Assembly: GCF_009789675.1 (NCBI RefSeq)
Contig: NZ_CP046914.1
Coordinates: 930,001 to 994,000 of the forward strand
Length of the DNA stretch: 64,000 bases
Direction: 5' to 3'
DNA from: Paraburkholderia acidisoli
GTDB lineage: Bacteria; Pseudomonadota; Gammaproteobacteria; Burkholderiales; Burkholderiaceae
The notes below the pieces were generated by a model that worked only from the letters and a program-made list of their open reading frames with translations, did not search any database and was not told the DNA's origin. The position numbers and the translations under genes are program-made. Positions within the stretch are counted from its first letter, which is position 1. Every line of letters starts with the position of its first letter. Positions 1 to 64,000 of the stretch are shown here, in pieces.

Positions 1-70
1 CGTCGCGCGGGCCGCGCCTTCGCCTTCTTTTCACCAGGCGCGCAGCAAGGCGCACGAGTCCGCCACGCGC

Positions 71-757
71 TCAGCCGCGCGCGCCGTCCTCGCGAAACTC
101 CTTTACACAGGGCAACTGGCGCAGCGTTGCGCAGATCGCCTCGTATTCCATTGCCGAAACCCGGCCCAGCGTAATCATCACCTCGTCGAGCTCGGGCGAA
201 TCGTCGCTCTGTTGCATCACAAATTGTTTCACGCGCGGGCTGGAAGTGCCGAGCGCGTCGTGCAGCGTGTGGAACGTGAGCGCGCCGCGCTCCACCAGCA
301 TCGTGAGCTGGCGCCGCTGCTTGAACGTGATGAAACGGCGCTCCAGCGGCTTGATGCCCGCGAGGATGATGAGGATGATGACCGTCGCGGCGATCGCGGC
401 CGTGTACAGGCCGCCGCCCACCGCCAGCCCGACGGCCGCGACCGACCAGAGGCTCGCCGCCGTGGTGAGACCGCGCACGATCTCGCCGCGCAGCAGGATC
501 GAGCCCGCACCCAGGAAGCCGATGCCCGAGACCACCTGCGCGGCCATCCGCGAGGGGTCGAGCACGACGTGGTCGGCGGCGAGCACATCGGCGAAACCGA
601 ACGCCGAAACCAGCATGATGAGCGCCGACCCCACGCACACCAGCATGTGCGTGCGCAACCCGGCGGCCCACGAGAGCCGCTCGCGCTCGAAGCCGATCAC
701 GCTGCCGAGCGCGGCCGCCAGCACGAGCCGCGCGATGAGTTCCCAGTTTCCGATCAT
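71..757 (-). CDS. MgtC/SapB-family inner-membrane protein
   Basis: A 228-residue integral membrane protein of the MgtC/SapB/YhiD family. The family hallmarks are visible: a GFERE motif after the first membrane helix, a GLRTHMLVCVGSA segment, and SGIGFLGAGSI in the middle. About four hydrophobic helices occupy the first 145 residues, followed by a short soluble C-terminal tail of roughly 80 residues that resembles a small regulatory domain. MgtC members are linked in pathogens to survival in low magnesium and to F-type ATPase modulation, but many Burkholderia copies are housekeeping proteins of unknown role; no magnesium-sensing leader was recognised here. The ATG at 757 is supported by a strong AAGGAGC ribosome site 6 bases upstream. 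The gene is divergent from the AGE-family gene. Confidence 0.9.
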   Translation of the reverse strand: MIGNWELIARLVLAAALGSVIGFERERLSWAAGLRTHMLVCVGSALIMLVSAFGFADVLAADHVVLDPSRMAAQVVSGIGFLGAGSILLRGEIVRGLTTAASLWSVAAVGLAVGGGLYTAAIAATVIILIILAGIKPLERRFITFKQRRQLTMLVERGALTFHTLHDALGTSSPRVKQFVMQQSDDSPELDEVMITLGRVSAMEYEAICATLRQLPCVKEFREDGARG

Positions 758-932
758 GCTTGCTCCTTATAAGTCGTCGGCGGTCGCCGCGGGCGCGGGC
801 CGCCTGTTGGTGGAAGTCGATGGGAGCGCGCGGCGCGGTGGCCGGGTGGCGTGCGGTTCGGACGGTGGAAAGGCGGGTTACGCAAAGCGTACAATCGCTG
901 ACCTCACTTCCACACTTGACGCGTCTTTTCCC

Positions 933-2036
933 ATGAACGCGATGACCGCAACCCAGCCCTCCCCCAGCGCAGCCGGCCTGCGCGAGCATTTCGACCGCGT
1001 CGTGCTGCCGCTGTGGCGCGGCCCCGGCTTCAACGCCGCGCTGCGCCTGCCCTTCGAGGCGCTCGACGCGAACGGCGCGGCCACGCTGCCCGTCACGCGC
1101 TACCGCGCCATGGCGTGCGCGCGCCAGCTCTTCGTGTTCTCGCAGGCGGGCGACGCCGAACACTGCCAGACGCTGTTCGACACGTTGCGCCACACCTTTC
1201 AGGACAGCCGGAACGGCGGTTGGTTCTTTAGCGTCGATGCCAACGGCGCGCCGCTCGACACGACCAAAGACCTCTACACGCACGCCTTCGTGGTGTTCGC
1301 GTGCGCCGCGTACGGCCAGCGTTTCGGCGTGAAAGAAGCGCTCGACACGGCGCGCGAAACTTCGGCGCTGATCGTCGATCGCTTCAAGGCGCCGGACGGT
1401 TTGCTCTACGCGGCGCTCGACGCCACGTTCGCGAACGTCACGAGCGGCACGCTGCAAAATCCGCTCATGCACCTGGTCGAAGCCTGGCTGGTGGCGAGCG
1501 AGGCCACCGGCGACAGCGCGTTCGACACGGCGATCACGCGTCTCGTCGAGGCCGTCGCGCGCGGCTTCCTGCACGCGCCCACGGGTTGCATCGCCGAATT
1601 GCCGATCGGCGTGCAGGACAACCGGCTGGAGCCGGGACATCAGTTCGAATGGTTCTGGCTGGCGTCGCGCGCGGGGGCGCGGCTGGGCGATTCGGGTCTC
1701 GAAGCGGCACTCGCGCGCGCGTTCGTCTTTGCGGAGGAGCACGGCGTGGACCCGGCCACGGGCGGCGTGACGGCCGCGCTCGACGAGCGCGGCGACGTGA
1801 TCGATGCGACCCAGCGGATCTGGGCGCAAACGGAGTATTTGCGCGCGCTCGCCACGCATGGCGAAGCCACCGTGCGCGCGCGCCTCGCGCCGCAGATCGA
1901 GCGTTTCGCGCCGCGTTTTCTCACGGCGCAAGGCTGGGTGGAATGCCGCGACGCGGCGGGCAACGTGGCGCGCGCCGACATGCCGTCAACAACGCCATAT
2001 CACCTGCTCACGGCGTACATGGGTATCGGCGTCTGA
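933..2036 (+). CDS. AGE-family sugar epimerase/isomerase
   Basis: A 367-residue protein of the N-acyl-D-glucosamine 2-epimerase (AGE) superfamily, an (alpha/alpha)6 barrel that interconverts the C2 configuration or the aldose/ketose form of sugars. Family signatures are GGWFFSVDANG near residue 95, KDLYTHAFVVFACA near 112, NPLMHLVEAWL near 172 with a putative catalytic His, and EPGHQFEWFWL near 232, whose His is normally the second catalytic base. Length matches mannose isomerase/cellobiose epimerase relatives (about 370-400). The ATG at 933 is chosen because conservation begins there; the open frame extends upstream but over the MgtC gene. No clear Shine-Dalgarno is seen. A TACAAT hexamer at 890-895 is a plausible -10 giving a short leader. 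Substrate cannot be told from sequence, although a neighbouring sugar operon makes a monosaccharide likely. Confidence 0.88.
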   Translation: MNAMTATQPSPSAAGLREHFDRVVLPLWRGPGFNAALRLPFEALDANGAATLPVTRYRAMACARQLFVFSQAGDAEHCQTLFDTLRHTFQDSRNGGWFFSVDANGAPLDTTKDLYTHAFVVFACAAYGQRFGVKEALDTARETSALIVDRFKAPDGLLYAALDATFANVTSGTLQNPLMHLVEAWLVASEATGDSAFDTAITRLVEAVARGFLHAPTGCIAELPIGVQDNRLEPGHQFEWFWLASRAGARLGDSGLEAALARAFVFAEEHGVDPATGGVTAALDERGDVIDATQRIWAQTEYLRALATHGEATVRARLAPQIERFAPRFLTAQGWVECRDAAGNVARADMPSTTPYHLLTAYMGIGV

Positions 2037-2114
2037 GCGACGCCGGCGCCATTTTGGGTAAAAACGCCGGCTAATGTGCCGGCAGCCGCGTCACTCGAGC
2101 CGCGACCCGGCAGC

Positions 2115-3677
2115 TCAATTCGCCGCGAGCACCGCCGGCGAAATCTCGAATGCCGCCACGGCTTGCGCGAGCATCTGCGTCTGCTGATGCAGCGAAGCCG
2201 CGGCCGCGGCGGCTTCCTCCACGAGCGCGGCGTTCTGCTGCGTCATCTGATCCATCTGCGACACGGCCTGATTGACCTGGTCGATGCCCGAGCTTTGTTC
2301 GAGCGACGAGGCACTGATGCCGGCCATCATCTGCGTCGCGCGCGAGATGGACGTCGACACTTCGCGCATCGCTTCGCCCGCGCGCTCGACGAGTTCCGAG
2401 CCGCCGCGAATCTGCGAAACCGACTCGCTGATCAGCGTCTTGATTTCCTTCGCCGATTGCGCGCTGCGCTGCGCCAGACCGCGCACCTCGCCCGCCACGA
2501 CCGCGAAGCCGCGCCCCTGCTCGCCCGCGCGCGCCGCTTCCACGGCCGCGTTCAACGCGAGAATGTTGGTCTGGAACGCGATGCCGTCGATCACACCGAT
2601 GATCTCCGCGATCTTGTCCGAGCTTTGCGCGATGCCGCGCATGCGCTCCACGACTTCGCCGACCACGGCGCCGCCGCGGGCGGTCGCGTCGAGCGCGGCT
2701 TCGGCGAGCGAGTTGGCCTCGCGCGCGTTTTCGGCCGTGTTGCGCACCGTGCCCGTGAGTTCTTCCATGCTCGCGGCCGTTTCTTCGAGCGAAGCGGCCT
2801 GCGATTCCGTGCGCGCCGAAAGATCGGCGTTGCCGGTGGCGATTTCGTCGGCGCCCACGTGAATCGAGCCCGCCGTTTCGCGCACCGTATGCACCGTGCG
2901 CGCGAGGCTGGCCTGCATCAGCGCGAGACCTTGAAAGAGACGGCCGATTTCGTTGTCGCCGCGTGCGCTCACGCGCTCGTCGAGGCGGCCGCGCGCGATG
3001 CGTTCGAAGTGGCGGCCCGCTTCTTCGAGCGGCGCGACCACACCGCGGCGCAGCCCGAGGTGCACGCCCGCCACGAGCGCGATCAGCACGATCAGAATCA
3101 CGCCGCCCACGGTCTCGAACACCGTGAGCCGCGAATCGATCGATTGCAGCGAGGCGTGGCTGGTCGCCGCGTTGAACTGCGCGAAGTTATGCAGTTCGGT
3201 GAGGTAGGCGTCCTGGTACGACTGCGTCGGCTGGTCGAGGAACGCTTGCAGATTGTTGCTGTTCAGGTCGTCGACGAGTTCGCCCAGCGCCTTGCGCAGC
3301 ACCTGGTAGCGTTGCGCCAGGGCGGCCACGCGCGCGCGGTTGTCGTCGTTGATCGGCGGCACGTCCATGAGCGCCGCGTACGAGTTGTCGGCAAGGCTGA
3401 GCTGATCGCGCGCGTGATTGACCATCTCCGTGGGCACGGTCCCGCCGCGCACCATGCGCGTGCCGGCGCGCGAGAGATTGATGCGCGCGTCCATCAACTG
3501 CTGGGTGATTTCGTCGGCGGCGCTCGCCTGACGCAACGCCACCTTGGAAAGCGCGGCCACGTCGTCGTGAGTGCGCGTGAGCGACCAGAAACCAAGTCCT
3601 TCGGTCACGAGCTGCAATACGCAAAACGCGACGAGAACGCACAACAGGCCGGATGCGACCTTGATCTTGCTGAACAT
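2115..3677 (-). CDS. Methyl-accepting chemotaxis protein (Tar-like topology)
   Basis: A 520-residue transmembrane chemoreceptor. Order: short cytoplasmic start, transmembrane helix 1 (about residues 8-30), periplasmic four-helix-bundle ligand domain (about 31-190), transmembrane helix 2 ([18 protein letters not shown]), HAMP domain, then a 36-helical signalling hairpin whose tip reads [20 protein letters not shown] followed by [14 protein letters not shown]. Glu/Gln pairs in [17 protein letters not shown] fit a methylation helix. The C-terminus lacks the NWETF-type CheR-tethering pentapeptide. The ATG at 3677 is preferred over an upstream extension because the standard signal-anchor begins there. 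No core chemotaxis genes adjoin it, so it presumably feeds a flagellar array encoded elsewhere; a sigma-28-like promoter lies upstream. Ligand unknown. Confidence 0.93.
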
Positions 3678-3747
3678 CGGGAACCCTGGGATAGCAGTGA
3701 ATTGGGCGCGCGGCCCGTGCATGTGATCGCTCGGGCCCGCACAGCGG

Positions 3748-3775
3748 TTATCGGCCGCGCAAACGTTGTTTTTGA
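3748..3775 (-). promoter_or_regulatory. Sigma-28 (FliA)-type promoter for the chemoreceptor
   Basis: Read on the minus strand there is TCAAAAAC (3775-3768), a 12-base spacer, and GCCGATAA (3755-3748). The -10 is an exact match to the flagellar sigma factor consensus and the -35 keeps the TCAA core. Transcription would start near 3740, leaving a leader of about 60 bases before the ATG at 3677. Inferred, not demonstrated. Confidence 0.65.
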
Positions 3776-3973
3776 GGCCCAAACGGCCGAAAAGCTGCGA
3801 AAAACGGCTCAAAAAAGAGCGACCGATCGCTTTTGAAATGAAGGTGAAAGCATTGGGCGCACTTTCGGCAACAATCGCCTTACACGTGTCACGCAATTCA
3901 CCTTGACGCGCTGGTAAGCGGCTTCCTAGAGTGGTTAGGAAACCACGCGGGCATAGGCCCAGGGAATGCGACG

Positions 3974-4399
3974 ATGACCGATCTTGTGGATCGCGCGCGC
4001 GGCGCGCTGCTGGCGCAGCCGTTCAGCATGCTGCTCGGCACTGAACTCATGCATGTGGGCGCCGACGAACTCACCTTGCGGCTGCCGGTGCGCGACGAGC
4101 TGAAGCAACAGCACGGCTTCGTGCACGGCGGCGTGATCAGCTATCTCGCCGACAATGCGCTCACGTTCGCGGGCGCGCTCGCGCTCGGGCCGCGCGTGGT
4201 CACGGGCGAATACAAGATCAACTATCTGAGGCCGGCGCTCACCGGCACGTTGATGGCGCGGGCGCGCGTGGTGCATGCGGGACGTCAGCAGGCGACCTGC
4301 CAATGCAGCGTGTTCGTGATGGAGAACGGCGACGAGCGGCTGGTCGCGCTCGCGCAAGGCACCGTGAGCCGCATGAGCGAAAAGGGCATCGACGATTGA
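3974..4399 (+). CDS. PaaI-family hotdog-fold acyl-CoA thioesterase
   Basis: A 141-residue single-domain hotdog thioesterase. The PaaI-type active-site region is clear: [19 protein letters not shown] around residues 47-66, where HGG and the following Asp bind the thioester carbonyl and position water; the central strand [14 protein letters not shown] follows. Members act as homotetramers hydrolysing aromatic or medium-chain acyl-CoA esters in the cytosol. AGGGA lies about 8 bases before the ATG. The gene stands alone between a divergent chemoreceptor and a convergent sugar operon, so context does not reveal its acyl group. Confidence 0.9.
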
Positions 4400-4446
4400 G
4401 CGAGAGGCATCGCGCGTCGCTCGTGCCCTGCGTGCCCTGAAACACA

Positions 4447-4490
4447 ACGCGCGAGGCGAAGTCAGCGTTCACTGACCTCGCCTCGCGCGT
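4447..4490. terminator. Long hairpin between convergent genes
   Basis: Arms 4447-4465 and 4472-4490 pair over 19 positions with one A-C mismatch around a 6-base loop. It sits between the ends of the converging thioesterase and FAH genes. There is no long T-run on either side, so termination may be imperfect or the element may mainly protect 3' ends. Confidence 0.55.
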
Positions 4491-4537
4491 GGATTTATCG
4501 TCGACACGAAACACCGACGAAAGACGCAAGCGGGCGC

Positions 4538-5386
4538 TTACTCCGCCGCGCGCGTCTTCTGCGACTGCTCGCCAAGACCTTCGATACCGAGGCGCACGGT
4601 TTGCCCCGCCTTCAGATACACGGGCGCGGGCTTCACGCCCATGCCCACGCCCGGCGGCGTGCCCGTGGAAATCACGTCGCCCGGTTGCAGGCTCATGCAT
4701 TCCGAGAGATACGACACGAGTTTCGCGACCGTGAAGATCATCGTGCGCGTGCTGCCGTTCTGGTAGCGATGGCCGTCCACCTCGAGCCACATCGACAGAT
4801 TCTGCGGGTCGGCAACTTCATCGCGCGTGACGAGCCACGGGCCGGTCGGGCCGAACGTGTCGAAGCCCTTGCCCTTGTCCCACTGGCCGCCGCGCTCGAT
4901 CTGCCATTCGCGCTCGGACACGTCGTTGATGACGCAGTAGCCCGCCACGTAATCGAGCGCCTCGGCTTCGCTCACGTTCTTCGCGGCCTTGCCGATCACC
5001 ACGCCCAGTTCCACTTCCCAGTCGGTCTTCTTCGAGCCGCGCGGAATTTCGATGTCGTCGTTCGGGCCGACGATCGCGCTCGTCCACTTGTTGAACACCA
5101 CCGGTTCCGTGGGCACGGGCATGCCCGACTCGGCCGCGTGATCGGCGTAATTCAGGCCGATGCACACCATCTTGCCGATGTGACCCACGCACGGCCCGAG
5201 GCGCGGATTGTCCTCCACGAGCGGCAGCGTTTCAGGATCGATCGCGCGCAGTTGCGCGAGGCCGGCGTCGGACAGTACGTCGCCCGCGATATCGGTCACG
5301 GCGCCCGAGAGCGCGCGAATGCGGCCTTGCGTGTCGAGCAGACCCGGTTTTTCGTGACCCTTCGGGCCATAGCGAAGCAGTTTCAT
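4538..5386 (-). CDS. FAH-family 2,4-diketo-3-deoxy-L-fuconate hydrolase (probable)
   Basis: A 282-residue fumarylacetoacetate-hydrolase-family enzyme. The metal-binding core is recognisable: VCIGLNYADHAAESG near residue 95, a Glu-rich TDWEVELGVVIG with two metal-ligand acidic residues near 150, VINDVSEREWQ near 184 and STGTPPGVGMG near 255. In the non-phosphorylating L-fucose pathway a FAH enzyme cleaves the 2,4-diketo acid to pyruvate and L-lactate. That assignment comes from the neighbours: SDR dehydrogenase, lactonase, aldo/keto reductase and dehydratase lie directly upstream on the same strand. It is the promoter-distal gene of the operon, 48 bases after the SDR stop. A role on 2,4-diketo-3-deoxy-L-rhamnonate cannot be excluded. 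Confidence 0.85.
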   Translation of the reverse strand: MKLLRYGPKGHEKPGLLDTQGRIRALSGAVTDIAGDVLSDAGLAQLRAIDPETLPLVEDNPRLGPCVGHIGKMVCIGLNYADHAAESGMPVPTEPVVFNKWTSAIVGPNDDIEIPRGSKKTDWEVELGVVIGKAAKNVSEAEALDYVAGYCVINDVSEREWQIERGGQWDKGKGFDTFGPTGPWLVTRDEVADPQNLSMWLEVDGHRYQNGSTRTMIFTVAKLVSYLSECMSLQPGDVISTGTPPGVGMGVKPAPVYLKAGQTVRLGIEGLGEQSQKTRAAE

Positions 5387-5434
5387 CGTCTCAAGTTCCT
5401 TATGTACGTCGTGGTCGGAATGTCTGCGAACGGA

Positions 5435-6184
5435 CTAGTTGGACCAACCGCCGTCGATCACATGCGCCTGGCCGGTGGTGAACGCCGACTCGTCCGAGGC
5501 GAGATAGAGCGCGAGCGCCGCGATTTCCTCGGGCTTGCCCACGCGGCCCATCGGTTGACGCGCGACGAACGCCGCGCGCGCGGCATCGACCGTTGTGCCT
5601 TGCGCCGCCGCCTGCGTCGCGATGCGTTCTTCGAGCGACGGCGAATTCACCGTGCCCGGACAGATCGCGTTGCAGCGCACGCCGTGCGTCACGAAGTCCG
5701 CGGCAACGGCCTTGGTCAACCCTATCACAGCGGCCTTCGAAGCGCCGTAGACGAAGCGGTTGGGTACGCCCTTCACGCTCGACGCCGCCGACGACATGTT
5801 GATGATCGACCCGCCGCCCGCTTCCAGCATTGCGGGCAAGAACGCGCGAATCGTGCGGTACATCGCCTTCGCGTTCAGATCGAACGCGAAGTCCCAATCT
5901 TCTTCGCTCGCTTCCAGAATCGAGCCCGCGTGCACGAAGCCCGCGCAATTGAACAGCACCTGGATGGCGCCCAGTTCCTGCGCGAGCGCTTGCACGGCCG
6001 CGTTATCGAGCACGTCGAGCTTGCGCGCCTCCACCTGGCTGCCGAGCGCCGCGAGCGAGTCGATACGGATATCCGTCGCGATCACGCGGGCGCCTTCGCG
6101 CGCGAACAGCTCGGCGGTCGCATAGCCGATGCCCTGGCCCGCCGCGGTGATCAAGGCCGTCTTGCCGGCCAGTCTTTGTACCAT
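5435..6184 (-). CDS. SDR 2-keto-3-deoxy-L-fuconate dehydrogenase (probable)
   Basis: A 249-residue classical short-chain dehydrogenase. The Rossmann fingerprint TAAGQGIG is at residues 13-20, an Asp at 38 favours NAD, NCAG is at 79-82, catalytic Ser near 132, and YGASK gives Tyr146 and Lys150. In the L-fucose route this enzyme oxidises 2-keto-3-deoxy-L-fuconate at C4, yielding the substrate of the FAH hydrolase encoded next. GGAG lies 8 bases before the ATG. The 176-base gap to the upstream lactonase gene holds no recognisable feature. The SDR fold is certain; the substrate rests on operon context. Confidence 0.87.
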   Translation of the reverse strand: MVQRLAGKTALITAAGQGIGYATAELFAREGARVIATDIRIDSLAALGSQVEARKLDVLDNAAVQALAQELGAIQVLFNCAGFVHAGSILEASEEDWDFAFDLNAKAMYRTIRAFLPAMLEAGGGSIINMSSAASSVKGVPNRFVYGASKAAVIGLTKAVAADFVTHGVRCNAICPGTVNSPSLEERIATQAAAQGTTVDAARAAFVARQPMGRVGKPEEIAALALYLASDESAFTTGQAHVIDGGWSN

Positions 6185-6360
6185 CTGCCACTCCGGTTGG
6201 AAGCGCGGCGCGGCGATACCCGGTATTGCAGTAAGCGCCTCATGCCGCGTTGAAGGGATGAACCCGCAGAAGAAGTCGTGACGATGCCGCCCGTCATTAT
6301 GGCGACGCGCGCGTGCCGCGTGGCGTTCGCCGGACGTTGTCTAACCGGCTGGAACGCGTT

Positions 6361-7218
6361 TCAGCCCATGTTCAGCCGATAAAACCGCATGGCGTTGCCG
6401 CCGAACACGTCGTTGCGCTCGCGCGCTGTCAACGTTGCGAGCAGCCGGTTCGCACAGGCGTGCCAGCGCGCGTAGTCGCCGTTGAGATTCAGCACGGGCC
6501 AGTCGCTGCCCCACATCAAGCGCTGCGGGCCGAAGCTCGCGAGCAGATGCGCGACCCACGGCGCGAGCGTCGCCTCGGTCCAGCCCGGCGCGGCCTCGGT
6601 CGCGAGCCCCGAAAGCTTGCAATGCACTTGCGGGAACCGCGCGAGTTGCGCGATGGCTTGCGCCCAGGCCGGATCGACGACGTCATGCGCGCTGGCTGCA
6701 ATTGGCGGCTTCGCGCCATGATCGATCACCACGCGCAACGCGGGATGCCGCGCGAGCCATGCGGCGAGCGCGTCCACATGGCGCGTGAAAACGAGCGCAT
6801 CGAAGGCGAGATCGTGTGCGATCAGCGCGTCGACGGCATGCGCCGTGTTCGCGGTCGCGATCCACGCGTCGTCGGGCAGGTCTTGCAGCATCGGCCGCAC
6901 GCCGCGCAATTTCGGTTCGCGCGCGAGTTCGGCGATCAAGGTGGCCGCGTGCGGGTCGTCGAGCGGCACCCAGCCGACCACGCCCGCGATCGACGCTTCG
7001 CCGCGCGCGAGTTCGAGCAGCCAGCGCGTTTCCTCGACCGTGGGCGCGGCCTGCACGACCACCGTGCGCGAGACATTCCACGCGGCGCACAACGGCGCGA
7101 GATCGGCGGGACCGAACGAGCGATAGAGCGCCGCTAGTTGCGGCGTGAGCCAACCGTAGTCGCCGCGCGCAGGGTCCCAGTAATGCTGATGCGCGTCGAT
7201 AAAAATGGGCGCGCTCAT
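6361..7218 (-). CDS. Amidohydrolase, probable L-fuconolactonase (COG3618)
   Basis: A 285-residue member of the COG3618 branch of the amidohydrolase superfamily. The N-terminal FIDAHQHYWDP contains the HxH metal pair (His10, His12); RTVVVQAAPTVEET, GVVGWVPLDDP, LRVVIDHGAKPP and the C-terminal LMWGSDWPVLN carrying the conserved Asp follow in family order. COG3618 enzymes hydrolyse sugar-acid lactones, and a Burkholderia homologue in a similar cluster is known as an L-fucono-1,5-lactonase. The ATG at 7218 lies one base from the stop of the upstream aldo/keto reductase, implying translational coupling, and excludes longer upstream starts. It would convert the reductase product to L-fuconate for the UxaA-type dehydratase. 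Confidence 0.9.
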   Translation of the reverse strand: MSAPIFIDAHQHYWDPARGDYGWLTPQLAALYRSFGPADLAPLCAAWNVSRTVVVQAAPTVEETRWLLELARGEASIAGVVGWVPLDDPHAATLIAELAREPKLRGVRPMLQDLPDDAWIATANTAHAVDALIAHDLAFDALVFTRHVDALAAWLARHPALRVVIDHGAKPPIAASAHDVVDPAWAQAIAQLARFPQVHCKLSGLATEAAPGWTEATLAPWVAHLLASFGPQRLMWGSDWPVLNLNGDYARWHACANRLLATLTARERNDVFGGNAMRFYRLNMG

Positions 7219-7219
7219 G

Positions 7220-8263
7220 TCACACCTGCGGCAGCGGCGCACGCGAATCGACGAACCCTTTCTCGCGCAGCGCCAGCCACAATTCGCGCGGCAGGCGTGT
7301 TTCGAACGACGCCACGTTCTCGCGCACTTCGTCCGCGCTGCGCGCGCCGTTGAGCACCGTCGCGACCGCCGGATGCGCATACGGAAACTGCAATGCGGCC
7401 GCTGCGAGCGGCGCATCGTAAGCGCGGCACACGGTGTCGAGTTGCGCGACGCGCTCGACCACCTCGCGCGGCGCCGCGCCGTAATTGAACTTGAGATCGC
7501 CGAGCAAGCCGCGCGCGAGAATGCCCGAATTGAACGCGCCGCCCAGCAGAATGCTCACGCCCTTGCGCTCGCATTCGGGCAGCAGGTCGTCGAGCGGCGC
7601 CTGCTCCAGCAGCGTGTAACGGCCCGCGAGCAGCGCGCAATCGATATCGAACTCGCGCATGGCGTCGAGGATCACTTCGCGCTCGTTCACGCCAAAGCCG
7701 ATCGCCTTGATCGCGCCCGCGGCCCGCAATTCGTCGAGCGCGCGAAAGCCACCTTCGTCGGCGAGTTGCCGCCAGTAGTGCGCGTTGCGATCGCCATGCG
7801 TGAAGCGGCCGATATCGTGCACCAGCACCATGTCGATCTCGACCATGCCGAGCCGCATCTGGCTGTCCTCGAACGAGCGCAGAATGCCGTCGCGCGTGTA
7901 GTCGTAGATCGCTTCGAACGGCAGCGGATCTTGCCAGCCTTCGCTGCCGTCGTACGCGTGCGTGCGCGGCACGAAACGCCGCCCGACCTTGGTCGAGAGT
8001 ACGAATTCATCACGCGGATAACGCCGCAACGCCGCGCCCAACCGGTGCTCCGCCTTCGTGTGGCCGTAATGCGGCGCGGTATCGAAGTAGCGGATACCGG
8101 CTTGCCACGCGGCCTCCACCGTGGCTTGCGCCTCGTCCTCCGTGAGATCGCGGTAGAGGCCGCCTAGCGGCGCGGTGCCGAGGCCCAGCGCCGTGACGGC
8201 CAGCGCCGTGCGGCCGATACGGCGCTTTTGCGTCACGCCGGAATGCTGCTCGTTTTGCGCCAT
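7220..8263 (-). CDS. Aldo/keto reductase, probable L-fucose 1-dehydrogenase
   Basis: A 347-residue aldo/keto reductase of the D-threo-aldose/L-fucose 1-dehydrogenase group. The tetrad is visible: Asp61 and Tyr66 in YFDTAPHYG, Lys92 in LSTKVGRR and His149 in MVLVHDIGRF. It would oxidise the pyranose C1 to the lactone with NAD(P), the first step of the non-phosphorylating pathway. The C-terminal ALQFPYAHPAVATVLNGARS matches the cofactor-binding end of this subgroup. GGAGAG is 9 bases before the ATG. It lies between the dehydratase genes and the lactonase in one run of minus-strand genes. No separate fucose mutarotase gene was found in the operon. Confidence 0.89.
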   Translation of the reverse strand: MAQNEQHSGVTQKRRIGRTALAVTALGLGTAPLGGLYRDLTEDEAQATVEAAWQAGIRYFDTAPHYGHTKAEHRLGAALRRYPRDEFVLSTKVGRRFVPRTHAYDGSEGWQDPLPFEAIYDYTRDGILRSFEDSQMRLGMVEIDMVLVHDIGRFTHGDRNAHYWRQLADEGGFRALDELRAAGAIKAIGFGVNEREVILDAMREFDIDCALLAGRYTLLEQAPLDDLLPECERKGVSILLGGAFNSGILARGLLGDLKFNYGAAPREVVERVAQLDTVCRAYDAPLAAAALQFPYAHPAVATVLNGARSADEVRENVASFETRLPRELWLALREKGFVDSRAPLPQV

Positions 8264-8281
8264 CGCGTACGCTCTCCGTTT

Positions 8282-9595
8282 TCAGTGCGACGCCACGTCG
8301 ACGATCGGCACGCTCACGCGCGCGCTCGCGGGCAGGCAGGCGGGACCGACCGGCTCGAAGGTCTTGTACGTGAGAATGAATTCCTGATGCCCTAATCCTT
8401 CGGACTTCGAAGGTTCTCCGTTCGCCACGGCCAGCGTGCGCTCGAACACTTCGCGGCCCACCTCGTCGAGCGTCGCGCGGCCTTCGAGAATGCGGCCCGC
8501 GTCCACGTCCATGTCGCCGGACAGGTTGCGATACGTGACCGGATTCGCGCACACCTTGATGACGGGCGCAAGCGCGGAACCCACCACGGAACCGCGCCCC
8601 GTCGTGAACAGAATGATGTGCGAGCCGCACGCGATGAGTTCGGCAATTTCGGCGTTGTCGCTGATATTCGGGAATCCGAAGCGTGGCTCGCCGTCGGGCA
8701 CCACGTCGAGCAAATACAGGCCGCCCGTGGGCGGCACGTCGCCCGGCTTGACGATGCCGACGATCGGCGAGGCGCCGCTTTTCGCGTAGGCGCCCAGCGA
8801 CTTCTCTTCCTGCGTGGTGAGGCCGCCGTCGGCATTGCCCACCGCGAACGAACCGTGCCCGAGGATCGAGTAATAGCGCGCCGCCTTCGCCACGCATTTG
8901 ACGATCTCCGCGCCCAGTTCCGGTCGCGCGGCGCGGCTTTCCATGTGGAATTCGCAACCCACGAGTTCGCCGGTTTCCTCGAAGATGCACGCCGCGCCCG
9001 CTTCGATCAGCTTGTCGAACGCGCGGCCCACGGCCGGATTCGCCGTGATGCCGCTCGTGCCGTCCGAGCCGCCGCAAATGGTGCCGACCACGAGTTCGTC
9101 GAGCCGCATCGGCACTTTCCGTTGCAGCGCCAGTTGCGCGCGCGCGTCTCGCACCCAATCCACGCCGTACTGAATCGTGCTGCGCGTTCCGCCCTTTTCC
9201 TGAATCGTCAGGACTTCTACCGGCCTGCCGCTCGCGCGCACCTGATCGACGAGATAATGCTTGTTCATGCTCTCGCAGCCGAGCGAGACGAACAGCACCG
9301 CGCCCACGTTCGGGTGCGTGGTGAGTTGCGTCATCATCTTCTCGGCATAGCTATTCGGAAAGCAGCCGGGAAAGCCGATCAGATGCACGGGCGCTTCAGC
9401 GGGCGCGCCGCCATCGTCGAAGGCATCGAGCGGCACGCGAAAATGCGCGACGATCTCGCGCGCCACGTGATGCGCGCATTCCACGAGATACGCAACCGCG
9501 ACCACGTTGCGAATGCCCTTGCGGCCGTCGCTGCGCAACCAGCCTTCGAGCATGGGCGCGCCGGCAGGCGAGGAAGTGACGTTGCTTGAAGTCAT
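8282..9595 (-). CDS. UxaA-family dehydratase large subunit, probable L-fuconate dehydratase
   Basis: A 437-residue protein corresponding to the large domain of altronate/galactarate dehydratases (UxaA/GarD family), which remove water from sugar acids using a divalent metal. Typical segments are GRKGIRNVVAVAYLVECAHHVA near residue 24, LIGFPGCFPNSYAEKMM near 75, VLFVSLGCESMN near 100, VGTICGGSDGTSGITANPAVG near 170 and FTTGRGSVVGSALAPVIKVCANP near 350. The conserved Cys residues fit metal or cluster coordination. The SAF-domain small subunit is the separate gene immediately upstream. In the Xanthomonas L-fucose route the dehydratase is an enolase-superfamily enzyme; here this unrelated family takes the slot. 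AGGA is 9 bases before the ATG. Sugar-acid specificity is inferred from context. Confidence 0.86.
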   Translation of the reverse strand: MTSSNVTSSPAGAPMLEGWLRSDGRKGIRNVVAVAYLVECAHHVAREIVAHFRVPLDAFDDGGAPAEAPVHLIGFPGCFPNSYAEKMMTQLTTHPNVGAVLFVSLGCESMNKHYLVDQVRASGRPVEVLTIQEKGGTRSTIQYGVDWVRDARAQLALQRKVPMRLDELVVGTICGGSDGTSGITANPAVGRAFDKLIEAGAACIFEETGELVGCEFHMESRAARPELGAEIVKCVAKAARYYSILGHGSFAVGNADGGLTTQEEKSLGAYAKSGASPIVGIVKPGDVPPTGGLYLLDVVPDGEPRFGFPNISDNAEIAELIACGSHIILFTTGRGSVVGSALAPVIKVCANPVTYRNLSGDMDVDAGRILEGRATLDEVGREVFERTLAVANGEPSKSEGLGHQEFILTYKTFEPVGPACLPASARVSVPIVDVASH

Positions 9596-9608
9596 GACAT
9601 GAGTCCTG

Positions 9609-9935
9609 CTAGTGCGAGACGAATTCGTGGCCCGCGTCGTGCGTATAGGTCGGCAGGTAATCGCTTTCGAGGTTGTGCGTGTGCAGATGCTCGCCGCGCG
9701 CCACCGCCGTGGTCACATGGCCGATGCGCGCGCCGTAGCGCACGACCTTCTCGTCCTGCGCGAGCGCGCGGCGCGCGACCTTGTGCCCGAGTTCGATCGT
9801 CTTCGCGAGCGTCACGCGCTCGCCTTCGATCTCCAGCGTCTCGCCCTGCGCGAGCCGCGCGGCCGCGATCAGGCAATTGTCGTCGGGGGAAAGCAGGATG
9901 AGGCGCGGGTCGGTTTGCGCGGTGCTTGCGTTCAC
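9609..9935 (-). CDS. UxaA-family dehydratase small (SAF domain) subunit
   Basis: A 108-residue SAF-domain protein matching the N-terminal domain of altronate dehydratase. It begins with RLILLSPDDNCLIAAA, continues with VTLAKTIELGHKVA and ends near HLHTHNLES, a conserved His-containing turn of the family. In altronate dehydratase this domain is usually fused to the large domain; here it is split and encoded 13 bases before the large-subunit start, so the two products should assemble. GGAG lies 8 bases ahead of a GTG at 9935, which I prefer; an ATG at 9953 would add six residues but has no ribosome site. The permease stop is just upstream. Confidence 0.83.
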   Translation of the reverse strand: MNASTAQTDPRLILLSPDDNCLIAAARLAQGETLEIEGERVTLAKTIELGHKVARRALAQDEKVVRYGARIGHVTTAVARGEHLHTHNLESDYLPTYTHDAGHEFVSH

Positions 9936-9956
9936 GTTCGTTCTCCGCTGCATGCG

Positions 9957-10994
9957 TTAATTCTGCGCGTCGCCACCCGCGAGCCGCGCCACCATCAGCG
10001 AGCCGAGGATGATCGCGCCGTAGATCGCCTGAATCCAGAACGACGGCACCTGTGCGAGCGTCAGCAGGTTCTGCACCACGCCGAGCAGCAGCACGCCCGA
10101 AAGCGCGCCGAACATCGTGCCGTTGCCGCCGTCGAGCGAAATGCCGCCGATCACGGCCGCCGCGAACACGGTGAAGATCATGCCGTTGCCCTGGTTCGCG
10201 TTGATCGCGCCCACGTAACCCGTGACGATCAGGCCGCCGAGCGCCGCGAGCACGCTGCCGAGCACGAACACGCCCCACGTGATGCGCTCCACGCGAATGC
10301 CGGCCGCGCGCGCCGCGTCGGGATTGCCGCCAATCGCGTAGAGCGCGCGCCCCACGCGGTGGTAGCGCAGCATGAACGCGGCAATCGCGAATGCCGCCGC
10401 CGCGAGCCACACCGAAAGCGGCAAACCGAGCACGATGGTGGTGGCGAGCGTGAAGAACGACGGCGGCATGTCGAACAGCGTGCCGCCTTTGGTCGCGCCC
10501 ACGAGCATGCCGCGCAGCACGATCAGCATGGCGAGCGTGACGATGAACGCGTTGAGCCGCAGCCGCACCACGAGAAAGCCGTTGACGAAGCCGATCACCG
10601 CGCCCACCACGACAATCGCAATCAGCCCGGCCAACGCGGGCCATTGCACGCCGAATCCCGCCGACGCCGCGGGCATCACGAGCATCGCGCCCACGGCGGG
10701 CGCGATGCCCACCGTGGATTCGAGCGAGAGATCGAACTTGCCCGTGAGCACGATCAGCGATTCGGCGAGCACGACCAGCGCGAGCGCCGCCGAAGCGCCG
10801 AGCACGCTGATGAGATTCGCGCGCGTGAGGAAACTCGGGCTCACGAAGCCGCCAATCACGATCAGCAGCACGAGCGCGGGCAGCAGCGCGAAGTCCCGCA
10901 AGCGCGCCAGTTCGATGCGCGGGCGGGCGTTGCGAGCGGCCGGCGAATCGCCCTGCGCCGCGGCGAACGCGGGCGTGGAAACACTATTCTTCAT
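9957..10994 (-). CDS. Sugar ABC transporter permease (RbsC type)
   Basis: A 345-residue polytopic inner-membrane permease of the RbsC/XylH carbohydrate family, with 8-10 hydrophobic helices. Family segments are GKFDLSLESTVGIAPAVGA, GFVNGFLVVRLRLNAFIVTLA, YAIGGNPDAARAAGI (the coupling loop contacting the ATPase) and GGISLDGGNGTMFGALSG. A good GAAGGAG site lies upstream of the ATG at 10994, which is inside the end of the ATPase gene, giving an 11-base overlap and probable coupling. With the ATPase and binding protein it forms the importer for the sugar catabolised by the downstream enzymes, most likely L-fucose. Confidence 0.93.
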   Translation of the reverse strand: MKNSVSTPAFAAAQGDSPAARNARPRIELARLRDFALLPALVLLIVIGGFVSPSFLTRANLISVLGASAALALVVLAESLIVLTGKFDLSLESTVGIAPAVGAMLVMPAASAGFGVQWPALAGLIAIVVVGAVIGFVNGFLVVRLRLNAFIVTLAMLIVLRGMLVGATKGGTLFDMPPSFFTLATTIVLGLPLSVWLAAAAFAIAAFMLRYHRVGRALYAIGGNPDAARAAGIRVERITWGVFVLGSVLAALGGLIVTGYVGAINANQGNGMIFTVFAAAVIGGISLDGGNGTMFGALSGVLLLGVVQNLLTLAQVPSFWIQAIYGAIILGSLMVARLAGGDAQN

Positions 10995-12540
10995 GAAGAT
11001 CGACTCCTTCGATCGATGCAATCAACTCGTGGTCCTTCCAGCCCGCGGGCATCTCCGCGACCACTTCGCCGCGAAACATCACGAGCACGCGGTCGCAGGT
11101 GCGCAGGTCGTCGAGTTCGCTCGACACCACGAGCACGGCCTTGCCTTCGTCGCGCACGCGATCCACCACGGAAAGCAGCGCTTCCTTCGATTTCACGTCC
11201 ACGCCCGCCGTGGGGTCGATGAGCACGAGCACGTCGGGATGGCTGGCCAGGGCGCGCGCCATCACCACTTTCTGCTGATTGCCGCCCGACAAACCGGCAA
11301 CCGCGTGGTCCGGACCTTGCGCGACAATGCCGAGCGCTTCGATCATGCTGCGGCCCACGCGCTGCTTTTTCGCGGGCGGCGCGAAACCGAAGCGGCCGAG
11401 CCGGCCCGCGATCGTCATCGAAGCGTTTTCGGCAATCGACTGCGTGAGCACGAGACCTTCGTGATGGCGGTCCTTCGGCACGCAGCCCACGCCTTGCGCG
11501 AGCGCGGCAGGCACGTCGCCGGGCGGCAGCAACGCCCCTTTCACGCGTATCTCGCCGGCCTGCTGCGCCGTGAGTCCGGCGATGGCTTCGCCCACGCTCG
11601 TGCGGCCGCTGCTGGTCGCGCCCGTGAGGCCGACCACTTCGCCGCGCCGCACGGCGAACGACACGCCGCGATAGTCGTGGCCCGCCAGCGCGTTCACTTC
11701 GAGCGCGAGCGGCGCACCGGCGGGCAAGGCGGCGCGCGCGGCGGCGTCGGCGACATTGAGGCCGCCGCGCTCGCCCGTCATCGCTTCGATCAACCGTTCA
11801 CGCGGCAACTCGGCCACCGGCGCGCTGACGATATGACGCGCATCGCGCAGCACCGTCACGGCCTGGCAAATCTCGTACACCTCCTGCAGGTGGTGCGAGA
11901 TGAACAGGAACGTCACGCCTTCGCGCTGCAATTCGTCGATACGTTTGAAGAGCCGCTTGATCTCCTCGCCGTCGAGTTGCGCGGTGGGTTCGTCGAGGAT
12001 GATGAAACGCGCGCCATACGAGAGCGCCCGCGCGATCTCCACGAGCTGACGCGCTTCCACCGTGAGATCGCCCGCGCGCGCCGCCTCGCGCACGTCGATA
12101 CGCCAATGGTCGAGCAACGCGCGCGCCTCGCGGCGCATGGTCGGCCAGTCGATCACGCCGCGCTTCTTCGGCTGACGATTGATGAACAGATTCTCCGCAA
12201 CCGTGAGATCGCGAATGATCGTCGAATGCTGATACACGCACGCAACGCGTTCGCGCCACGCGTCGCGGTCGGCAATAGGCGGCGCGGCCGCGCCGTTGAA
12301 CTGCACGCTGCCCTCGTCGGGTTTGCGCAGGCCGGTGAGGATCGACACGAGCGTGGACTTGCCCGCGCCGTTGCGGCCCACGAGCGCGTGCGACTCGCCC
12401 GCCATCACGCGCAGGCTCACATTCGCGAGCGCCGCCGTGGAGCCGAAGCGCTTCGTCACGCCGCTCGCCTCGACCACGGGCGGCGCGCTCGCGAGCGCGC
12501 TCACGGGATCGATCGTCGGAACGCTCATTTGACCGCTCAT
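10984..12540 (-). CDS. Sugar ABC transporter ATP-binding protein (two NBDs)
   Basis: A 518-residue tandem ATPase of the RbsA/MglA family. The first domain has a canonical Walker A, GRNGAGKST, near residues 55-63, and Walker B IILDEPTAQLD. The second domain has a degenerate Walker A, GATSSGRTS, but retains signature LSGGNQQK and Walker B VLIDPTAGVD; one degenerate site is normal in this family. It powers sugar uptake at the inner membrane. The start overlaps the binding-protein stop as ATGA. A 12-base tandem duplication places a second in-frame ATG at 12528, so two starts four codons apart are possible. Confidence 0.94.
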   Translation of the reverse strand: MSGQMSVPTIDPVSALASAPPVVEASGVTKRFGSTAALANVSLRVMAGESHALVGRNGAGKSTLVSILTGLRKPDEGSVQFNGAAAPPIADRDAWRERVACVYQHSTIIRDLTVAENLFINRQPKKRGVIDWPTMRREARALLDHWRIDVREAARAGDLTVEARQLVEIARALSYGARFIILDEPTAQLDGEEIKRLFKRIDELQREGVTFLFISHHLQEVYEICQAVTVLRDARHIVSAPVAELPRERLIEAMTGERGGLNVADAAARAALPAGAPLALEVNALAGHDYRGVSFAVRRGEVVGLTGATSSGRTSVGEAIAGLTAQQAGEIRVKGALLPPGDVPAALAQGVGCVPKDRHHEGLVLTQSIAENASMTIAGRLGRFGFAPPAKKQRVGRSMIEALGIVAQGPDHAVAGLSGGNQQKVVMARALASHPDVLVLIDPTAGVDVKSKEALLSVVDRVRDEGKAVLVVSSELDDLRTCDRVLVMFRGEVVAEMPAGWKDHELIASIEGVDLHEE

Positions 12541-12546
12541 TTGACC
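12523..12546. repeat. 12-bp tandem duplication at the SBP/ATPase gene overlap
   Basis: The + strand reads gctcatttgacc twice (12523-12534 and 12535-12546). The unit contains the ATG of the ATPase gene and overlaps the stop codon of the binding-protein gene. As 12 is divisible by three, the duplication keeps the frame and simply supplies two consecutive start codons. Confidence 0.85.
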
Positions 12547-13610
12547 GTGTTACCCCACAGGTTCTTGTCGTCGACGTTCTGCTTCGTCACGAGCGGCGCG
12601 GGCAACTGGTCTTCGAGCACGCCCGGCTGCAACTGCACGATCGTGCTGTCGTGATCGGTCTTGCCCGGCTTGAACGTCTTGCCTTCGAGCGCGGCCTTCA
12701 TGTAGTACAAGCCGTATTTCGCGTACGCGTCGGCGGGTTGCGAAATGGTCGCGTCGATCTCGCCCTTGCGGATCGCGTCGAACTCCTGAGGAATGCCGTC
12801 GTTCGAGACGATCACGATGTGCTTCGGATCGCCGGCGGGAAACAGCAATTGCTTGCGGCGCAGCGTTTGCAAGGTCGGCGAGAGATACACGCCGCCCGCC
12901 TGCATGTAGATCGCTTTCACGTCGGGGTTCGCCGTGAGCAGGCTGTCGAGCGCGCTCGCCGCCACGTCGCCCTTCCAGCCCGCCGGAATTTCGAGCAGCG
13001 AAAGCGCCGGATAGCCCTTCAGGCAAGCGCGAAACGCTTCCGAGCGGTCGCGGCCGTTCACCGAGGCCAGATCGCCCATGATCTGCACGACCTTGCCCGA
13101 CTTCACGTGCTCGCCAATGTACTTGCAGGCTTTTTCGCCGTAAGCGCGGTTGTCGGCGCGCACGACCATCGCCACGGTGCCTTGCGTGGGCGCGACGTCC
13201 ACGGCCACGATCTTGACGTTCTTCTGCGCGGCGTTGTCGAGCGCGCGGCTGATCGCGGCCGAATCGATCGGCCCGACCACGATGCCCTTCGCGCCCAGAT
13301 TGATCATGTTGTTCATGTCCGTGATCTGCTGGGCGGGGTCGTTGTTCGAATTGACGGGCGCGAGTATGTCGATGCCCATCTGCTTCGCGTAGACGCCGAG
13401 GTAGTTGTTGTACGACTGCCAGAACGGCGAGGTGAGCAGCGGCAGACCGAGGCCGACCTTGCCGGTGTCCGCGGCGTGGGCCACGCTCGCGGCGCAGATG
13501 GCGGTGAGGCAAAGCGCCCCGGTTGCGCGGGTGGCCGCGCGCGCGAGTTTGCGCGCCGTGCGGGCGCCAGTGGATGAGCGGGCCCGAACGAGCCCGTTTG
13601 CGAACGCCAT
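12537..13610 (-). CDS. Periplasmic sugar-binding protein of the ABC importer
   Basis: A 357-residue type I periplasmic binding protein (RbsB/peripla_BP_4). The start carries a long twin-part signal: Arg/Lys-rich residues 1-27, a hydrophobic stretch ending in SVAHA, with cleavage expected before ADTGKVGLGLP. Mature-domain landmarks are DILAPVNSNNDPAQQITDM, GIVVGPIDSAAISRALD, VVQIMGDLASVNGRDRSEAF and IVIVSNDGIPQEFDAIRKG. It delivers the sugar to the permease. AAGGAG lies 8 bases before the ATG at 13610, which decides the start over a longer frame. It is the first gene of the nine-gene operon and faces the divergent IclR gene. Confidence 0.93.
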   Translation of the reverse strand: MAFANGLVRARSSTGARTARKLARAATRATGALCLTAICAASVAHAADTGKVGLGLPLLTSPFWQSYNNYLGVYAKQMGIDILAPVNSNNDPAQQITDMNNMINLGAKGIVVGPIDSAAISRALDNAAQKNVKIVAVDVAPTQGTVAMVVRADNRAYGEKACKYIGEHVKSGKVVQIMGDLASVNGRDRSEAFRACLKGYPALSLLEIPAGWKGDVAASALDSLLTANPDVKAIYMQAGGVYLSPTLQTLRRKQLLFPAGDPKHIVIVSNDGIPQEFDAIRKGEIDATISQPADAYAKYGLYYMKAALEGKTFKPGKTDHDSTIVQLQPGVLEDQLPAPLVTKQNVDDKNLWGNTVK

Positions 13611-13711
13611 GTCTGTCTCCTTGTGGGTCGCACGCGCCCGATTCGTACCGGGCGCATGCGTCGGATGCTGTCGTTGTCGTGCCGCTTTTCTACCGTGTCT
13701 CGCTGGCGCAT

Positions 13712-13725
13712 GTTCACCAGTGAAC
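13712..13725. promoter_or_regulatory. Candidate IclR operator, 14-bp palindrome
   Basis: GTTCAC-CA-GTGAAC: two 6-bp arms around a 2-bp centre in the 195-bp gap between the divergent transport operon and the IclR gene. The GTTC...GAAC frame resembles operators reported for several IclR-family regulators. A TTGACC hexamer on the minus strand at 13757-13752 could be the operon -35, putting the palindrome near the start of transcription, where binding would repress. Inferred. Confidence 0.55.
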
Positions 13726-13805
13726 GTATTATTCATATACGCATCGATCAAGGTCAAGGAATGTGCAGCGCAGCATCGGTCCGTAATTTCCCTGGGAACG
13801 CTCGA

Positions 13806-14651
13806 ATGAAAAACCACGCGAAACCGCCGCTTCCCGAAAGCGCGATCGAAGACGAGAAGGACGATAGAGACGAGCGCGACGACGGCGACCGCTACCGCGC
13901 GCCCGCGCTGGACAAAGGACTCGACATCCTCGAATTGCTCGCCGAGCAGCGCGGCGGCCTCACGCGCGCGGAAATCACCAAGGCGCTCGGCCGCAATGCG
14001 AGCGAGATCTACCGCATGCTGGAGCGGCTCGTGGCGCGCCAGTACGTGATGCGCTCCGAAGCCGGCGACCGCTACGCGCTCAGCCTCAAGCTATTCGCGC
14101 TCGCGCATCGACATCCGCCCATGGAGCGCCTGATCGCCGAGGCGCTGCCGCTCATGCAGCGCTTCGCCAACGACGCCGAGCAGTCCTGCCACCTCACCGT
14201 CTACGACCGCGGCAATCTGCTCGTGATCGCCCAGGTCGACGGGCCGGGCACGTGGGGCATCGCGGTGCGGCTCGGCTCGCGCGTGGGTCTCGTCGACACG
14301 AGTTCGGGCCGCACGCTGCTCGCGTGGCAAACGCCGGAGCAGCGGGCGCACATGCTCGCGGAACACACCAAGGTGAAAGGCGAAGTGACGATCGATCACG
14401 CGGCGCTCGAAGCCGCGTGCGAGCGCGTGCGCGAGACGGGTTTCTCGCGCACGGACAGCCAGCAGATTTTTGGCGTGACGGACGTGACGTTTCCCGTGCT
14501 CGGGCCGTCCGGGCAGGCAATGGCGGCGCTCACGTGCCCGTTTCTGAAGCGGATCGACGAATACGTGGCGCCCTCGCTCGATGAAGCCACGCGCATGCTC
14601 GGCGAGATCGTGCAGGCGCTTTCGATGTTGCGGGACGAAGGCGCGGCGTGA
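13806..14651 (+). CDS. IclR-family transcriptional regulator
   Basis: A 281-residue IclR-type regulator. After a charged, Asp/Glu-rich tail of about 33 residues comes the winged helix (ALDKGLDILELLAEQRGGLT, then EITKALGRNASEIYRMLERL, about residues 35-95). The effector-binding GAF-like domain follows (CHLTVYDRGNLLVIAQVDGP; GLVDTSSGRTLLAW; GFSRTDSQQIFGVTDVTFPV). It is divergent from the ABC/L-fucose-type operon, which it probably represses until a sugar or sugar-acid intermediate binds. The ATG at 13806 has no strong ribosome site but marks the start of coding character. The acidic N-terminal tail is longer than usual for the family. Confidence 0.92.
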   Translation: MKNHAKPPLPESAIEDEKDDRDERDDGDRYRAPALDKGLDILELLAEQRGGLTRAEITKALGRNASEIYRMLERLVARQYVMRSEAGDRYALSLKLFALAHRHPPMERLIAEALPLMQRFANDAEQSCHLTVYDRGNLLVIAQVDGPGTWGIAVRLGSRVGLVDTSSGRTLLAWQTPEQRAHMLAEHTKVKGEVTIDHAALEAACERVRETGFSRTDSQQIFGVTDVTFPVLGPSGQAMAALTCPFLKRIDEYVAPSLDEATRMLGEIVQALSMLRDEGAA

Positions 14652-14691
14652 GGCTCGGCGCGCGCCTGCCTTGGCGACGAGGGCTACGTGC

Positions 14692-16731
14692 TTAACGCGC
14701 GATCACCGGCGTGCGATCGCCACGCGTGCCGTGCGCTTCGCGCTCGACGATCGCCATGTAAAGCCGTTCGAGATCGCGTGTGAATGCGGGCGTGTCGAAG
14801 AGCGGCGCGGTGCCGCGCGCCGCCGCGAGCTTGTCGCGCACGCGCGCGCGCCACGGCGCGTCGAACGCGAACCCGAGCGCGATCTGGAAATACGCGTCGA
14901 GATCACGGGCGACGAGTTCGTCGAGCCCCACGGCATGCAGCAGACTCGCGCCCACCCGGCCCGCGAACAGCGTGCCGGGCACGCTCACCATCGGCACGCC
15001 GGCCCAGAGCGCGTCGCTGCCCGTGGTGTGCGAACCGGTCGGCAAGGTATCGAGCGCGAGATCGGCGAGCGGCAAACGCGCGAGATGCGATTCTTGCGGC
15101 AGTTTGGGCGCGAAGATCACGCGTGCGGCATCCACGCCCTGATCGGCGTAGAACTGCCGCAGATTGCCGCGCGCACGCCCGGAACCGGGATCGAGCAGCC
15201 ACAGCACGCTGCCCGGCGTGGCCTTGAGCAGCCGCGCCCACAACGCCGACATCGGCGCGTTGAACTTGAAGGTTTGATTGAAGCTGCAAAACACGAAACC
15301 CGTTTCGGGCAGGCCCGCCTGCGCGCGCGTGGGCACGGCCGCGCCATGACGCCGATGATCGACCGGCTGATAGCACTGCGGCATGAGCGCGAGCGTTTCG
15401 CTGTAGTGCGCGGCCATGGCGGGCGGTGAAACGATGGCGTCGGAGATGACGTAATCGGCGAGACGCGCATGGCCGAGCGAGCCCGGATAGCCGAGCCAGC
15501 TCACGACCACGGGCGCGGGCCGCAGCGCCGTGATGCCGAGGCGCGCGCCCGTGGTGTAGCCCTTGAGATCGACGAGCAGATGCACGCCGTCGTGGGCGAT
15601 TTGCGCGGCCGCCTGCGCGTCGGAAAGCGCGCTCAGGTCGTGCCACGTGCCGCGCACGTGCGCGAAGCGTTCGCGCGCGGTGGCATCGGGATCGGGGCCA
15701 TAGGAATAGAGATGCACGTCGAAGCGCGCGGCGTCATGCAATTCGAGCACGCCCGCCAGCAGCCGCAGCGTGGCGTGATCGTAAAAGTCCGCCGATAGAT
15801 AACCGACGCGCAAGCGCTCGCCCGCCGCGCAACGCGCGAGCGCGGCCGCCAGCCCCGCACCGCGCGCCACCATGAACGGCGCCGCCAGTTCGCCGCGCCA
15901 ACGGCTTTGCGCGAAGCGCGCGCCCGCGTCGCGATGCAGTTCCGGCGTGAGCGAGGGAATGCCCAGCAGACACCACGGCGTGAGGTTGTCCGCCGTGCCT
16001 TGCGCGACCATCGAGAGCGCCGCCGTGTCGATTTCGTCGAGCTGCCGCCAATGCGCCTCGCGCCGCCGCACGTACTGCGCGGCTTCCCAGCGGCCGCCGC
16101 GGCAGTACGCTTCGTCGGCTTCCTCGATGCGGTCCATGCGCTCCAGCAAGCCGCCATAGCACTGCCAGAGATGCGGCGAATTACCGTCGAGCTTCAGCGC
16201 TTCACGCAGATTTTCCCCGGCCGCTTCGAGCTGGCCCGCGTCCTGTTGCAGCATCGCGAGATTGCTGTAGGCAACCGCATAGCGCGGGTCGGTGGCAATA
16301 GCCTCGCGATAGCACGCCTCGGCTTGCGGTATCGAATGGCGCTTCTTGAGCAGATTGCCGAGGTTGTTGAACACGCGCGCCTCGCGCACGCCATGGCCGA
16401 TGGCCGCGCGATACGCCTCGATCGCTTCGCCGTCGCGGCCCTGCCAGAGCAGCGTCCAGGCCAGATCGCGCCGGTACGTCCCGCTCTCGCGCTGGGCGAG
16501 CGCCGCGCGAATGGACTTTTCGGCTTCGGCGAATTGCGACTGGCGCGCGAGGGTCACGCCCAGCAGATGCAGCGCGTCGGCGTGCTGCGGATCTTCCGCG
16601 AGGATCTCGCGAAAGAGCGCCTGCGCGTGCGGGTATTTTTCGTCGTTGAGATGGCCGATACCGCGCTGTAGCAGCGTGGTGGCGTGCGAGCGCGCGGCGG
16701 CGGAAGCAGAGGAAGGGCGGGATGAGTTCAT
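14692..16731 (-). CDS. TPR protein with O-GlcNAc-transferase-like (GT41) domain
   Basis: A 679-residue protein with an N-terminal tetratricopeptide solenoid (about residues 15-240, five to six repeats such as ALHLLGVTLARQSQFAEAEK and VFNNLGNLLKKRHSIPQAEA) and a C-terminal GT41/SPINDLY-like glycosyltransferase region. Catalytic-domain landmarks are RVGYLSADFYDHATLRLLAG (the His aligns with the base region of OGT), VVVSWLGYPGSLG, FVFCSFNQTFKFNAP and LALDTLPTGSHTTGSDALW for UDP-sugar binding. Bacterial members glycosylate proteins or envelope components, often in the cytosol; the acceptor is unknown. It ends 41 bases from the convergent IclR gene. No glycan operon is adjacent. Confidence 0.9.
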   Translation of the reverse strand: MNSSRPSSASAAARSHATTLLQRGIGHLNDEKYPHAQALFREILAEDPQHADALHLLGVTLARQSQFAEAEKSIRAALAQRESGTYRRDLAWTLLWQGRDGEAIEAYRAAIGHGVREARVFNNLGNLLKKRHSIPQAEACYREAIATDPRYAVAYSNLAMLQQDAGQLEAAGENLREALKLDGNSPHLWQCYGGLLERMDRIEEADEAYCRGGRWEAAQYVRRREAHWRQLDEIDTAALSMVAQGTADNLTPWCLLGIPSLTPELHRDAGARFAQSRWRGELAAPFMVARGAGLAAALARCAAGERLRVGYLSADFYDHATLRLLAGVLELHDAARFDVHLYSYGPDPDATARERFAHVRGTWHDLSALSDAQAAAQIAHDGVHLLVDLKGYTTGARLGITALRPAPVVVSWLGYPGSLGHARLADYVISDAIVSPPAMAAHYSETLALMPQCYQPVDHRRHGAAVPTRAQAGLPETGFVFCSFNQTFKFNAPMSALWARLLKATPGSVLWLLDPGSGRARGNLRQFYADQGVDAARVIFAPKLPQESHLARLPLADLALDTLPTGSHTTGSDALWAGVPMVSVPGTLFAGRVGASLLHAVGLDELVARDLDAYFQIALGFAFDAPWRARVRDKLAAARGTAPLFDTPAFTRDLERLYMAIVEREAHGTRGDRTPVIAR

Positions 16732-16938
16732 CCCGCGATGTTAGTCAGCGAGCCGGCGCGCGAAAATCGGACGGGTCTTACATCGATGCGATGAAAACGA
16801 CGGCAACGAAGCTCGGTCGACCCGGCACCGATGACGGGGACGGAAGCGCCGGGCGCAAAACCGGTTAGAATGGCGACCCTCCAAAAAATCCCGCGCACCG
16901 TCTCGGCCTCGAGCGCGGCGCGCGCGCATTCGAATCTC

Positions 16939-17484
16939 ATGGCGAAACTTCTGACCGATCAAGAATTCCAGCGTTTTTCCGAGCTTCAGCAGAAGCAGGC
17001 GAGCTTCACGATCTCGCCCGACGAAGCCGACGAGCTGCGCGATATCGTCGCGCGCGCGCAGAAAAAACGCGACGACCGTGCCGACGCGATGAAGACCGTC
17101 GAAACCGCGATCGCCGAGTTCGACATCGCGCCCGAAGAGCTGTACACGCAGGAGCAGATCGCCGAAGCCGCGCGCAATTTCGGCCTGATTCCCGCCACGC
17201 GCAAGGAGCGCGTGCTGCCGCCCTCGCTCACGTTCAACGGCAAGACGCACCAGTGGACCACGCGCGCGCTGCCCGACGAAGTTCGCGCGCCGCTGTTCGA
17301 GGCGTTCCAGGGCGGCCAGTCGGTGAAGGCGTTCATCGCCACGCCCAAGGACACCGCGCGTTGCGCCGCGACCATCGCGCGACTCGAAAAGGAAACGGGC
17401 GCGCAGTACGCGCAAGCATGGCTCGAGGAACTGTCGCTCACGCGCGGCCAGATCGACGAGGCGCTCGGCAAGCTGGCTGCCTGA
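16939..17484 (+). CDS. Conserved hypothetical protein, helical, charged
   Basis: A 181-residue soluble protein I cannot assign to a characterised family. It opens MAKLLTDQEFQRFSELQQKQ and has a long charged helical segment to about residue 85, then a compact part with LPPSLTFNGKTHQWTTRALP and a C-terminal helix containing YAQAWLEELSLTRGQIDEAL. There is no signal peptide or membrane segment. The start is uncertain: the open frame reaches upstream to 16831, an alternative ATG is at 16870, and none has a good ribosome site; I take 16939 because regular residue composition starts there. The C-terminal part superficially resembles the helical linker region of H-NS-type proteins, but no DNA-binding core is present. 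Confidence 0.75.
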   Translation: MAKLLTDQEFQRFSELQQKQASFTISPDEADELRDIVARAQKKRDDRADAMKTVETAIAEFDIAPEELYTQEQIAEAARNFGLIPATRKERVLPPSLTFNGKTHQWTTRALPDEVRAPLFEAFQGGQSVKAFIATPKDTARCAATIARLEKETGAQYAQAWLEELSLTRGQIDEALGKLAA

Positions 17485-17525
17485 TGTATCGAAGGCACGC
17501 CATGCACTGAAGTCTTCGTGCGAAA

Positions 17526-17560
17526 AAAAGCGCGCGGTTCGACAAGAACCGCGCGCTTTT
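17526..17560. terminator. Bidirectional intrinsic terminator
   Basis: A perfect 15-bp stem (17526-17540 with 17546-17560) around a 5-base loop, GC-rich in the middle and with A-run/T-run ends on both sides. It serves the converging hypothetical gene and the acyl-CoA-synthetase/GNAT gene. Confidence 0.9.
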
Positions 17561-17590
17561 ATATCGACGATAAAAACCGTTCGCCGCGCG

Positions 17591-19966
17591 TCACTCCAGC
17601 GCCATGCGAAAGCCCACCACGCCCGGATCGTCCGTTGGCGTGACCGTGAAGCCGCAGCGGCGCGCGAGCGCGATCATCGGCGCGTTCTCGCGCAGCGCCT
17701 CGCCCACCAGCCAGGGCGTGCCGCGCGAGCGCACGTAAGCGACGATGCGCGACATCAGCAACTGCCCCAACCCGCGCCCCTTGAGATTCGAGAGGATCGC
17801 CACGGCGAATTCGGCGGTTTCGTTGTCGGGGTCCGCGACCGCCCGCACGACGCCGAGCGTGCGCGGCTTGCCGTCGTCGTCGTCCACGGTCGCGACCAGC
17901 GCCATCTCGCGGTCGTAATCGATCTGCGTCATGCGCGCGAGTTGCGTGTGGTCGAAGCTGCGCACCGCCGAAAAGAAGCGCAGGCGCAGATCGTCGGGCG
18001 TCATCGACTCGACGAAACGGCGATGCTGTTCCTCGTCTTCAGGGCGGATCGGCCGGATCGTCAGGCGCTGGCCGTGCCAGTCGAGCGTTTCTTCGAGGCG
18101 GCGCGGATACGGCATGATCGCGAAACGGCTGCGCTTCTCCGCGAGTTGCAGACGCGGCGCCACGATCAGCGTGGCCGTGGGCAGCACGCGCAGCGTCAAC
18201 CTCACGCCAACGATCTCGCGCACCTCGCACACGGCCTGCGAGAGCTGCGTGAGCGCCGTGAGCGTGGGCTCGGGCGCCACGTAACGCGCATACGGCGAGC
18301 GCGCCACGATATCGCGCGAGAGCACCGGATTGAGCGGCGGCAGGCTATACACGCGCAACGGCGGCGACATGCCGTCGGGCGAAGGCGCGACAAAGTGGAA
18401 CACCGGGCCGAAGTTGTCGTCGTCGCGAAACTCCACGGCCACGTCCACCACGGGCTTCACGCCGGGGCCCGCATCGCCATGAATCTCGGGCTCGCAATGC
18501 AGCCCGAAGCGGCCGAGCAGCCGCGCCGCCGCCTCGCCTTCCAGCGCCGCCTGGCCGCGTGCCAGCGCCGCGCGCGCCTCGCCCTGCGCCGCCTCGATCA
18601 GGGCGGCGCCTTGCGCGGGCAGGGTCTCGGGCGTCTGCATCAGCAATTCGCGGCCGAGCCGGTAGTCGACGAGACGCGCGAACGCGCGCGCGAGGCGCCG
18701 TGGCGTGGTGTGCACGGGAATGCCGTGCGCGTGCAGCGCGTCGCGCGTGGCCTCGTCCACGCCGCCGAAGAAGCACGCGAGCATGCCGCGATACGCAAAG
18801 CGCTGCTGCTCGATGAGCGTGCGCGCCACCGCTTCCACGGGCGCGCTGTGCGTGGGCGCGTGCACGACGAACGCGGTGCCCGTCGAGCGCTGCGGCGCGA
18901 GCGTTTGCAGCGCGAGGCCGAAATGCTCGGGCTTCGCGGTGTCGCCGAGCACGAGCGGATTGCCGGCCTGCGCGTGCGGCAGCGCGGTTTCGATGGCCGC
19001 GCGCGCTTCGGCGCTCCAGGGCGCGAGCGTGTCGCCGGCTTTCAGGAAGGCGTCGCGCGCGAGCGTGGCCACGCCGCGGTCGCTGGTGATGAGCGTGGCC
19101 GTGTCGCTCGCGGCCACGCGACCCACGCCGAGCGTTTCGATTTCGTCGAGCAGGTCGTCGAGCGTGTCCACGCGCACGAGGCCCGCGCGCCGGAACGCGG
19201 CCGTGTAGAGCGCGTCGCCGGCGTCGTCGCGGCCGCTGCGCAACGCCAGCACGGGCTTGTTACGCGCCGCCGCGCGCGCCGCCGACATGAACTTGCGCGC
19301 CGCGCGGATCGTGTCGACTTCGAGCAGGATCGCGCGCGTGGACGGGTCGCTCGCGAGATAGTCGAGCACGTCGCCGGCATCCACGTCGCACTCGCCGCCC
19401 AGCGCGATCACGTGCGAAAAACCCAGCCCGCGCGCGCCGGCCCAGCGCAGCACGGCGTTGGTGAGCGCGTTCGACTGCGAGACCCACGCCACGCCGCCCT
19501 TGCGCGCGATCGATGCGGCGGCGCCCAGTTGCGCGTTGAGCGCGGGCGTGAGCGCGCCCAGGCTGCCCGGTCCCACGATACGCAGCAGATGCGGGCGCGC
19601 CGCCGCGAGCGCGTGACGCAGGTGTGTGCGGTCGTCTTCGTCGCGCACTTCGCCCACGACGATGGCCGCGCGCGTGCCCATGCCGCCCAGCCGGTGCACG
19701 AGCGCGGGCCACGTGGCCGGGCGCGTGCAGAGGATGGCGACGGTGGGCGCTTCGGGCAGATCGCCCGCGTCGGCGAGCACCGTGTGCCCGTCGAAGTTGT
19801 CCGATTCGCCCGCGTGATGCGGATTCACCGCCCACAGCGGCCCCGCGAAACCGCCTTCGACCAGCCGTTCCCACACCATGCCGCCGATACTGCCCGGACG
19901 CCGCGACGCGCCGATCACGGCGACGGATTTCGGCTGGAATATCGCGTCGAGATTGCGTACGGTCAC
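17591..19966 (-). CDS. Acyl-CoA-synthetase-like/GNAT fusion, probable protein lysine acetyltransferase
   Basis: A 791-residue fusion of the Pat/YfiQ type. Residues 1-130 form a CoA-binding Rossmann domain (SVAVIGASRRPGSIGGMVWE), followed by succinyl-CoA-ligase-like domains (GPGSLGALTPALNAQLG; WVSQSNALTNAVLRWA) to about residue 420. Residues 430-600 are a shortened ATP-grasp-like stretch (PVFHFVAPSPDG; SLPPLNPVLSRDIVARS). A C-terminal GNAT domain (about 620-791) includes ESMTPDDLRLRFFSAVRSF and LSNLKGRGLGQLLM, the acetyl-CoA pyrophosphate loop. Such proteins acetylate lysines of enzymes such as acetyl-CoA synthetase. The length is about 100 residues below typical Pat (near 890), with the loss in the ATP-grasp part. 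The start is GTG at 19966 with GAGGAG 6 bases upstream. Confidence 0.87.
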   Translation of the reverse strand: MTVRNLDAIFQPKSVAVIGASRRPGSIGGMVWERLVEGGFAGPLWAVNPHHAGESDNFDGHTVLADAGDLPEAPTVAILCTRPATWPALVHRLGGMGTRAAIVVGEVRDEDDRTHLRHALAAARPHLLRIVGPGSLGALTPALNAQLGAAASIARKGGVAWVSQSNALTNAVLRWAGARGLGFSHVIALGGECDVDAGDVLDYLASDPSTRAILLEVDTIRAARKFMSAARAAARNKPVLALRSGRDDAGDALYTAAFRRAGLVRVDTLDDLLDEIETLGVGRVAASDTATLITSDRGVATLARDAFLKAGDTLAPWSAEARAAIETALPHAQAGNPLVLGDTAKPEHFGLALQTLAPQRSTGTAFVVHAPTHSAPVEAVARTLIEQQRFAYRGMLACFFGGVDEATRDALHAHGIPVHTTPRRLARAFARLVDYRLGRELLMQTPETLPAQGAALIEAAQGEARAALARGQAALEGEAAARLLGRFGLHCEPEIHGDAGPGVKPVVDVAVEFRDDDNFGPVFHFVAPSPDGMSPPLRVYSLPPLNPVLSRDIVARSPYARYVAPEPTLTALTQLSQAVCEVREIVGVRLTLRVLPTATLIVAPRLQLAEKRSRFAIMPYPRRLEETLDWHGQRLTIRPIRPEDEEQHRRFVESMTPDDLRLRFFSAVRSFDHTQLARMTQIDYDREMALVATVDDDDGKPRTLGVVRAVADPDNETAEFAVAILSNLKGRGLGQLLMSRIVAYVRSRGTPWLVGEALRENAPMIALARRCGFTVTPTDDPGVVGFRMALE

Positions 19967-20098
19967 AGGCGCTCCTCGTGGTGTTGGCCATCACGAAGGA
20001 GGATAGGTGAATCGGCCTGGCGGTGCGCGCATTTCGCCCGCGGCGCCGGCGCGACAGCACGGCGGCATGGCGTCGCACGCGTTATCGGCGTCAAAACA

Positions 20099-20134
20099 AA
20101 AACGGCCGCGTTCGTGCCGGAACGCAGCCGTTTT
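20099..20134 (-). terminator. Intrinsic terminator after prfC
   Basis: Arms 20099-20113 and 20120-20134 pair with one mismatch around a 6-base loop; on the minus strand the hairpin is followed by TTTTGTTTTG. It lies 40 bases after the prfC stop. Confidence 0.8.
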
Positions 20135-20174
20135 CTGGCTTGCGGCAAGCGCAAGCAACATGCGCGAAACGCGC

Positions 20175-21776
20175 TTACATCGCCTTCTTGAACGGCGCGC
20201 CGGAATGCTCGCGCAATTCGTTGAACACGATCTTCGGCCAGGCCTTTTGCGCGACCTCGATCTCGGACACATGCGAAGCGAGATAGGTGGGCGCGTTCGA
20301 CGCGTCGTAGGCCATGCGCGCCTCGTACGAGTCGGTGAAGCGGCGCAGTTCGGCGGGATCGTCGCAGGTCACCCAGCGCGAGAGGCGATAACGCGCGGGC
20401 ATCAGGCGCACGGCCACCTTGTATTCCGCCGAAAGACGATGCGACACCACCTCGAACTGCAGCTGGCCGACCGCGCCCAGAATGGTCGCGCCGCCGTGAA
20501 TGGGGCGGAACACCTGGATCGCGCCTTCTTCGCCGAGCTGCTTGAGCGCTTCGCCCAGTTGCTTCGCGCGCATCGGGTCGACCACTTCGATGGTCTGGAA
20601 AATTTCCGGCGCGAAGAACGGCAGCCCCGTGAATTGCAGGTCTTCGCCTTCGGTGAGCGTGTCGCCGAGGCTCAGCGTGCCATGGTTAGGAATACCGATG
20701 ATGTCGCCAGGATACGCCTCCGCCACGGTCTCGCGACGCTGCGAGAGGAAGCTCACCACGTTGTTGGCGCGGAAGGTCTTGTTGTTGCGCGTGACCTTCA
20801 GCTGCATGCCGCGCTCGAAATGCCCCGAGCACACGCGAATGAACGCCACGCGGTCGCGGTGCGCGAGGTCCATGTTGGCCTGCACCTTGAACACGACGCC
20901 TGTGAATTTGGCTTCGTCGGGCGAGACCGCGCGCTGCACGGCCGCGCGCGGCGACGGCGGCGGCGCGAGGTCGACGAGCGCGTCGAGAATTTCCTTCACG
21001 CCGAAGTTGTTGATCGCCGAACCGAACAGCACCGGCGACTGCTGGCCCGCGAGGAACGCGTCGCGATCGAAGGTGGGCGTCGCGCCCGTGATCAGCTCGA
21101 CTTCTTCCTTCGTGCGCTTCCAGTGATAGCCGAAGCGCGCTTCGCCGTCGGCATCGCCGATGTTCTGCAGCGTTTCGACCGCCCCGCCGAGCGATTCCTG
21201 ACCCGCGCGGAACACGCGCACCTGGTCGCGCTGGATGTCGTACACGCCCTGGAATTCCTTGCCCATGCCGATAGGCCAGGTGAACGGCACCGCCGCCACG
21301 CCCAGATGCTGCTCGATTTCGTCGAGCAGTTCGAGCGGCTCGCGCACTTCGCGGTCGAGCTTGTTGATGAACGTGAGAATGGGCGTCTTGCGGCTGCGAC
21401 AGACTTCGAGCAGCTTGAGCGTTTGCGCTTCCACGCCGTTCGCGCCGTCGATCACCATCACGGCCGCGTCCACGGCCGTCAGCACGCGGTACGTGTCTTC
21501 CGAGAAGTCTTCGTGGCCCGGCGTGTCGAGCAGGTTGATGACGGCGTCGCCGTACTCGAACTGCATGACCGAGCTGGCGACCGAAATGCCGCGCTGCTTT
21601 TCGATCTCCATCCAGTCGGAGGTCGCGAAGCGGCCGCTCTTCTTGCCCTTCACCGTACCGGCGATCTGGATCGCGCCCGAAAACAGCAGCAGCTTTTCGG
21701 TGAGCGTGGTTTTGCCCGCGTCCGGGTGAGAGATGACCGCGAACGTGCGGCGGCGTCTGAGTTCGGCTACTGACAT
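20175..21776 (-). CDS. prfC: Peptide chain release factor 3
   Basis: A 533-residue translational GTPase, close to the 529 residues of E. coli RF3. G1 is SHPDAGKTT (residues 16-24), the switch I region contains QRGISVASSVMQFEY, G3 is DTPGHEDFSEDTYR, and G4 is NKLDRE. RF3-specific C-terminal parts include GDTLTEGEDLQFTGLPFFAPE and PIHGGATILGAVGQLQFEVV. It recycles RF1/RF2 from the ribosome after peptide release. The ATG at 21776 fits the conserved N-terminus MSVAELRRRRTFAVISHPDA; a longer in-frame extension upstream lacks similarity to the family. It is monocistronic, followed by its own terminator. Confidence 0.98.
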   Translation of the reverse strand: MSVAELRRRRTFAVISHPDAGKTTLTEKLLLFSGAIQIAGTVKGKKSGRFATSDWMEIEKQRGISVASSVMQFEYGDAVINLLDTPGHEDFSEDTYRVLTAVDAAVMVIDGANGVEAQTLKLLEVCRSRKTPILTFINKLDREVREPLELLDEIEQHLGVAAVPFTWPIGMGKEFQGVYDIQRDQVRVFRAGQESLGGAVETLQNIGDADGEARFGYHWKRTKEEVELITGATPTFDRDAFLAGQQSPVLFGSAINNFGVKEILDALVDLAPPPSPRAAVQRAVSPDEAKFTGVVFKVQANMDLAHRDRVAFIRVCSGHFERGMQLKVTRNNKTFRANNVVSFLSQRRETVAEAYPGDIIGIPNHGTLSLGDTLTEGEDLQFTGLPFFAPEIFQTIEVVDPMRAKQLGEALKQLGEEGAIQVFRPIHGGATILGAVGQLQFEVVSHRLSAEYKVAVRLMPARYRLSRWVTCDDPAELRRFTDSYEARMAYDASNAPTYLASHVSEIEVAQKAWPKIVFNELREHSGAPFKKAM

Positions 21777-22342
21777 GGATAAGGCGGGTATCACGGATGA
21801 ATTCGGGCAACCGGGCCGCGCGGCGATGGTTGCGGCGAGCGCGGCGGCGCTTGCGGGCGGCGTCTTGCGGCGGTCTTGCGAGAGTTTTGCCGGGTTACGG
21901 GGCGCGATGACAGCAAGCCCCCAACGGCAAATAGCACGAGCGATCGGAACAATGCGGGGATGCTCGCGCAAAACGGCGCCGGGACCGAATGATACACGTC
22001 ATTACGGCCGTCGGCTCAATGTTCGCTGCGGGCCGGGTCTGGCGAAGCGGCGTTTGCGCGCGCCGCTGAACGGTGAGGATTTACGGGAGCGGTCGGGAAA
22101 TGGGGCTATACGGGGTTTATGCGGGGGCGATGCGCGCAACCACGCTCAGGCCCGCGCGGCTTGCTCACGCTGGCTTCGAGCGAAACCGCGTTGCGGAACA
22201 AGCACTTGCCGTGTTTCAAAGCGAGCAGGCTCGCCAGCGCCGATCGCGAATAGACAGCGAGAAAACGGCGCAGAAGCGGGCGGGCGCGGCTTAATGGTGA
22301 GCTTTTACGGGAATGGCGCCGGTTGAATACGGCGCCCGTGAT
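21777..22342. other. 566-bp gap with no gene recognised
   Basis: Lies upstream of prfC and downstream of the H-NS gene, both on the minus strand. Open frames exist on both strands but none has a ribosome site or protein-like composition. No RNA gene or clear terminator was recognised. It probably holds the prfC promoter, which I could not place with confidence. Confidence 0.5.
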
Positions 22343-22639
22343 TTATTCGGCGATAAGAAAGCGTTCGCGATTCTTGCCCGCGAGCCAGCCCGGCGCGCGA
22401 CCCCGGCCGCTCCAGGTTTCGCCCGTTTTAGGATTGCGATAGCGCGCGGGCAATGCCTTCTTGCGCGCAGCGGCGGGCGCCGCACGCTCCGAAAAACCGA
22501 GTTCTTCCGCCGTGATTTCGTATTCCGCGATCTTTTCCTTGATCTCGGCGATCGCCTGGGCAACTTCTTTTTCGCGCGCCGCGGCCACTTCCTTATGCAG
22601 CTTTTCCAGTTGCGCGGTTAATTGCTTGTAGCTCGGCAT
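22343..22639 (-). CDS. H-NS-family nucleoid protein
   Basis: A 98-residue H-NS-type protein. Residues 1-50 are a coiled-coil oligomerisation region (QLTAQLEKLHKEVAAAREKE); the C-terminal DNA-binding core reads ARYRNPKTGETWSGRGRAPGWL, with the RGR loop that enters AT-rich minor grooves. Burkholderia genomes carry many such short paralogues that silence horizontally acquired DNA. GGAGA lies 9 bases upstream of the ATG. The region between this gene and 23.4 kb is visibly more AT-rich than the rest, a plausible local target. Confidence 0.94.
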   Translation of the reverse strand: MPSYKQLTAQLEKLHKEVAAAREKEVAQAIAEIKEKIAEYEITAEELGFSERAAPAAARKKALPARYRNPKTGETWSGRGRAPGWLAGKNRERFLIAE

Positions 22640-22775
22640 GAAACGTCATCTCCAGTTTGTCGCGATCGCGTCATTGTGACCGGTTTGGAGTGTCAACGTC
22701 GCGCCTGGCGCGCTTTTTTACAAAACTGACGCGACGGTTTGTTTCAGGTCGCATTAGCGCGATATTTGCGCCAGA

Positions 22776-23003
22776 TTAGCGGCCGCGCTGCTGCAACGCT
22801 TCGAGCTGAACGCGGCCTTCGAGCGCGCGCAACGCATCGTTCAAGCGCTTGACGCGCTGGATTTGCGACGGCACGAGATGCGCGGTCGACACCGAATCCA
22901 GCCTTCCGCGCCAATACGAAAGCGGAATGCGATCACTGCCCGAAAGCCGCGTGATCACGTGTTCGAGATGCTCGATGTCCTTTTCGAGTTGGTGATGATT
23001 CAT
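22776..23003 (-). CDS. Small conserved hypothetical protein
   Basis: A 75-residue soluble, mainly helical protein: MNHHQLEKDIEHLEHVITRL at the start, then SYWRGRLDSV and a Leu/Arg-rich C-terminal helix. No known domain recognised. The ATG at 23003 is preferred over an in-frame ATG 12 codons upstream because the sequence becomes regular there. Amphipathic heptad-like spacing suggests a short coiled coil. It sits upstream of, and on the same strand as, the H-NS gene but 136 bases away, so co-transcription is uncertain. Confidence 0.65.
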   Translation of the reverse strand: MNHHQLEKDIEHLEHVITRLSGSDRIPLSYWRGRLDSVSTAHLVPSQIQRVKRLNDALRALEGRVQLEALQQRGR

Positions 23004-23404
23004 CGCTGCCCCGGTAATGACAAATTTTATCGAGCGCACACTCCAGAAAAGCGCGCACTGCCTTTCGCCGCCTCGCCAGCCCGCCGTTTAAAGCGGATAA
23101 TCGTGCGATATTGATGCCGCGCCTGTCCGTTGCACTATCTGGACACGGTACGCGAGCCCCGGCGTATTTAGACGTTTTCTTCCACACACGAGACCCAGAA
23201 TAAAACCGGTGCGGCCGACCATCCGTTGGTTACCGCACGGAATGTCGATGGCCACAGGTCCAACCTGAAGCCTGAAATTGAATCCACACAACAATGCAGA
23301 TTAACGGGGGCTATTGCGTCTGTATATTCCACAATTGTGGAAGGATATGCGGGGAGCATTAATCCAGCGAAGAGCCCGACCAAGACTCGAACTATGAGAT
23401 TGGC
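23004..23404. other. 401-bp AT-richer intergenic region upstream of LuxR-type gene
   Basis: A regulatory gap of lower GC than its surroundings between the divergent small hypothetical gene and the LuxR-type regulator. Its only distinct element is the 16-bp palindrome listed separately. No coding potential is seen; short frames on the minus strand show no ribosome site. Confidence 0.6.
23327..23342. promoter_or_regulatory. Perfect 16-bp palindrome, candidate operator
   Basis: TTCCACAATTGTGGAA reads the same on both strands, centred about 70 bp upstream of the GTG start of the LuxR-type gene and flanked by ATA on the left and ATA after two bases on the right. Its position and symmetry fit an autoregulatory or partner-regulator binding site. 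Inferred. Confidence 0.6.
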
Positions 23405-24643
23405 GTGAAAACAAACGAATCAGAATACGATCGCCTGCTGCACGATATTTACGAAACCATTGATAATCCTTGCGCCTGGAAAGATGTCTGCACGCATTTG
23501 CGTGAGGCAATCGAAGCGGCGTCGGTGCATCTGTTCGGTTTCGACCGCCAGCGCGATCTTTTTTCATGGAGCGACGGTTTTGCGCTGGCGAGCGCCGAAC
23601 CGCTCGAACGCATTCGCCCGCTGTATCGCGACGACGCGCGGCTGTCCTGGCTGCGCGCGTTTCCGGCGAGCAAGTGGCTCCATTGCGGCGTCGAACTCGA
23701 CGGCGCCGATAACGGCGACACCGCCAGCGGCACAACCGGGTTCGCGCTCTATCCGGCCGCGGACGGGCATCGCTGCGTCGCGTTGTGCAAGCTCGTCGAT
23801 CATCAGCGGCTCACAGTCATTCTCGCGTGCAGCGCCGACGCGGAAGGCGACCCGCTCGACGCCGAAGCCCGCGCGCTGCTCGAACGCCTGACGCCGCATC
23901 TGGCGCGCGCGGTGCGGCTCTACGCGCGCCGCTTCTCGCTGAACGCCGACGCGCTCGCCGCCCGCAAACGCGCGCCCGCCATGCTCGTGAGCGCGCAGGG
24001 CGAAGTCCTGCACAGCAACGAGCCCGCGCAGCAGTTGCTGCGCGTCACTTCGCTGGTGCGCGTGCGCAATCGCCGGCTCGCGCTGGCCGCGCCTCACCAC
24101 GCGCGCCTGCTCGAAGACATCGCCGTGAACGAGGCGCGTCTGCGCAACCGCGCGAGCGGCGCGCGGGCGGCGGCGGCGCGGTTCCGGGCGCTGCGGATTG
24201 TTGGCGATGGAAGCGACGCGGCGGCCGCGAACGGCACGAATGCCACGAGCGGCACGGCGTATTCCGGCGCGAACGGGCAGGAAGTGCTCTATGCGTTCTA
24301 CAACGTGGTGGTGACGCCCGACGACGCCTCGGCGGCCGAGCTGCGCGCTTACGCGGCGCTGACGTTCTATCACCCGAGGTCGGCGCCGCCCGTGGACGAA
24401 CAGGTGCTCGCCGCGGCCTTCGATCTATCGCCCGCCGAATGCCGCATCGCGCTGCTGCTCGCAGAGGGTCTCGCGCTCAAGGAAATTGCCGCGCAGGTGG
24501 GCGTTCAGCACGACACCGTGCGCAAGCAACTGCAATCGATCTTTCAGAAGACGGCCACGCGCCGCCAGGCCGACCTGCTGCGTCTGCTGCTCAATCTGCC
24601 CTCGCCCAACGCGCGCGGCACGCCGGACGGAGGGACCGCCTAG
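23405..24643 (+). CDS. LuxR-type helix-turn-helix transcriptional regulator
   Basis: A 412-residue regulator with a C-terminal LuxR/GerE DNA-binding domain (about residues 335-400): DLSPAECRIALLLAEGLALK, EIAAQVGVQHDTVRKQLQSI, FQKTATRRQADLLRLLL. The N-terminal 180 residues resemble a sensory fold (VHLFGFDRQRDLFSW; TGFALYPAADGHRCVALCKL) and the middle contains a PAS-like stretch (AMLVSAQGEVLHSNEPAQQLL); no receiver domain or acyl-homoserine-lactone signature is visible. A low-complexity insertion rich in Asn, Gly, Thr and Ala lies near residues 270-290. The start is GTG at 23405. The stop codon lies within the first unit of a 14-bp tandem repeat. Target genes unknown. Confidence 0.88.
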   Translation: MKTNESEYDRLLHDIYETIDNPCAWKDVCTHLREAIEAASVHLFGFDRQRDLFSWSDGFALASAEPLERIRPLYRDDARLSWLRAFPASKWLHCGVELDGADNGDTASGTTGFALYPAADGHRCVALCKLVDHQRLTVILACSADAEGDPLDAEARALLERLTPHLARAVRLYARRFSLNADALAARKRAPAMLVSAQGEVLHSNEPAQQLLRVTSLVRVRNRRLALAAPHHARLLEDIAVNEARLRNRASGARAAAARFRALRIVGDGSDAAAANGTNATSGTAYSGANGQEVLYAFYNVVVTPDDASAAELRAYAALTFYHPRSAPPVDEQVLAAAFDLSPAECRIALLLAEGLALKEIAAQVGVQHDTVRKQLQSIFQKTATRRQADLLRLLLNLPSPNARGTPDGGTA

Positions 24644-24688
24644 GTGGGGCCGCCCAGGTGGGGCCGCCTAGGTGGGGCCGCCTAGGCG
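24636..24688. repeat. 14-bp tandem repeat spanning a stop codon
   Basis: Unit CCGCCTAGGTGGGG at 24636-24649, 24650-24663 (one T to C change) and 24664-24677, then a partial copy to 24688. The TAG stop of the LuxR-type gene is inside unit 1. The CCTAGG core is itself palindromic and contains CTAG, a tetranucleotide usually rare in such genomes. The GGGG runs repeat every 14 bases. Confidence 0.9.
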
Positions 24689-24694
24689 CGTTGG

Positions 24695-24976
24695 TTACTT
24701 CGCCGCCGCGCGGCAAGCGAACACGAGCGTGAAGTTGTTGCCTTCGGTGGTCTGCGCGACGTTGTCGTAGCCCGCGCCGCCGCAGCGCGAACGCGCCTGC
24801 TGCACGCACGAATCGCGGTCGCCGGAGGCCGGGCATTGCACCTGCACCGTGGGCCGGCCGTCGGAAAGGAACAGCGGCGGACCGCTGCTACAGGCGGCGA
24901 GCGCCGCGAGCAAGGCGCCGGCAACCGGCAGACGCCACGAGCGGCGCGACGTAAACAACGAACCGAAACGAGTCAT
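24695..24976 (-). CDS. Small lipoprotein of unknown function
   Basis: A 93-residue protein with a lipoprotein signal: basic start, hydrophobic LPVAGALLAALAAC ending in the lipobox LAAC (Cys near residue 29). The mature part, about 65 residues, has four Cys residues beside the lipidated one (VQCPASGDRDSCVQQARSRC, then LVFACRAAAK), suggesting two disulfides. It would be anchored in the envelope. I do not recognise the family. The ATG at 24976 lacks a strong ribosome site. Convergent with the LuxR-type gene across the tandem repeat. Confidence 0.75.
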   Translation of the reverse strand: MTRFGSLFTSRRSWRLPVAGALLAALAACSSGPPLFLSDGRPTVQVQCPASGDRDSCVQQARSRCGGAGYDNVAQTTEGNNFTLVFACRAAAK

Positions 24977-25111
24977 TGGAGCACCCCGATGGGCTTTCTA
25001 GTTTTTCGACGTTGCGATTGTGCCATGCCGCGAGCCGCCTGCGCGGCGTGACACGATGCGTTTTGCGTCGTCGCTTCTGGGCCACATTCCGGGCGAATAC
25101 CGCGGCGGTAC

Positions 25112-25750
25112 TCACGGCGAAAGCGTCTTGTACGGGAGCGCGCCCCGCGGCGTCGAGGTCACGCGCACGAACACCTGTTCGACGTCGGGAATCGCCAGCA
25201 GCCGGCGTTCGAGCGCCGCGCCGTCGAACCCGGCGGGCACGCACCCTTCCGCATAGACGAAACGGCGCTGCACCGTGATCCAGACGCTCGCGCCCTTGAA
25301 GCGCGCGTCGCCCTGCAACTGCTGGCGAATGGCCGCGGCGATGTCGGCGTCGTAGAGATACGAGTTCGGCTTCGTGCATTGGTGCGCGAGCCAGCAGGTC
25401 GTGCCGCGCTCGACGCGGTAGTGCGCGTCGTCGTCGGCTTCGGCTTTCGTCATGAGCGGGCCGAGCGGCACGGGACACGCGGGCACGTCGCGCGCGAGCG
25501 CGAAGAACGGATCGCCGTACCAGTTCTTGCGGGCGTTCGCGTCGGCGCCGGTTTCGGCGCTCGCGGCCGGCGCGCCGGGCGTGGCTTGCTCGCCCTGCGC
25601 GCCGGCGCCGGTGGCGCCAGTGGCACCGGTCGCGGCCAGCAGCGTCGCGCAGACGACGACCCACGCGCGACGCCGCCCACGCGCAAACCCGTCATGTCGA
25701 TAGCGCGAATTCGCAGCCCGCGAATCCGTGTTTGCGTCGATGTCGCGCAT
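25112..25750 (-). CDS. Exported BON-like domain protein
   Basis: A 212-residue secreted protein. An Arg-rich stretch (residues 26-32) precedes a hydrophobic signal (AWVVVCATLLAATGATGATG), probably cleaved after GAGAQ. A low-complexity Ala/Gly/Pro linker follows, then a domain with paired Cys (CPVPL; TTCWLAHQC) and a C-terminal BON-like unit (IRQQLQGDARFKGASVWITV; ALERRLLAIPDVEQVFVRV). BON domains bind envelope lipids or partner proteins. AAGGAG is 9 bases before the ATG at 25750, which rejects a longer start. The periplasmic role is inferred. Confidence 0.72.
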   Translation of the reverse strand: MRDIDANTDSRAANSRYRHDGFARGRRRAWVVVCATLLAATGATGATGAGAQGEQATPGAPAASAETGADANARKNWYGDPFFALARDVPACPVPLGPLMTKAEADDDAHYRVERGTTCWLAHQCTKPNSYLYDADIAAAIRQQLQGDARFKGASVWITVQRRFVYAEGCVPAGFDGAALERRLLAIPDVEQVFVRVTSTPRGALPYKTLSP

Positions 25751-25993
25751 CGCCGTCTCCTTGCTTCGTTCGTCGCTCGAACGCCGATTTTCCAACCTTA
25801 AAACCGCCCGGCCACGCTCGCAATATCGGGACGGAGTGTTTCGCTACAATCGCTGCAACGCACCATGGCCGCGCGCCCGCCGCGCATCGAAAAAAAGCCG
25901 CGCCTGAGTCGCCGAATCATAAACACGCGATCCCGCATCACGCCTCGCAGCCCGCGCTGCGTTTCGCTTCACGCTCGATCAGCAGGAGACTTC

Positions 25994-27394
25994 ATGTCGT
26001 TCATCATCGTTCTTGCCGCACTCGCCTTTCTCATGCTGGCCGCCTACCGCGGCTACAGCGTGATTCTGTTCGCGCCCGTCGCGGCGCTCGCCGCCGTCCT
26101 GCTCACCGATCCCGCCGCCGTCGCGCCGGTGTTTTCCGGCATCTTCATGGAGAAGATGGTGGGCTTCGTGAAGCTCTATTTCCCCGTGTTCCTGCTGGGC
26201 GCGGTGTTCGGCAAGGTCATCGAGCTTTCCGGCTTTTCGGAGTCGATCGTGGCCGCCGCGATCCGCTATATCGGCCGCTCGCGCGCCAACGCTGTGATCG
26301 TCGCCGTATGCGCGTTGCTCACCTACGGCGGCGTTTCGCTGTTCGTGGTGGTGTTCGCGGTGTATCCGTTCGCGGCGGAACTGTATCGGCAAAGCAATAT
26401 TCCCAAGCGGCTGATGCCCGGCGCCATCGCGCTCGGCGCGTTCTCGTTCACCATGGACTCGCTGCCCGGCACGCCGCAGATCCAGAACATCATCCCGACC
26501 ACGTTCTTCAAGACGACGGCATGGGCCGCGCCCGCGCTGGGCGTGATCGGCTCGGTCTTCATCATCGTGGTGGGACTCACGTACCTCGAATGGCGCCGCC
26601 GCAGTGCCATGGCGAAGGGCGAAGGCTACGGCAGCTCGCTCGTGAACGAGCCGGAGCACGTGCAGACCGAACATCTGCCGAATCCGCTGCTCGCCATCGC
26701 GCCGCTCGTGCTGGTGGGCGTGGCGAATTTCGTGCTCACGCGCTGGATTCCCGTCTGGTACGGCGACACCGTGAGCGTGCCGCCCGAAGTGCTGCCCGGC
26801 CTGCACGCGCCGGTTTCGGCCACGGTCAAGCAGGTCGTGGCGATCTGGTCGGTGGAAGGCGCGCTGCTGCTCGGCATCGTGCTCGTGATCCTCACGGCGT
26901 TCGGCCGCGTGAAGGCGCGTTTCGCAACCGGCACGAAGGCGGCCGTGGCGGGCGCGCTGCTCGCCTCGATGAACACGGCGTCGGAATATGGTTTCGGCGG
27001 CGTGATCGCGGCGCTGCCCGGCTTCCTCGTGGTCAGCGACGCGCTCAAGAGCATTCCGAACCCGCTCGTCAACGCGGCCGTTTCGGTCAGCTCGCTCGCG
27101 GGCATCACGGGCTCGGCCTCGGGCGGCATGAGCATCGCGCTCGCAGCCATGTCCGACACGTTCATCAAGGGCGCGCAGGCCGCCAACATTCCGCTCGACG
27201 TGCTGCACCGCGTGGTGGCCATGGCGAGCGGCGGCATGGACACGCTCCCGCACAATGGCGCCGTGATCACGCTGCTCGCGGTGACGGGCTTGACGCACCG
27301 CGAGTCGTATCGCGACATCTTCGCGGTCACGGTGATCAAGACGCTCGCCGTGTTCTTCGTGATCGCCGTGTACTACGCAACGGGGCTGGTGTGA
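25994..27394 (+). CDS. GntP-family organic-acid permease
   Basis: A 466-residue inner-membrane permease of the GntP family (gluconate/hydroxybutyrate type), with about 12-14 hydrophobic helices. Recognisable segments are AYRGYSVILFAPVAALAAVL, YGGVSLFVVVFAVYPFAAEL, FTMDSLPGTPQIQNIIPTTF, NTASEYGFGGVIAALPGFLV and MSIALAAMSDTFIKGAQAAN. Members import hydroxy acids by proton symport. The ATG at 25994 has AGGAG at 5-10 bases upstream. The two-headed LysR gene starts 34 bases after the stop on the same strand, suggesting co-transcription or regulation by it. The substrate is probably a hydroxy or keto acid. Confidence 0.92.
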   Translation: MSFIIVLAALAFLMLAAYRGYSVILFAPVAALAAVLLTDPAAVAPVFSGIFMEKMVGFVKLYFPVFLLGAVFGKVIELSGFSESIVAAAIRYIGRSRANAVIVAVCALLTYGGVSLFVVVFAVYPFAAELYRQSNIPKRLMPGAIALGAFSFTMDSLPGTPQIQNIIPTTFFKTTAWAAPALGVIGSVFIIVVGLTYLEWRRRSAMAKGEGYGSSLVNEPEHVQTEHLPNPLLAIAPLVLVGVANFVLTRWIPVWYGDTVSVPPEVLPGLHAPVSATVKQVVAIWSVEGALLLGIVLVILTAFGRVKARFATGTKAAVAGALLASMNTASEYGFGGVIAALPGFLVVSDALKSIPNPLVNAAVSVSSLAGITGSASGGMSIALAAMSDTFIKGAQAANIPLDVLHRVVAMASGGMDTLPHNGAVITLLAVTGLTHRESYRDIFAVTVIKTLAVFFVIAVYYATGLV

Positions 27395-27428
27395 GCCGCG
27401 CCGTCGACGTGACCGGTCTGACGCGACC

Positions 27429-28688
27429 GTGATCGCTCCCGTGCCGCAAGACCTCATCCACCTCGCGCAACTGCGCGTCTTCACGATCGTCGTGGAGGAA
27501 GGCAGCGCGGCCCGCGCCGCGCTGCGGCTCTTTCGCGCGCAGTCGGCGGTCACGCGCGCGCTGCGCGAGCTGGAAGACGCGCTCGGCGAGCCGCTCATGG
27601 AGCGCCACGCGTCGGGCATGCTGCCCACGCCGGTCGGCCGCGCCGTGTACGAGCGCGCATGCCGCGTGTTCGCCGAACTCGAACAACTCGCGCAGTGGTC
27701 GGCCGCGCGGCAAACGCGGGCACGCGCGATTGCCGCGGGCGCGATTCCGCCGTATCTGCTCAACACGCGGCGGCTGCAATTGCTCGTGGCGCTCGTGCGT
27801 CATCAGCACATGCCGAGCGCGGCGCAGGCACTGGGCGTGAGCCAGCCCGCCGTGAGCAGCGCCATGCGCATTCTCGAAACCGGCGCGGGCGCGGCGCTGT
27901 TTCACCGTACGGCGCGCGGCGTGCAACTCACGAGCGAAGGCGAGACCTTCGCCTTGCGCGTGCGTCGCGCGCTCAACGAACTGCGCCACATTCCCGACGA
28001 TATCGCCGCCGTGCAAGGCAGCATTCGCGGCTTCGTCACCGTGGGCGCGCTGCCGTTCTCGCGCACGCTGATTCTGCCCGAGGCCATCGCGCGCGTGCGG
28101 CGCGCCTGGCCCGGCGTGCACGTCATCACCGACGAAAGCGCCTACGAAACGCTCGTCGCGGGCCTGCGCGCGGGCGATATCGACTTCATCCTGGGCGCAC
28201 TGCGCCCGACCGATCCGGCGAGCGGCGTGCACGCGGAGCCGTTGATCTCCGAGAACATGGTCGCGCTGGTTCGTCCCGACCATCCGCTCGCGGGCAAGCG
28301 CCGTTTGCGTCTCGAACAGCTGGCCGAAGCCGAATGGATCCTGCCGCGCAAGCACACGCCCGCGCGCTCGATGCTCGACGCGCTGTTCGTGCGCGCCGGG
28401 CTCGAACCGCCCGTCCCCGCCGTGGAAACCGCCGATCTCGCGACTATCCGCGGCCTGCTGCTGCGCACCGACATGATCGCGGTCCTCTCCGCGCATCAAG
28501 TGCATTACGAATTGCAGACCGGGCACATGGCGATCCTGAACGTGCCGCTCGCGCAGACGGAACGCGACATCGGCCTGACGATGCGCGCCGCGTTCGAGCC
28601 CTCGCCCGCCGCGCGCAAGCTCGCCGACGCGATCCGCGAAGTCGCGCGGGAAACCATCGCCGATAAACAAAATAGGCGGCAGATTTAA
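27429..28688 (+). CDS. LysR-type regulator with two winged-helix domains
   Basis: A 419-residue LysR-family regulator, about 100 residues longer than normal. Two LysR winged helices are visible in tandem: residues about 10-75 (LRVFTIVVEEGSAARAALRL, SAVTRALRELEDALGEPLME) and about 110-175 (LQLLVALVRHQHMPSAAQAL, QPAVSSAMRILETGAGAALF). The usual effector domain follows (TVGALPFSRTLILPEAIARV; GDIDFILGALRP; LVRPDHPLAGKRRL). LysR proteins act as tetramers at promoters of nearby genes and respond to a small metabolite. It sits between the GntP and DctA-type transporters on the same strand, so it likely controls organic-acid uptake and the DUF1932 dehydrogenase. Confidence 0.9.
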   Translation: MIAPVPQDLIHLAQLRVFTIVVEEGSAARAALRLFRAQSAVTRALRELEDALGEPLMERHASGMLPTPVGRAVYERACRVFAELEQLAQWSAARQTRARAIAAGAIPPYLLNTRRLQLLVALVRHQHMPSAAQALGVSQPAVSSAMRILETGAGAALFHRTARGVQLTSEGETFALRVRRALNELRHIPDDIAAVQGSIRGFVTVGALPFSRTLILPEAIARVRRAWPGVHVITDESAYETLVAGLRAGDIDFILGALRPTDPASGVHAEPLISENMVALVRPDHPLAGKRRLRLEQLAEAEWILPRKHTPARSMLDALFVRAGLEPPVPAVETADLATIRGLLLRTDMIAVLSAHQVHYELQTGHMAILNVPLAQTERDIGLTMRAAFEPSPAARKLADAIREVARETIADKQNRRQI

Positions 28689-28754
28689 CGCTCGGCAACG
28701 GCCAACCGCTCGCGTCTCCCGCAAAATCCATTCAAAAGAATCGAGGCGGAGACA

Positions 28755-30077
28755 ATGAGGCTGCTGCGAAAACTGTATGTCCAGGTGCTGATCGCGATCG
28801 CGCTGGCCATTGCGTTCGGCCTGATCGCACCACACCAGGCCGTGAAGATGAAGCCGCTCGGCGAGAGCTTCATCGCGCTGCTGAAGATGATGCTCGGGCC
28901 CATCATCTTTTGCACCGTGGTGCACGGCGTGGGCCATATCAAGGACTTCAAGCGGCTCGGCCGCCTCGGCGTGAAGACGCTGCTCTATTTCGAAGTGGTC
29001 AGCACGCTCGCGATGTTCACGGGCTTCGCCATCGTCAATCTCGTGCGGCCCGGCGACGGTCTGCACGCCAGCGCGTTCAGCACGAGCGAAGGCGCGGCCG
29101 CCGCGATCAAGGCAGGCACGACCGGCGACTTCTCGTTCACGCACTTTCTCGTCTCGATCATTCCGCGCACGCTCGTGGCCGCGTTCGTGAGCGGCGACAT
29201 CCTGCCCGTGCTGTTCGTCTCGCTGCTCGTGGGCTTCGCGCTCGCGACCTGCGCAAAGCCCGACTGGGTCACGTTTCGCTTCATCGAAGAAGCGCAAACC
29301 GTGGTGTTCAAGATGCTCGGCTTCATCATGCGTCTTTCGCCGCTCGGCGCATTCGGCGCCATGGCCACGGCCGTGGGCAGTTATGGCGGCGTGACCTTGC
29401 TGTATCTGCTGCGCTACGTGCTCACGTATTACGCCAGCGCGCTGTGCTTCGTGTTCGTGGTGCTCGGCGCCGTCGCGGGGCTCGCGGGCTTTTCGATCTT
29501 TCGCATTCTCTCGCTCATCAAGGAAGAAGCGATTCTGGCGATGGGCACCGCCGCGAGCGAAGTGGCGTTTCCCCGCCTCGTGACCAAGCTCGAACAGGCG
29601 GGCTGCGACGAAGTGGTGGTGGGCTTCGTGCTGCCCGCCGGCTACAGCTTCAATATCGACGGCGCGTGCCTCTACATGGCGTGCGGCGTGGGCTTCATCT
29701 CCCAGGCCACCGACACGCCGCTGAGCCTCACGCAGCAACTCGCGCTGCTCGCGGTCATGCTGCTGACCTCGAAGGGCGGCGCGGGCGCGGCGGGCGGCGC
29801 GCTCGTCAAACTCGCCGCGACGATCCAGTCGTCGCGCGCCCTGCCGCTCTCGGGCGTGGGCTTGCTGTTCGGCATCGACCGCATTCTGGCGATCGCCACG
29901 TCCACCACGAACGTGATCGGCAATTCGGTGGCCGTGCTCGTGCTGGCGAAATGGGAAAACCTGTTCGACCGGCAGAAGTTCGAGGCGCATCTCGCGGGAC
30001 GCGCGACTGTCGAAGCGACAACCGTCGAACCGGCGCGCGAACCTGCCGCCCTATCCACCCACGAAACGCGGCGCTGA
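28755..30077 (+). CDS. DctA-type dicarboxylate/sodium symporter
   Basis: A 440-residue carrier of the DAACS (DctA/GltP) family. Substrate-site elements are present: hairpin 1 region MGTAASEVAFPRLVTKLEQA, helix 7 GYSFNIDGACLYMACGVGF, hairpin 2 LLTSKGGAGAAGGALVKLAA and helix 8 GIDRILAIATSTTNVIGN. Hairpin 1 differs from the SSSES version of canonical DctA, hinting at a modified substrate range. It lies in the inner membrane and imports C4-dicarboxylates or related acids. A GGCGGAG-like site precedes the ATG. The gene is 66 bases after the LysR gene and 52 before the dehydrogenase. Confidence 0.93.
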   Translation: MRLLRKLYVQVLIAIALAIAFGLIAPHQAVKMKPLGESFIALLKMMLGPIIFCTVVHGVGHIKDFKRLGRLGVKTLLYFEVVSTLAMFTGFAIVNLVRPGDGLHASAFSTSEGAAAAIKAGTTGDFSFTHFLVSIIPRTLVAAFVSGDILPVLFVSLLVGFALATCAKPDWVTFRFIEEAQTVVFKMLGFIMRLSPLGAFGAMATAVGSYGGVTLLYLLRYVLTYYASALCFVFVVLGAVAGLAGFSIFRILSLIKEEAILAMGTAASEVAFPRLVTKLEQAGCDEVVVGFVLPAGYSFNIDGACLYMACGVGFISQATDTPLSLTQQLALLAVMLLTSKGGAGAAGGALVKLAATIQSSRALPLSGVGLLFGIDRILAIATSTTNVIGNSVAVLVLAKWENLFDRQKFEAHLAGRATVEATTVEPAREPAALSTHETRR

Positions 30078-30129
30078 CTATCACGCGCCGCCTCATTGCT
30101 TTATCGACATCGAAATAGCGAGTCACACC

Positions 30130-31032
30130 ATGAGCCAGAGTCATTCCACTTCCATCACGCGCGTGGCGATCGTCGGGTTCGGCGAAGTCGGGCCGATCTT
30201 CGCGCATGCGTTGTCGCAGGCGGGCGTGCACGTCTCGACCTACGACATCAAACTCGACAACGCCAGCACGCGCGCCGCGCTGCTTACGCGCGCGAGCGAA
30301 AACGGCGCGCAGGCGGCGGACAACCTTGCCTCCGCGCTCGACAACGCGCAACTCGTGTTCTCGGCCGTCACCGCGAGCCAGGCCGAAGCCGTGGCGAGCG
30401 CGTGCGCGCGGCATCTCGTGGCGGGTCAAACCTTCGTGGATCTCAACTCCGTTTCGCCGGCCGTGAAGCAGCGCAACAGCACGGCTGTGGAAGCGAGCGG
30501 CGCGCACTACGTGGAAGCCGCGGTGATGGCGCCCGTGCCGCCGCAAGGCATTCGCGTGCCGATGCTGCTGGGCGGCCGCCACGCCGCGGCAACCGCCGAA
30601 ACGCTCAATGCACTCGACATGCGCGCGCAAGCGGTGGCCGCGGAAGTCGGGCTTGCCTCGGCGATCAAGCTGTGCCGCAGCATCATGATCAAGGGCATGG
30701 AAGCGATGTGCGTGCAGTCGATGCTGGCCGCGCGCGAGTTTGGCGTGGACGATCGCGTGCTCGCCTCGCTGGCCGCGAGCTTTCCGGGCGTGGGCTGGGA
30801 CAACGGCTACGAGTCGTATTTAATTGGCCGCGTGGTCGAGCACGGGCAGCGACGCTCGGAGGAAATGCGCGAAGCCGCGGCGATGCTCGACGGGCTCGGC
30901 ATGTCGAGCGCACTCGCCAACGCCATCGCCGATGTGCAGGAGACGCTCGCGGCGCGCGGCGCGCCGCTGCTCGAATCGCTCGACGAAAAGGGCCGTTTGC
31001 CGGCATGGCGCACGCTGCTCAAGGCGGGGTGA
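30130..31032 (+). CDS. NAD(P)-dependent beta-hydroxyacid-type dehydrogenase (DUF1932)
   Basis: A 300-residue 6-phosphogluconate-dehydrogenase-like oxidoreductase. The N-terminal Rossmann fingerprint GFGEVGPIF is at about residues 16-24 followed by an Asp at the end of strand 2 (VSTYD), favouring NAD. The C-terminal helical part corresponds to DUF1932, with the expected catalytic Lys in ASAIKLCRSIMIKGMEAM near residue 185. Members oxidise hydroxy acids. The operon-like arrangement with two organic-acid importers and the LysR gene suggests it acts on the imported compound. Substrate unknown. Confidence 0.88.
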   Translation: MSQSHSTSITRVAIVGFGEVGPIFAHALSQAGVHVSTYDIKLDNASTRAALLTRASENGAQAADNLASALDNAQLVFSAVTASQAEAVASACARHLVAGQTFVDLNSVSPAVKQRNSTAVEASGAHYVEAAVMAPVPPQGIRVPMLLGGRHAAATAETLNALDMRAQAVAAEVGLASAIKLCRSIMIKGMEAMCVQSMLAAREFGVDDRVLASLAASFPGVGWDNGYESYLIGRVVEHGQRRSEEMREAAAMLDGLGMSSALANAIADVQETLAARGAPLLESLDEKGRLPAWRTLLKAG

Positions 31033-31108
31033 TTCAGGTTCGATGCAGCGCGTGCGAGTGAGTTCGCGACTCGCGTCACGCGCGCGCCCATCGACATTCG
31101 ATTCACGC

Positions 31109-32470
31109 TCAAGCCGCGCGCTTCGCGCCCGGCACGCCCATGACCAGCGCCGCGCCGCTCGCCACGAGCAACGCCGCCAGCAGATACAGCGCGTTGTCCA
31201 TGCTGCCCGTGTGCGTCTTGATGAGGCCGATCGCCCACGGGCTCACGATCCCGCTCGTGATGCCGATACTGCTGATCAGCGCGATGCCCGCCGCGGCCGC
31301 CTTGCCCGACAAATGCGCGGAAGGCACGGCCCAGAAGATCGGCAGCGCGGCGAAGATCAGCACGGCCGCGACAGAGAGAATCGCCATCATTGCCGCGAAG
31401 CTCGCGAGATGCAGCGTGAGCAACGCCAACGCGACGCCGCCGCCCGCCGTGCAGACCGCGAAGTGCCAGCGGCGCTCGCCGCGCCGGTCCGAGCGGCGGG
31501 CGATCAGCATGAGGCCGACCGCGCCAATCGCATTCGGAATCACCGTGTACAAGCTGATCGAGAGCACGTCGTGCACGCCGAAGTCGCGAATCATCAGCGG
31601 CATCCAGAAGTTCAGCGTGAGCGATGCGCACGTCAGCGAAAAATAGATGAACGCGAACAGATAAACCCGCGGATTGCGCAGCGCGGCGCCGAACGAGCGT
31701 GTCGAGTGCGTGTGGGATTCGGCATTGTCGCTGTCGCGTTGCGCGACGAGATGCGCCTTCTCCGCCGGGCTCAGCCACTTCGCGTGCTCGGGGCCGTCCA
31801 CGAGCCAGAACGCCGCCAGCAAACCCAGCACGACGGCCGGCAAGCCTTCGATCACGAACATCCAGCGCCAGCCTTCGAGGCCCGCCACGCCGCCCATGTC
31901 GCGCATGATCCAGCCGGAGATCAGGCCGCCCAGCACGCCCGCCACCGCCACGCCCGCGAAAAAGACCGAGAACACCGCCGCGCGCCGGCGCGCCGGATAC
32001 CAGTACGTGAGATACAGCACGATGCCGGGAAAGAAGCCCGCTTCGAACACGCCGAGCAAAAAGCGCAGCGCGTAGAAATGCACAGGATTCCGAACGAACA
32101 TCATGCAGGTGGACGCAATGCCCCACAGCAGCATGATGCGCGTGAACGTGCGGCGCGCGCCGAAGCGGGCGAGCAGCATGTTGCTCGGCACTTCGCAGAG
32201 CACGTAGCCCACGTAGAACACGGCGGCGCCCAGGCCGTACATCGCGTCGCTGAAGCCGAGGTCGTGCTTCATCTGCAACTGCGCGAAGCCGATGTTGATG
32301 CGGTCGAGAAACGACACCACGTAGCACAGGAACAGAAACGGAATGACACGCGCCGAGACTTTGCGATACAGCGCGTCGTCGTGGGCGTCGGTGGGGGACA
32401 ACGTGTGGGCGGGCGCGCCGAACGCGCGCGCCGCTTCGGACGCGCGGTCCGGGGCGATCGATTGAGGCAT
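31109..32470 (-). CDS. MFS transporter, ACS (anion:cation symporter) family
   Basis: A 453-residue major facilitator with 12 predicted helices. ACS hallmarks are VVSFLDRINIGFAQLQM in helix 1, YGLGAAVFYVGYVLCEVPSN in helix 2 and FEAGFFPGIVLYLTYWYPAR in helix 4. ACS members take up organic anions such as tartrate, galactonate, phthalate or hydroxyphenylacetate. GGAG precedes the ATG at 32470. It converges with the dehydrogenase gene (77-base gap) and could belong to the same substrate set, although it faces the other way. No own regulator adjoins it. Confidence 0.92.
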   Translation of the reverse strand: MPQSIAPDRASEAARAFGAPAHTLSPTDAHDDALYRKVSARVIPFLFLCYVVSFLDRINIGFAQLQMKHDLGFSDAMYGLGAAVFYVGYVLCEVPSNMLLARFGARRTFTRIMLLWGIASTCMMFVRNPVHFYALRFLLGVFEAGFFPGIVLYLTYWYPARRRAAVFSVFFAGVAVAGVLGGLISGWIMRDMGGVAGLEGWRWMFVIEGLPAVVLGLLAAFWLVDGPEHAKWLSPAEKAHLVAQRDSDNAESHTHSTRSFGAALRNPRVYLFAFIYFSLTCASLTLNFWMPLMIRDFGVHDVLSISLYTVIPNAIGAVGLMLIARRSDRRGERRWHFAVCTAGGGVALALLTLHLASFAAMMAILSVAAVLIFAALPIFWAVPSAHLSGKAAAAGIALISSIGITSGIVSPWAIGLIKTHTGSMDNALYLLAALLVASGAALVMGVPGAKRAA

Positions 32471-32763
32471 CTGCCTGTCTCCAAACTTGGCTCGGGTTCG
32501 CGGCGTGGCGAACCATGCATGCGTGGCGTCTTGCGCGCCTTGCGCGGGGTGGCCGGCGCGCCGCGAAGGCGCGTTTCCCAGCCGTGAGCCGATGATAGAA
32601 GGCGCGGCTTTTATTTGTCAATGACGAAATGTTTCGTCTTACGCTAATCAAGGGTTTTCCTTGAGCGCGCGTTGTTCGGCCCTCGATACGGCCGTTGCGA
32701 CCGCGCGAATCGAACGCGCCATCGACGCAAATCGCTCGAATCCAGGTTAGCAAACAAAAGCGC
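32471..32763. other. Intergenic region between MFS and tRNA-Val genes
   Basis: About 290 bp preceding the tRNA promoter. It must contain the divergent promoter of the MFS gene, but no convincing pair of hexamers or palindrome was found. Nothing coding is seen. Confidence 0.5.
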
Positions 32764-32792
32764 TTGCAACCGTTGGCACGAGTCTCTATAAT
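32764..32792 (+). promoter_or_regulatory. Sigma-70 promoter of tRNA-Val
   Basis: TTGCAA at 32764-32769, a 17-base spacer, and a perfect TATAAT at 32787-32792. The mature tRNA starts 13 bases after the -10, giving a very short leader, as is usual for tRNA genes. Confidence 0.88.
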
Positions 32793-32804
32793 TCGCGCCT
32801 CGAC

Positions 32805-32881
32805 AGGCTCGTAGCTCAGTTGGTTAGAGCACCACCTTGACATGGTGGGGGTCGTTGGTTCGAATCCAATCGAGCCTACCA
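32805..32881 (+). tRNA. tRNA-Val (anticodon GAC)
   Basis: A 77-nt tRNA with the 3' CCA encoded. Acceptor arm AGGCTCG (32805-32811) pairs with CGAGCCT (32871-32877); D arm GCTC/GAGC; anticodon stem CCACC (32832-32836) with GGTGG (32844-32848); loop TTGACAT with anticodon GAC at 32839-32841; T arm GTTGG-TTCGAAT-CCAAT with one G-U pair. It reads GUC and GUU valine codons. Promoter and terminator are both recognisable. Confidence 0.97.
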
Positions 32882-32908
32882 ACGAACAAGCAGTAAGAAG
32901 CACCTTGC

Positions 32909-32948
32909 AAATGCCGCATACCCTCACGGGTCTGCGGCATTTTCTTTT
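32909..32948 (+). terminator. Intrinsic terminator of tRNA-Val
   Basis: Stem aaatgccgca (32909-32918) pairs with tgcggcattt (32933-32942); an inner CCC/GGG pairing stacks within the loop. The T-rich tail TTTTCTTTT follows. It lies 28 bases after the tRNA. Confidence 0.88.
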
Positions 32949-33123
32949 GGTGCGCCTCGAGGTTGTCAGGCGGCCATCGCGCCCGCCAATGCCGCGCGCT
33001 TAATCGCTCGCCTCGCTTTGCATAGCGCGAGCGTGCGCGCATAGCTTTGCAGAAATCGTCAGTTCTACCCGCCGCGCAAGCCTGCTTGAATGAACGCTCC
33101 ACGTTCAGCCGAGGAGACTTTCG

Positions 33124-34086
33124 ATGTCCGACGTTCACACGCAGCGCGCTTCATCGCCTTCACCGTCTTCGCAGTCGTTGGTCCCGCCCACGCGGCCGTC
33201 ACGGGACGCGCTCGACTTGCGTCGGGTCGCGGGCCGCATCGGCGCGCGCATCGACAACGTGCGTCTCGGCGCCGACCTCGACCGCGCGACCTTCGACGCC
33301 ATCCACGCCGCGCTGCTGCGCCACAAGGTGCTGTTCTTCCGCGGCCAGCAGCATCTCGACGATGCCGCGCAGCAAGCCTTCGCGCAGCGTTTCGGCGAAA
33401 CGGTCGCGCATCCCACGGTGCCCTCGGTCGAAGGCGGCCAGTTGCTCGAACTCGATTCGCTGCACGGCGCGCGCGCCAACTCGTGGCACACCGACGTCAC
33501 GTTCGTCGACGCGTATCCGAAAGTCTCGATCCTGCGCGCGGTGACGATTCCCGAGTTCGGCGGCGACACCGTATGGGCCAACACGGCCGCCGCGTACGAC
33601 AACTTGCCCGACGCCTTGCGCGCCCTCGCCGACACGCTCTGGGCGCTCCACACCAACGCCTACGATTACGCGGCCTCGCACGCGAACGCCGACCCCGCGC
33701 AACTCAAGCGCTATCGCGACGTGTTCACGTCCACGGTCTATGAAACCGAGCATCCCGTCGTGCGCGTGCATCCCGAAACGGGCGAGCGCTCGCTCGTGCT
33801 CGGCCACTTCGTGCAGCGGCTCAAGGGACTTTCCGCGCACGATTCGGCGCATCTGCTGCAGGTCTTCCACGAGCACGTCACGCGGCTCGAAAACACCGTG
33901 CGCTGGAACTGGCAGGAAGGCGACGTCGCAATCTGGGACAACCGCGCGACGCAGCACTACGCGATCAACGATTACGGCAATGCACGCCGCGTCGTGCGGC
34001 GCGCGACGGTGCGCGGCGAAGTGCCCGTGAGCATCGACGGCCGCGAGAGCGTGATCGTGCGCGGCGCCGCCTCGACGTTGCAATGA
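33124..34086 (+). CDS. TauD/TfdA-family Fe(II)/2-oxoglutarate dioxygenase
   Basis: A 320-residue dioxygenase with the facial triad His122-x-Asp124 (SWHTDVTF) and distal His278 (RATQHYAINDYG), plus a 2-oxoglutarate-binding Arg cluster at RRVVRRATVRGE. The family hydroxylates taurine, alkylsulfonates, phenoxyacetates and similar compounds, releasing succinate and CO2. The sequence around HYAINDYG is nearer TauD than TfdA, but the sulfonate-specific environment cannot be judged. GAGGAG lies 8 bases before the ATG. It is not next to sulfonate ABC genes; the YeeE-type sulfur transporter is about 3.5 kb downstream. Confidence 0.92.
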   Translation: MSDVHTQRASSPSPSSQSLVPPTRPSRDALDLRRVAGRIGARIDNVRLGADLDRATFDAIHAALLRHKVLFFRGQQHLDDAAQQAFAQRFGETVAHPTVPSVEGGQLLELDSLHGARANSWHTDVTFVDAYPKVSILRAVTIPEFGGDTVWANTAAAYDNLPDALRALADTLWALHTNAYDYAASHANADPAQLKRYRDVFTSTVYETEHPVVRVHPETGERSLVLGHFVQRLKGLSAHDSAHLLQVFHEHVTRLENTVRWNWQEGDVAIWDNRATQHYAINDYGNARRVVRRATVRGEVPVSIDGRESVIVRGAASTLQ

Positions 34087-34122
34087 CGACGCGACGCCGA
34101 TGAGCGATGCCGATACGGCGCG

Positions 34123-35430
34123 TTAGCGGGAAGCCGCGAACGCGTCGCCGTCGATCGACAATTCGCGTCCGGCGAGCAGGTCCGCCAGCAGTTGCGCGCT
34201 GCCCAGCGCGAGCGTGAAGCCGAGCGCGCCGTGCCCTGTGTTGAGCCACAGATTGCGAAAGTGCGTGGCGCCGATCAGCGGCTTGCTGTCGGGCGTGGCC
34301 GGGCGCATGCCGGTCCACGTCTGCAGCGCGCCGGAATCGGCCGCCTCGGGAGAGCCCGCCTCGGGAGAGCCCGCCTCGGGAGAGCCCGCCTCGGGAAAGC
34401 CCGCCTCGGGAAAGGTTTCGCGTGCCTGGCGCGTGAGCAACGCGATGCGTGCTTCGTCGGCGTGGGCGCTCATGCCCGCGAGATCCACCATGCCCGCAAT
34501 GCGCAGGCGCTCGCCGAGCGGCGCGTAGACCACCTTGTGATGCGCGTCCGTGACCGACACGCGCGGCGCACCCTGCGCATTCGCGTGCGGCAGCGTGAGG
34601 CTGTAGCCCTTGAGCGGATACACCGGCACGTGCACGCCGAGCGCGGCCAGCATCGGCTGACTCTGAAAGCCGAGGCACACGACGAACGCGTCCGCCTCGA
34701 TATTGCCCGCCGACGTTTGCGCCGCGAGCACGCGCAAGCCCTTCGTGCGCAGGCCCGTGAATTCGGTGGCGAGTTCGAGATGCGCGCCCTCGCGTTTCGC
34801 GGCGAGCGCGAGACCGCGCGTGAAGCGGTCGCAGTCGCCGGCTTCCTCGCCCGGCGTGTGAATGCCGCCCACGATCTGCTCGCCGATGGAAGCGAGCGCG
34901 GGTTCGAGCGCAACACAGGCCGCGCCGTCGAGCACGTGCTGTTCGCAACCGAGCGTGGCCTGAAACCCGGCCTGACGGCGCGCGCCTTCCAAAGCTTCCC
35001 CGTCGCGATACACGACGAGCTTGCCGTTGCGCACGTAGTCGAAGTCGAGGGCCTCGCGCGCCACGACCTCGTGCATCAAACGCTGGCTCAGAAAGCCGAG
35101 CGCAAGCAGGGCCGCGGTACTTTGACGGCTACGCGCGCGCGTGCAGGCGCGTAAAAACGCGAGACACCAGCGCCATTGATGCAGGTCCAGTTGCGGCACG
35201 AAGCGCAACGCGGCGTCGCGCGACATCAGCATGCGGGGAAGTTTGGCGAGCACGCCGGGGTCGGCGAGCGGCGCGACGTAGGCGTAACTCAGCTGGCCGC
35301 CGTTCGCGTGGCTCGTTTCGCGCGCCACATCGGCATGACGCTCGACGAGCGTGACTTCGTGTCCTTCGCGGGCAAGCGCGTAAGCCGTCGTTACGCCGAT
35401 CACCCCGCCGCCCAATACGCACACTCGCAT
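34123..35430 (-). CDS. D-amino-acid dehydrogenase-like flavoprotein (DadA type)
   Basis: A 435-residue FAD oxidoreductase of the DadA family. The N-terminal dinucleotide fold is VCVLGGGVIGVTTAYALA (residues 3-20); later family segments are TSHANGGQLSYAYVAPLADP, YPLKGYSLTLP, LQTWTGMRPATPDSKPLIG and LWLNTGHGALGFTLALGSA. It would oxidise D-amino acids at the membrane, passing electrons to quinone. Just before QTWTGMRP, where relatives have one FP-x-G-turn, this protein carries five copies of a PEA(G/A) pentapeptide encoded by a 15-bp minisatellite. The ATG at 35430 matches the family start although the ribosome site is weak. Confidence 0.9.
   Translation of the reverse strand: MRVCVLGGGVIGVTTAYALAREGHEVTLVERHADVARETSHANGGQLSYAYVAPLADPGVLAKLPRMLMSRDAALRFVPQLDLHQWRWCLAFLRACTRARSRQSTAALLALGFLSQRLMHEVVAREALDFDYVRNGKLVVYRDGEALEGARRQAGFQATLGCEQHVLDGAACVALEPALASIGEQIVGGIHTPGEEAGDCDRFTRGLALAAKREGAHLELATEFTGLRTKGLRVLAAQTSAGNIEADAFVVCLGFQSQPMLAALGVHVPVYPLKGYSLTLPHANAQGAPRVSVTDAHHKVVYAPLGERLRIAGMVDLAGMSAHADEARIALLTRQARETFPEAGFPEAGSPEAGSPEAGSPEAADSGALQTWTGMRPATPDSKPLIGATHFRNLWLNTGHGALGFTLALGSAQLLADLLAGRELSIDGDAFAASR
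34343..34417. repeat. 15-bp in-frame minisatellite in the DadA-like gene
   Basis: Five units of 15 bp based on gcctcgggagagccc: three identical copies (34343-34387), one with g to a (34388-34402), and one divergent (34403-34417). In the protein it reads FPEAG, FPEAG, SPEAG, SPEAG, SPEAA. Unit length keeps the frame, so copy-number change would lengthen or shorten a surface loop. Confidence 0.95.
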
Positions 35431-35664
35431 CGTTCGCAGTTCTCGCTGGCGTGCGGCCGAACCGTTCGGCCGCCTTGCTCTACGACAACAGTCTGACCGC
35501 GAAGGTTGCGCAACTCAATGACGATTTAATGGCGATTTGCGCGCACGACCGATGCGCGGGCAACGGTCATGCGTCCTGGCCTGAGCCAACCCTGCGTAAA
35601 AAATGCGTCGATAACGCGTCGATGCAGCGTCGACAAGGCGTGGAAGCGTTCGATCGCGCGTGCT

Positions 35665-37311
35665 TCAGGCGAGCGCCGGCGCGCGCGCCGCCCCCACCGC
35701 CGCGGCGCCACGCCCCGCACGCGCGGCCGCTTGCCCCACGCTCTGCGCGCCGCTCTGTCCCGCGCCGCCCAGATGAAACACCGAGACCGCTTCGCGCAGC
35801 GAATCCGCCTGCGCTTCGAGCGATTGCGCGGCGGCCGCCGCCTCTTCCACGAGCGCCGCGTTGCGCTGGGTGACTTCGTCGATCTGCGCGACCGCGCGGT
35901 TCACCTGCTCGATGCCGTCGCTCTGTTCGTGCGTGGCCGCTTCGATGTCGGCCATGATGCCGCTCACGCGCGCGACCGCGTTGCGCGCGTCGTCCATCGT
36001 GCGGCGCGCGTCTTCCACGAGCCGCGCCCCCGCGCCCACCGTCGCCACCGAAGTCGCGATCAGCTCCTTGATCTCCTTGGCCGCCGTGCCCGAGCGCTGC
36101 GCGAGCGAACGCACCTCGCTCGCGACCACGGCGAAGCCGCGGCCCTGCTCGCCCGCGCGCGCCGCTTCCACCGCTGCATTGAGCGCGAGAATATTGGTCT
36201 GGAACGCGATGCCCTCGATGATGCCGGTGATCTCCTCGACCTTGTGCGACGAAGCGGAGATGTCGTTCATCGTGGCGTTCACCTGCGCCACCACGTTCGC
36301 GCCGCGCGTGACGGTGTCGAGCGCGCCCTGCGCGAGACCGCTGGCCTCCTTCGCGCCATCGGTGTTCTGACGCACCGCCGCCGACAGTTCCTCCAGGCTC
36401 GCCGCCGTTTCTTCGAGCGCGGCCGCTTGCTGCGAGGTGCGATCGGAAAGATCCGCGTTACCCGAGGCGATCTGCTTCGCGCCGTGCGTGATCTCCTGCG
36501 TGCTGCCGCGCACGCGCGCCACCGTGCCCACGAGTCCGTCGCGCATGGTCTGCAACGCGCCGAGCAACTGGCCCATTTCGTTCTTCGACTTCACTTTCAC
36601 GTCCACGGTCAGATCGCCGGCCGCGATGCGCTCGAAATGCTGGATCGCCTGATTGACCGGCTTGACGACCGCCGCCGTCAGCCCGGCGCGCGCCACGAGC
36701 CCGATCGCGACGCCCACCACGGCCACGATGCCGAACACGAGCAGCGAGAGCCGGAAGCGCAGCGCGGCGGTTTCGGCGTCGTGCTGCTGGCGCGCGTTCT
36801 GCCACGTTTCGAGCGCCTCGATCGTTTTCGCGTAAGTCGCGTAGAACTTGTCGGCCGTTTCGCCCTGGATCGTGCGGAAGGTGTTGAAGTCGTTGTCGAC
36901 GAGCGCCTTGTACTCCGGCTCCAGCGCCTGCTCCACGAGCGCCTGGCGCGCGTTGCTCACGGCCTGCGCGAGGCGCGCTTCGTCCGCGTCCGCGAACGGC
37001 CCGGCGCTGTACTGCGCGAATTCCTTGTTCGAGTTGAGCAAGACCTGATGCGCCTGATCGAGCATCCCTTCGGTCGACTTGCCCACGCTGAACAGCGTCT
37101 CGTAGCCGCCGAGCGCAAGGCGCACCTGCAACAGGCGCTCGGAACTCGTCTTGAGCGCGCCGGCCGATTGCGCGCTGCGCTGCGCGTCGCGCAGGCTGTC
37201 GTTGGTGAGCTTGAGCGCGCCATACGACACGCCGATCACCGTCAGCAGGAACGCGACGAAGATACCGATAACGAGCGTCAGCCCGCCACGAATGGTGAAG
37301 TTTTTGAGCAT
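35665..37311 (-). CDS. Methyl-accepting chemotaxis protein
   Basis: A 548-residue chemoreceptor. Transmembrane helix 1 ([20 protein letters not shown]) is followed by a TarH-like periplasmic helical domain (about residues 30-190), a second transmembrane helix ([20 protein letters not shown]), HAMP, and the signalling hairpin with tip [20 protein letters not shown]. Methylation-type [16 protein letters not shown] is present. There is no C-terminal pentapeptide; the tail is Ala/Gly-rich. The ATG at 37311 has GGAG upstream. Only a weak sigma-28-like sequence precedes it. The ligand is unknown; neighbours do not suggest one. Confidence 0.93.
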
Positions 37312-37543
37312 GAGGTCTCCGATGCGTATTGTTCTCTTCCAGCCGATGCGGTCCAGCGCGGCCCAACGCACTCTCGCATCTCGTTTCGGCTTACGGCGGC
37401 CGAACGACCGTGCTGAATAGGGGAAATCCATGACGCGCGGAGGGCAATCCGGCTTGTGCTATCGTTTTCCTTTCGCCGATTTGCGTTTTGCATAATCCGT
37501 CGCCAAACGCCCGGTTTTCCGCTGATCCGTTCCTCGTTCCGCC

Positions 37544-38770
37544 ATGTCCGATCTCTCCACGCCGCTCGCGCGCGCGCCGCGCCGCTTCGACTCCATCAAT
37601 CCGAAATCGCTGGGCGTTGCGCTCGCGCTCGTCCTGCTCGGCGCCGCATATCTCGCGCAAACCGTGAGCGCGCGCCAGGCGGCGCTCTACCTCGTCGGCG
37701 CGCTGCTCGGCCTCACGCTCTATCACGCGGCGTTCGGCTTCACCTCGGCATGGCGCGTCTTTATCGCCGACGGTCGCGGCGCGGGCTTGCGCGCGCAAAT
37801 GGTCATGCTCGCGCTCGGCGTGCTGCTGTTCTTCCCGGCGCTCGCGGCCGGTTCGCTGTTCGGCCATCCGGTCACGGGCCTCGTGTCGCCCGCGGGCACC
37901 TCGGTGGTCGTCGGCGCGTTCATGTTCGGCGTGGGCATGCAGCTGGGCGGCGGTTGCGCCTCGGGCACGCTCTACACCGTGGGCGGCGGCAGCACGCGCA
38001 TGATCGTCACGCTGATCGCCTTCGTGGTGGGCTCGGTCGTCGCCACGGCGCACATGCCGTTCTGGACGTCGATGCCGCAACTCAAGCCGCTCTCGCTCGT
38101 CAACGCGCTCGGCGTGGTGCCGGCCATCGTGCTCAATCTCGCCGTGTTCGCGCTGATCGCCGCGCTGACCGTCGTCATCGAAAAACGCCGTCACGGCCAG
38201 TTGATCAACGCGACGGAACGCGCGCCGCACGCTTCGCCGTGGCTGCATGGCCCGTGGCCGATGGTCGCGGGCGCCGTCGCGCTCGCCGTGCTCAATTTCG
38301 CGACGCTCGCGCTGTCGGGCCGTCCGTGGGGCGTGACGTCGGCGTTCGCGCTGTGGGGCGCGAAGGGTTTCGCCGCGCTCGGCGTGGACGTCGCCAGCTG
38401 GAAGTACTGGATGGCCGGCCCGAACGCGGCCGCGCTCTCGGCGCCCGCCAGCCACGACGTGACCACGGTCATGGACATCGGCATCGTGCTCGGCGCCATG
38501 GCCGCGGCTTCGCTCGCGGGCCGCTACGCGCCGGTGTGGCGCGTGCCGCTGCGCTCGCTGATCGCGGCGGTCGTGGGCGGTCTGCTGCTCGGTTACGGCG
38601 CGCGGCTCGCGTACGGCTGCAATATCGGCGCGTATTTCAGCGGCATCGTTTCGGGCAGCCTGCATGGCTGGCTGTGGCTCGTGTGCGCGTTCGCGGGCAA
38701 CGTGCTCGGCACGAAGCTGCGGCCGCTGTTCGGTCTCGAAGTGGAGCGCGTGCGCAACACGGGTTGCTGA
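37544..38770 (+). CDS. YeeE/YedE-family sulfur-compound transporter (TsuA-like)
   Basis: A 408-residue membrane protein with two YeeE halves and about 9-11 helices. The conserved cysteines that relay thiosulfate in TsuA-type transporters are present in context: GMQLGGGCASGTLYTVGGGS in the first half and ARLAYGCNIGAYFSGIVSGS in the second. It would import thiosulfate or another reduced-sulfur species. Many relatives are paired with a TusA-like sulfurtransferase gene; none is adjacent here, and downstream lies a terminator. Confidence 0.92.
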   Translation: MSDLSTPLARAPRRFDSINPKSLGVALALVLLGAAYLAQTVSARQAALYLVGALLGLTLYHAAFGFTSAWRVFIADGRGAGLRAQMVMLALGVLLFFPALAAGSLFGHPVTGLVSPAGTSVVVGAFMFGVGMQLGGGCASGTLYTVGGGSTRMIVTLIAFVVGSVVATAHMPFWTSMPQLKPLSLVNALGVVPAIVLNLAVFALIAALTVVIEKRRHGQLINATERAPHASPWLHGPWPMVAGAVALAVLNFATLALSGRPWGVTSAFALWGAKGFAALGVDVASWKYWMAGPNAAALSAPASHDVTTVMDIGIVLGAMAAASLAGRYAPVWRVPLRSLIAAVVGGLLLGYGARLAYGCNIGAYFSGIVSGSLHGWLWLVCAFAGNVLGTKLRPLFGLEVERVRNTGC

Positions 38771-38852
38771 TTTTTGCCGATCGCGTTGGATCGGCAGAAT
38801 CCAGCGGCGGTAAGAACCGCGCGGCGCGCTACGAATGCGAGCCGCAAAAAAG

Positions 38853-38883
38853 AAGGGCAAGGCGGGGAGCCTTGCCCTTTTTT
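38853..38883. terminator. Bidirectional intrinsic terminator
   Basis: Stem aagggcaaggc (38853-38863) pairs with gccttgccctt (38869-38879) around a 5-base loop, with T-runs after it and A-runs before it. It separates the converging YeeE-type and SYLF genes. Confidence 0.9.
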
Positions 38884-38929
38884 ACACGTTCCGGCACTTT
38901 TTGCCGGTCGCGTTGCCCGGTGGACCGGT

Positions 38930-39517
38930 TTAGATCTTCAGGCGCGAAACCTTCGTGCCCGCGAGCGAGACGTCGCCCATCAGGCCGGCGTTCGTGAGCA
39001 CGAACACTTCGACCGGCTTCGTGGCCGTGTTCGTGTCGATCGCGCCGTTCGCGCCGATCGTGACGAGCGCCACCGAAGCGTCGGCGCCTGCCGACCAGCC
39101 GTCCGTGTTGCGGAACTGATCCAGCGCCTGCTGGTTCATGAAGCAGAAGATCAGCGCCTTCGACTGCGCACCGGCTTGCAGGCCGAACGAGCCCGACACC
39201 GTGCTGTAGTAGCCCACCGACGAGCCGCCCACGCGCAGCGCGCCTTCGCCGTACTGCGCGCCGACGATGAAGCCCGCTTGCAGCACCGACGGGAACACGA
39301 GCACGCCGCGCGACTTCGCGACGAGTTCACGCGAACCCTGAACCGTGGTGTACAGCTTTTGCATCGTGGCGTCGATGCTGGAATCGATCGACTGGCGCTT
39401 CGACATGTCCGTCGCCGCGTTGTTTTGACCCGGAGGCGTCGTGGTACAGCCCGCGAGCGTCAGACCGCCCGAAGCCAGAGTCACAGCCGCCGTAAGCATG
39501 AAGTTGCGTCGTTGCAT
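38930..39517 (-). CDS. SYLF (YSC84/DUF500)-domain lipoprotein
   Basis: A 195-residue lipoprotein with a tat/sec-like start (MQRRNFMLTAAVTLASGG) and lipobox LAGC. The mature protein is a SYLF domain: KSRGVLVFPSVLQAGFIVGA, GGSSVGYYSTVSGSFGLQAG, SKALIFCFMNQQALDQF and ASVALVTIGANGAI. SYLF domains bind lipids, and bacterial forms face the periplasm. GGAG is 8 bases before the ATG at 39517. It heads no obvious operon but lies next to two envelope DUF genes on the same strand. Confidence 0.92.
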   Translation of the reverse strand: MQRRNFMLTAAVTLASGGLTLAGCTTTPPGQNNAATDMSKRQSIDSSIDATMQKLYTTVQGSRELVAKSRGVLVFPSVLQAGFIVGAQYGEGALRVGGSSVGYYSTVSGSFGLQAGAQSKALIFCFMNQQALDQFRNTDGWSAGADASVALVTIGANGAIDTNTATKPVEVFVLTNAGLMGDVSLAGTKVSRLKI

Positions 39518-39712
39518 TTGATTATCTCCACACGAATATGAGAGTGCGGGAGGGTGACAGCAATCAGCGTGCCCGCCCTTTCCGCTTTCGTTGTCCTCAG
39601 GTGCATCGGCCGGTTTCGGGCGATACCCAACCTCGCCTTGCATTGATTGTGCCCGAATTAACCTTACAGCGTTCTTAGCGCAACCGCGGCGCATGGTATG
39701 GGCGCGGCGCCC

Positions 39713-40666
39713 TCACGGCTGGGTGGCTTGCCAGGACGAATCGGGATCGAACGCCTTCAGCGCCGCGGCCACCCGCGCGCCGTTCGGCCCGAGATTCTTC
39801 TGATACAGCTGTCCGTCCTGATCGACGATAAAACTCATCACACCCGTCTTGCCGTACTCGGCGGGCCACGCCACCAGCGCAAAGCCGTTCGCCAGCTCGC
39901 CGTTGTCGAGATAGTTGCGCGCGCCACCGTTCGCATGCGCGCCCTGCGCCGTGAGAATGCGGAAGTGATAGCCGTGATAGCCCTCCTTCGGCGAGACCTT
40001 CGCGTCATGCGGCATGGACGCGGCGAGCGGGCCAAGCGGGCTTTCGGCCTCGCCCGGCTCGACCGGCCAGTACAGGCCGTCGCGCGCGCCCGGCGTGCTC
40101 ACGAAACGCAGCGCGTAATGCTGCGTGAGCTTGCGGTAGTCGTTTTGCGCGTCGACATACGCGAGCGAGGTGAGCATGGCCGCGCGCTCGTTGCGCCCGA
40201 GGCGGCGCGTGAGAATTTCGCCCGCGCCTTCGCGCGGGTCGAAGCGCCAGCCCTTGCCCGCCTGCACGAGCGGGATGGGCAGCGTCCAGCCGCTGTCGCC
40301 CACTTCGAGATGCGCGCTCGCCTTGCCCGCGACCGGTGTGGCGTCCGGCACGACGCGATGGCCTTTCGACCAGGCGCCCAGATAGTCGTAGATGTCGTCC
40401 TGCCCGATGTTGTGCGTGGGGATGAACTCCGTGAAGTTGCTGCCGAGCACGTGCTTCATCGCGTCCTGGTCGTTGGTCGCGAGCGCGTCGGTGAAAGCGT
40501 CTGCGGCCGCTTCGGGCGTGTCGTACACGGCTTGCGCGTGCGCGGCGCTGGCCAGATGCCAATGCGCGGGCAACAACGCGGGCGCGGCGAACAACGCCAC
40601 GGCTCCGAAAGCCGCGCCGAACGCGAGCGCGAAGTCAGGCAGACGGCGTGCGTGAATGCGGATCAT
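39713..40666 (-). CDS. DUF2950 exported protein
   Basis: A 317-residue secreted protein with a signal peptide of about 45 residues ending in SAAHAQA. Mature-part features are VYDTPEAAADAFTDALATND, WRFDPREGAGEILTRRLGRN, AYVDAQNDYRKLTQHYAL and GYHGYHFRILTAQG, which I recognise as DUF2950. No enzyme signature. GAGGAG is 8 bases before the ATG at 40666. It starts 19 bases after the DUF3300 stop on the same strand, so the two form an operon; the pair recurs in proteobacteria and is presumably envelope-located. Confidence 0.88.
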   Translation of the reverse strand: MIRIHARRLPDFALAFGAAFGAVALFAAPALLPAHWHLASAAHAQAVYDTPEAAADAFTDALATNDQDAMKHVLGSNFTEFIPTHNIGQDDIYDYLGAWSKGHRVVPDATPVAGKASAHLEVGDSGWTLPIPLVQAGKGWRFDPREGAGEILTRRLGRNERAAMLTSLAYVDAQNDYRKLTQHYALRFVSTPGARDGLYWPVEPGEAESPLGPLAASMPHDAKVSPKEGYHGYHFRILTAQGAHANGGARNYLDNGELANGFALVAWPAEYGKTGVMSFIVDQDGQLYQKNLGPNGARVAAALKAFDPDSSWQATQP

Positions 40667-40685
40667 GGTTAGCTCCTCGTCAATG

Positions 40686-42104
40686 TCAACGTGCCCGGCC
40701 GAAGTGACGTTCGCCGCCACCGCCGCCGCCGAGTCGCCCACCGCCGCCACCCAGGCCGCCACCGCCGCCAAAGTTGCCGCGCTGCCCCGCGCCGCCCGCG
40801 CCTAAATTGCCGCCGCCCGCGCCCCCGCGATCCTGGAACGACGCGCGGCTCTGCTGCCCGCGCTGCTGGTCGGCGCGCGCGTTGCCGCCGTCGCCGGCGC
40901 CGCGCAGCGCGTTGTCGCGGTTCGTGTTCTGCGCGCGATTGTTGAGGTCGTTCTGCCGATTACCGCCGCCGTTCTGCGTGCGCCCGCCCAGGTCGTTTTG
41001 CCGATTGGCACCGGCGTTTTGCGCCCGGTTGTTCAGGTCGTTCGCGCGATTGCCGTTCTGGCCATTCGCGTTCGGCCGGTTACCTTGCTGAATGCCTTGC
41101 AGGCGCTCGCTTGCGTTGCCGCTCAAGTTTTGTCCCGTGCGGTTCTGCATGGTCTGCATGGCCTGCGAGCGCGACTGGTCGTAGCCGCGATACTGGTTGC
41201 GCTGGCCGTTGAGGTTCGCGTTGTTGAGATTGCCGTTGTTGAAGTTCTGGCGCCGCTCCACGTTCGTGTTGCGATTCCAGTTGGACGTGGCGTTGTTCGT
41301 GTTGATGCGGTTGTTGACGTTGATGTTGTTGTAGCGATTCACGTTGATGTTGACGTCGTGCGTGCCCCAGCTAAAGCCGCCCCACAACGAGTTCGCCACC
41401 GCCACGCCCGCGCCGAACGCGAGCCCGCTCACGAAGCCCGTGGCGATCGCATAACCCGGAGGCGGCGGCATATACACCGGCGGATACGCGGGATACGGCC
41501 ACGTGCCGTACACCACCGTGGGGTTGTAGGTGGGCACGTAGACCACTTGCGGATTCGCCGGCTCGATCACGATGGTCTGTGTCGTGGTGGTGCTCGTGGC
41601 CGGTTGCACGACCACCTTCTGCTGCTCGTTCGTCTTGAGATTGCCCGCCTTCTGCGCCTGCACGCGCAAGCGCTGCACCGAATCCATCACGTCGTTCGGT
41701 TGCGCGAGAAAGGCATTGCCGACCTGCGCGACCCAGTCGGGCTTGGACTGCATCGTGGCCAGCACCTGCGGGAACGCCACCAGCGACTGCACGCTCGGGT
41801 CCCATGGTTGCGAAGCGACGGCCTTCACCGCGTCGTCGCCTTTCACGTTGGGATTCGCTTTCGACCATTGCGCGGCGGCCTGCACGTCTTGCGGAAACGT
41901 GGCCGCCATGAGCACCTGCGCGAGCAACGCGTCGGGGTAAAGCGCGATGGGCGCGGTCAACGCGTCGAGTTGCTGATTGGAGAGATGCGCCGCGCTTTGC
42001 GCCAAGGCGGCGGTGGGCCCAGCGGGTCCAACGAACAGCGGCGCGCCCACCAGTGTGGCGCACACGAGCCAGGCGAAGCGCTGGCTGACACCGGACGATT
42101 TCAC
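40686..42104 (-). CDS. DUF3300 exported protein with Asn/Gly-rich tail
   Basis: A 472-residue secreted protein. A signal peptide of about 36 residues precedes the DUF3300 region (LDALTAPIALYPDALLAQVL; AAQWSKANPNVKGDDAVKAV; PQVVYVPTYNPTVVYGTWPY). The remaining 220 residues are low complexity: Asn/Arg/Gln-rich repeats such as RAQNAGANRQNDL and RTQNGGGNRQNDL, then Gly-rich blocks ending GGGGERHFGRAR. The start is GTG at 42104, chosen for the GGGAGGA site 8 bases upstream; the frame continues upstream to 42272 without a ribosome site. It probably sits at the cell envelope with DUF2950. The disordered tail is long for the family. Confidence 0.88.
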   Translation of the reverse strand: MKSSGVSQRFAWLVCATLVGAPLFVGPAGPTAALAQSAAHLSNQQLDALTAPIALYPDALLAQVLMAATFPQDVQAAAQWSKANPNVKGDDAVKAVASQPWDPSVQSLVAFPQVLATMQSKPDWVAQVGNAFLAQPNDVMDSVQRLRVQAQKAGNLKTNEQQKVVVQPATSTTTTQTIVIEPANPQVVYVPTYNPTVVYGTWPYPAYPPVYMPPPPGYAIATGFVSGLAFGAGVAVANSLWGGFSWGTHDVNINVNRYNNINVNNRINTNNATSNWNRNTNVERRQNFNNGNLNNANLNGQRNQYRGYDQSRSQAMQTMQNRTGQNLSGNASERLQGIQQGNRPNANGQNGNRANDLNNRAQNAGANRQNDLGGRTQNGGGNRQNDLNNRAQNTNRDNALRGAGDGGNARADQQRGQQSRASFQDRGGAGGGNLGAGGAGQRGNFGGGGGLGGGGGRLGGGGGGERHFGRAR

Positions 42105-42361
42105 GTTACAGTCCTCCCGGTTGCGAAACAATGTTGCGAACCATTTCAATCTCCAGGCACTCCGAATCTTTGCAAACAAGACGACAAAGGGATTTCTAAA
42201 AAAATTATCGCTTGCTACACAAAAGTATGGGGCGAGACTGGCACTGTCAATCGAAGATATGTTTCGGCACAACGATTACGCGAACTGCATCAAAGTTTGC
42301 GCGCATGACAGAAAGCAACGGGAACGGAACCGCGGCACGTTGGTCGCGCCGCGCATCACGC

Positions 42362-43720
42362 TCAATGCGGTTGCGGATGCAAGCGCGATTCGTTCGTCTC
42401 GAGATGCATCCGCACGAAGCCAATATGCTCGCGCAGCACATAGAACGCGTCGGCGTAAGCGAGCGGCATGCGCACGGTGTTGAGCGAGCGCTCGATCTCG
42501 TCGAGTTCGTCGCGCAGCGCGCGGCGCTCGTCTTCGCTCGTGTGCTTGAGCGCATCGCGTTCGATAGCGATGAGCGTGCCGTAATAGCGATAAATGCGCG
42601 AGCGCACGCGCCAGCGATACAGCGCGGGAATCAGCCGCAGCGCGGGAATCACGAGCACCGCGAGCGGCAGCAGCAACACCACCAGCCGATCCGTCACGCT
42701 CGCGAGCCAGAACGGCAATGCGCGATACCAGAAACTCTTGCCCGACTTGTAGTAGCGCGTGGCGTCTTCGCTGACGCGAAAGTCGTGCACGGCGGCGCTC
42801 GGGAATTCGCCCGCGCGTTGCAAGAGGCCCGGCGCGCCGTTGACTTCGGTGGCCGCTTCGATCAGCAGATCGGAGAGCGCGGGATGCAGCGTATCGCGCG
42901 CGACGAGTTCGACCGTGGGGCCGATCAGATGCACGGTCTCGGGCGGCACGCGCCGCCGCAGATCGAGCACGCCGGGCGGCAAGTCCATGTTCTCGAGATA
43001 CGGAAAAAGCCGCGTGTAGGCGCTGGCTTCGTCGATGCTCATCACCGAAATGCCCGGTATGCCGAGCAAGCGTTGCATGAGCGCGCGCGTGGTGGAATCG
43101 CCGCTCAGGATCGCGGCTTCCACGTTGCCGGAAACGAGCGCGGTGGCGGCCTGCAAACCGTCGAGCGGCAGAAAGGTCGAATCGCCGCCGGGCTCCATGC
43201 CGTTCGCATCGAGCAGACGCAGCGCGAGTTCGCGCGTGCCGCTGCCCACGCGGCCGATGGCGATGCGCTTGCCGTCGAGTTGCGAAAGCTGCGTGAAACC
43301 GGAGCCGCGATAAAACACGACCATGGGCAGATACGCCACGCTGCCGAGCGACATCAGCGAACTCACGTCGCGGCCGTCGGCGATCCCGCCTTGCACGAAC
43401 GCGAGATCGACATGCTGCTTGGGGTCGAGCAGGCGGTCGAGGTTCTGCACGGAGCCGTCCGACTCGATCACCTTGAGCTTCACGCCGTTGCGCGCGAGGA
43501 TCTCGCGATAGGCTTGCGCCATCTGCATGAAGGAGCTGTCGGTGGGACCCGCGCTGAGCGTGATGGTGCGCGGCGGCGCGGGATTCACGAGCCACACCAC
43601 GAGCCCGATCACGACGATACAGAATGCCGCCACGGGCAGCGCGGACAGCGCGAGATCGCGCCACGCGGGATGCGCATGGTCGCGCAGAAAGTTCGGCGGC
43701 GGCGGTCGATGTCGTCTCAT
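42362..43720 (-). CDS. TAXI-family TRAP-type solute-binding protein with C-terminal membrane segment
   Basis: A 452-residue protein. A signal anchor (LALSALPVAAFCIVVIGLVV) precedes a TAXI-type binding domain: TITLSAGPTDSSFMQMAQAY, LDPKQHVDLAFVQGGIADGR, LDGKRIAIGRVGSGTRELAL and AILSGDSTTRALMQRLLGIP. After about residue 330 there is a second hydrophobic segment (LVVLLLPLAVLVIPALRLI) and a charged helical tail ending in the cytosol. This tethered form is longer than free binding proteins (about 320). No TRAP membrane subunits are adjacent, so it may serve a distant transporter or act as a sensor. The stop is at 42362, well separated from DUF3300. Confidence 0.86.
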   Translation of the reverse strand: MRRHRPPPPNFLRDHAHPAWRDLALSALPVAAFCIVVIGLVVWLVNPAPPRTITLSAGPTDSSFMQMAQAYREILARNGVKLKVIESDGSVQNLDRLLDPKQHVDLAFVQGGIADGRDVSSLMSLGSVAYLPMVVFYRGSGFTQLSQLDGKRIAIGRVGSGTRELALRLLDANGMEPGGDSTFLPLDGLQAATALVSGNVEAAILSGDSTTRALMQRLLGIPGISVMSIDEASAYTRLFPYLENMDLPPGVLDLRRRVPPETVHLIGPTVELVARDTLHPALSDLLIEAATEVNGAPGLLQRAGEFPSAAVHDFRVSEDATRYYKSGKSFWYRALPFWLASVTDRLVVLLLPLAVLVIPALRLIPALYRWRVRSRIYRYYGTLIAIERDALKHTSEDERRALRDELDEIERSLNTVRMPLAYADAFYVLREHIGFVRMHLETNESRLHPQPH

Positions 43721-43844
43721 GAGAATCCGGCGAAGCGCAGATCCAGCGTCGAGACCTCATCATGCCATTTTCACGCCAGCGCCGATTGCTGGCGTTTCCC
43801 CCTAAGTCTTGCGCCGCAGTTCGCCCGCGTGCGAAAGCCTTGCG

Positions 43845-44276
43845 TCAGCTTGCGGCCTGCGTGAGCGAGAACAATTCGGCGCGCAACGCTTTCGCGCGAT
43901 CGCGCTTCACGTGGCGCTCGAATTCCGCCTGGGCGGCGAGCCACAGCGCATGCGCCTTGTCGTAGCGGCGCAAACCCGCCGCCGAAAGGCGATACACCAG
44001 CGTGCGCGTGTCGTGCTCCGCCGAGGCGCTCAGCACGAGGCCGTCGCGTTGCAACGGCTTGAGCGCGCGCAGCAACGTGGTGCGCTCCATCACGAGGTCG
44101 TCGGAGAGTTCGGCGGCCGTGGCGTCGGGATGGCCGGCGAGACGCGAAAGGATCGTGAATTGCGCGGCCGTGACGTCGGCTTGCGACAGATGGCGCTCGT
44201 AAAGCTGCGTGACGAAACGCGCGGCCTGGCGCAGCGCAAAACAGTTGCATTCCTCGCGAATCACCCGCTTCGTCAT
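43845..44276 (-). CDS. MarR-family transcriptional regulator (paralogue 1)
   Basis: A 143-residue MarR-type winged-helix protein: CFALRQAARFVTQLYERHLS dimer helix, TAAQFTILSRLAGHPDATAA, and recognition segment VMERTTLLRALKPLQRDGLV. It is clearly paralogous to the regulator at 50457-50918 (shared QLYERHLS and VMERTTL). The ATG at 44276 has AGAGGA 7-9 bases upstream; another ATG at 44285 is too close to that site. A 16-bp sequence identical to that at the second gene lies 134 bases upstream. Target not certain; cross-regulation of the emr-type operon is possible. Confidence 0.9.
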   Translation of the reverse strand: MTKRVIREECNCFALRQAARFVTQLYERHLSQADVTAAQFTILSRLAGHPDATAAELSDDLVMERTTLLRALKPLQRDGLVLSASAEHDTRTLVYRLSAAGLRRYDKAHALWLAAQAEFERHVKRDRAKALRAELFSLTQAAS

Positions 44277-44410
44277 CGTCGTCATCCTCTTGCAAGCCTG
44301 GCCGCCACCATGGCGACCGGCCATCTTACGTTCCAGAACGCAGCCGCGAAACCCCGCCTGCGCCGCAAGCGCAGCGTCATGATGCCGCGCTCGCAGATTC
44401 ATTCTAGATA

Positions 44411-44426
44411 TGCATATGCACAGATT
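44411..44426. promoter_or_regulatory. Candidate MarR operator (copy 1)
   Basis: TGCATATGCACAGATT is identical over 16 bases to 50908-50923 and contains the 10-bp palindrome TGCATATGCA. It lies upstream of the first MarR gene, in the same orientation relative to the gene as the second copy. Confidence 0.6.
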
Positions 44427-44505
44427 CAAACGCTTTTGGCGAAAAACACCATTGCGCTCGCCAGGAGGATCGAACCCTGGCGAGCGCGACATCCACGAAA
44501 ACGAC

Positions 44506-45042
44506 TTACGCCACGGCCGGAAAATCGATGGTCGTATCGTTGATGCGGTTCACGAGGTTGGTGAACGTGATCGACGAAACCGCGAGCGCGATTTCCACCA
44601 GTTGACGCTCCGTGTAACCGGCTTCGCGAATCGCGCCAACAGCCGCTGCGGGCACCGTGCCGCGCGTGGTCACGAGCACGCGCACGAACTGCACGAGCGC
44701 GTCGCGCTTCGCGTCGCCGCTGGGCTCGCCCGCGCGCACCAGTTTCATCGTTTCCGGCGACAAACCCGCGTACTTGCCCGCGAGCGTATGCGCGGCCACG
44801 CAGTAATCGCAGCCCGCCACTTCGCTCACGGCGAGCTTGACCGTTTCGATTTCGGCCTTCGAGAGCGTGCCCGCGCTGATCGCCGCCTCGGTGGCGAGCA
44901 TCGCGCCGAGCGCGGCCGGGCTATGCGTGCCGATGGTGGCGTAGGCATTGGGGACCTTGCCGACGGCCTTGCGGATCTTTGCAAACAGATCGGCGGCTTC
45001 GCCGGTGGCGGCATCGGGCTGAATGGCGGAAAGACGGGACAT
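44506..45042 (-). CDS. AhpD-like/carboxymuconolactone-decarboxylase-family protein
   Basis: A 178-residue all-helical protein of the CMD/AhpD family. The redox motif is EVAGCDYCVAAHTLAG, a CxxC three residues before a His, as in alkylhydroperoxidase-type members. Such proteins reduce peroxides or act as general thiol redox enzymes. AGGAG is 8 bases ahead of the ATG at 45042, rejecting a start 13 codons upstream. It is divergent from the AraC-type gene (132-base gap), a pairing that suggests direct regulation. Confidence 0.9.
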   Translation of the reverse strand: MSRLSAIQPDAATGEAADLFAKIRKAVGKVPNAYATIGTHSPAALGAMLATEAAISAGTLSKAEIETVKLAVSEVAGCDYCVAAHTLAGKYAGLSPETMKLVRAGEPSGDAKRDALVQFVRVLVTTRGTVPAAAVGAIREAGYTERQLVEIALAVSSITFTNLVNRINDTTIDFPAVA

Positions 45043-45174
45043 GAGCGACTCCTGATTAACGGGGATGAAATTGCGGGCCATCGTCGACGGCTTGATGCCA
45101 GTCTATTCGCCCGTTGCGGGTCTTTTAATGCCAGAATGGCGCGACTTCATGCTCGATCGTCTCATCCGCCTATC

Positions 45175-46119
45175 ATGGATTTGCTCAGTCGCCTCCTTGC
45201 GCTGATGCCCGTTGCGGGCAAGCTCGACGTGCGCTGCCATTTCGGCGCGCCGTGGCGTATCGACCAAAGCGCCGCCGACGCGCGCGAGATTCGTTATCAC
45301 GTGCTGCTCTCGGGCCGCGCCATCGTCGAAGATTCGCACGGCGCGCCCACGGCCTTGCAGGCGGGCGACATCGTGCTGTTTCCGTCCGGCAGCCCGCACG
45401 TGCTGCACGACGGCAGCGGCGCCGAGCCCGCGCCCGCCGACAAACGCCTCGAACACGGCATTACCGTGGAAACCAATACGGGCGAAGGCGCCGCCGCCGA
45501 CGTGCTGTGCGGGCGCTTCCTGCTGCCCGCCGTGCCGCAACGGCTGCTGCGCGAGAATCTGCCCGCGCGGCTCGTCGTGCACAGCGCGCGCGAAGGCAGC
45601 AGCGTGCCCGAGCGGCTCGTGCGTCTGATCGCGCTGCTGCGCGACGAAGCGTACGAAGCCGCGCCCGGCAGCGTGTCGCTCGTGAACCATCTTTCGGGCG
45701 CGCTGTTCGCGCTCACGCTGCGCTATGCGAGCGACACCGACGCGCCGCCGCGCGGCCTGCTCGCGCTCGCGCAGCGCCCGCGCCTGCAGCCCGCCATCGA
45801 CGCCATGTTCGAAACGCCGGGCAAGGCGTGGACGCTGCCCGAACTCGCCGAGCTATGCCACATGTCGCGCGCGACCTTCGCGCGGCACTTCGACGAAGCG
45901 ATCGGCCGTTCCGCCTCCGACGTGCTCACGGACATTCGCATGACGCTCGCGGGCCGCATGCTCGCGCAGGGCAATCAGCCCGTGGCGGAGATCGGCGAGT
46001 TCGTGGGCTATCAATCGGACGCCGCGTTCCAGCGCGGTTTCAAGCGCCACGTGGGCATGACGCCCGCGCAATGGCGCTCGCTCGCGCGCGAGGGCAATGC
46101 GCCCGCGCTCGCCGAATAA
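45175..46119 (+). CDS. AraC-family regulator with cupin-like N-terminal domain
   Basis: A 314-residue regulator. The N-terminal half is a cupin_6-type sensor (YHVLLSGRAIVEDSHGAPTA; LQAGDIVLFPSGSPHVLHDG); the C-terminal AraC domain has two helix-turn-helix motifs (WTLPELAELCHMSRATFARH; VAEIGEFVGYQSDAAFQRGF) followed by KRHVGMTPAQWR. Cupin_6 AraC proteins commonly control a neighbouring oxidoreductase in response to a reactive or aromatic compound. Divergent from the AhpD-like gene. The ATG at 45175 fits the family; the frame upstream overlaps the neighbour and is not coding. Confidence 0.91.
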   Translation: MDLLSRLLALMPVAGKLDVRCHFGAPWRIDQSAADAREIRYHVLLSGRAIVEDSHGAPTALQAGDIVLFPSGSPHVLHDGSGAEPAPADKRLEHGITVETNTGEGAAADVLCGRFLLPAVPQRLLRENLPARLVVHSAREGSSVPERLVRLIALLRDEAYEAAPGSVSLVNHLSGALFALTLRYASDTDAPPRGLLALAQRPRLQPAIDAMFETPGKAWTLPELAELCHMSRATFARHFDEAIGRSASDVLTDIRMTLAGRMLAQGNQPVAEIGEFVGYQSDAAFQRGFKRHVGMTPAQWRSLAREGNAPALAE

Positions 46120-46162
46120 CGCGTCGCTTGCCGCGTCCATGACCGCGTCAATTGAAGCGTGC

Positions 46163-47644
46163 TCACATGGCCGCAGCCGGTTCGCGCGAGGCGATCACGT
46201 CGCCGCTCTGGCTCCAGCCGCCGCCCAGCGAGCGATACAACGCAACCGCCGCGAGCGCGTGTTCGCGGCGCGCGTCGTTGAGCAGGTCTTCGTCGGCGAG
46301 CCAGGTTTGCTGCGCGCTGAGCACATCGAGAAAGTCGGTGGCGCCGCCCTTGTAGAGCTGATTCGCGAGCTTGAGCGATTGTGCGGAAGACGTCACCGCG
46401 TCGGTTAGCTGCTGCGTCTGGTCGCCCGCGCTCACGAGATCGCTGCGGCTGTCCTCCACTTCGCGCAGCGCCTGCAACATCGTCTGCTGCAACTTCAGCT
46501 GCGATTCGCGCATGCGGCTTTCGCTCTGATCGATGTCGGCGGTGATACGGCCCGCGTTGAAGATCGGGCTGGTTGCGCCGAGCGCCGCGCTGAACAGATT
46601 GTCGGTAAGTGCAGGCATGCCGAGATACGAGGCGGCGAGCACGCCGTCGCTCAAGTTGAGCGAGAACTTCGGATAACGCTCGGCGCGCGCCACGCCCACT
46701 TCGGCCGCGCGCTGCTGCACCGTTGCGTAGGCGGCCTGCACGTCGGGGCGGCGCAGCAGCGCTTCCGAGGGCAGCAGTTGCGGCACGTTCGAAGGCGCGA
46801 CGGGAATGGACGCGGCCCGCGCGAGCGCGAGTTGCGCGACTGCTTCCGGCGTGCGGCCCGTGTACACGGCGATCAGGTTCAGTTGATGGTCGATGCTCGA
46901 TTGCGCGCGCGGCAGGCGTGCCTGCAATTCGCTCAACTGCGTCTGCGCGCGCGTGACGTCGAGTTGCGTGGAAAGCCCGTATTTCAGCCTATCCTGGGTG
47001 AGCGTCAAGGTGTGTTTGCGGATCTCCAGGTTGTCCTGAAGAATTTTCAGTTCCGCCTGGGCCCACCGCAAATCGACGTACGCCGAAGCCGTGTCCGCCG
47101 CGAGCGCGAGGCGCACCGCATCGAGCGCATGCTGCTGGCCCACGAGATTCGCCTGCGCCGCCAGCAGGTCGAGCCGCTCGCCGCCAAACACGTCGGGAGC
47201 CCAGCTGAGCGCGAGTCCCGCGCCCGCCTGCTTCACGTAGCCGAGCGGCGGCGGCGTGTTTTGCCGCGCATACGCGCCTTGCGCCTTGAAGTCGAGTTGC
47301 GGCAGCAGCACCGCGTGCTTTTGCGTGGTGATCGACTGCGCCTGCTTCACGCGTTCGGCGGCGGCCTGCAAGTCGAGGTTGCCGTCGAATACCGAAGCGA
47401 GCAGCGCATCGAGCGTCGGATCGTTGAATTGCGCCCACCACGTACGCGCATCGACGGCATTTTGCGGCGCGTCGATCCGCCATGCCGCGGGCGCTGTCTG
47501 TTGCACCGTGGCGGGCAGATCGGCGTGTTGCGCCGGGCCGAGCGCGCACGCGGCCAGTGCCGCCGCGGCGAGCACCGTGAGCATCGCGCGCAGCGGCTGG
47601 ATGGAAAGGCTCGACAGCGAGCGCGAGCGTTCAGCGGATGACAT
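46163..47644 (-). CDS. Efflux outer-membrane lipoprotein (OprM/NodT family)
   Basis: A 493-residue outer-membrane factor. The signal ends in the lipobox LAAC (LTVLAAAALAACALGP). Repeated helical hairpins typical of the TolC fold include FDGNLDLQAAAERVKQAQSI, LKYGLSTQLDVTRAQTQLSE, LLPSEALLRRPDVQAAYATV and LANQLYKGGATDFLDVLSAQ. It forms the trimeric exit duct of a tripartite pump with the EmrB-type and EmrA-type proteins encoded just upstream. GAGG lies before the ATG at 47644, 20 bases after the emrB stop. It is the last gene of the operon. Confidence 0.94.
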   Translation of the reverse strand: MSSAERSRSLSSLSIQPLRAMLTVLAAAALAACALGPAQHADLPATVQQTAPAAWRIDAPQNAVDARTWWAQFNDPTLDALLASVFDGNLDLQAAAERVKQAQSITTQKHAVLLPQLDFKAQGAYARQNTPPPLGYVKQAGAGLALSWAPDVFGGERLDLLAAQANLVGQQHALDAVRLALAADTASAYVDLRWAQAELKILQDNLEIRKHTLTLTQDRLKYGLSTQLDVTRAQTQLSELQARLPRAQSSIDHQLNLIAVYTGRTPEAVAQLALARAASIPVAPSNVPQLLPSEALLRRPDVQAAYATVQQRAAEVGVARAERYPKFSLNLSDGVLAASYLGMPALTDNLFSAALGATSPIFNAGRITADIDQSESRMRESQLKLQQTMLQALREVEDSRSDLVSAGDQTQQLTDAVTSSAQSLKLANQLYKGGATDFLDVLSAQQTWLADEDLLNDARREHALAAVALYRSLGGGWSQSGDVIASREPAAAM

Positions 47645-47664
47645 AGAAAACCTCGGCAAAGAAC

Positions 47665-49281
47665 TCAATGGGCGTCGGGCGACGGACCGCCCATCGTGAT
47701 GGGCCGCGAAAACGCCACGCAGGCAATGGCGACCACGAAACACAGCGAGAGCATGAAGAACGTGTCGGAGAACGTCATGACGAGCGCCTCGCGCAGGACC
47801 AGCGCGTGCAGTTGCGCGAGTCCCGCCTGCGTGGTGTCGAGCGCGTCGCCGGCCACCGCGTTCCAGTGCGCCGTGCTGCCCGCGAGCAAGCCCTGCACTT
47901 GCGGCACGCCCGCGGAAATGTGCTCGTTCAGGCGCAGGTAATGAAAGTTGAGGCGGTCGTTGAGCATGGTCGCGCTCACGGCAATGCCGATCGCACCGCC
48001 GAGGTTCCGCATCAGATTGAACAAGCCGCTCGCGGACTTGAGCCGCGCGGGCGGCAGCGAACCCAGCGACATCGTCACGATCGGCGGAATGGCGAACTGC
48101 TGGCCGATACCGCGCAGCGCCTGCGGCAGGAGGAACTGCTGCCAGCCCCAGTCGTGCGTGAGCGGCACGTACAGATAACAGCCGAGCCCGAACAGCACGA
48201 GGCCGAACAGCATCAGCGACCGCATGCTGAAGTGCCGCGTGCAGTAGGCGTAAGCGCCAATCGACATCAGCTGGAACGCGCCCACCGAAAGCAGCGACAA
48301 ACCGATTTGCAGCGAGCTATAGCCGCGCACTTCCGCGAGAAACAGCGGCGTGAGATACACGGCCACGAAAATGCCGATGCCGGTGACGAACGACAGCAAA
48401 CTGCCGATGCCGAAGTTACGCACGCTCAGCGCACGCAAATCGACGATGGCTTCTTTCGCCGTGAGCGCGTGCACGATGAAAAGAAAGCCGCTGATCGCCG
48501 AGATCCACGTACACGCAATGATGACGGAATCTCCGAACCAGTTTTTACGCGGCCCTTCTTCCAGCACGTATTCGAGGCAGCCGAGAAACAGGCACATGAG
48601 CGCGATGCCGAGATAGTCGCCGCGTTTGAGCAGCGCGAGATCGGGCTTGTCGATATGCACGTACTTCGGCACGAGCACGGCCACGGCAATACCGGGCACG
48701 AGGTTCAGATAGAACAGCCAGTGCCACGACCACTGGTCCGTGATCCAGCCGCCGATCACGGGGCCGAGCGTGGGCGCGAGCGAGGCGAGCGCGCCGATGG
48801 TCGTGGCGGCGATCAGGCGTTGCTTGCCGGGAAACAGCACGAATGCGGTCGTAAACACCGTGGGAATCATTGCCGCGCCCAACGCGCCTTGCAGCGCGCG
48901 AAACGCGATCATCGAGTTGATGTCCCACGCGAGACCGCACAGCATGCTCGTGGCCGTGAAGCCCACGGCCGAGGCCACGAACAGCCAGCGCGTGGAGAAC
49001 ACTTTCGAGAGCCAGCCCGACATCGGAATCACCATGATTTCGGCGATCAGATACGCGGTCTGCACCCACGAGAGTTCGTCCTGGCTCGCGGAAAGGCCGC
49101 CGCCGATATCGCGCAACGAAGAAGCGACAATCTGGATATCGAGCGTGGCCATGAAAAAGCCGATGCACATCAGCGCGAATGCGAAGGCACGTTGCGCGAG
49201 CGGCTGCTCGTGCGGCGCCAGCGTGGGATCGTGCGCCTCGTGGGGCGCTTTCGGCGCGACGGCAGGGGTCGTGGCGTTCAT
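47665..49281 (-). CDS. DHA2-family drug:proton antiporter (EmrB type)
   Basis: A 538-residue MFS exporter with 14 helices. DHA2 markers are MATLDIQIVASSLRDIGGGL in helix 1, ELSWVQTAYLIAEIMVIPMS in helix 2, and motif C-like TIGALASLAPTLGPVIGGWI in helix 5, characteristic of antiporters. It expels hydrophobic toxins or drugs with EmrA and an outer-membrane duct. GAGGAG sits 9 bases before the ATG at 49281; translation further upstream would enter the emrA gene. It is 11 bases from the emrA stop. Confidence 0.95.
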   Translation of the reverse strand: MNATTPAVAPKAPHEAHDPTLAPHEQPLAQRAFAFALMCIGFFMATLDIQIVASSLRDIGGGLSASQDELSWVQTAYLIAEIMVIPMSGWLSKVFSTRWLFVASAVGFTATSMLCGLAWDINSMIAFRALQGALGAAMIPTVFTTAFVLFPGKQRLIAATTIGALASLAPTLGPVIGGWITDQWSWHWLFYLNLVPGIAVAVLVPKYVHIDKPDLALLKRGDYLGIALMCLFLGCLEYVLEEGPRKNWFGDSVIIACTWISAISGFLFIVHALTAKEAIVDLRALSVRNFGIGSLLSFVTGIGIFVAVYLTPLFLAEVRGYSSLQIGLSLLSVGAFQLMSIGAYAYCTRHFSMRSLMLFGLVLFGLGCYLYVPLTHDWGWQQFLLPQALRGIGQQFAIPPIVTMSLGSLPPARLKSASGLFNLMRNLGGAIGIAVSATMLNDRLNFHYLRLNEHISAGVPQVQGLLAGSTAHWNAVAGDALDTTQAGLAQLHALVLREALVMTFSDTFFMLSLCFVVAIACVAFSRPITMGGPSPDAH

Positions 49282-49292
49282 CGCAGTACTCC

Positions 49293-50384
49293 TCAATGCG
49301 CGGCGTCTTGCGCGCTCGCGAGATGCACCTTCACGTACGCGGAGAGACCCGGACGCAGCGCGTGCTCGCTGCCCTGCGGCACGTCGAGGCGGATCCGCAC
49401 GGGCACGCGCTGCACGATCTTCGTGAAGTTGCCGGTGGCGTTCTCGGGCGGCAGCACGCTGAACGTCGCGCCCGTGGCCGGCGCGAGGCTTTCCACCGTG
49501 CCGTGCAGTGTGCCGCTCGACGCGTCGAGTTCCACGTCGGCGCGATCGCCCGCATGCATCTTCCTGAGCTGGTCTTCCTTGAAGTTCGCGTCCACCCACA
49601 GGCCCGCGTCCGGCACCACGGTCAGCAGCGGCACGCCCACGTTCGCGAGCATGCCCACGCGCGCCGTGCGATTGCCGATATAACCGTCGACGGGCGCCGT
49701 CAGCGTGGTGTATTCCACGTTGAGTTGCGCGAGACGCTGGTTCGCCTGCGCCGTTTGCACACGCGCCTGGGCGTCGCCGATCTGCGCGGCCAGCACCGCG
49801 AGCTGACGCTGCGCCGCCAGCACCGAGGCGCCGCTCTTCGCCACCGAAGCCTGCGCTTTCGCGTAGTCGGCGTCGGCGCGTTCGACCAGTTGATTCGACA
49901 CCGCGTCGTCTTTCACGAGCGCGCGATACCGCGTCTGGTCTTCGCCGCTGCGCGTGAGTTCCGCGTTCGACGCGCGCACTTCGGCCTGGCTCTGATTGAT
50001 GACCGCCTGTTGCAGCGACTGACGCGCCTCGAGTTCGTCCACGGCGGCCCGCGCGCTCGCGACTTCGGCATTCGCCTGTGCGAGCTTCGCGTCGTAGTCG
50101 CGCGCGTCGAGACGCAGCAGCACCTGGCCCGCGTGCACGCGCTGGTTGTCCTGCACGAGAATGTCGGAGACGAAGCCGCTCACGCGCGGCGCCATCACGG
50201 TGACGTTGCCGCCCACATAGGCGTCGTCGGTGCTTTCGATGAAGCGCAGCACCAGATACCAGTAGCCGGCGGCGGCCGCCAGCACCAGCACGACCGCGCC
50301 AAGCGCGAGACGCATGCGCGACGTGCGCGTGCGGGCTTGCGCCTTGGCCGGCTCGCCCGTAACGGGAGTGGAAGGACTCGACAT
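49293..50384 (-). CDS. HlyD/EmrA-family membrane-fusion protein
   Basis: A 363-residue periplasmic adaptor. One N-terminal membrane anchor (LALGAVVLVLAAAAGYWYLV, about residues 25-45) is followed by the barrel-sandwich halves DDAYVGGNVTVMAPRVSGFV and LNVEYTTLTAPVDGYIGNRT flanking a long alpha hairpin (about residues 90-190, coiled-coil), then a beta-barrel region. It links the EmrB-type pump to the outer-membrane duct. AGG precedes the ATG at 50384. A near-palindromic MarR-type site covers bases 12-23 upstream of the start, so repression at this point is likely. Confidence 0.94.
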   Translation of the reverse strand: MSSPSTPVTGEPAKAQARTRTSRMRLALGAVVLVLAAAAGYWYLVLRFIESTDDAYVGGNVTVMAPRVSGFVSDILVQDNQRVHAGQVLLRLDARDYDAKLAQANAEVASARAAVDELEARQSLQQAVINQSQAEVRASNAELTRSGEDQTRYRALVKDDAVSNQLVERADADYAKAQASVAKSGASVLAAQRQLAVLAAQIGDAQARVQTAQANQRLAQLNVEYTTLTAPVDGYIGNRTARVGMLANVGVPLLTVVPDAGLWVDANFKEDQLRKMHAGDRADVELDASSGTLHGTVESLAPATGATFSVLPPENATGNFTKIVQRVPVRIRLDVPQGSEHALRPGLSAYVKVHLASAQDAAH

Positions 50385-50395
50385 GTCGTTTACCT

Positions 50396-50407
50396 GTGCA
50401 TATACAC
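50396..50407. promoter_or_regulatory. Candidate MarR operator upstream of emrA
   Basis: GTGCATATACAC, one base away from the perfect palindrome GTGCATATGCAC found at the MarR gene start. It is immediately upstream of the emrA ribosome site and between the MarR stop and the efflux operon. Confidence 0.6.
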
Positions 50408-50456
50408 TGCTGAAGATGAAAAAACGCCGCGAAAACACGCGACGCAACCCTTGAAG

Positions 50457-50918
50457 CTAAACCGCGCGCGTGATGCGAAACAACTCGCGCCGCAGCCACG
50501 CCGCGCGCTGCGCGCCGAAGCGATGCTCGAACTCGTCCTGCGCGGCGCGCCAATGCACGTGCGCGGCGTGGAGCCGCGCGCGGCCCGCCGGCGTGAGCGC
50601 GAGACGGCGGCGCCGCTCGCGGTCGTGCGGCGTGTCGGTCACCAGCGCCGCGCGCAACAGCGGCCGCAGCGCGCGCACGAGCGTGGTGCGTTCCATCACC
50701 ATCGACCGCGCGAGTTCCGCCATCGTCAGGCTGGACATGCGCCCCAGTTCGCCGAGAATGCTGAACTGCGTGGGCGTGAGGCCGACCGCGCTCAGATGAC
50801 GCTCGTAAAGCTGCGACAGATGACGCGCCGCCTGGCGCACGGCGAAACAGTCGTCGTGTTCGGGCGATTGATCGACGGTTGAGTCGAGCAGGGTTGACGC
50901 GTCATTGTGCATATGCAC
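50457..50918 (-). CDS. MarR-family regulator of the efflux operon (paralogue 2)
   Basis: A 153-residue MarR-type regulator: CFAVRQAARHLSQLYERHLS dimerisation helix, TPTQFSILGELGRMSSLTMA, recognition part MVMERTTLVRALRPLLRAAL and wing DTPHDRERRRRLALTPAG. It is the first gene of a regulator-emrA-emrB-outer-membrane run, the classical arrangement for a self-regulated, drug-inducible pump. Start codon options are GTG at 50918 and ATG at 50912; both lie within a perfect 14-bp palindrome, so binding would block its own expression. It is close in sequence to the protein at 43845-44276. Confidence 0.92.
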   Translation of the reverse strand: MHMHNDASTLLDSTVDQSPEHDDCFAVRQAARHLSQLYERHLSAVGLTPTQFSILGELGRMSSLTMAELARSMVMERTTLVRALRPLLRAALVTDTPHDRERRRRLALTPAGRARLHAAHVHWRAAQDEFEHRFGAQRAAWLRRELFRITRAV

Positions 50919-50919
50919 A
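50906..50919. promoter_or_regulatory. Perfect 14-bp palindrome at the MarR start codon
   Basis: TGTGCATATGCACA reads identically on both strands and contains the candidate start codons of the MarR gene. Together with 44411-44426 and 50396-50407 it defines a shared core RTGCATATRCAC. Confidence 0.7.
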
Positions 50920-51013
50920 GATTAGAGCGCGCAATCGCGCAAGACAATGGTCAGACCCGACATCAGATTATGGTCGCGCCGACAACAATGGCCGCTCGGG
51001 CGCAGCGAAACTT

Positions 51014-51967
51014 TCATTTCGCCTTCGCTGCGAGGGGCGCGCCGTGGCTCGCGTCATTGGCCGCGTCGTGAGTGACATCGTCGAAAAACGAGGTGGCGTG
51101 GTCGATGAACGCGCGCACTTTCGCGGGCAATAGCGTGCGCGTGGTGTAGGCGAGGCGAATCTCGATGTACATGTCGACGATCGGAAAGTCGTCGAGCAGC
51201 GTGACGAGCGCGCCGCTTTTCAGGTCCTGATGCACCAGCGCCGTGGGCAGAATGCCGATACCGAAGCCCTCCAGCACCATCGCCCGGTTGAACTCGGGAT
51301 TGTTCGAAGCGATGTCGTGGCGCATGGGCACGATCACTTCTTCGTCGCCCACGCGAAACGCCAGGTTGGGCTTGCGGATGGACGGCGGCATGGGCACGAA
51401 CGCGTGCTCGGCGAGATCGGCAGGATGGTGCGGCGTGCCGCGCGCGGCGAGATACGCGGGCGTGGTCACGAGCGTGAGCGGAATGCGCTCGAGCAGGCGC
51501 GTGACGGTCGAATCGTTGTTGAGCATGAACGGCAGCACGAGGCCGAGATCGTAACCGTCCGCGATCAGATCGACGGGACGCTCGGTGAGCATGACGTCGA
51601 GATTGACCTTGGGATGCGCGCGCTTGAAGCTCGCGATGAGCGGCACGAGCCGGTTCACGGTGGCCGTGGTGTGCGCGACGAGGCGCAACACGCCGTTCGC
51701 CTCGCGCGTTTGCACGGTGGCGTCGGCTTCGAGCGCGTCGAGATCGTCGAGCACGCGGCAACAGCCTTCGTAGAAACGCTCGGCCGCTTCGGTGAGCGAG
51801 ACCGCGCGCGTGCTGCGATGAAACAGGCGGCTGTTCAGGCGCTTTTCGAGCCGCGCGATGGCGCGCGACACGACGGGCGTGGTGAGGCTGTGCATGTCGG
51901 CGGCGCGCGTGAAGCTGCGCGCCTCGACGACGGAGCGGAAGATCCGCAAGCTGTCGATATAGTCCAT
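51014..51967 (-). CDS. LysR-family transcriptional regulator
   Basis: A 317-residue LysR regulator. Winged helix at residues 1-65 (MDYIDSLRIFRSVVEARSFT; SRAIARLEKRLNSRLFHRST), effector domain thereafter (LVAHTTATVNRLVPLIASFK; YDLGLVLPFMLNNDSTVTRL; LVTTPAYLAARGTPHHPADL). The CrgA/DmlR-like MDYIDSLRIF start supports the ATG at 51967 over an upstream Arg/Ala-rich extension. No divergent target gene is obvious; the efflux MarR gene lies 95 bases downstream on the same strand and the winged-helix gene is upstream. Confidence 0.91.
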   Translation of the reverse strand: MDYIDSLRIFRSVVEARSFTRAADMHSLTTPVVSRAIARLEKRLNSRLFHRSTRAVSLTEAAERFYEGCCRVLDDLDALEADATVQTREANGVLRLVAHTTATVNRLVPLIASFKRAHPKVNLDVMLTERPVDLIADGYDLGLVLPFMLNNDSTVTRLLERIPLTLVTTPAYLAARGTPHHPADLAEHAFVPMPPSIRKPNLAFRVGDEEVIVPMRHDIASNNPEFNRAMVLEGFGIGILPTALVHQDLKSGALVTLLDDFPIVDMYIEIRLAYTTRTLLPAKVRAFIDHATSFFDDVTHDAANDASHGAPLAAKAK

Positions 51968-52034
51968 GGCCTTGGCGAGAAGTCGGGTTGGCTCGCGTAG
52001 CTTACGGGTTTGCGAGCCGGCTTGCCTGGCGCGC

Positions 52035-52421
52035 CTAGTTTTCGCGCGGGCTGCCCTCGCCGCCACGGGTGCCGCCCTCACCGCCTTCGTCGCCTTCGCC
52101 AAACACTTCCGCGCAAAACGTCCTACCGTCTTCGGAAAGACTGGCCGAGCCGCTGCCGTCCTCGGCGAACGTCGTGACCACGAGACCGCTGTCCACGAGC
52201 GCCGTCAATTGTCTGCGTAATCCGCTCATCGGTACGCCGGATTGCTTCGAGAGCTTGGCGAGCGACCACGCGCGGCGCGCGCGTTCGTCGCCGGTGCGGG
52301 CTTCGCGTTCGGCGCGCCAAAGCTGTTCGAGCACGGCCACCAGCACCGGATCGACACCCTGATCGCTCTCGTCGCCCTGATCTTCCCGATCGTCTGGGCC
52401 GTCGTTCGCTTCGTCGTTCAT
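52035..52421 (-). CDS. Small winged-helix-like protein
   Basis: A 128-residue acidic protein. The first 28 residues are Asp/Glu-rich (NDEANDGPDDREDQGDESDQ), then a helical domain reading VLVAVLEQLWRAEREARTGD, and a winged-helix-like core: WSLAKLSKQSGVPMSGLRRQ, LTALVDSGLVVTTFAEDGSG, SLSEDGRTFCAEVF. The tail is Gly/Glu-rich. It resembles ArsR/MarR-like DNA-binding folds, but no family is certain. GAGGAG is 9 bases before the ATG at 52421. It starts 11 bases after the MocR-type stop, so the pair is probably co-transcribed. Confidence 0.78.
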   Translation of the reverse strand: MNDEANDGPDDREDQGDESDQGVDPVLVAVLEQLWRAEREARTGDERARRAWSLAKLSKQSGVPMSGLRRQLTALVDSGLVVTTFAEDGSGSASLSEDGRTFCAEVFGEGDEGGEGGTRGGEGSPREN

Positions 52422-52432
52422 CGTCTGTCTCC

Positions 52433-53911
52433 TCACGCCATTTTCGCGACCAGCTCGCCGAGCGTCCTGAGCGCCGCTTCGGTCTGCGCGGTCCATGGGT
52501 AGCTGTAATTGAGGCGGATGTAATGGTGATACTCATTGCGCATCGAGAACATATAACCCGGCCCGATGGTGATGCCCTGCGCGAGCGCCGCCTGATAGAG
52601 CCGCATCGAATCCACGCGCGGCGGCAATTCCACCCACAGCACGTAGCCGCCTTGCGGTTCCGAGCTGCGCGTGCCCGCCGGAAAGAAGCGCTCGACCATG
52701 GCGCGCATGAGCCGCGCTTGCTGCCGGTAGAAGCGCCGCACGCGCCGCAAATGCCGATCATAACCGTCGTGCCGCAGGTAGTCGGCGAGCGCGACTTGCG
52801 GCACCGAAGGCGTGGTGAGCGTGTTGAGGAACTTGAGCTTCTCGACCTGCGCGCGATACCGCCCCGGCAACGCCCAGCCAATCCGATACGACGCCGACAA
52901 ACTCTTGGAAAACGACGCGCAATGCAGCACGAGCCCGCGCGTGTCGAACTGCTTGAGCGAGGACGGCCGCGTCTCGCCGAAATACAGCTCCTGGTACACG
53001 TCGTTTTCGATCACCGGCAAGTCGTGCGCCTCGGCAAGCGCCACGAGCCGCGCCTTGTTCAGGTCGGGCATGCGAAAGCCGAGCGGATTCTGGAAGTTCG
53101 GCATCACCATGCACGCGGCCACCTTCTGCTGCGCGAGCACGCGTTCGAGCGCGTCGAGGTCGATGCCGGTGCCCGCATGCGTGGGCACTTCGATCGCCCG
53201 CATGCCGAGACGCTCGATCGCGTGCAGCATCGCGTAGTACGTGGGCGACTCCACCGCCACCGTGTCGCCCGGCTTCGCCACCGCCTGCAGGCTCAGGTTG
53301 ATGGCCTCGGTCGCGCCCACGGTCACGACGATTTCCTCGGGATCGACGCTCACGCCGTTTTCGGCGTAACGCCGCGCGATCTGGCGAATCAGTTCGGGAT
53401 TGCCGGGCGGCAGATCGTCGATGAGATTCCAGCTCGCGTGGCGCCGCGCAATGGCGTTCGCGTACTGATTGATGCGCCGCCAGGGGAACAGCGCCGGGTC
53501 GGGATACGGCGAGCCGAGCGGCACCGCGTCCTGCGCGCCAATGCTGCGCAGCGTGGAAAGCACCAGCCGGCTCACGTCGACGGAAGCCGGCGCGGGCGCC
53601 TTCGACACGCCCGCGCGGCGCGGCTTGAGCGCACCGGCCGCGCGCGCATCGGCGGCGGTTTGGCGGCCCGGTGGCGCGGCCGCCACGCTGCGCGCCTTCA
53701 CGAAATAGCCCGACTGCGGCCGCGATTCGATCACGCCGCGGCTTTCCAGCAGCGCATACGCGTGCAACACGGTCTTGATGCTCACGCCGTGCTGCTGGCT
53801 CGCCCGCCGCACCGAAAGAACGCGCTCGCCGGGACCGAACACGCCGCGCTGCACGGCGGCCTCGATATCGTCGGCGAGTTGTTCGTAGCGGGTCACGGGC
53901 GAGACGGTCAC
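52433..53911 (-). CDS. MocR-family regulator (GntR winged helix plus PLP aminotransferase domain)
   Basis: About 492 residues. The GntR winged helix comes first (YEQLADDIEAAVQRGVFGPG; SVRRASQQHGVSIKTVLHAY), an Ala/Pro-rich linker follows (about residues 75-110), then a fold-type I aminotransferase domain with VGATEAINLSLQAVAKPGDT, NDVYQELYFGETRP and the PLP lysine in HCASFSKSLSASYRIGW. MocR proteins use a PLP-ligand adduct as signal. The start is uncertain: GTG at 53911 or 53896, neither with a clear ribosome site. Divergent from the YdeP-type oxidoreductase gene, its most likely target. Confidence 0.88.
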   Translation of the reverse strand: MTVSPVTRYEQLADDIEAAVQRGVFGPGERVLSVRRASQQHGVSIKTVLHAYALLESRGVIESRPQSGYFVKARSVAAAPPGRQTAADARAAGALKPRRAGVSKAPAPASVDVSRLVLSTLRSIGAQDAVPLGSPYPDPALFPWRRINQYANAIARRHASWNLIDDLPPGNPELIRQIARRYAENGVSVDPEEIVVTVGATEAINLSLQAVAKPGDTVAVESPTYYAMLHAIERLGMRAIEVPTHAGTGIDLDALERVLAQQKVAACMVMPNFQNPLGFRMPDLNKARLVALAEAHDLPVIENDVYQELYFGETRPSSLKQFDTRGLVLHCASFSKSLSASYRIGWALPGRYRAQVEKLKFLNTLTTPSVPQVALADYLRHDGYDRHLRRVRRFYRQQARLMRAMVERFFPAGTRSSEPQGGYVLWVELPPRVDSMRLYQAALAQGITIGPGYMFSMRNEYHHYIRLNYSYPWTAQTEAALRTLGELVAKMA

Positions 53912-54073
53912 GGTGCGCGGCGAAAAGCGGCAGGCCAAAACCCGCAGTCTAAGACAAATCGCCGCAACTGTACTCCTTGCTTTTCGGTTTTTCTGTGATC
54001 TCCGGCGCAGCAGGAACACAGTAGCCTTGGGTCATCGGGCAGACCGCCCTCGCCTAACGCACTGAATCGCACC

Positions 54074-56416
54074 ATGAAGAAGCCGCAAGGTCGCATCGAG
54101 CCGTATCACCACCCCGCCGCAGGCTGGGGCGCGCTCAAGCAGGTCGCCATCAACCTCATCAAGGAAAAGGTGACGGGCGGCGACTACCGCATGCTGCTCA
54201 AGCAGAACCAGCCCAATGGCTTCGACTGCCCCGGCTGCGCGTGGCCCGACCGCGAGCACGCCTCGACGTTCGAATTCTGCGAAAACGGCGTCAAGGCCGT
54301 GGCGGCGGAAGCAACCAGCAAGCGCGTGACGCCGGACTTCTTCGCGGCGCACACGGTCAGCGAACTGATGGCGCAATCGGACTACGAACTGGAACAGCAC
54401 GGCCGTCTCACCGACCCCATGGTCTACGACGCCGCGCAGGACCGTTACGTGCCGATCGACTGGAACGCCGCGTTCGAACTGATCGCGAAGCACCTCAAGG
54501 CGCTCGACGATCCGAACCGCGCCGCGTTCTACACCTCGGGCCGCGCGAGCAACGAAGCCGCGTTCCTGTACCAGCTGTTCGTGCGCATGTACGGCACCAA
54601 CAACTTCCCCGACTGCTCGAACATGTGCCACGAAGCCACCAGCCGCGGCTTGCCGGGCACGGTCGGCATCGGCAAGGGCACGGTCACGCTCGACGACTTC
54701 GAACACGCCGACACGCTCTTGATCTTCGGCCAGAATCCGGCGACGAATCACCCGCGCATGCTGGGCGAGCTGCGCGAATGCGCGAAGCGCGGCGCGACCA
54801 TCGTCTCGATCAATCCGCTCAAGGAGCGCGGCCTCGAACGTTTCGCGAGCCCGCAGCACACGCTCGACATGCTTTCGCCGAAGGGCGTGCAGATCAGCTC
54901 GGTGTTCATCCGCCCGCGCGTGGGCGGCGACTTCGCGCTCATCAAGGGCGTGGCCAAGCGCGTGATCGAGCTCGACGACGAAGCGCTCGCGCAAGGCACG
55001 GAACGCATTCTCGACGTTGGCTTCATCGCCGAACACACGGTGAATTTCGACGCCTTCGCCGCCGACCTGCGCGCCGAATCGTGGTCGACGATCGTGGCCG
55101 AAGCGGGCCTGGCCGTCGACGAAATCCTCAAGCTCGCCGACATCTACGTGAAGGGCAAGGCCGTCATTTCGACGTGGGGCATGGGCATCACGCAGCACAA
55201 GAATTCGGTGGCCACGATCCAGCTGCTCTCGAATCTGATGATGATGCGCGGCAATATCGGCCGTCGCGGCGCGGGCCTGTGCCCGGTGCGCGGCCATTCG
55301 AACGTGCAGGGCGACCGCACGGTCGGCATCGAGGAAAAGCCCACCCAGGCGTTTCTCGACCGTCTCGCGAAGGCCTACGATTTCGAGCCGCCGCGCGAAC
55401 ACGGCTACGACGTGGTCGAGACCATTCACGCGATGCTCGAAGGCCACGTGAAGGTGTTCATCGGTCTGGGCGGCAACTTCGCGATCGCCACGCCCGACAC
55501 GCCGCGCACCTTCGACGCGATGCGCTCGTGCGCGCTCACCGTGCACGTGACCACCAAGCTCAACCGCAGCCACCTGATTCACGGCCAGGACGCGCTGATT
55601 CTGCCCACGCTCGGCCGCACCGAAATCGACACGCAGAACGGCGTGGCGCAAGGCGTGACCGTGGAAGACTCGATGAGCATGGTGCACATCTCGTACGGCA
55701 TGAATCGCCCGGCATCGGCCAATCTGCTTTCGGAAATCGCTATCGTCGCGCGCATGGCGCACGCCACACTCGGCAGCGACAAGGTCGACTGGCTCGATCT
55801 GGCTTCCGACTACGCGAAGATTCGCGACGGCATCGAGCAGGTGTTCGACGGTTTCCAGAACTACAACGAGCGCCTGAAGAAGCCGGGCGGCTTTCATCTG
55901 GGCGTGGCCTCGCGCGACCGCGTGTGGAAAACGCCCAGCGGCAAGGCGCAATTCGTCGTGCACGGCATCGCGCTCGACACGCCGATCCACCGCGCGCGCG
56001 CCGAACACGGCCAGAAGCTCATGACGCTCATGACCACGCGTTCGCACGATCAGTACAACACCACGATCTACGGTCTCGACGACCGCTATCGCGGCGTGTA
56101 CGGCCTGCGCCGCGTGCTGTTCGCGAACCGCGAAGACCTGACGATGCTCGGCTTCGAGCCGGGCCAGCACGTGGACATCACGAGCGTGTGGGACGACGGC
56201 GTGGTGCGCCACGTGGAAGACTTCATGCTCGTGGAGTACGACATTCCGCGTGGCTGCCTTGGCGCGTACTACCCGGAAACGAATCCGCTCGTGCCGCTTT
56301 CGTCCGTCGCCGACGGTGCGGGCACGCCCACGTCGAAGTCGATTCCCGTGCTGCTGAGCCCGGCGAAATCGGCCACGCTGGGCGCAGACACGGAAGCCCA
56401 CGCCATCGCGGCATAA
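54074..56416 (+). CDS. FdhF/YdeP-family molybdopterin oxidoreductase
   Basis: A 780-residue molybdopterin enzyme of the YdeP branch. GFDCPGCAWPDREHASTFEF near residue 49 carries the N-terminal Cys cluster seen in this branch; cofactor-binding segments include FYTSGRASNEAAFLYQLFVR, DCSNMCHEATSRGLPGTVGI, LLIFGQNPATNHPRMLGELR, STWGMGITQHKNSVATIQLL and KLMTLMTTRSHDQYNTTIYG. In E. coli YdeP is linked to acid resistance; the reaction is unknown. The ATG at 54074 begins the conserved MKKPQGRIEPYHHPAAGWGA. No fdhD or chaperone gene is adjacent. A terminator follows at once. Confidence 0.92.
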   Translation: MKKPQGRIEPYHHPAAGWGALKQVAINLIKEKVTGGDYRMLLKQNQPNGFDCPGCAWPDREHASTFEFCENGVKAVAAEATSKRVTPDFFAAHTVSELMAQSDYELEQHGRLTDPMVYDAAQDRYVPIDWNAAFELIAKHLKALDDPNRAAFYTSGRASNEAAFLYQLFVRMYGTNNFPDCSNMCHEATSRGLPGTVGIGKGTVTLDDFEHADTLLIFGQNPATNHPRMLGELRECAKRGATIVSINPLKERGLERFASPQHTLDMLSPKGVQISSVFIRPRVGGDFALIKGVAKRVIELDDEALAQGTERILDVGFIAEHTVNFDAFAADLRAESWSTIVAEAGLAVDEILKLADIYVKGKAVISTWGMGITQHKNSVATIQLLSNLMMMRGNIGRRGAGLCPVRGHSNVQGDRTVGIEEKPTQAFLDRLAKAYDFEPPREHGYDVVETIHAMLEGHVKVFIGLGGNFAIATPDTPRTFDAMRSCALTVHVTTKLNRSHLIHGQDALILPTLGRTEIDTQNGVAQGVTVEDSMSMVHISYGMNRPASANLLSEIAIVARMAHATLGSDKVDWLDLASDYAKIRDGIEQVFDGFQNYNERLKKPGGFHLGVASRDRVWKTPSGKAQFVVHGIALDTPIHRARAEHGQKLMTLMTTRSHDQYNTTIYGLDDRYRGVYGLRRVLFANREDLTMLGFEPGQHVDITSVWDDGVVRHVEDFMLVEYDIPRGCLGAYYPETNPLVPLSSVADGAGTPTSKSIPVLLSPAKSATLGADTEAHAIAA

Positions 56417-56450
56417 GGTTCGGTCGCGCTCACCCGGTTCGAGCGCGATA

Positions 56451-56487
56451 AAAAAAGCCTCGGCGTTCACCACGCCGAGGCTTTTTT
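56451..56487. terminator. Bidirectional intrinsic terminator
   Basis: A perfect 16-bp stem (56451-56466 with 56472-56487) and a 5-base loop; six A residues begin it and six T residues end it, so it works in both directions for the YdeP-type gene and the chemosensory operon. Confidence 0.93.
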
Positions 56488-56508
56488 CATGCGGGCATCG
56501 CGACCGCT

Positions 56509-56874
56509 TTAGCTCGCGAGCTTGCGGAACGTTTCGAGCACTGCTTCGCCCTTGAAGGGCTTCACGATCCAGCCGCGCACGCCCGCTGCCTTGCCGCGTT
56601 CCTTCATCGCCGGGCTGCTTTCCGTCGTCAGCATGACCACGTTCACGGCCGTGTTCGAGAGTTCGCTGCGGATCTTTTCGACCATCGTGAGGCCGTCCAT
56701 GTTCGGCATGTTCACGTCGCTCACCACGAGCTTCACGCCGGGGTTCGCCTTCAGCTTCGCGAGGCCGTCCTTGCCGTCCACGGCCGTATCGACTTCGAGG
56801 CCGTTCTTGCGCAGAAAGCCGGCCACTTCGTCGCGAACCGTGCTCGAATCGTCCACCACCAGAATCTTTGCCAT
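56509..56874 (-). CDS. CheY-like single-domain response regulator
   Basis: A 121-residue receiver with no output domain. All catalytic residues are present: acidic pocket Asp8-Asp9 (VVDDS), phospho-acceptor Asp53 (SDVNMPNMDG), Thr83 (MLTTES) and Lys105 (IVKPFKGE). AAGGAG lies 9 bases before the ATG at 56874; six residues upstream in frame are probably not translated. It is the last of five same-strand genes and would receive phosphate from the membrane CheA-like kinase, with the two CheX-type proteins as likely phosphatases. Its output partner is unknown. Confidence 0.95.
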   Translation of the reverse strand: MAKILVVDDSSTVRDEVAGFLRKNGLEVDTAVDGKDGLAKLKANPGVKLVVSDVNMPNMDGLTMVEKIRSELSNTAVNVVMLTTESSPAMKERGKAAGVRGWIVKPFKGEAVLETFRKLAS

Positions 56875-56911
56875 GTTGTGCTTCTCCTTCACGCCCGTTA
56901 CGGCGCACTTT

Positions 56912-56961
56912 GGGTCAAAACGTTTGGGTCAAAACCGTCGGGTCGAACCAACGGGTCAAAA
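56912..56961. repeat. Four-copy 13-14-bp direct repeat array around a stop codon
   Basis: GGGTCAAAA begins at 56912 and 56926, a variant GGGTCGAA at 56940, and GGGTCAAAA again at 56953. Spacing is 14, 14 and 13 bases. The last copy includes the TGA stop of the REC-CheX gene; the others fill the 81-base gap before cheY. Confidence 0.85.
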
Positions 56962-57942
56962 TAGTTCGAGTTCGCCGCTTTCCTGCTCTTCCACCGCGGC
57001 GGCGGCGGCTTGCGCGGCCGTTTCGTCGAAGCCTTCGCGCGACCAGCCGAGGCTGAACACGAAGCGCTGATCGATCACGACTTCGCGGCCCGTGTTCGGG
57101 CACGTGAGCCGGTACTTGATGCACAGCTGCGGATTGTCCGAGCCGAACGACAGATAGTGCCGGCGATGGTTGATGAGCAGCGGCACCTGCACCTGCGCGC
57201 GCGTCGTGCCCGCTTCGCTCGTGCCGTTCGCGTTGCCGAGATAGCGATTGCGGAACGCGCCCCACACGAGATTCGTGAGTTCGCCGAGCACGCCGTTGAC
57301 ATCGCGGAAGTCGCTGCTTTCGTCGCGGCCCGGCCGTGCCGGCAACAGTTCGATGAGCGGCGCCTCTTCGGTCTGCATCAGCAGCCAGCCGCGGCACCAC
57401 ATCGTTTCGATCGGGATCAGCGTGAGCACTTCGCCGAAGATGATGCGGTCGCGCACCACGCTCGGCGCGTCCCAGTTCACGTCGAGATCGGGGAACAGGC
57501 CGCGCAGACGCCCGAACGTCATGTCGGTGATGCCGTCGACGAGCGGGTCCGGATAATCGTGCGAAAACACCTGCGCGTCGAGCGCCGTCAGGAGCGAGGC
57601 ATCGTCGGCGTCGCACCAGCTCGCGCGCGAAGCGTCGCGCAGCGTCTCCGGCAGGTCGTCGCTGTTCGTGCCGGCCGAAAGACGCAGCACGATCGGCAGT
57701 TCGGGGCGTTCCGCCTGGAGCGCCACGGCCACGGCCGCCGCCGCTTCGTGCGAGCCGCCGAAGTCCTCGCCGAGCAGCACGCCGCCCAGGTCGTAGTGCG
57801 TCTTGAGTTCGGCGGCAAGCGCGTCGCGGCGCACCGGCACGCACACGCAATGATGTTGTTCGCACAGGCGCGCGATGGCTTGCGCGCGCGCCTCGTCGCT
57901 TTCGAGCAGCAACAGCTTGCTGACCGTCTTGTTCGCGTTCAT
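56956..57942 (-). CDS. Pseudo-receiver fused to CheX/CheC-like phosphatase domain
   Basis: A 328-residue two-domain protein. Residues 1-125 have a receiver fold (KLLLLESDEARAQAIARL), but the phospho-acceptor position reads VLLGEDFGG, without the expected Asp, and the KP motif is missing, so it is a pseudo-receiver. Residues 140-328 resemble CheX/CheC: GVLGELTNLVWGAF carries ExxN (Glu221, Asn224), the phosphatase signature. The extreme C-terminus is GELELF, identical to that of the neighbouring CheX protein. AAAGGA lies 7 bases before the ATG at 57942. It probably docks CheY or the kinase through the dead receiver while the CheX domain dephosphorylates CheY. Confidence 0.83.
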   Translation of the reverse strand: MNANKTVSKLLLLESDEARAQAIARLCEQHHCVCVPVRRDALAAELKTHYDLGGVLLGEDFGGSHEAAAAVAVALQAERPELPIVLRLSAGTNSDDLPETLRDASRASWCDADDASLLTALDAQVFSHDYPDPLVDGITDMTFGRLRGLFPDLDVNWDAPSVVRDRIIFGEVLTLIPIETMWCRGWLLMQTEEAPLIELLPARPGRDESSDFRDVNGVLGELTNLVWGAFRNRYLGNANGTSEAGTTRAQVQVPLLINHRRHYLSFGSDNPQLCIKYRLTCPNTGREVVIDQRFVFSLGWSREGFDETAAQAAAAAVEEQESGELELF

Positions 57943-57998
57943 GGTTCCTTTCTGCTGATGTGCTGCTGAATGTGTTGCTGAGAGTGCTGGCGAACTGC

Positions 57999-58529
57999 TT
58001 AGAAGAGTTCCAGCTCGCCGCCCATGTCCTGCGTTTCCATCGTTGCGGAGACCACGAAATCGAGCGGCGTTTGCGTGCAGACACAGAGCGTCGCGCCGAG
58101 CTTCACGTCGTAGTCGAGCGTGAGCGAGAACGACTGCACATAGTCGGGCTGCAATTCGCGCAGATACGGCAAACACGCGCTGCCGAGCGCATACGGCGTG
58201 GACATGCCGAGGTCGGGAAAATGCTCGACCAGTTGCTGATTCATCGCGCCGCAACAGAGATTGCCGTACTCCATGAAGCATTCGGTGAGCGCGCGCGAGG
58301 CGTCGCCGACGTAATAGCGCCGCGTGCGTTCGTCGTCCTCGAAATGCAACGCGACGATCAGGCGAAACTGCATCGACGAAATAGTCAGGATGACCAGGTT
58401 CTCGCCCTGCGGTTCGTCGCTCGCGCGCGGTACGACTTCACACGACTGCCCTTCCTGCGCGACCAGACGCGTGCGTGCAGCGGCCGTAAAGATCCGCTGA
58501 AAGCTGTCTTTCGCGTGGTCGCCGATCAT
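57999..58529 (-). CDS. CheX/CheC-family CheY-P phosphatase
   Basis: A 176-residue single-domain protein of the CheC/CheX/FliY group. The motif FMEYGNLCCGAMNQQL contains Glu87-x-x-Asn90 and Pro112 lies 22 residues after the Asn, as in the ExxN-x21-P signature of active phosphatases. The C-terminal segment after residue 160 is Thr/Glu-rich and ends GGELELF. The ATG at 58529 overlaps the stop of the MCP-like gene by four bases (ATGA), implying coupled translation. It likely resets the CheY encoded downstream. Confidence 0.88.
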   Translation of the reverse strand: MIGDHAKDSFQRIFTAAARTRLVAQEGQSCEVVPRASDEPQGENLVILTISSMQFRLIVALHFEDDERTRRYYVGDASRALTECFMEYGNLCCGAMNQQLVEHFPDLGMSTPYALGSACLPYLRELQPDYVQSFSLTLDYDVKLGATLCVCTQTPLDFVVSATMETQDMGGELELF

Positions 58530-59272
58530 GCCGGCGCTCCGGCGCGCGACGTTTCGAGTTGCGCGTACAGTTGCGTCGAGGCGGCTTCCACGCTCGCGAG
58601 CGAGGCCGCGATCATCTTGCCGCCCGCCTGGATGTCCTGGAACGTCGAGGCGGTGATCAAATCGTTGCGGTTGAGGCTGTCGCGATAGCTCTTCGAGAGT
58701 TCCTGCGAGCGCGTTGCCAGCGTGCGCACTTCACCCGCCACGATCGAGAAGCCGCGCCCGGCCGCGCCCGCGCGCGCCGCTTCGATCGACGCGTTGAGCG
58801 AGACGATCAGCACGTGGCTCACGATGGCGGACAGCTCCTGATTCTTGCGGTGCATGTCCTGGTTCTGCGCCATCAGCGAGATCATCTGCTCGTGCCAGCG
58901 CTCGAACGTGGACGACATCAGCTTGAGGCGGCCCGCCTCGCTCGCGATATGCGCAACGCGGCTCATGGCGTCGTCGCCGCGCTGGCGTTCGCTCGCGAGC
59001 GCCGCCTCGAGCGCGTCGGCCACGGAGCGGCGCTGCGCGAGTTCGGCGCGCAAAGAGTCGATCTGCGCGTCGAACGCGGCCTGCTGCTGCGCCGCCGCTT
59101 CGTGCTGCCCGGCCGCCAGCGCCTCGGCGTCCGCGAGCGCTTCGGCGTGCGCCGATTGTTGCGCGAGCAACGTGTCGCGCGACGCGCCCTGCGCGCGGCG
59201 GCTCAGCACGAACGCGACGATCGCGGCCAGCACGGCGCCGGCCACGCCTCCCATCAAGTACGGTAAAACCAC
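58526..59272 (-). CDS. Minimal MCP-like signalling protein, single membrane span
   Basis: A 248-residue protein. One N-terminal transmembrane helix (residues 4-23, LPYLMGGVAGAVLAAIVAFV) is followed by a long coiled coil (about 30-110) and a short MCP hairpin with tip SHVLIVSLNASIEAARAG then AAGRGFSIVAGEVRTLATRS (about 152-189). There is no periplasmic sensor, HAMP or methylation helix of normal length. The tip keeps most residues that contact CheA/CheW in classical receptors, but its Gln/Glu-Gly lead-in differs. Encoded 18 bases after the kinase, it is likely an adaptor scaffold for it. Confidence 0.88.
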   Translation of the reverse strand: MVLPYLMGGVAGAVLAAIVAFVLSRRAQGASRDTLLAQQSAHAEALADAEALAAGQHEAAAQQQAAFDAQIDSLRAELAQRRSVADALEAALASERQRGDDAMSRVAHIASEAGRLKLMSSTFERWHEQMISLMAQNQDMHRKNQELSAIVSHVLIVSLNASIEAARAGAAGRGFSIVAGEVRTLATRSQELSKSYRDSLNRNDLITASTFQDIQAGGKMIAASLASVEAASTQLYAQLETSRAGAPA

Positions 59273-59290
59273 GGCAACCCCCGACTGCGC

Positions 59291-61648
59291 TTAGGCGACC
59301 AGCGCTTCTTGCTTGTCTTCAGCCACGTCGCCGACCTGCACCGCCCATGCCTGCGGCAGACGCACGATGGTCTGGAAGTGGCGATATTCGGCCCCGGTGC
59401 GCTCGTCGGTGAAACGCAGGTCGATCGCGCCGCCTTCGCGTTCGAGGAACGCGCGCACCGCATCCATGCCCACGCCGCGGCCCGACACTTCGGTCACTTG
59501 CGCCGCCGTCGAGAAGCCCGAGCGGAAGATGAAGCCGGCGATCACGTCGTCGCTCACCGCTTCGTCCGCGCCGATCCAGCCGCGCTCCACGGCAATGCCG
59601 CGAATGCGGGCGAGCGCGAGGCCGCGGCCGTCGTCGCCGAGCGTCAGGTGCAGCGCGCCGTCCAGCACGTTCATGTCGATCTGGATATGACCCGCTTCGC
59701 CCTTGCCTTGTGCACGGCGCTGCGCCGGCATTTCGATGCCGTGGTCGAGCGAGTTGCGCAACAGATGCATGAACACGTCGCGCACGGTGCCCGAGGTTTC
59801 GCTACGCAGGCGATAACCGTGGTCTTCGATGCTCACGACCGGCGCGATCTTGCCGAGTTCTTCCGCGAGCGACGGCAGCGATTCCGTCACGCCCGCGAGC
59901 GCATCTTCCACCCGCTCGGTGCCGATGCCGCGCAGCGTGCGGCGCAGTTCGGCGCGCATCGTACGCAGTGCGTGCAGGTCGTTGTCGTCGGTGTGCTCCA
60001 CGATACGCAGCGTCGCTTCAATCGCGTCGCGGGCAATGCTGATGTTCGCTTCGTCGGCTTCCGTGCGCGGACCGCGACCGAGGCTCACCGAGTTGATGCT
60101 CGCGTAATGCTCGACGGCGGCCTTTACACGCGCCAGATCGTCGATCAGCGCCTGCTGGTCCCACACGTGATCGGGGTCGTCGCGGCGCAGCGCGTCGTAA
60201 CGCTGCTCGACTTCGTGCGCCACGCCCGTGACGTGCTGCAGGCTGTACGTGCGCGCGTTGCCCTTGATCGTGTGCATGTTGCGGAACAGCTCGGCGATCG
60301 CGTTGGCGTCCGCGCAATCGTGCTGACGAATGATGCGTTCGTTTTCGTGGATGAAGTCCGTTGCGCTGTCCACGAAGTGGTGGAACTTCTCTTCGTTGAC
60401 CGCGAGAATTTCGCCGATCATTTCCAGGCGGCGCTTCTGCTCGCCCGCTTCGGCCGCGAGTTCGCGCAGTTCCGTCACGTCGCGCACGCACAGCATCAGG
60501 CGCACGACCACGTCGTTTTCGTCGGTGATCGCGGACCAGCTCAGGTCCAGCACCTTGGCGCGGCCGTCCGGCAGCGTGCGCGTGACTTCGTTCACGAGCA
60601 AGTGCTGGTTGAACGCGAAGTTCACGTCGTCTTCGCCGAGACAGGCGTACACGGCGGCGTCGATCTGCGAAAGCGTGTCGGCGTCGAGTTCCGTGTGCGA
60701 GAACACGAGGTCCATGAGCGAGCGGCCGGCAATGTCGTTGGTCTCGAAGATCGCTTCGAGGTACGCCGAGTACTCGCTGTGGATCGTCGCGCCTTCGACG
60801 ACGGTGAGAATACCTTGCTGCATGTTCTGCAACATCGCCTGAATGTCGGCGGTCTTGCGCTTGAGCTGTGCGGAGCTGTGCTGGATCTTCTCGATCATGC
60901 CGTTGAACGCAACGATCGAATGACCGATCTCGTCCATGCGGCCAACCGGCACGCGGCGCGTGAAGTCCTGATTCGACGCGATCTCGCTCATCTCTTCCTG
61001 CATGCGCGAGAGCGGGCGCGTGATCTGGCGATACAGCAGCAGACCGATGATCGTGAGCAGCAGCACGGCGCCGCCCGTCACGCCGGCAATGGCGCTCGTG
61101 GTGGTGTCGAGCGTGCCGTTGAGCGTGTTGATCGCGTCGTCTTTCTGGCGGTTCTTTTCCACGCGCATCGTCGTGACGATGCCTTCGAGTTCGTCGCGAT
61201 ACTCGGCAACGTTTGCGAAGAGGTAGGCTTGCGCGAGTTCGTTCTTGCCGCTCTCCTTCATCTTCGCGGTGTCGTCGATCGCCGAGAAGTAGTTCGCGAG
61301 GCTTTCTTGCGCCTGCGAAACGAGACCGTCCTGCGCGTGGCTCGCGGCGGCCTTGCGCTGCACTTCGAGCGCGGCGCGCAACGCGGCTTCCTTGGCCTTG
61401 AGGTCGTTCTGCGCGAGCGACGCCACGGTGGCGTCGGGTGCGTAAACGAGCGTCATGGTCGCGAGCTGCACGTCTTTGACGAGCGACACGAGATCGGAAG
61501 AAGCGAGCGCGCTCGGCACGACGCCTTGAGTCACCTGGCGTACGTCGGAAGCACTGCGGCGAGCCTGATAAACCGCGTAACCGCCAATGGCGGTCAGCGC
61601 AACGAACATCAGGACGATGAGAAGCGTAATGCGATGACGGATGGTCAT
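59291..61648 (-). CDS. Membrane-bound CheA-like sensor kinase (sensor-HAMP-PAS-Hpt-ATPase)
   Basis: A 785-residue hybrid. Transmembrane helices at about 7-27 and 186-207 flank an extracytoplasmic four-helix sensor; HAMP about 208-262; a PAS-like domain about 270-400 (GILTVVEGATIHSEYSAYLE; VRLMLCVRDVTELREL); an Hpt domain with phospho-His459 (FRNMHTIKGNARTY); a dimerisation helix region; and a CheA-type ATPase with N box HLLRNSLDHGIE (Asn632), G1 GDDGRGL (671-677) and G2 GRGVGMDAV (723-731). It stops after the ATPase: the CheW-like P5 regulatory domain and the P2 CheY-docking domain of CheA are absent. It is the first gene of the chemosensory operon. Signal unknown. Confidence 0.9.
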   Translation of the reverse strand: MTIRHRITLLIVLMFVALTAIGGYAVYQARRSASDVRQVTQGVVPSALASSDLVSLVKDVQLATMTLVYAPDATVASLAQNDLKAKEAALRAALEVQRKAAASHAQDGLVSQAQESLANYFSAIDDTAKMKESGKNELAQAYLFANVAEYRDELEGIVTTMRVEKNRQKDDAINTLNGTLDTTTSAIAGVTGGAVLLLTIIGLLLYRQITRPLSRMQEEMSEIASNQDFTRRVPVGRMDEIGHSIVAFNGMIEKIQHSSAQLKRKTADIQAMLQNMQQGILTVVEGATIHSEYSAYLEAIFETNDIAGRSLMDLVFSHTELDADTLSQIDAAVYACLGEDDVNFAFNQHLLVNEVTRTLPDGRAKVLDLSWSAITDENDVVVRLMLCVRDVTELRELAAEAGEQKRRLEMIGEILAVNEEKFHHFVDSATDFIHENERIIRQHDCADANAIAELFRNMHTIKGNARTYSLQHVTGVAHEVEQRYDALRRDDPDHVWDQQALIDDLARVKAAVEHYASINSVSLGRGPRTEADEANISIARDAIEATLRIVEHTDDNDLHALRTMRAELRRTLRGIGTERVEDALAGVTESLPSLAEELGKIAPVVSIEDHGYRLRSETSGTVRDVFMHLLRNSLDHGIEMPAQRRAQGKGEAGHIQIDMNVLDGALHLTLGDDGRGLALARIRGIAVERGWIGADEAVSDDVIAGFIFRSGFSTAAQVTEVSGRGVGMDAVRAFLEREGGAIDLRFTDERTGAEYRHFQTIVRLPQAWAVQVGDVAEDKQEALVA

Positions 61649-61816
61649 GTCGAAATCCCCGGGCCTTCGTTTGCCGGCCGCGCTATGACTGCGCGACTCA
61701 TGGCAATAGCGGCCAATTTATTCACGGTGGATATTGACGGTTAGGTATGACGAAATGATGAATGTTGTTATTCCGTCACATTGGCCCTATTTCCATGCCC
61801 GTTTCGCTCGCGTGAC

Positions 61817-62359
61817 TCAGTCGGGCACGGCGGGATCGTCGAGAAAGCACACCATCAGTTCGTCGTCGACATATTCGCCTGCGATACACAGGCCGCGCGG
61901 CTCGACGCCATAGCGTACGAAACCCAGCGAACGATAGAGCGCCTGCGCGCGCGGGTTTTGCGAACTCACTACGAGATTCACCTGCATCACGCCGCGCTCG
62001 CGCGCTTCGGCAATCGCGCGCACCAGCAATTGCCGGCCAAGGCCCGTGCGCCGATACGCCGGATCGACGAACACGCCCCAGATGAACGCCTTGTGCGCTT
62101 CCTTTTGCCGCGCGTTACGCATGAGGCCCGCGATGCCCACGAGCGTTTCGCCATCGAACGCGCCAAATACAATTTGCGTCTCGCTCGTGCGCACGCGCGC
62201 GACGTTCTGCTCGTGCGTGTACGCCGCCTCTTCTTCGTACGTGGGCACGATGCCCGCCGGATAGTTTTGCGCCGCATGCAGACGCATGGCGTGAAAAGCC
62301 GCGGCGTCCTGCTCGATCAGCGGGCGAATCGTGAATGGCGTGGGCTTCGGTTCGTTCAT
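61817..62359 (-). CDS. GNAT-family N-acetyltransferase
   Basis: A 180-residue acetyltransferase. The acetyl-CoA loop is VDPAYRRTGLGRQLLVRAIA (about residues 98-117) and the C-terminal motif is QNPRAQALYRSLGFVRYG. The substrate is probably a small amine or amino acid; not determined. The ATG at 62359 is chosen because the fold begins with FTIRPLIEQDAAAFHAMRL; upstream in-frame residues overlap the divergent promoter region. It is divergent from the AraC-type gene. Confidence 0.9.
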   Translation of the reverse strand: MNEPKPTPFTIRPLIEQDAAAFHAMRLHAAQNYPAGIVPTYEEEAAYTHEQNVARVRTSETQIVFGAFDGETLVGIAGLMRNARQKEAHKAFIWGVFVDPAYRRTGLGRQLLVRAIAEARERGVMQVNLVVSSQNPRAQALYRSLGFVRYGVEPRGLCIAGEYVDDELMVCFLDDPAVPD

Positions 62360-62457
62360 GGCGAGGTTCGCATCGACGAGGACCTTCAAGGCTAACACGC
62401 GCTCGCGCAGCAATGCGTTGCGCTAAGATGGAATGTCCGATTCGCTTGAGCCATGTC

Positions 62458-63273
62458 ATGACGTCGAGCACCGATCCCTTCTTCTGGCGCGATGCCGCGC
62501 TGCCGTTCGTCGAAGTGCGCGCGATCGCCGATGGCCGCAAGGTGCGTTACGGCCGTCACGCGCATCGCACGTTTTCCATTGGCGCGGTCACGGGCGGCCG
62601 CAGCACGTATTCGAACGGCGCAACGCTCGCGCATATCGGCGCGGGCGCGGTTGTCGTCATCAATCCCGAAGTCGCGCACGCGTGCAATCCGGAAGCGGAC
62701 GCGCCGTGGTCGTACCGCATGTTTTATGTCGACGTGGCATGGCTCGCGAAATTGCAGCACGAACTGGGCTTTGGCGCACAAGAAGGTTTTCGTCCGTTCG
62801 TGCAAACGCTCACGCATGAGCCTGCATTGTTCGACGGACTCAATGCCCTTTATGCGTTGCTCGTCGACCCGCACGAAAGTACGCTGCGCAAGGAAAGCGC
62901 GCTCACCACGTATTTCACGCGGCTTCAGCAGTCGCTCAATCCGGCGCCGCTGAATGCACGCGAACCGAATGGGCGTCTCGCGCGCGCCGCCGAATTCATC
63001 GACGACAACTACACGCGCGCGCTCAAACTCGAAGAGATTTGCGCGGCCGCCGGGTTGTCGCCGTCTTATTTGATTCGTGCGTTTCGCGAGCAATACGGTA
63101 TGACGCCGCACGCGTATGTCGTAAACCGGCGCATCGAATTCAGCCGTGCGCAATTGCGGCGCGGTCATGCCATAGCCGATGTTGCCGCCGAAGCCGGTTT
63201 CGCCGATCAGGCGCATTTGCAGCGCGCGTTTCGTCAGTTCGTGGCGGCCACGCCGGGGCAGTATCGCGGGTGA
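62458..63273 (+). CDS. AraC-family transcriptional regulator
   Basis: A 271-residue AraC regulator. The N-terminal cupin domain (VRYGRHAHRTFSIGAVTGGR; LAHIGAGAVVVINPEVAHAC) senses a ligand; the C-terminal domain has LKLEEICAAAGLSPSYLIRA and IADVAAEAGFADQAHLQRAF followed by RQFVAATPGQYR. Such AraC proteins frequently pair with a LysE-type exporter, here the convergent gene 43 bases downstream. The ATG at 62458 is the first methionine after the divergent promoter region; no strong ribosome site. Confidence 0.92.
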   Translation: MTSSTDPFFWRDAALPFVEVRAIADGRKVRYGRHAHRTFSIGAVTGGRSTYSNGATLAHIGAGAVVVINPEVAHACNPEADAPWSYRMFYVDVAWLAKLQHELGFGAQEGFRPFVQTLTHEPALFDGLNALYALLVDPHESTLRKESALTTYFTRLQQSLNPAPLNAREPNGRLARAAEFIDDNYTRALKLEEICAAAGLSPSYLIRAFREQYGMTPHAYVVNRRIEFSRAQLRRGHAIADVAAEAGFADQAHLQRAFRQFVAATPGQYRG

Positions 63274-63316
63274 TGCCGGCTTGAATGCGCGCGCGTTTAG
63301 TACGTTTATCGCGCAG

Positions 63317-63916
63317 TCAATGCAGTAACAACCCGATCGCGCTCGCCGCGAGCAGCACGGCCATCACGCGATTCACGAAGCGCACGCGCGCGGCCTTGCG
63401 CAATGCGTGACGCAGCGAGGCGCCCGCCCACGCCCAGCACGCGATCGACAGATAGCACACCACGAAATAGATCGCGGCGAATTGCCAGACGAGCGCAGGC
63501 TCGCCGCTCGCCGCGTAAGCGCCCACGCCCGCCACCGAAGCGAGCCACGCTTTGGGATTGAGCCATTGCATCGCGGCACCGACCATCAACGAAGGGCCGC
63601 GCGCGGAATCGTTGGTGTCAAAGCGGCCACTGTCGATGGCGAGCCGATACGCCACGTACAGCAGAAATGCCACGCCCGCCCATTCGATCGCGCGCGCGAG
63701 AAACGGCCAGCGCAATAGCAGCGCATGCATGCCGAGCCCGATCAGCAGCAACAGCAACGCAAAACCCACGGTAGCGCCCGTGACGTGACGCAGGCTCGCG
63801 CGCAATCCATAGCGCGCGCCCGCGCTCAGCGCGACGACATTCACGGGCCCGGGTGTGATGGACGTGGCCAGTGCGAAAGCGGCCATCGACAACGCGTTAG
63901 TTACGGCTTGATTCAC
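63317..63916 (-). CDS. LysE/RhtB-family amino-acid exporter
   Basis: A 199-residue inner-membrane exporter with six helices. The N-terminal ATSITPGPVNVVALSAGARY is diagnostic of LysE/RhtB, and GAAMQWLNPKAWLASVAG is the second conserved block. It exports amino acids or related metabolites. I take GTG at 63916 as start because GAGGA lies 7 bases upstream; a TTG at 63949 is less supported. Convergent with the AraC-type gene that probably controls it. Near the window edge but complete. Confidence 0.9.
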   Translation of the reverse strand: MNQAVTNALSMAAFALATSITPGPVNVVALSAGARYGLRASLRHVTGATVGFALLLLLIGLGMHALLLRWPFLARAIEWAGVAFLLYVAYRLAIDSGRFDTNDSARGPSLMVGAAMQWLNPKAWLASVAGVGAYAASGEPALVWQFAAIYFVVCYLSIACWAWAGASLRHALRKAARVRFVNRVMAVLLAASAIGLLLH

Positions 63917-64000
63917 GGCATTCCTCGTTACGCCCTGCGGCGAAATCAAATACCGTGGAGCGTAAGCGCGCCGCGCGCGAGCGTATTGAAGAAAATTACC

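Follow-up and report, generated by a model that had tools for sequence, protein, structure and literature searches.

The five genes on the minus strand at 61648-56509 of the window (the whole 64,000-nucleotide stretch of Paraburkholderia acidisoli DNA analysed here) encode, in this order, a membrane kinase, an MCP-like hairpin protein, a CheX-type phosphatase (CX1), a pseudo-receiver-CheX protein (CX2), and CheY, with a terminator at the end. In the preferred reading, which is given a probability of roughly 55%, they would form a CheA-derived membrane two-component module in which the kinase signals to CheY, the CheX phosphatases are tethered, the MCP-like protein serves as a platform, transcription is under PhoB-type control, and the output is flagellar. 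The features of the operon are listed in Table 1.

Table 1. Features of the operon and its flanking regions (positions in the window).
Feature	Position	Strand	Remarks
Pho-box-like direct repeat TTCAT-N6-GTCAT	61747..61762	-	11-base period; 98 bases to the kinase start codon
Possible -10 hexamer CAATAT	61731..61736	-	10 bases after the repeat; by eye
Membrane kinase	59291..61648	-	4HB sensor, HAMP, PAS-like (about 279-390), P1/Hpt (His459), P3, P4; no P2, no P5
Hpt/P1 stretch, residues 425-510	60119..60376	-	Pfam Hpt; H459 in 48/48
HATPase/P4 stretch, residues 623-748	59405..59782	-	
MCP-like protein	58526..59272	-	Hairpin tip present, sensor domain absent; TFQD-x-QA invariant on the descending arm; a single hydrophobic span at the N-terminus (by eye)
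CX1, predicted CheX-fold phosphatase	57999..58529	-	ExxN motif E87/N90
CX1 C-terminal tail	58002..58019	-	GELELF codons
CX2, pseudo-receiver + CheX domain	56956..57942	-	ExxN motif E221/N224
CX2 C-terminal tail	56959..56976	-	GELELF codons
CheY, single receiver domain	56509..56874	-	D8, D9, D53, T83, K105
Terminator hairpin + U tract, 3' of cheY	56448..56490	-	z -7.4; absent from the pattern scan, which gave 6 sites

The first-pass annotation had described a five-gene chemosensory-like operon and had made its reading depend on a conserved gene order; both were confirmed by comparing 48 loci found via CX1, which showed that the module recurs in Burkholderiales. The kinase, MCP, CX1, and CheY genes lie on one strand in 48/48 loci, 42 of which are collinear, while CX2 is optional (present in 31/48 and absent from 17/48). 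The MCP gene immediately precedes CX1 in all 48 loci, with a 4-base overlap of the two genes in 35 of them. A complete five-gene copy was also found in another order of the same class (genome G536, locus L120). None of the weak CheX-like matches outside Burkholderiales (L121-L127) was accompanied by the five genes according to profiles; gene contexts were read for L121 and L124-L126.

The kinase possesses the features of a CheA core, namely, a P1/Hpt domain with the phospho-accepting His, a P3 dimerisation domain, and a P4 ATPase domain. These three parts align with solved CheA, and the coverage stops there. Residues H459, K462, N632, D673, and R724 are kept in 48/48 kinases. A P5 (CheW-like) domain, whose absence had been claimed at first reading, is indeed lacking: no CheW match was obtained in the kinase, and its predicted structure ends after P4, with 23-65 residues remaining C-terminal of residue 748 in the kinases of the compared loci. 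The PAS-like domain is visible as a predicted fold only; this stretch has no Pfam match and was barely covered by the structure comparison. It is plausible that sensing has moved into the kinase, which carries an MCP-type 4HB-HAMP input.

According to a recent survey (Berry, Andrianova and Zhulin 2023, PMC10782961), the P5/CheW domain occurs in 100% of the CheA sequences surveyed, and P2 is absent from about half of them; the preprint version gives 13,673 CheA sequences (PMC10542144). Compared with CheA as surveyed there (PMC10782961), the operon kinase has the same P1 phospho-His, P3, and P4, and is P2-less like about half of CheAs, but it is devoid of P5 and has its own 4HB-HAMP-PAS membrane input. 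The P5-less kinases in genome G574 (L152) share the hydrophobic N-terminus (by eye), Hpt, HATPase, the end after P4, and the CheY and PF13690 CheX neighbours; they differ in that the 16 kb that were read contain no MCP, the GELELF tail is lacking, and identity in the PAS-P1 region is 26-28%.

The earlier statement that no cheW or cheR gene is nearby also stood, since profile searches placed both the nearest CheW and the nearest CheR on the same contig about 290 kb from the operon. Because the genome carries 10 CheW-domain places elsewhere, in addition to a canonical che cluster, we can only infer a 'CheW-independent' operation. The operon has a CheA-type kinase core, an MCP-type hairpin, CheY, and CheX in common with chemosensory classes F1-F17, ACF, and Tfp; in contrast to these, its five genes include no CheW, CheR, CheB, or CheD, and the receptor input is fused to the kinase. 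No description of an operon of this composition was found in the literature searched (titles, abstract openings, and passages, including those of PMC10782961, PMC10542144, PMC7814305, PMC5789663, and PMC3639386), in agreement with the first-pass annotation, which knew of no standard named class of this kind.

The MCP-like protein has the signalling hairpin tip, as indicated by a PF00015 match and an HH probability of 98.7% to an MCP of the same genome (49 columns), and no ligand-binding or HAMP domain was detected in it by Pfam. Tip residues L380, N381, E385, and R388 (Tsr numbering) are invariant in 49/49 sequences, the TFQD-x-QA segment is kept in 49/49, and 30 columns are invariant among 23 sequences with 27-77% identity to the MCP of the window. 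Since the tip and the TFQD-x-QA segment are so strongly constrained, and the gene stands directly before CX1 in every locus, the conservation indicates that the MCP is a working part of the operon, and its earlier interpretation as a relic was not borne out. That it is a decaying, functionless fragment beside an ordinary two-component system is highly improbable: the missing sensor and HAMP domains would fit such decay, but not the retention of the protein in 48/48 loci with its 30 invariant columns.

Two other roles were considered for the hairpin. It would be unlikely to join an ordinary flagellar CheA-CheW array via a CheW encoded elsewhere, thereby linking the operon CheY and CheX to canonical chemotaxis. 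The conserved tip, with its strong similarity to the canonical one, and the CheW-domain places and che cluster of the genome agree with such a link; against it stand the lack of a sensor domain, the distance to the nearest CheW on the contig, and position 152, which corresponds to Tsr F373, the trimer-of-dimers contact Phe, and which is never Phe (0/49 sequences). Somewhat less doubtful, though still rather improbable, is a direct contact of the hairpin with the kinase (P3/P4 or HAMP), which would modulate its activity and replace the receptor-P5/CheW coupling. The invariant tip residues, the adjoining kinase and MCP genes in 42/48 loci, and a partial distance correlation between the MCP and the kinase core of 0.58 within the family (n = 25) speak for this contact; however, the same correlation is 0.04 over all 34 loci, the MCP gene stays with CX1 and not with the kinase gene in the 6/48 rearranged loci, and L152 combines a P5-less kinase, CheY, and CheX with no MCP in the region read. 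In the preferred reading, the MCP-like protein would instead act not as a receptor but as a coiled-coil platform anchored in the membrane.

The partial distance correlation between the MCP and CX1 was 0.64 over 34 loci and 0.29 within the family (n = 25), i.e., not robust. The MCP-partner correlations favour CX1 when all loci are used and the kinase when the family is taken by itself, and they were not used for the mechanism.

The invariant TFQD-x-QA segment resembles the CheZ motif FQDLTGQ, and the CheZ of the same genome has AQDFQDLTGQ. A CheZ-like phosphatase activity of the MCP was rejected, as the position of the catalytic Gln, D+4 of the motif, is Gly or Ser in 49/49 sequences, and the profile comparison yielded a probability of 0.3%. 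The MCP may have a CheY-binding role rather than CheZ-like catalysis.

By its predicted fold, CX1 is a CheX protein, newly recognised here, although it is missed by Pfam. No Pfam CheX match was obtained for the CX1 of the window at E<=1, while 11/19 aligned relatives gave matches at E<=0.1 (best 3.8e-5). In the PDB sequence profile search with CX1, the best match was a CheX but fell short of significance (0.14), and the CX1-CX2 profile comparison reached 42.8% probability (E 0.00025) across the ExxN helix; the fold match was used instead. ExxN is the catalytic motif of CheX phosphatases, and it is present in 49/49 CX1 (E87, N90) and 31/31 CX2 sequences. The CheX of T. maritima (1squ), the Borrelia CheX-CheY (3hzh), and the Vibrio protein (6vpw) have the same fold and ExxN motif; unlike them, the operon has two copies with a common conserved C-terminal tail, and CX2 adds a pseudo-receiver.

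The tail pattern was found at the end of CX1 in 48/48 loci. In 663,479 bases of the loci it matched 79 times, always at CX1 or CX2 ends (78 matches were assigned by script, and the 79th coincides with the end of the CX2 match in L103). Because the tail is conserved in every CX1 though modelled at low confidence (pLDDT about 52-57 for the final 16 residues), GELELF is probably a docking peptide of both CheX proteins. The CheZ tail and the MCP pentapeptide function as C-terminal docking peptides, and the C-terminal helix of CheZ docks on CheY. Like these, GELELF is a short conserved peptide at the extreme protein end; it differs from the tails of the same genome (...DDLLASLGF of CheZ and ...DWETF of the MCP pentapeptide) in sequence and in its position on CheX-type phosphatases. 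The tail also resembles a beta-clamp-type motif; this reading was set aside, as the Gln of the clamp motif is Glu here.

Residues D8, D9, D53, T83, and K105 of CheY are kept in 49/49 sequences. At the site corresponding to Tyr106, the operon CheY has Trp, and its helix 4 differs by eye from that of the flagellar CheY of the genome; together, these differences speak against simple FliM binding. Flagellar FliM was present in 93/93 and 13/13 CX1-positive genomes of two samples, which have 3 genomes in common (G536 lay outside this test), and for this reason the output would most likely be flagellar. Of the 48 FliM-negative family genomes, the 20 that were listed are without exception small (0.2-2.8 Mb), so phylogeny accounts for part of the association. 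A search for an upstream flagellar sigma-28 promoter with three patterns gave 0, 0, and 4 of 48 regions versus 0.6, 0.1, and 0.9 in shuffles. The third pattern was slightly above chance, in the scattered loci L035, L068, L107, and L109, and no common promoter was supported.

A direct repeat with a period of 11 bases occurs in 22/32 non-redundant upstream regions, compared with a mean of 0.41 (largest 3) in shuffles, and each of 15 other spacings tried was found in 0-2 regions. The repeat of the window itself is degenerate: its site does not fit the strict repeat, nor does it match the -10 pattern, and it is not significant alone (1.81 expected in the window); CAATAT does not fit the ATAAT-type -10 pattern, which 31/48 upstream regions match. 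The repeat is missing from 11/48 upstream regions; 6 of these belong to the family, and the remaining 5 are among 9 order-level loci that were tested. The element resembles the Pho-box-like one before pstS: upstream of the best-scoring pstS of the same genome, three half-site pairs were found at the 11-base period (GTAAT, GTCAC, and TTCAT, then a 10-base step to GTCAC and GTCAC). It is possible, although less likely than not, that the repeat is the site of another OmpR/PhoB-family regulator and the operon is unconnected with phosphate. Regulators of this family also bind repeats of near 11-base period, the phosphate-gene check of three pstS-family places gave clear repeats at one and a single match at another, and the only genome match of the strict pattern precedes a gene that is LacI-type by eye and not a known phosphate gene; the same kind of 11-base element before the best-scoring pstS argues against this alternative.

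In the proposed mechanism, a periplasmic signal would pass through the 4HB-HAMP-PAS input of the kinase to P4, which would phosphorylate His459 of P1, and the phosphate would then be transferred to Asp53 of the single CheY, as suggested by the intact motifs. CX1, plus CX2 where present, would dephosphorylate CheY-P, as their CheX fold and ExxN motif suggest. Their acidic-hydrophobic C-terminal peptide would dock both phosphatases on one common partner, either CheY (like the CheZ helix) or the MCP-like hairpin. No coupling through CheW or P5 would be required, and PhoB or a close relative would probably switch on transcription in phosphate shortage.

The recognition of CX1 as a CheX, the common GELELF tail, the upstream repeat, the FliM association, and the constraint on an MCP without the trimer-contact Phe are new here. 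CheA is defined by P5, which the 2023 survey gives for 100% of its CheA sequences (PMC10782961), whereas the operon combines a conserved CheA-core kinase that has no P5 with an MCP hairpin encoded on its own. The operon represents a natural test of the role of the MCP tip without CheW and of the route from receptor to sensor kinase, and GELELF is a new candidate for a peptide that docks CheX phosphatases. Tentatively, the operon may represent a separate chemosensory class in which the receptor input is fused to a P5-less CheA and the signalling hairpin of the receptor persists as a separate membrane platform to which CheX proteins with a common docking peptide are tethered, a system that would be made on phosphate starvation and would reset flagellar behaviour without CheW, CheR, and CheB. 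If the Pho-type control and the flagellar output are true, the operon would link phosphate shortage with the behaviour of a large group of bacteria that live in soil or in association with plants.

Re-inspection of the sequence bore out the five genes of the first-pass annotation together with their coordinates, an 18-base gap and a 4-base overlap. Downstream of cheY, a strong hairpin with a U tract was found (z −7.4); it is not in the list from a simple terminator pattern scan. The end of an FdhF/YdeP-family oxidoreductase gene (TIGR01701; window 54074-56416), convergent with the operon, faces this hairpin.

Location of the operon in the window
Feature	Position	Strand
Five-gene operon, kinase to cheY	61648 to 56509	minus

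In its putative working, the operon resembles a chemosensory system, but the kinase lacks the P5 domain that defines CheA, and neither CheW nor CheR, both defining features of the named chemosensory classes, is encoded among the five genes. No published description was found in the literature searched, which mostly does not extend to subscription journals; as far as it shows, the composition was not previously described.

The best named relatives of CX1 (the CheX-fold protein) belong to Paraburkholderia. Within the genus sample, the kinase was strongly matched in 54 of 58 genomes and matched at any level in 57, three of these weakly only (E about 1e-23). CX1 was detected in 93/200 family genomes (10 of 25 genera), 13/300 order genomes and, at E ≤ 0.001, 13/398 phylum genomes, five of them strongly; one of these five, G536 from outside the order, has all five genes in order. 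Plasmid matches comprised four Burkholderia, two Caballeronia and one Ideonella record. On the last (I. dechloratans NZ_CP088082.1, L135:3752-7411), genes annotated as an Hpt protein, an MCP and a hypothetical protein (the CX1 match) lie close to integrase and diversity-generating retroelement genes, with no CheY or CheX annotation in the 14 kb shown.

In total, 48 loci were taken for comparison (18/18 from the named-relatives CX1 search, 20/93 from the family and 10/10 new from the order), all containing CX1 by construction and with gene starts picked by script. The kinase, MCP and CheY genes share one strand in 48/48 loci, and CX2 (pseudo-receiver plus CheX) is present in 31. The order is collinear with the window in 42 loci, and in the six rearranged ones the MCP gene still directly precedes CX1. 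Of the five proteins, CheY varies least, with 69-97% identity to its window counterpart. In genome G030, the main copy (L132) lacks CX2. The genome also has a complete five-gene set, the kinase of which diverges at the N-terminus, and another kinase that is 52% identical (L128:5116-10221 and L129:5666-8104); no partner genes of this third kinase were found in the 15 kb read.

The MCP-like protein has a single N-terminal hydrophobic span (by eye) and neither a sensor nor a HAMP domain in Pfam. Its tip residues L, N, A, I, E, A, A and R are kept in 49/49 sequences, and an unusual block, D-x(5)-TFQD-x-QA, with its second D about 42 residues beyond the tip, is invariant. Phe is found in 0/49 at the position of the Tsr trimer contact F373, and is present in the canonical MCP of the same genome. 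Because the tip and block are kept and this Phe never occurs, the protein is a functional part rather than the relic it was earlier called, and may not build ordinary trimer arrays.

Both CX1 and CX2 of the window end in GELELF. The CX1 tail matches G-x-[LM]-E-x-F in 48/48 loci, in 35/35 proteins of less than 80% mutual identity (from 49 including the window) and even in CX1 proteins that share as little as 26-28% of their residues overall with that of the window. According to script-made gene calls, CX2 ends in G-x-L-[ED]-L-F in 30 of 31 loci; in the remaining one (L103) the tail lies at the end of the match, past a break in reading. The CX2 of G536 terminates in GELEFF. Across 663,479 bases of loci, all 79 pattern matches were CX1 or CX2 ends, as were the only two in the window. 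Since this end is conserved yet apparently disordered (pLDDT 52-57 in a low-confidence part of the CX1 model), it suggests a candidate docking peptide. Natural domain loss was observed in L075:7275-7916 and L086:5866-6510, where CX2 (213-214 aa) is without the pseudo-receiver and keeps the CheX domain and a GALELF tail. A similar tail, GDIELF, ends a different kind of protein in G589, which belongs to another class of the phylum: a 337-aa MCP-like one (L125:12057-13070) whose gene has CheX- and CheY-like genes close by.

Of 48 upstream regions (47 loci plus the window), 37 contain [GT]T[CA]A[TC]-N6-[GT]T[CA]A[TC], a direct repeat that begins 65-137 bases before the kinase start; shuffled sequences gave a mean of 0.56 and at most 3. 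Among 2,184 background tiles, from which the sites themselves had not been removed, 36 matched. The repeat was absent from 11 regions, six in the family and five of nine order-level loci. Among non-redundant regions it occurs in 22/32 (shuffle mean 0.41), 16 of these 22 having a −10-like hexamer 10 or 11 bases after it. Fifteen other spacings gave 0-2 matches each; therefore, the 11-base period is specific. The window has a single match, not significant alone (1.81 expected), and its −10 falls outside the hexamer pattern; the case for this putative element rests on conservation, not on the window copy. PhoB control has already been proposed in Burkholderia sensu lato, one study having predicted Pho boxes before olsB in 21/43 genomes with its first matrix (PMC7814305). 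The best-scoring pstS of the same genome carries GTAAT, GTCAC and TTCAT at 11-base steps, next a 10-base step, and then GTCAC and GTCAC 11 apart; of the two other pstS-family places, one shows a single match and the other none. Counting against the case are the 11 regions without the repeat and the one exact genome match to the strict repeat plus hexamer (L136:1532; G000:C1:1226652-1226683, minus), directly before a gene that is LacI-type by eye.

FliM was detected in 152/200 family and 199/300 order genomes, including all CX1-positive ones (93/93 and 13/13, three common to both samples); the hypergeometric values, 1.5e-16 and 0.004, ignore relatedness. These figures overstate the association because genomes of relatives are not independent observations and those family genomes listed as FliM-negative (20 of 48) are small. 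Direct CheY-FliM contact would not be a given, since no shared sigma-28 promoter was found in the 48 upstream regions and CheY has Trp instead of Tyr106.

The distant relative G574 has two P5-less kinases along with CheY and CheX, and the 16 kb read there contains no MCP, so a kinase-CheY-CheX axis can exist without an MCP. Its region L152:2846-11431 holds a tandem pair of gene sets, each with a P5-less kinase, CheY, CheX and an unassigned protein of 291-312 aa; one set has two CheX genes and the other a single one. This may be a sister kind of module. The MCP gene keeps with CX1 in rearranged loci; by distance correlation, its partner shifts with the set of loci used. Most likely, the kinase itself would act as the sensor and phosphorylate CheY, the tethered CheX proteins would end the signal, and the MCP-like hairpin would provide a membrane platform for the kinase or for the phosphatase.
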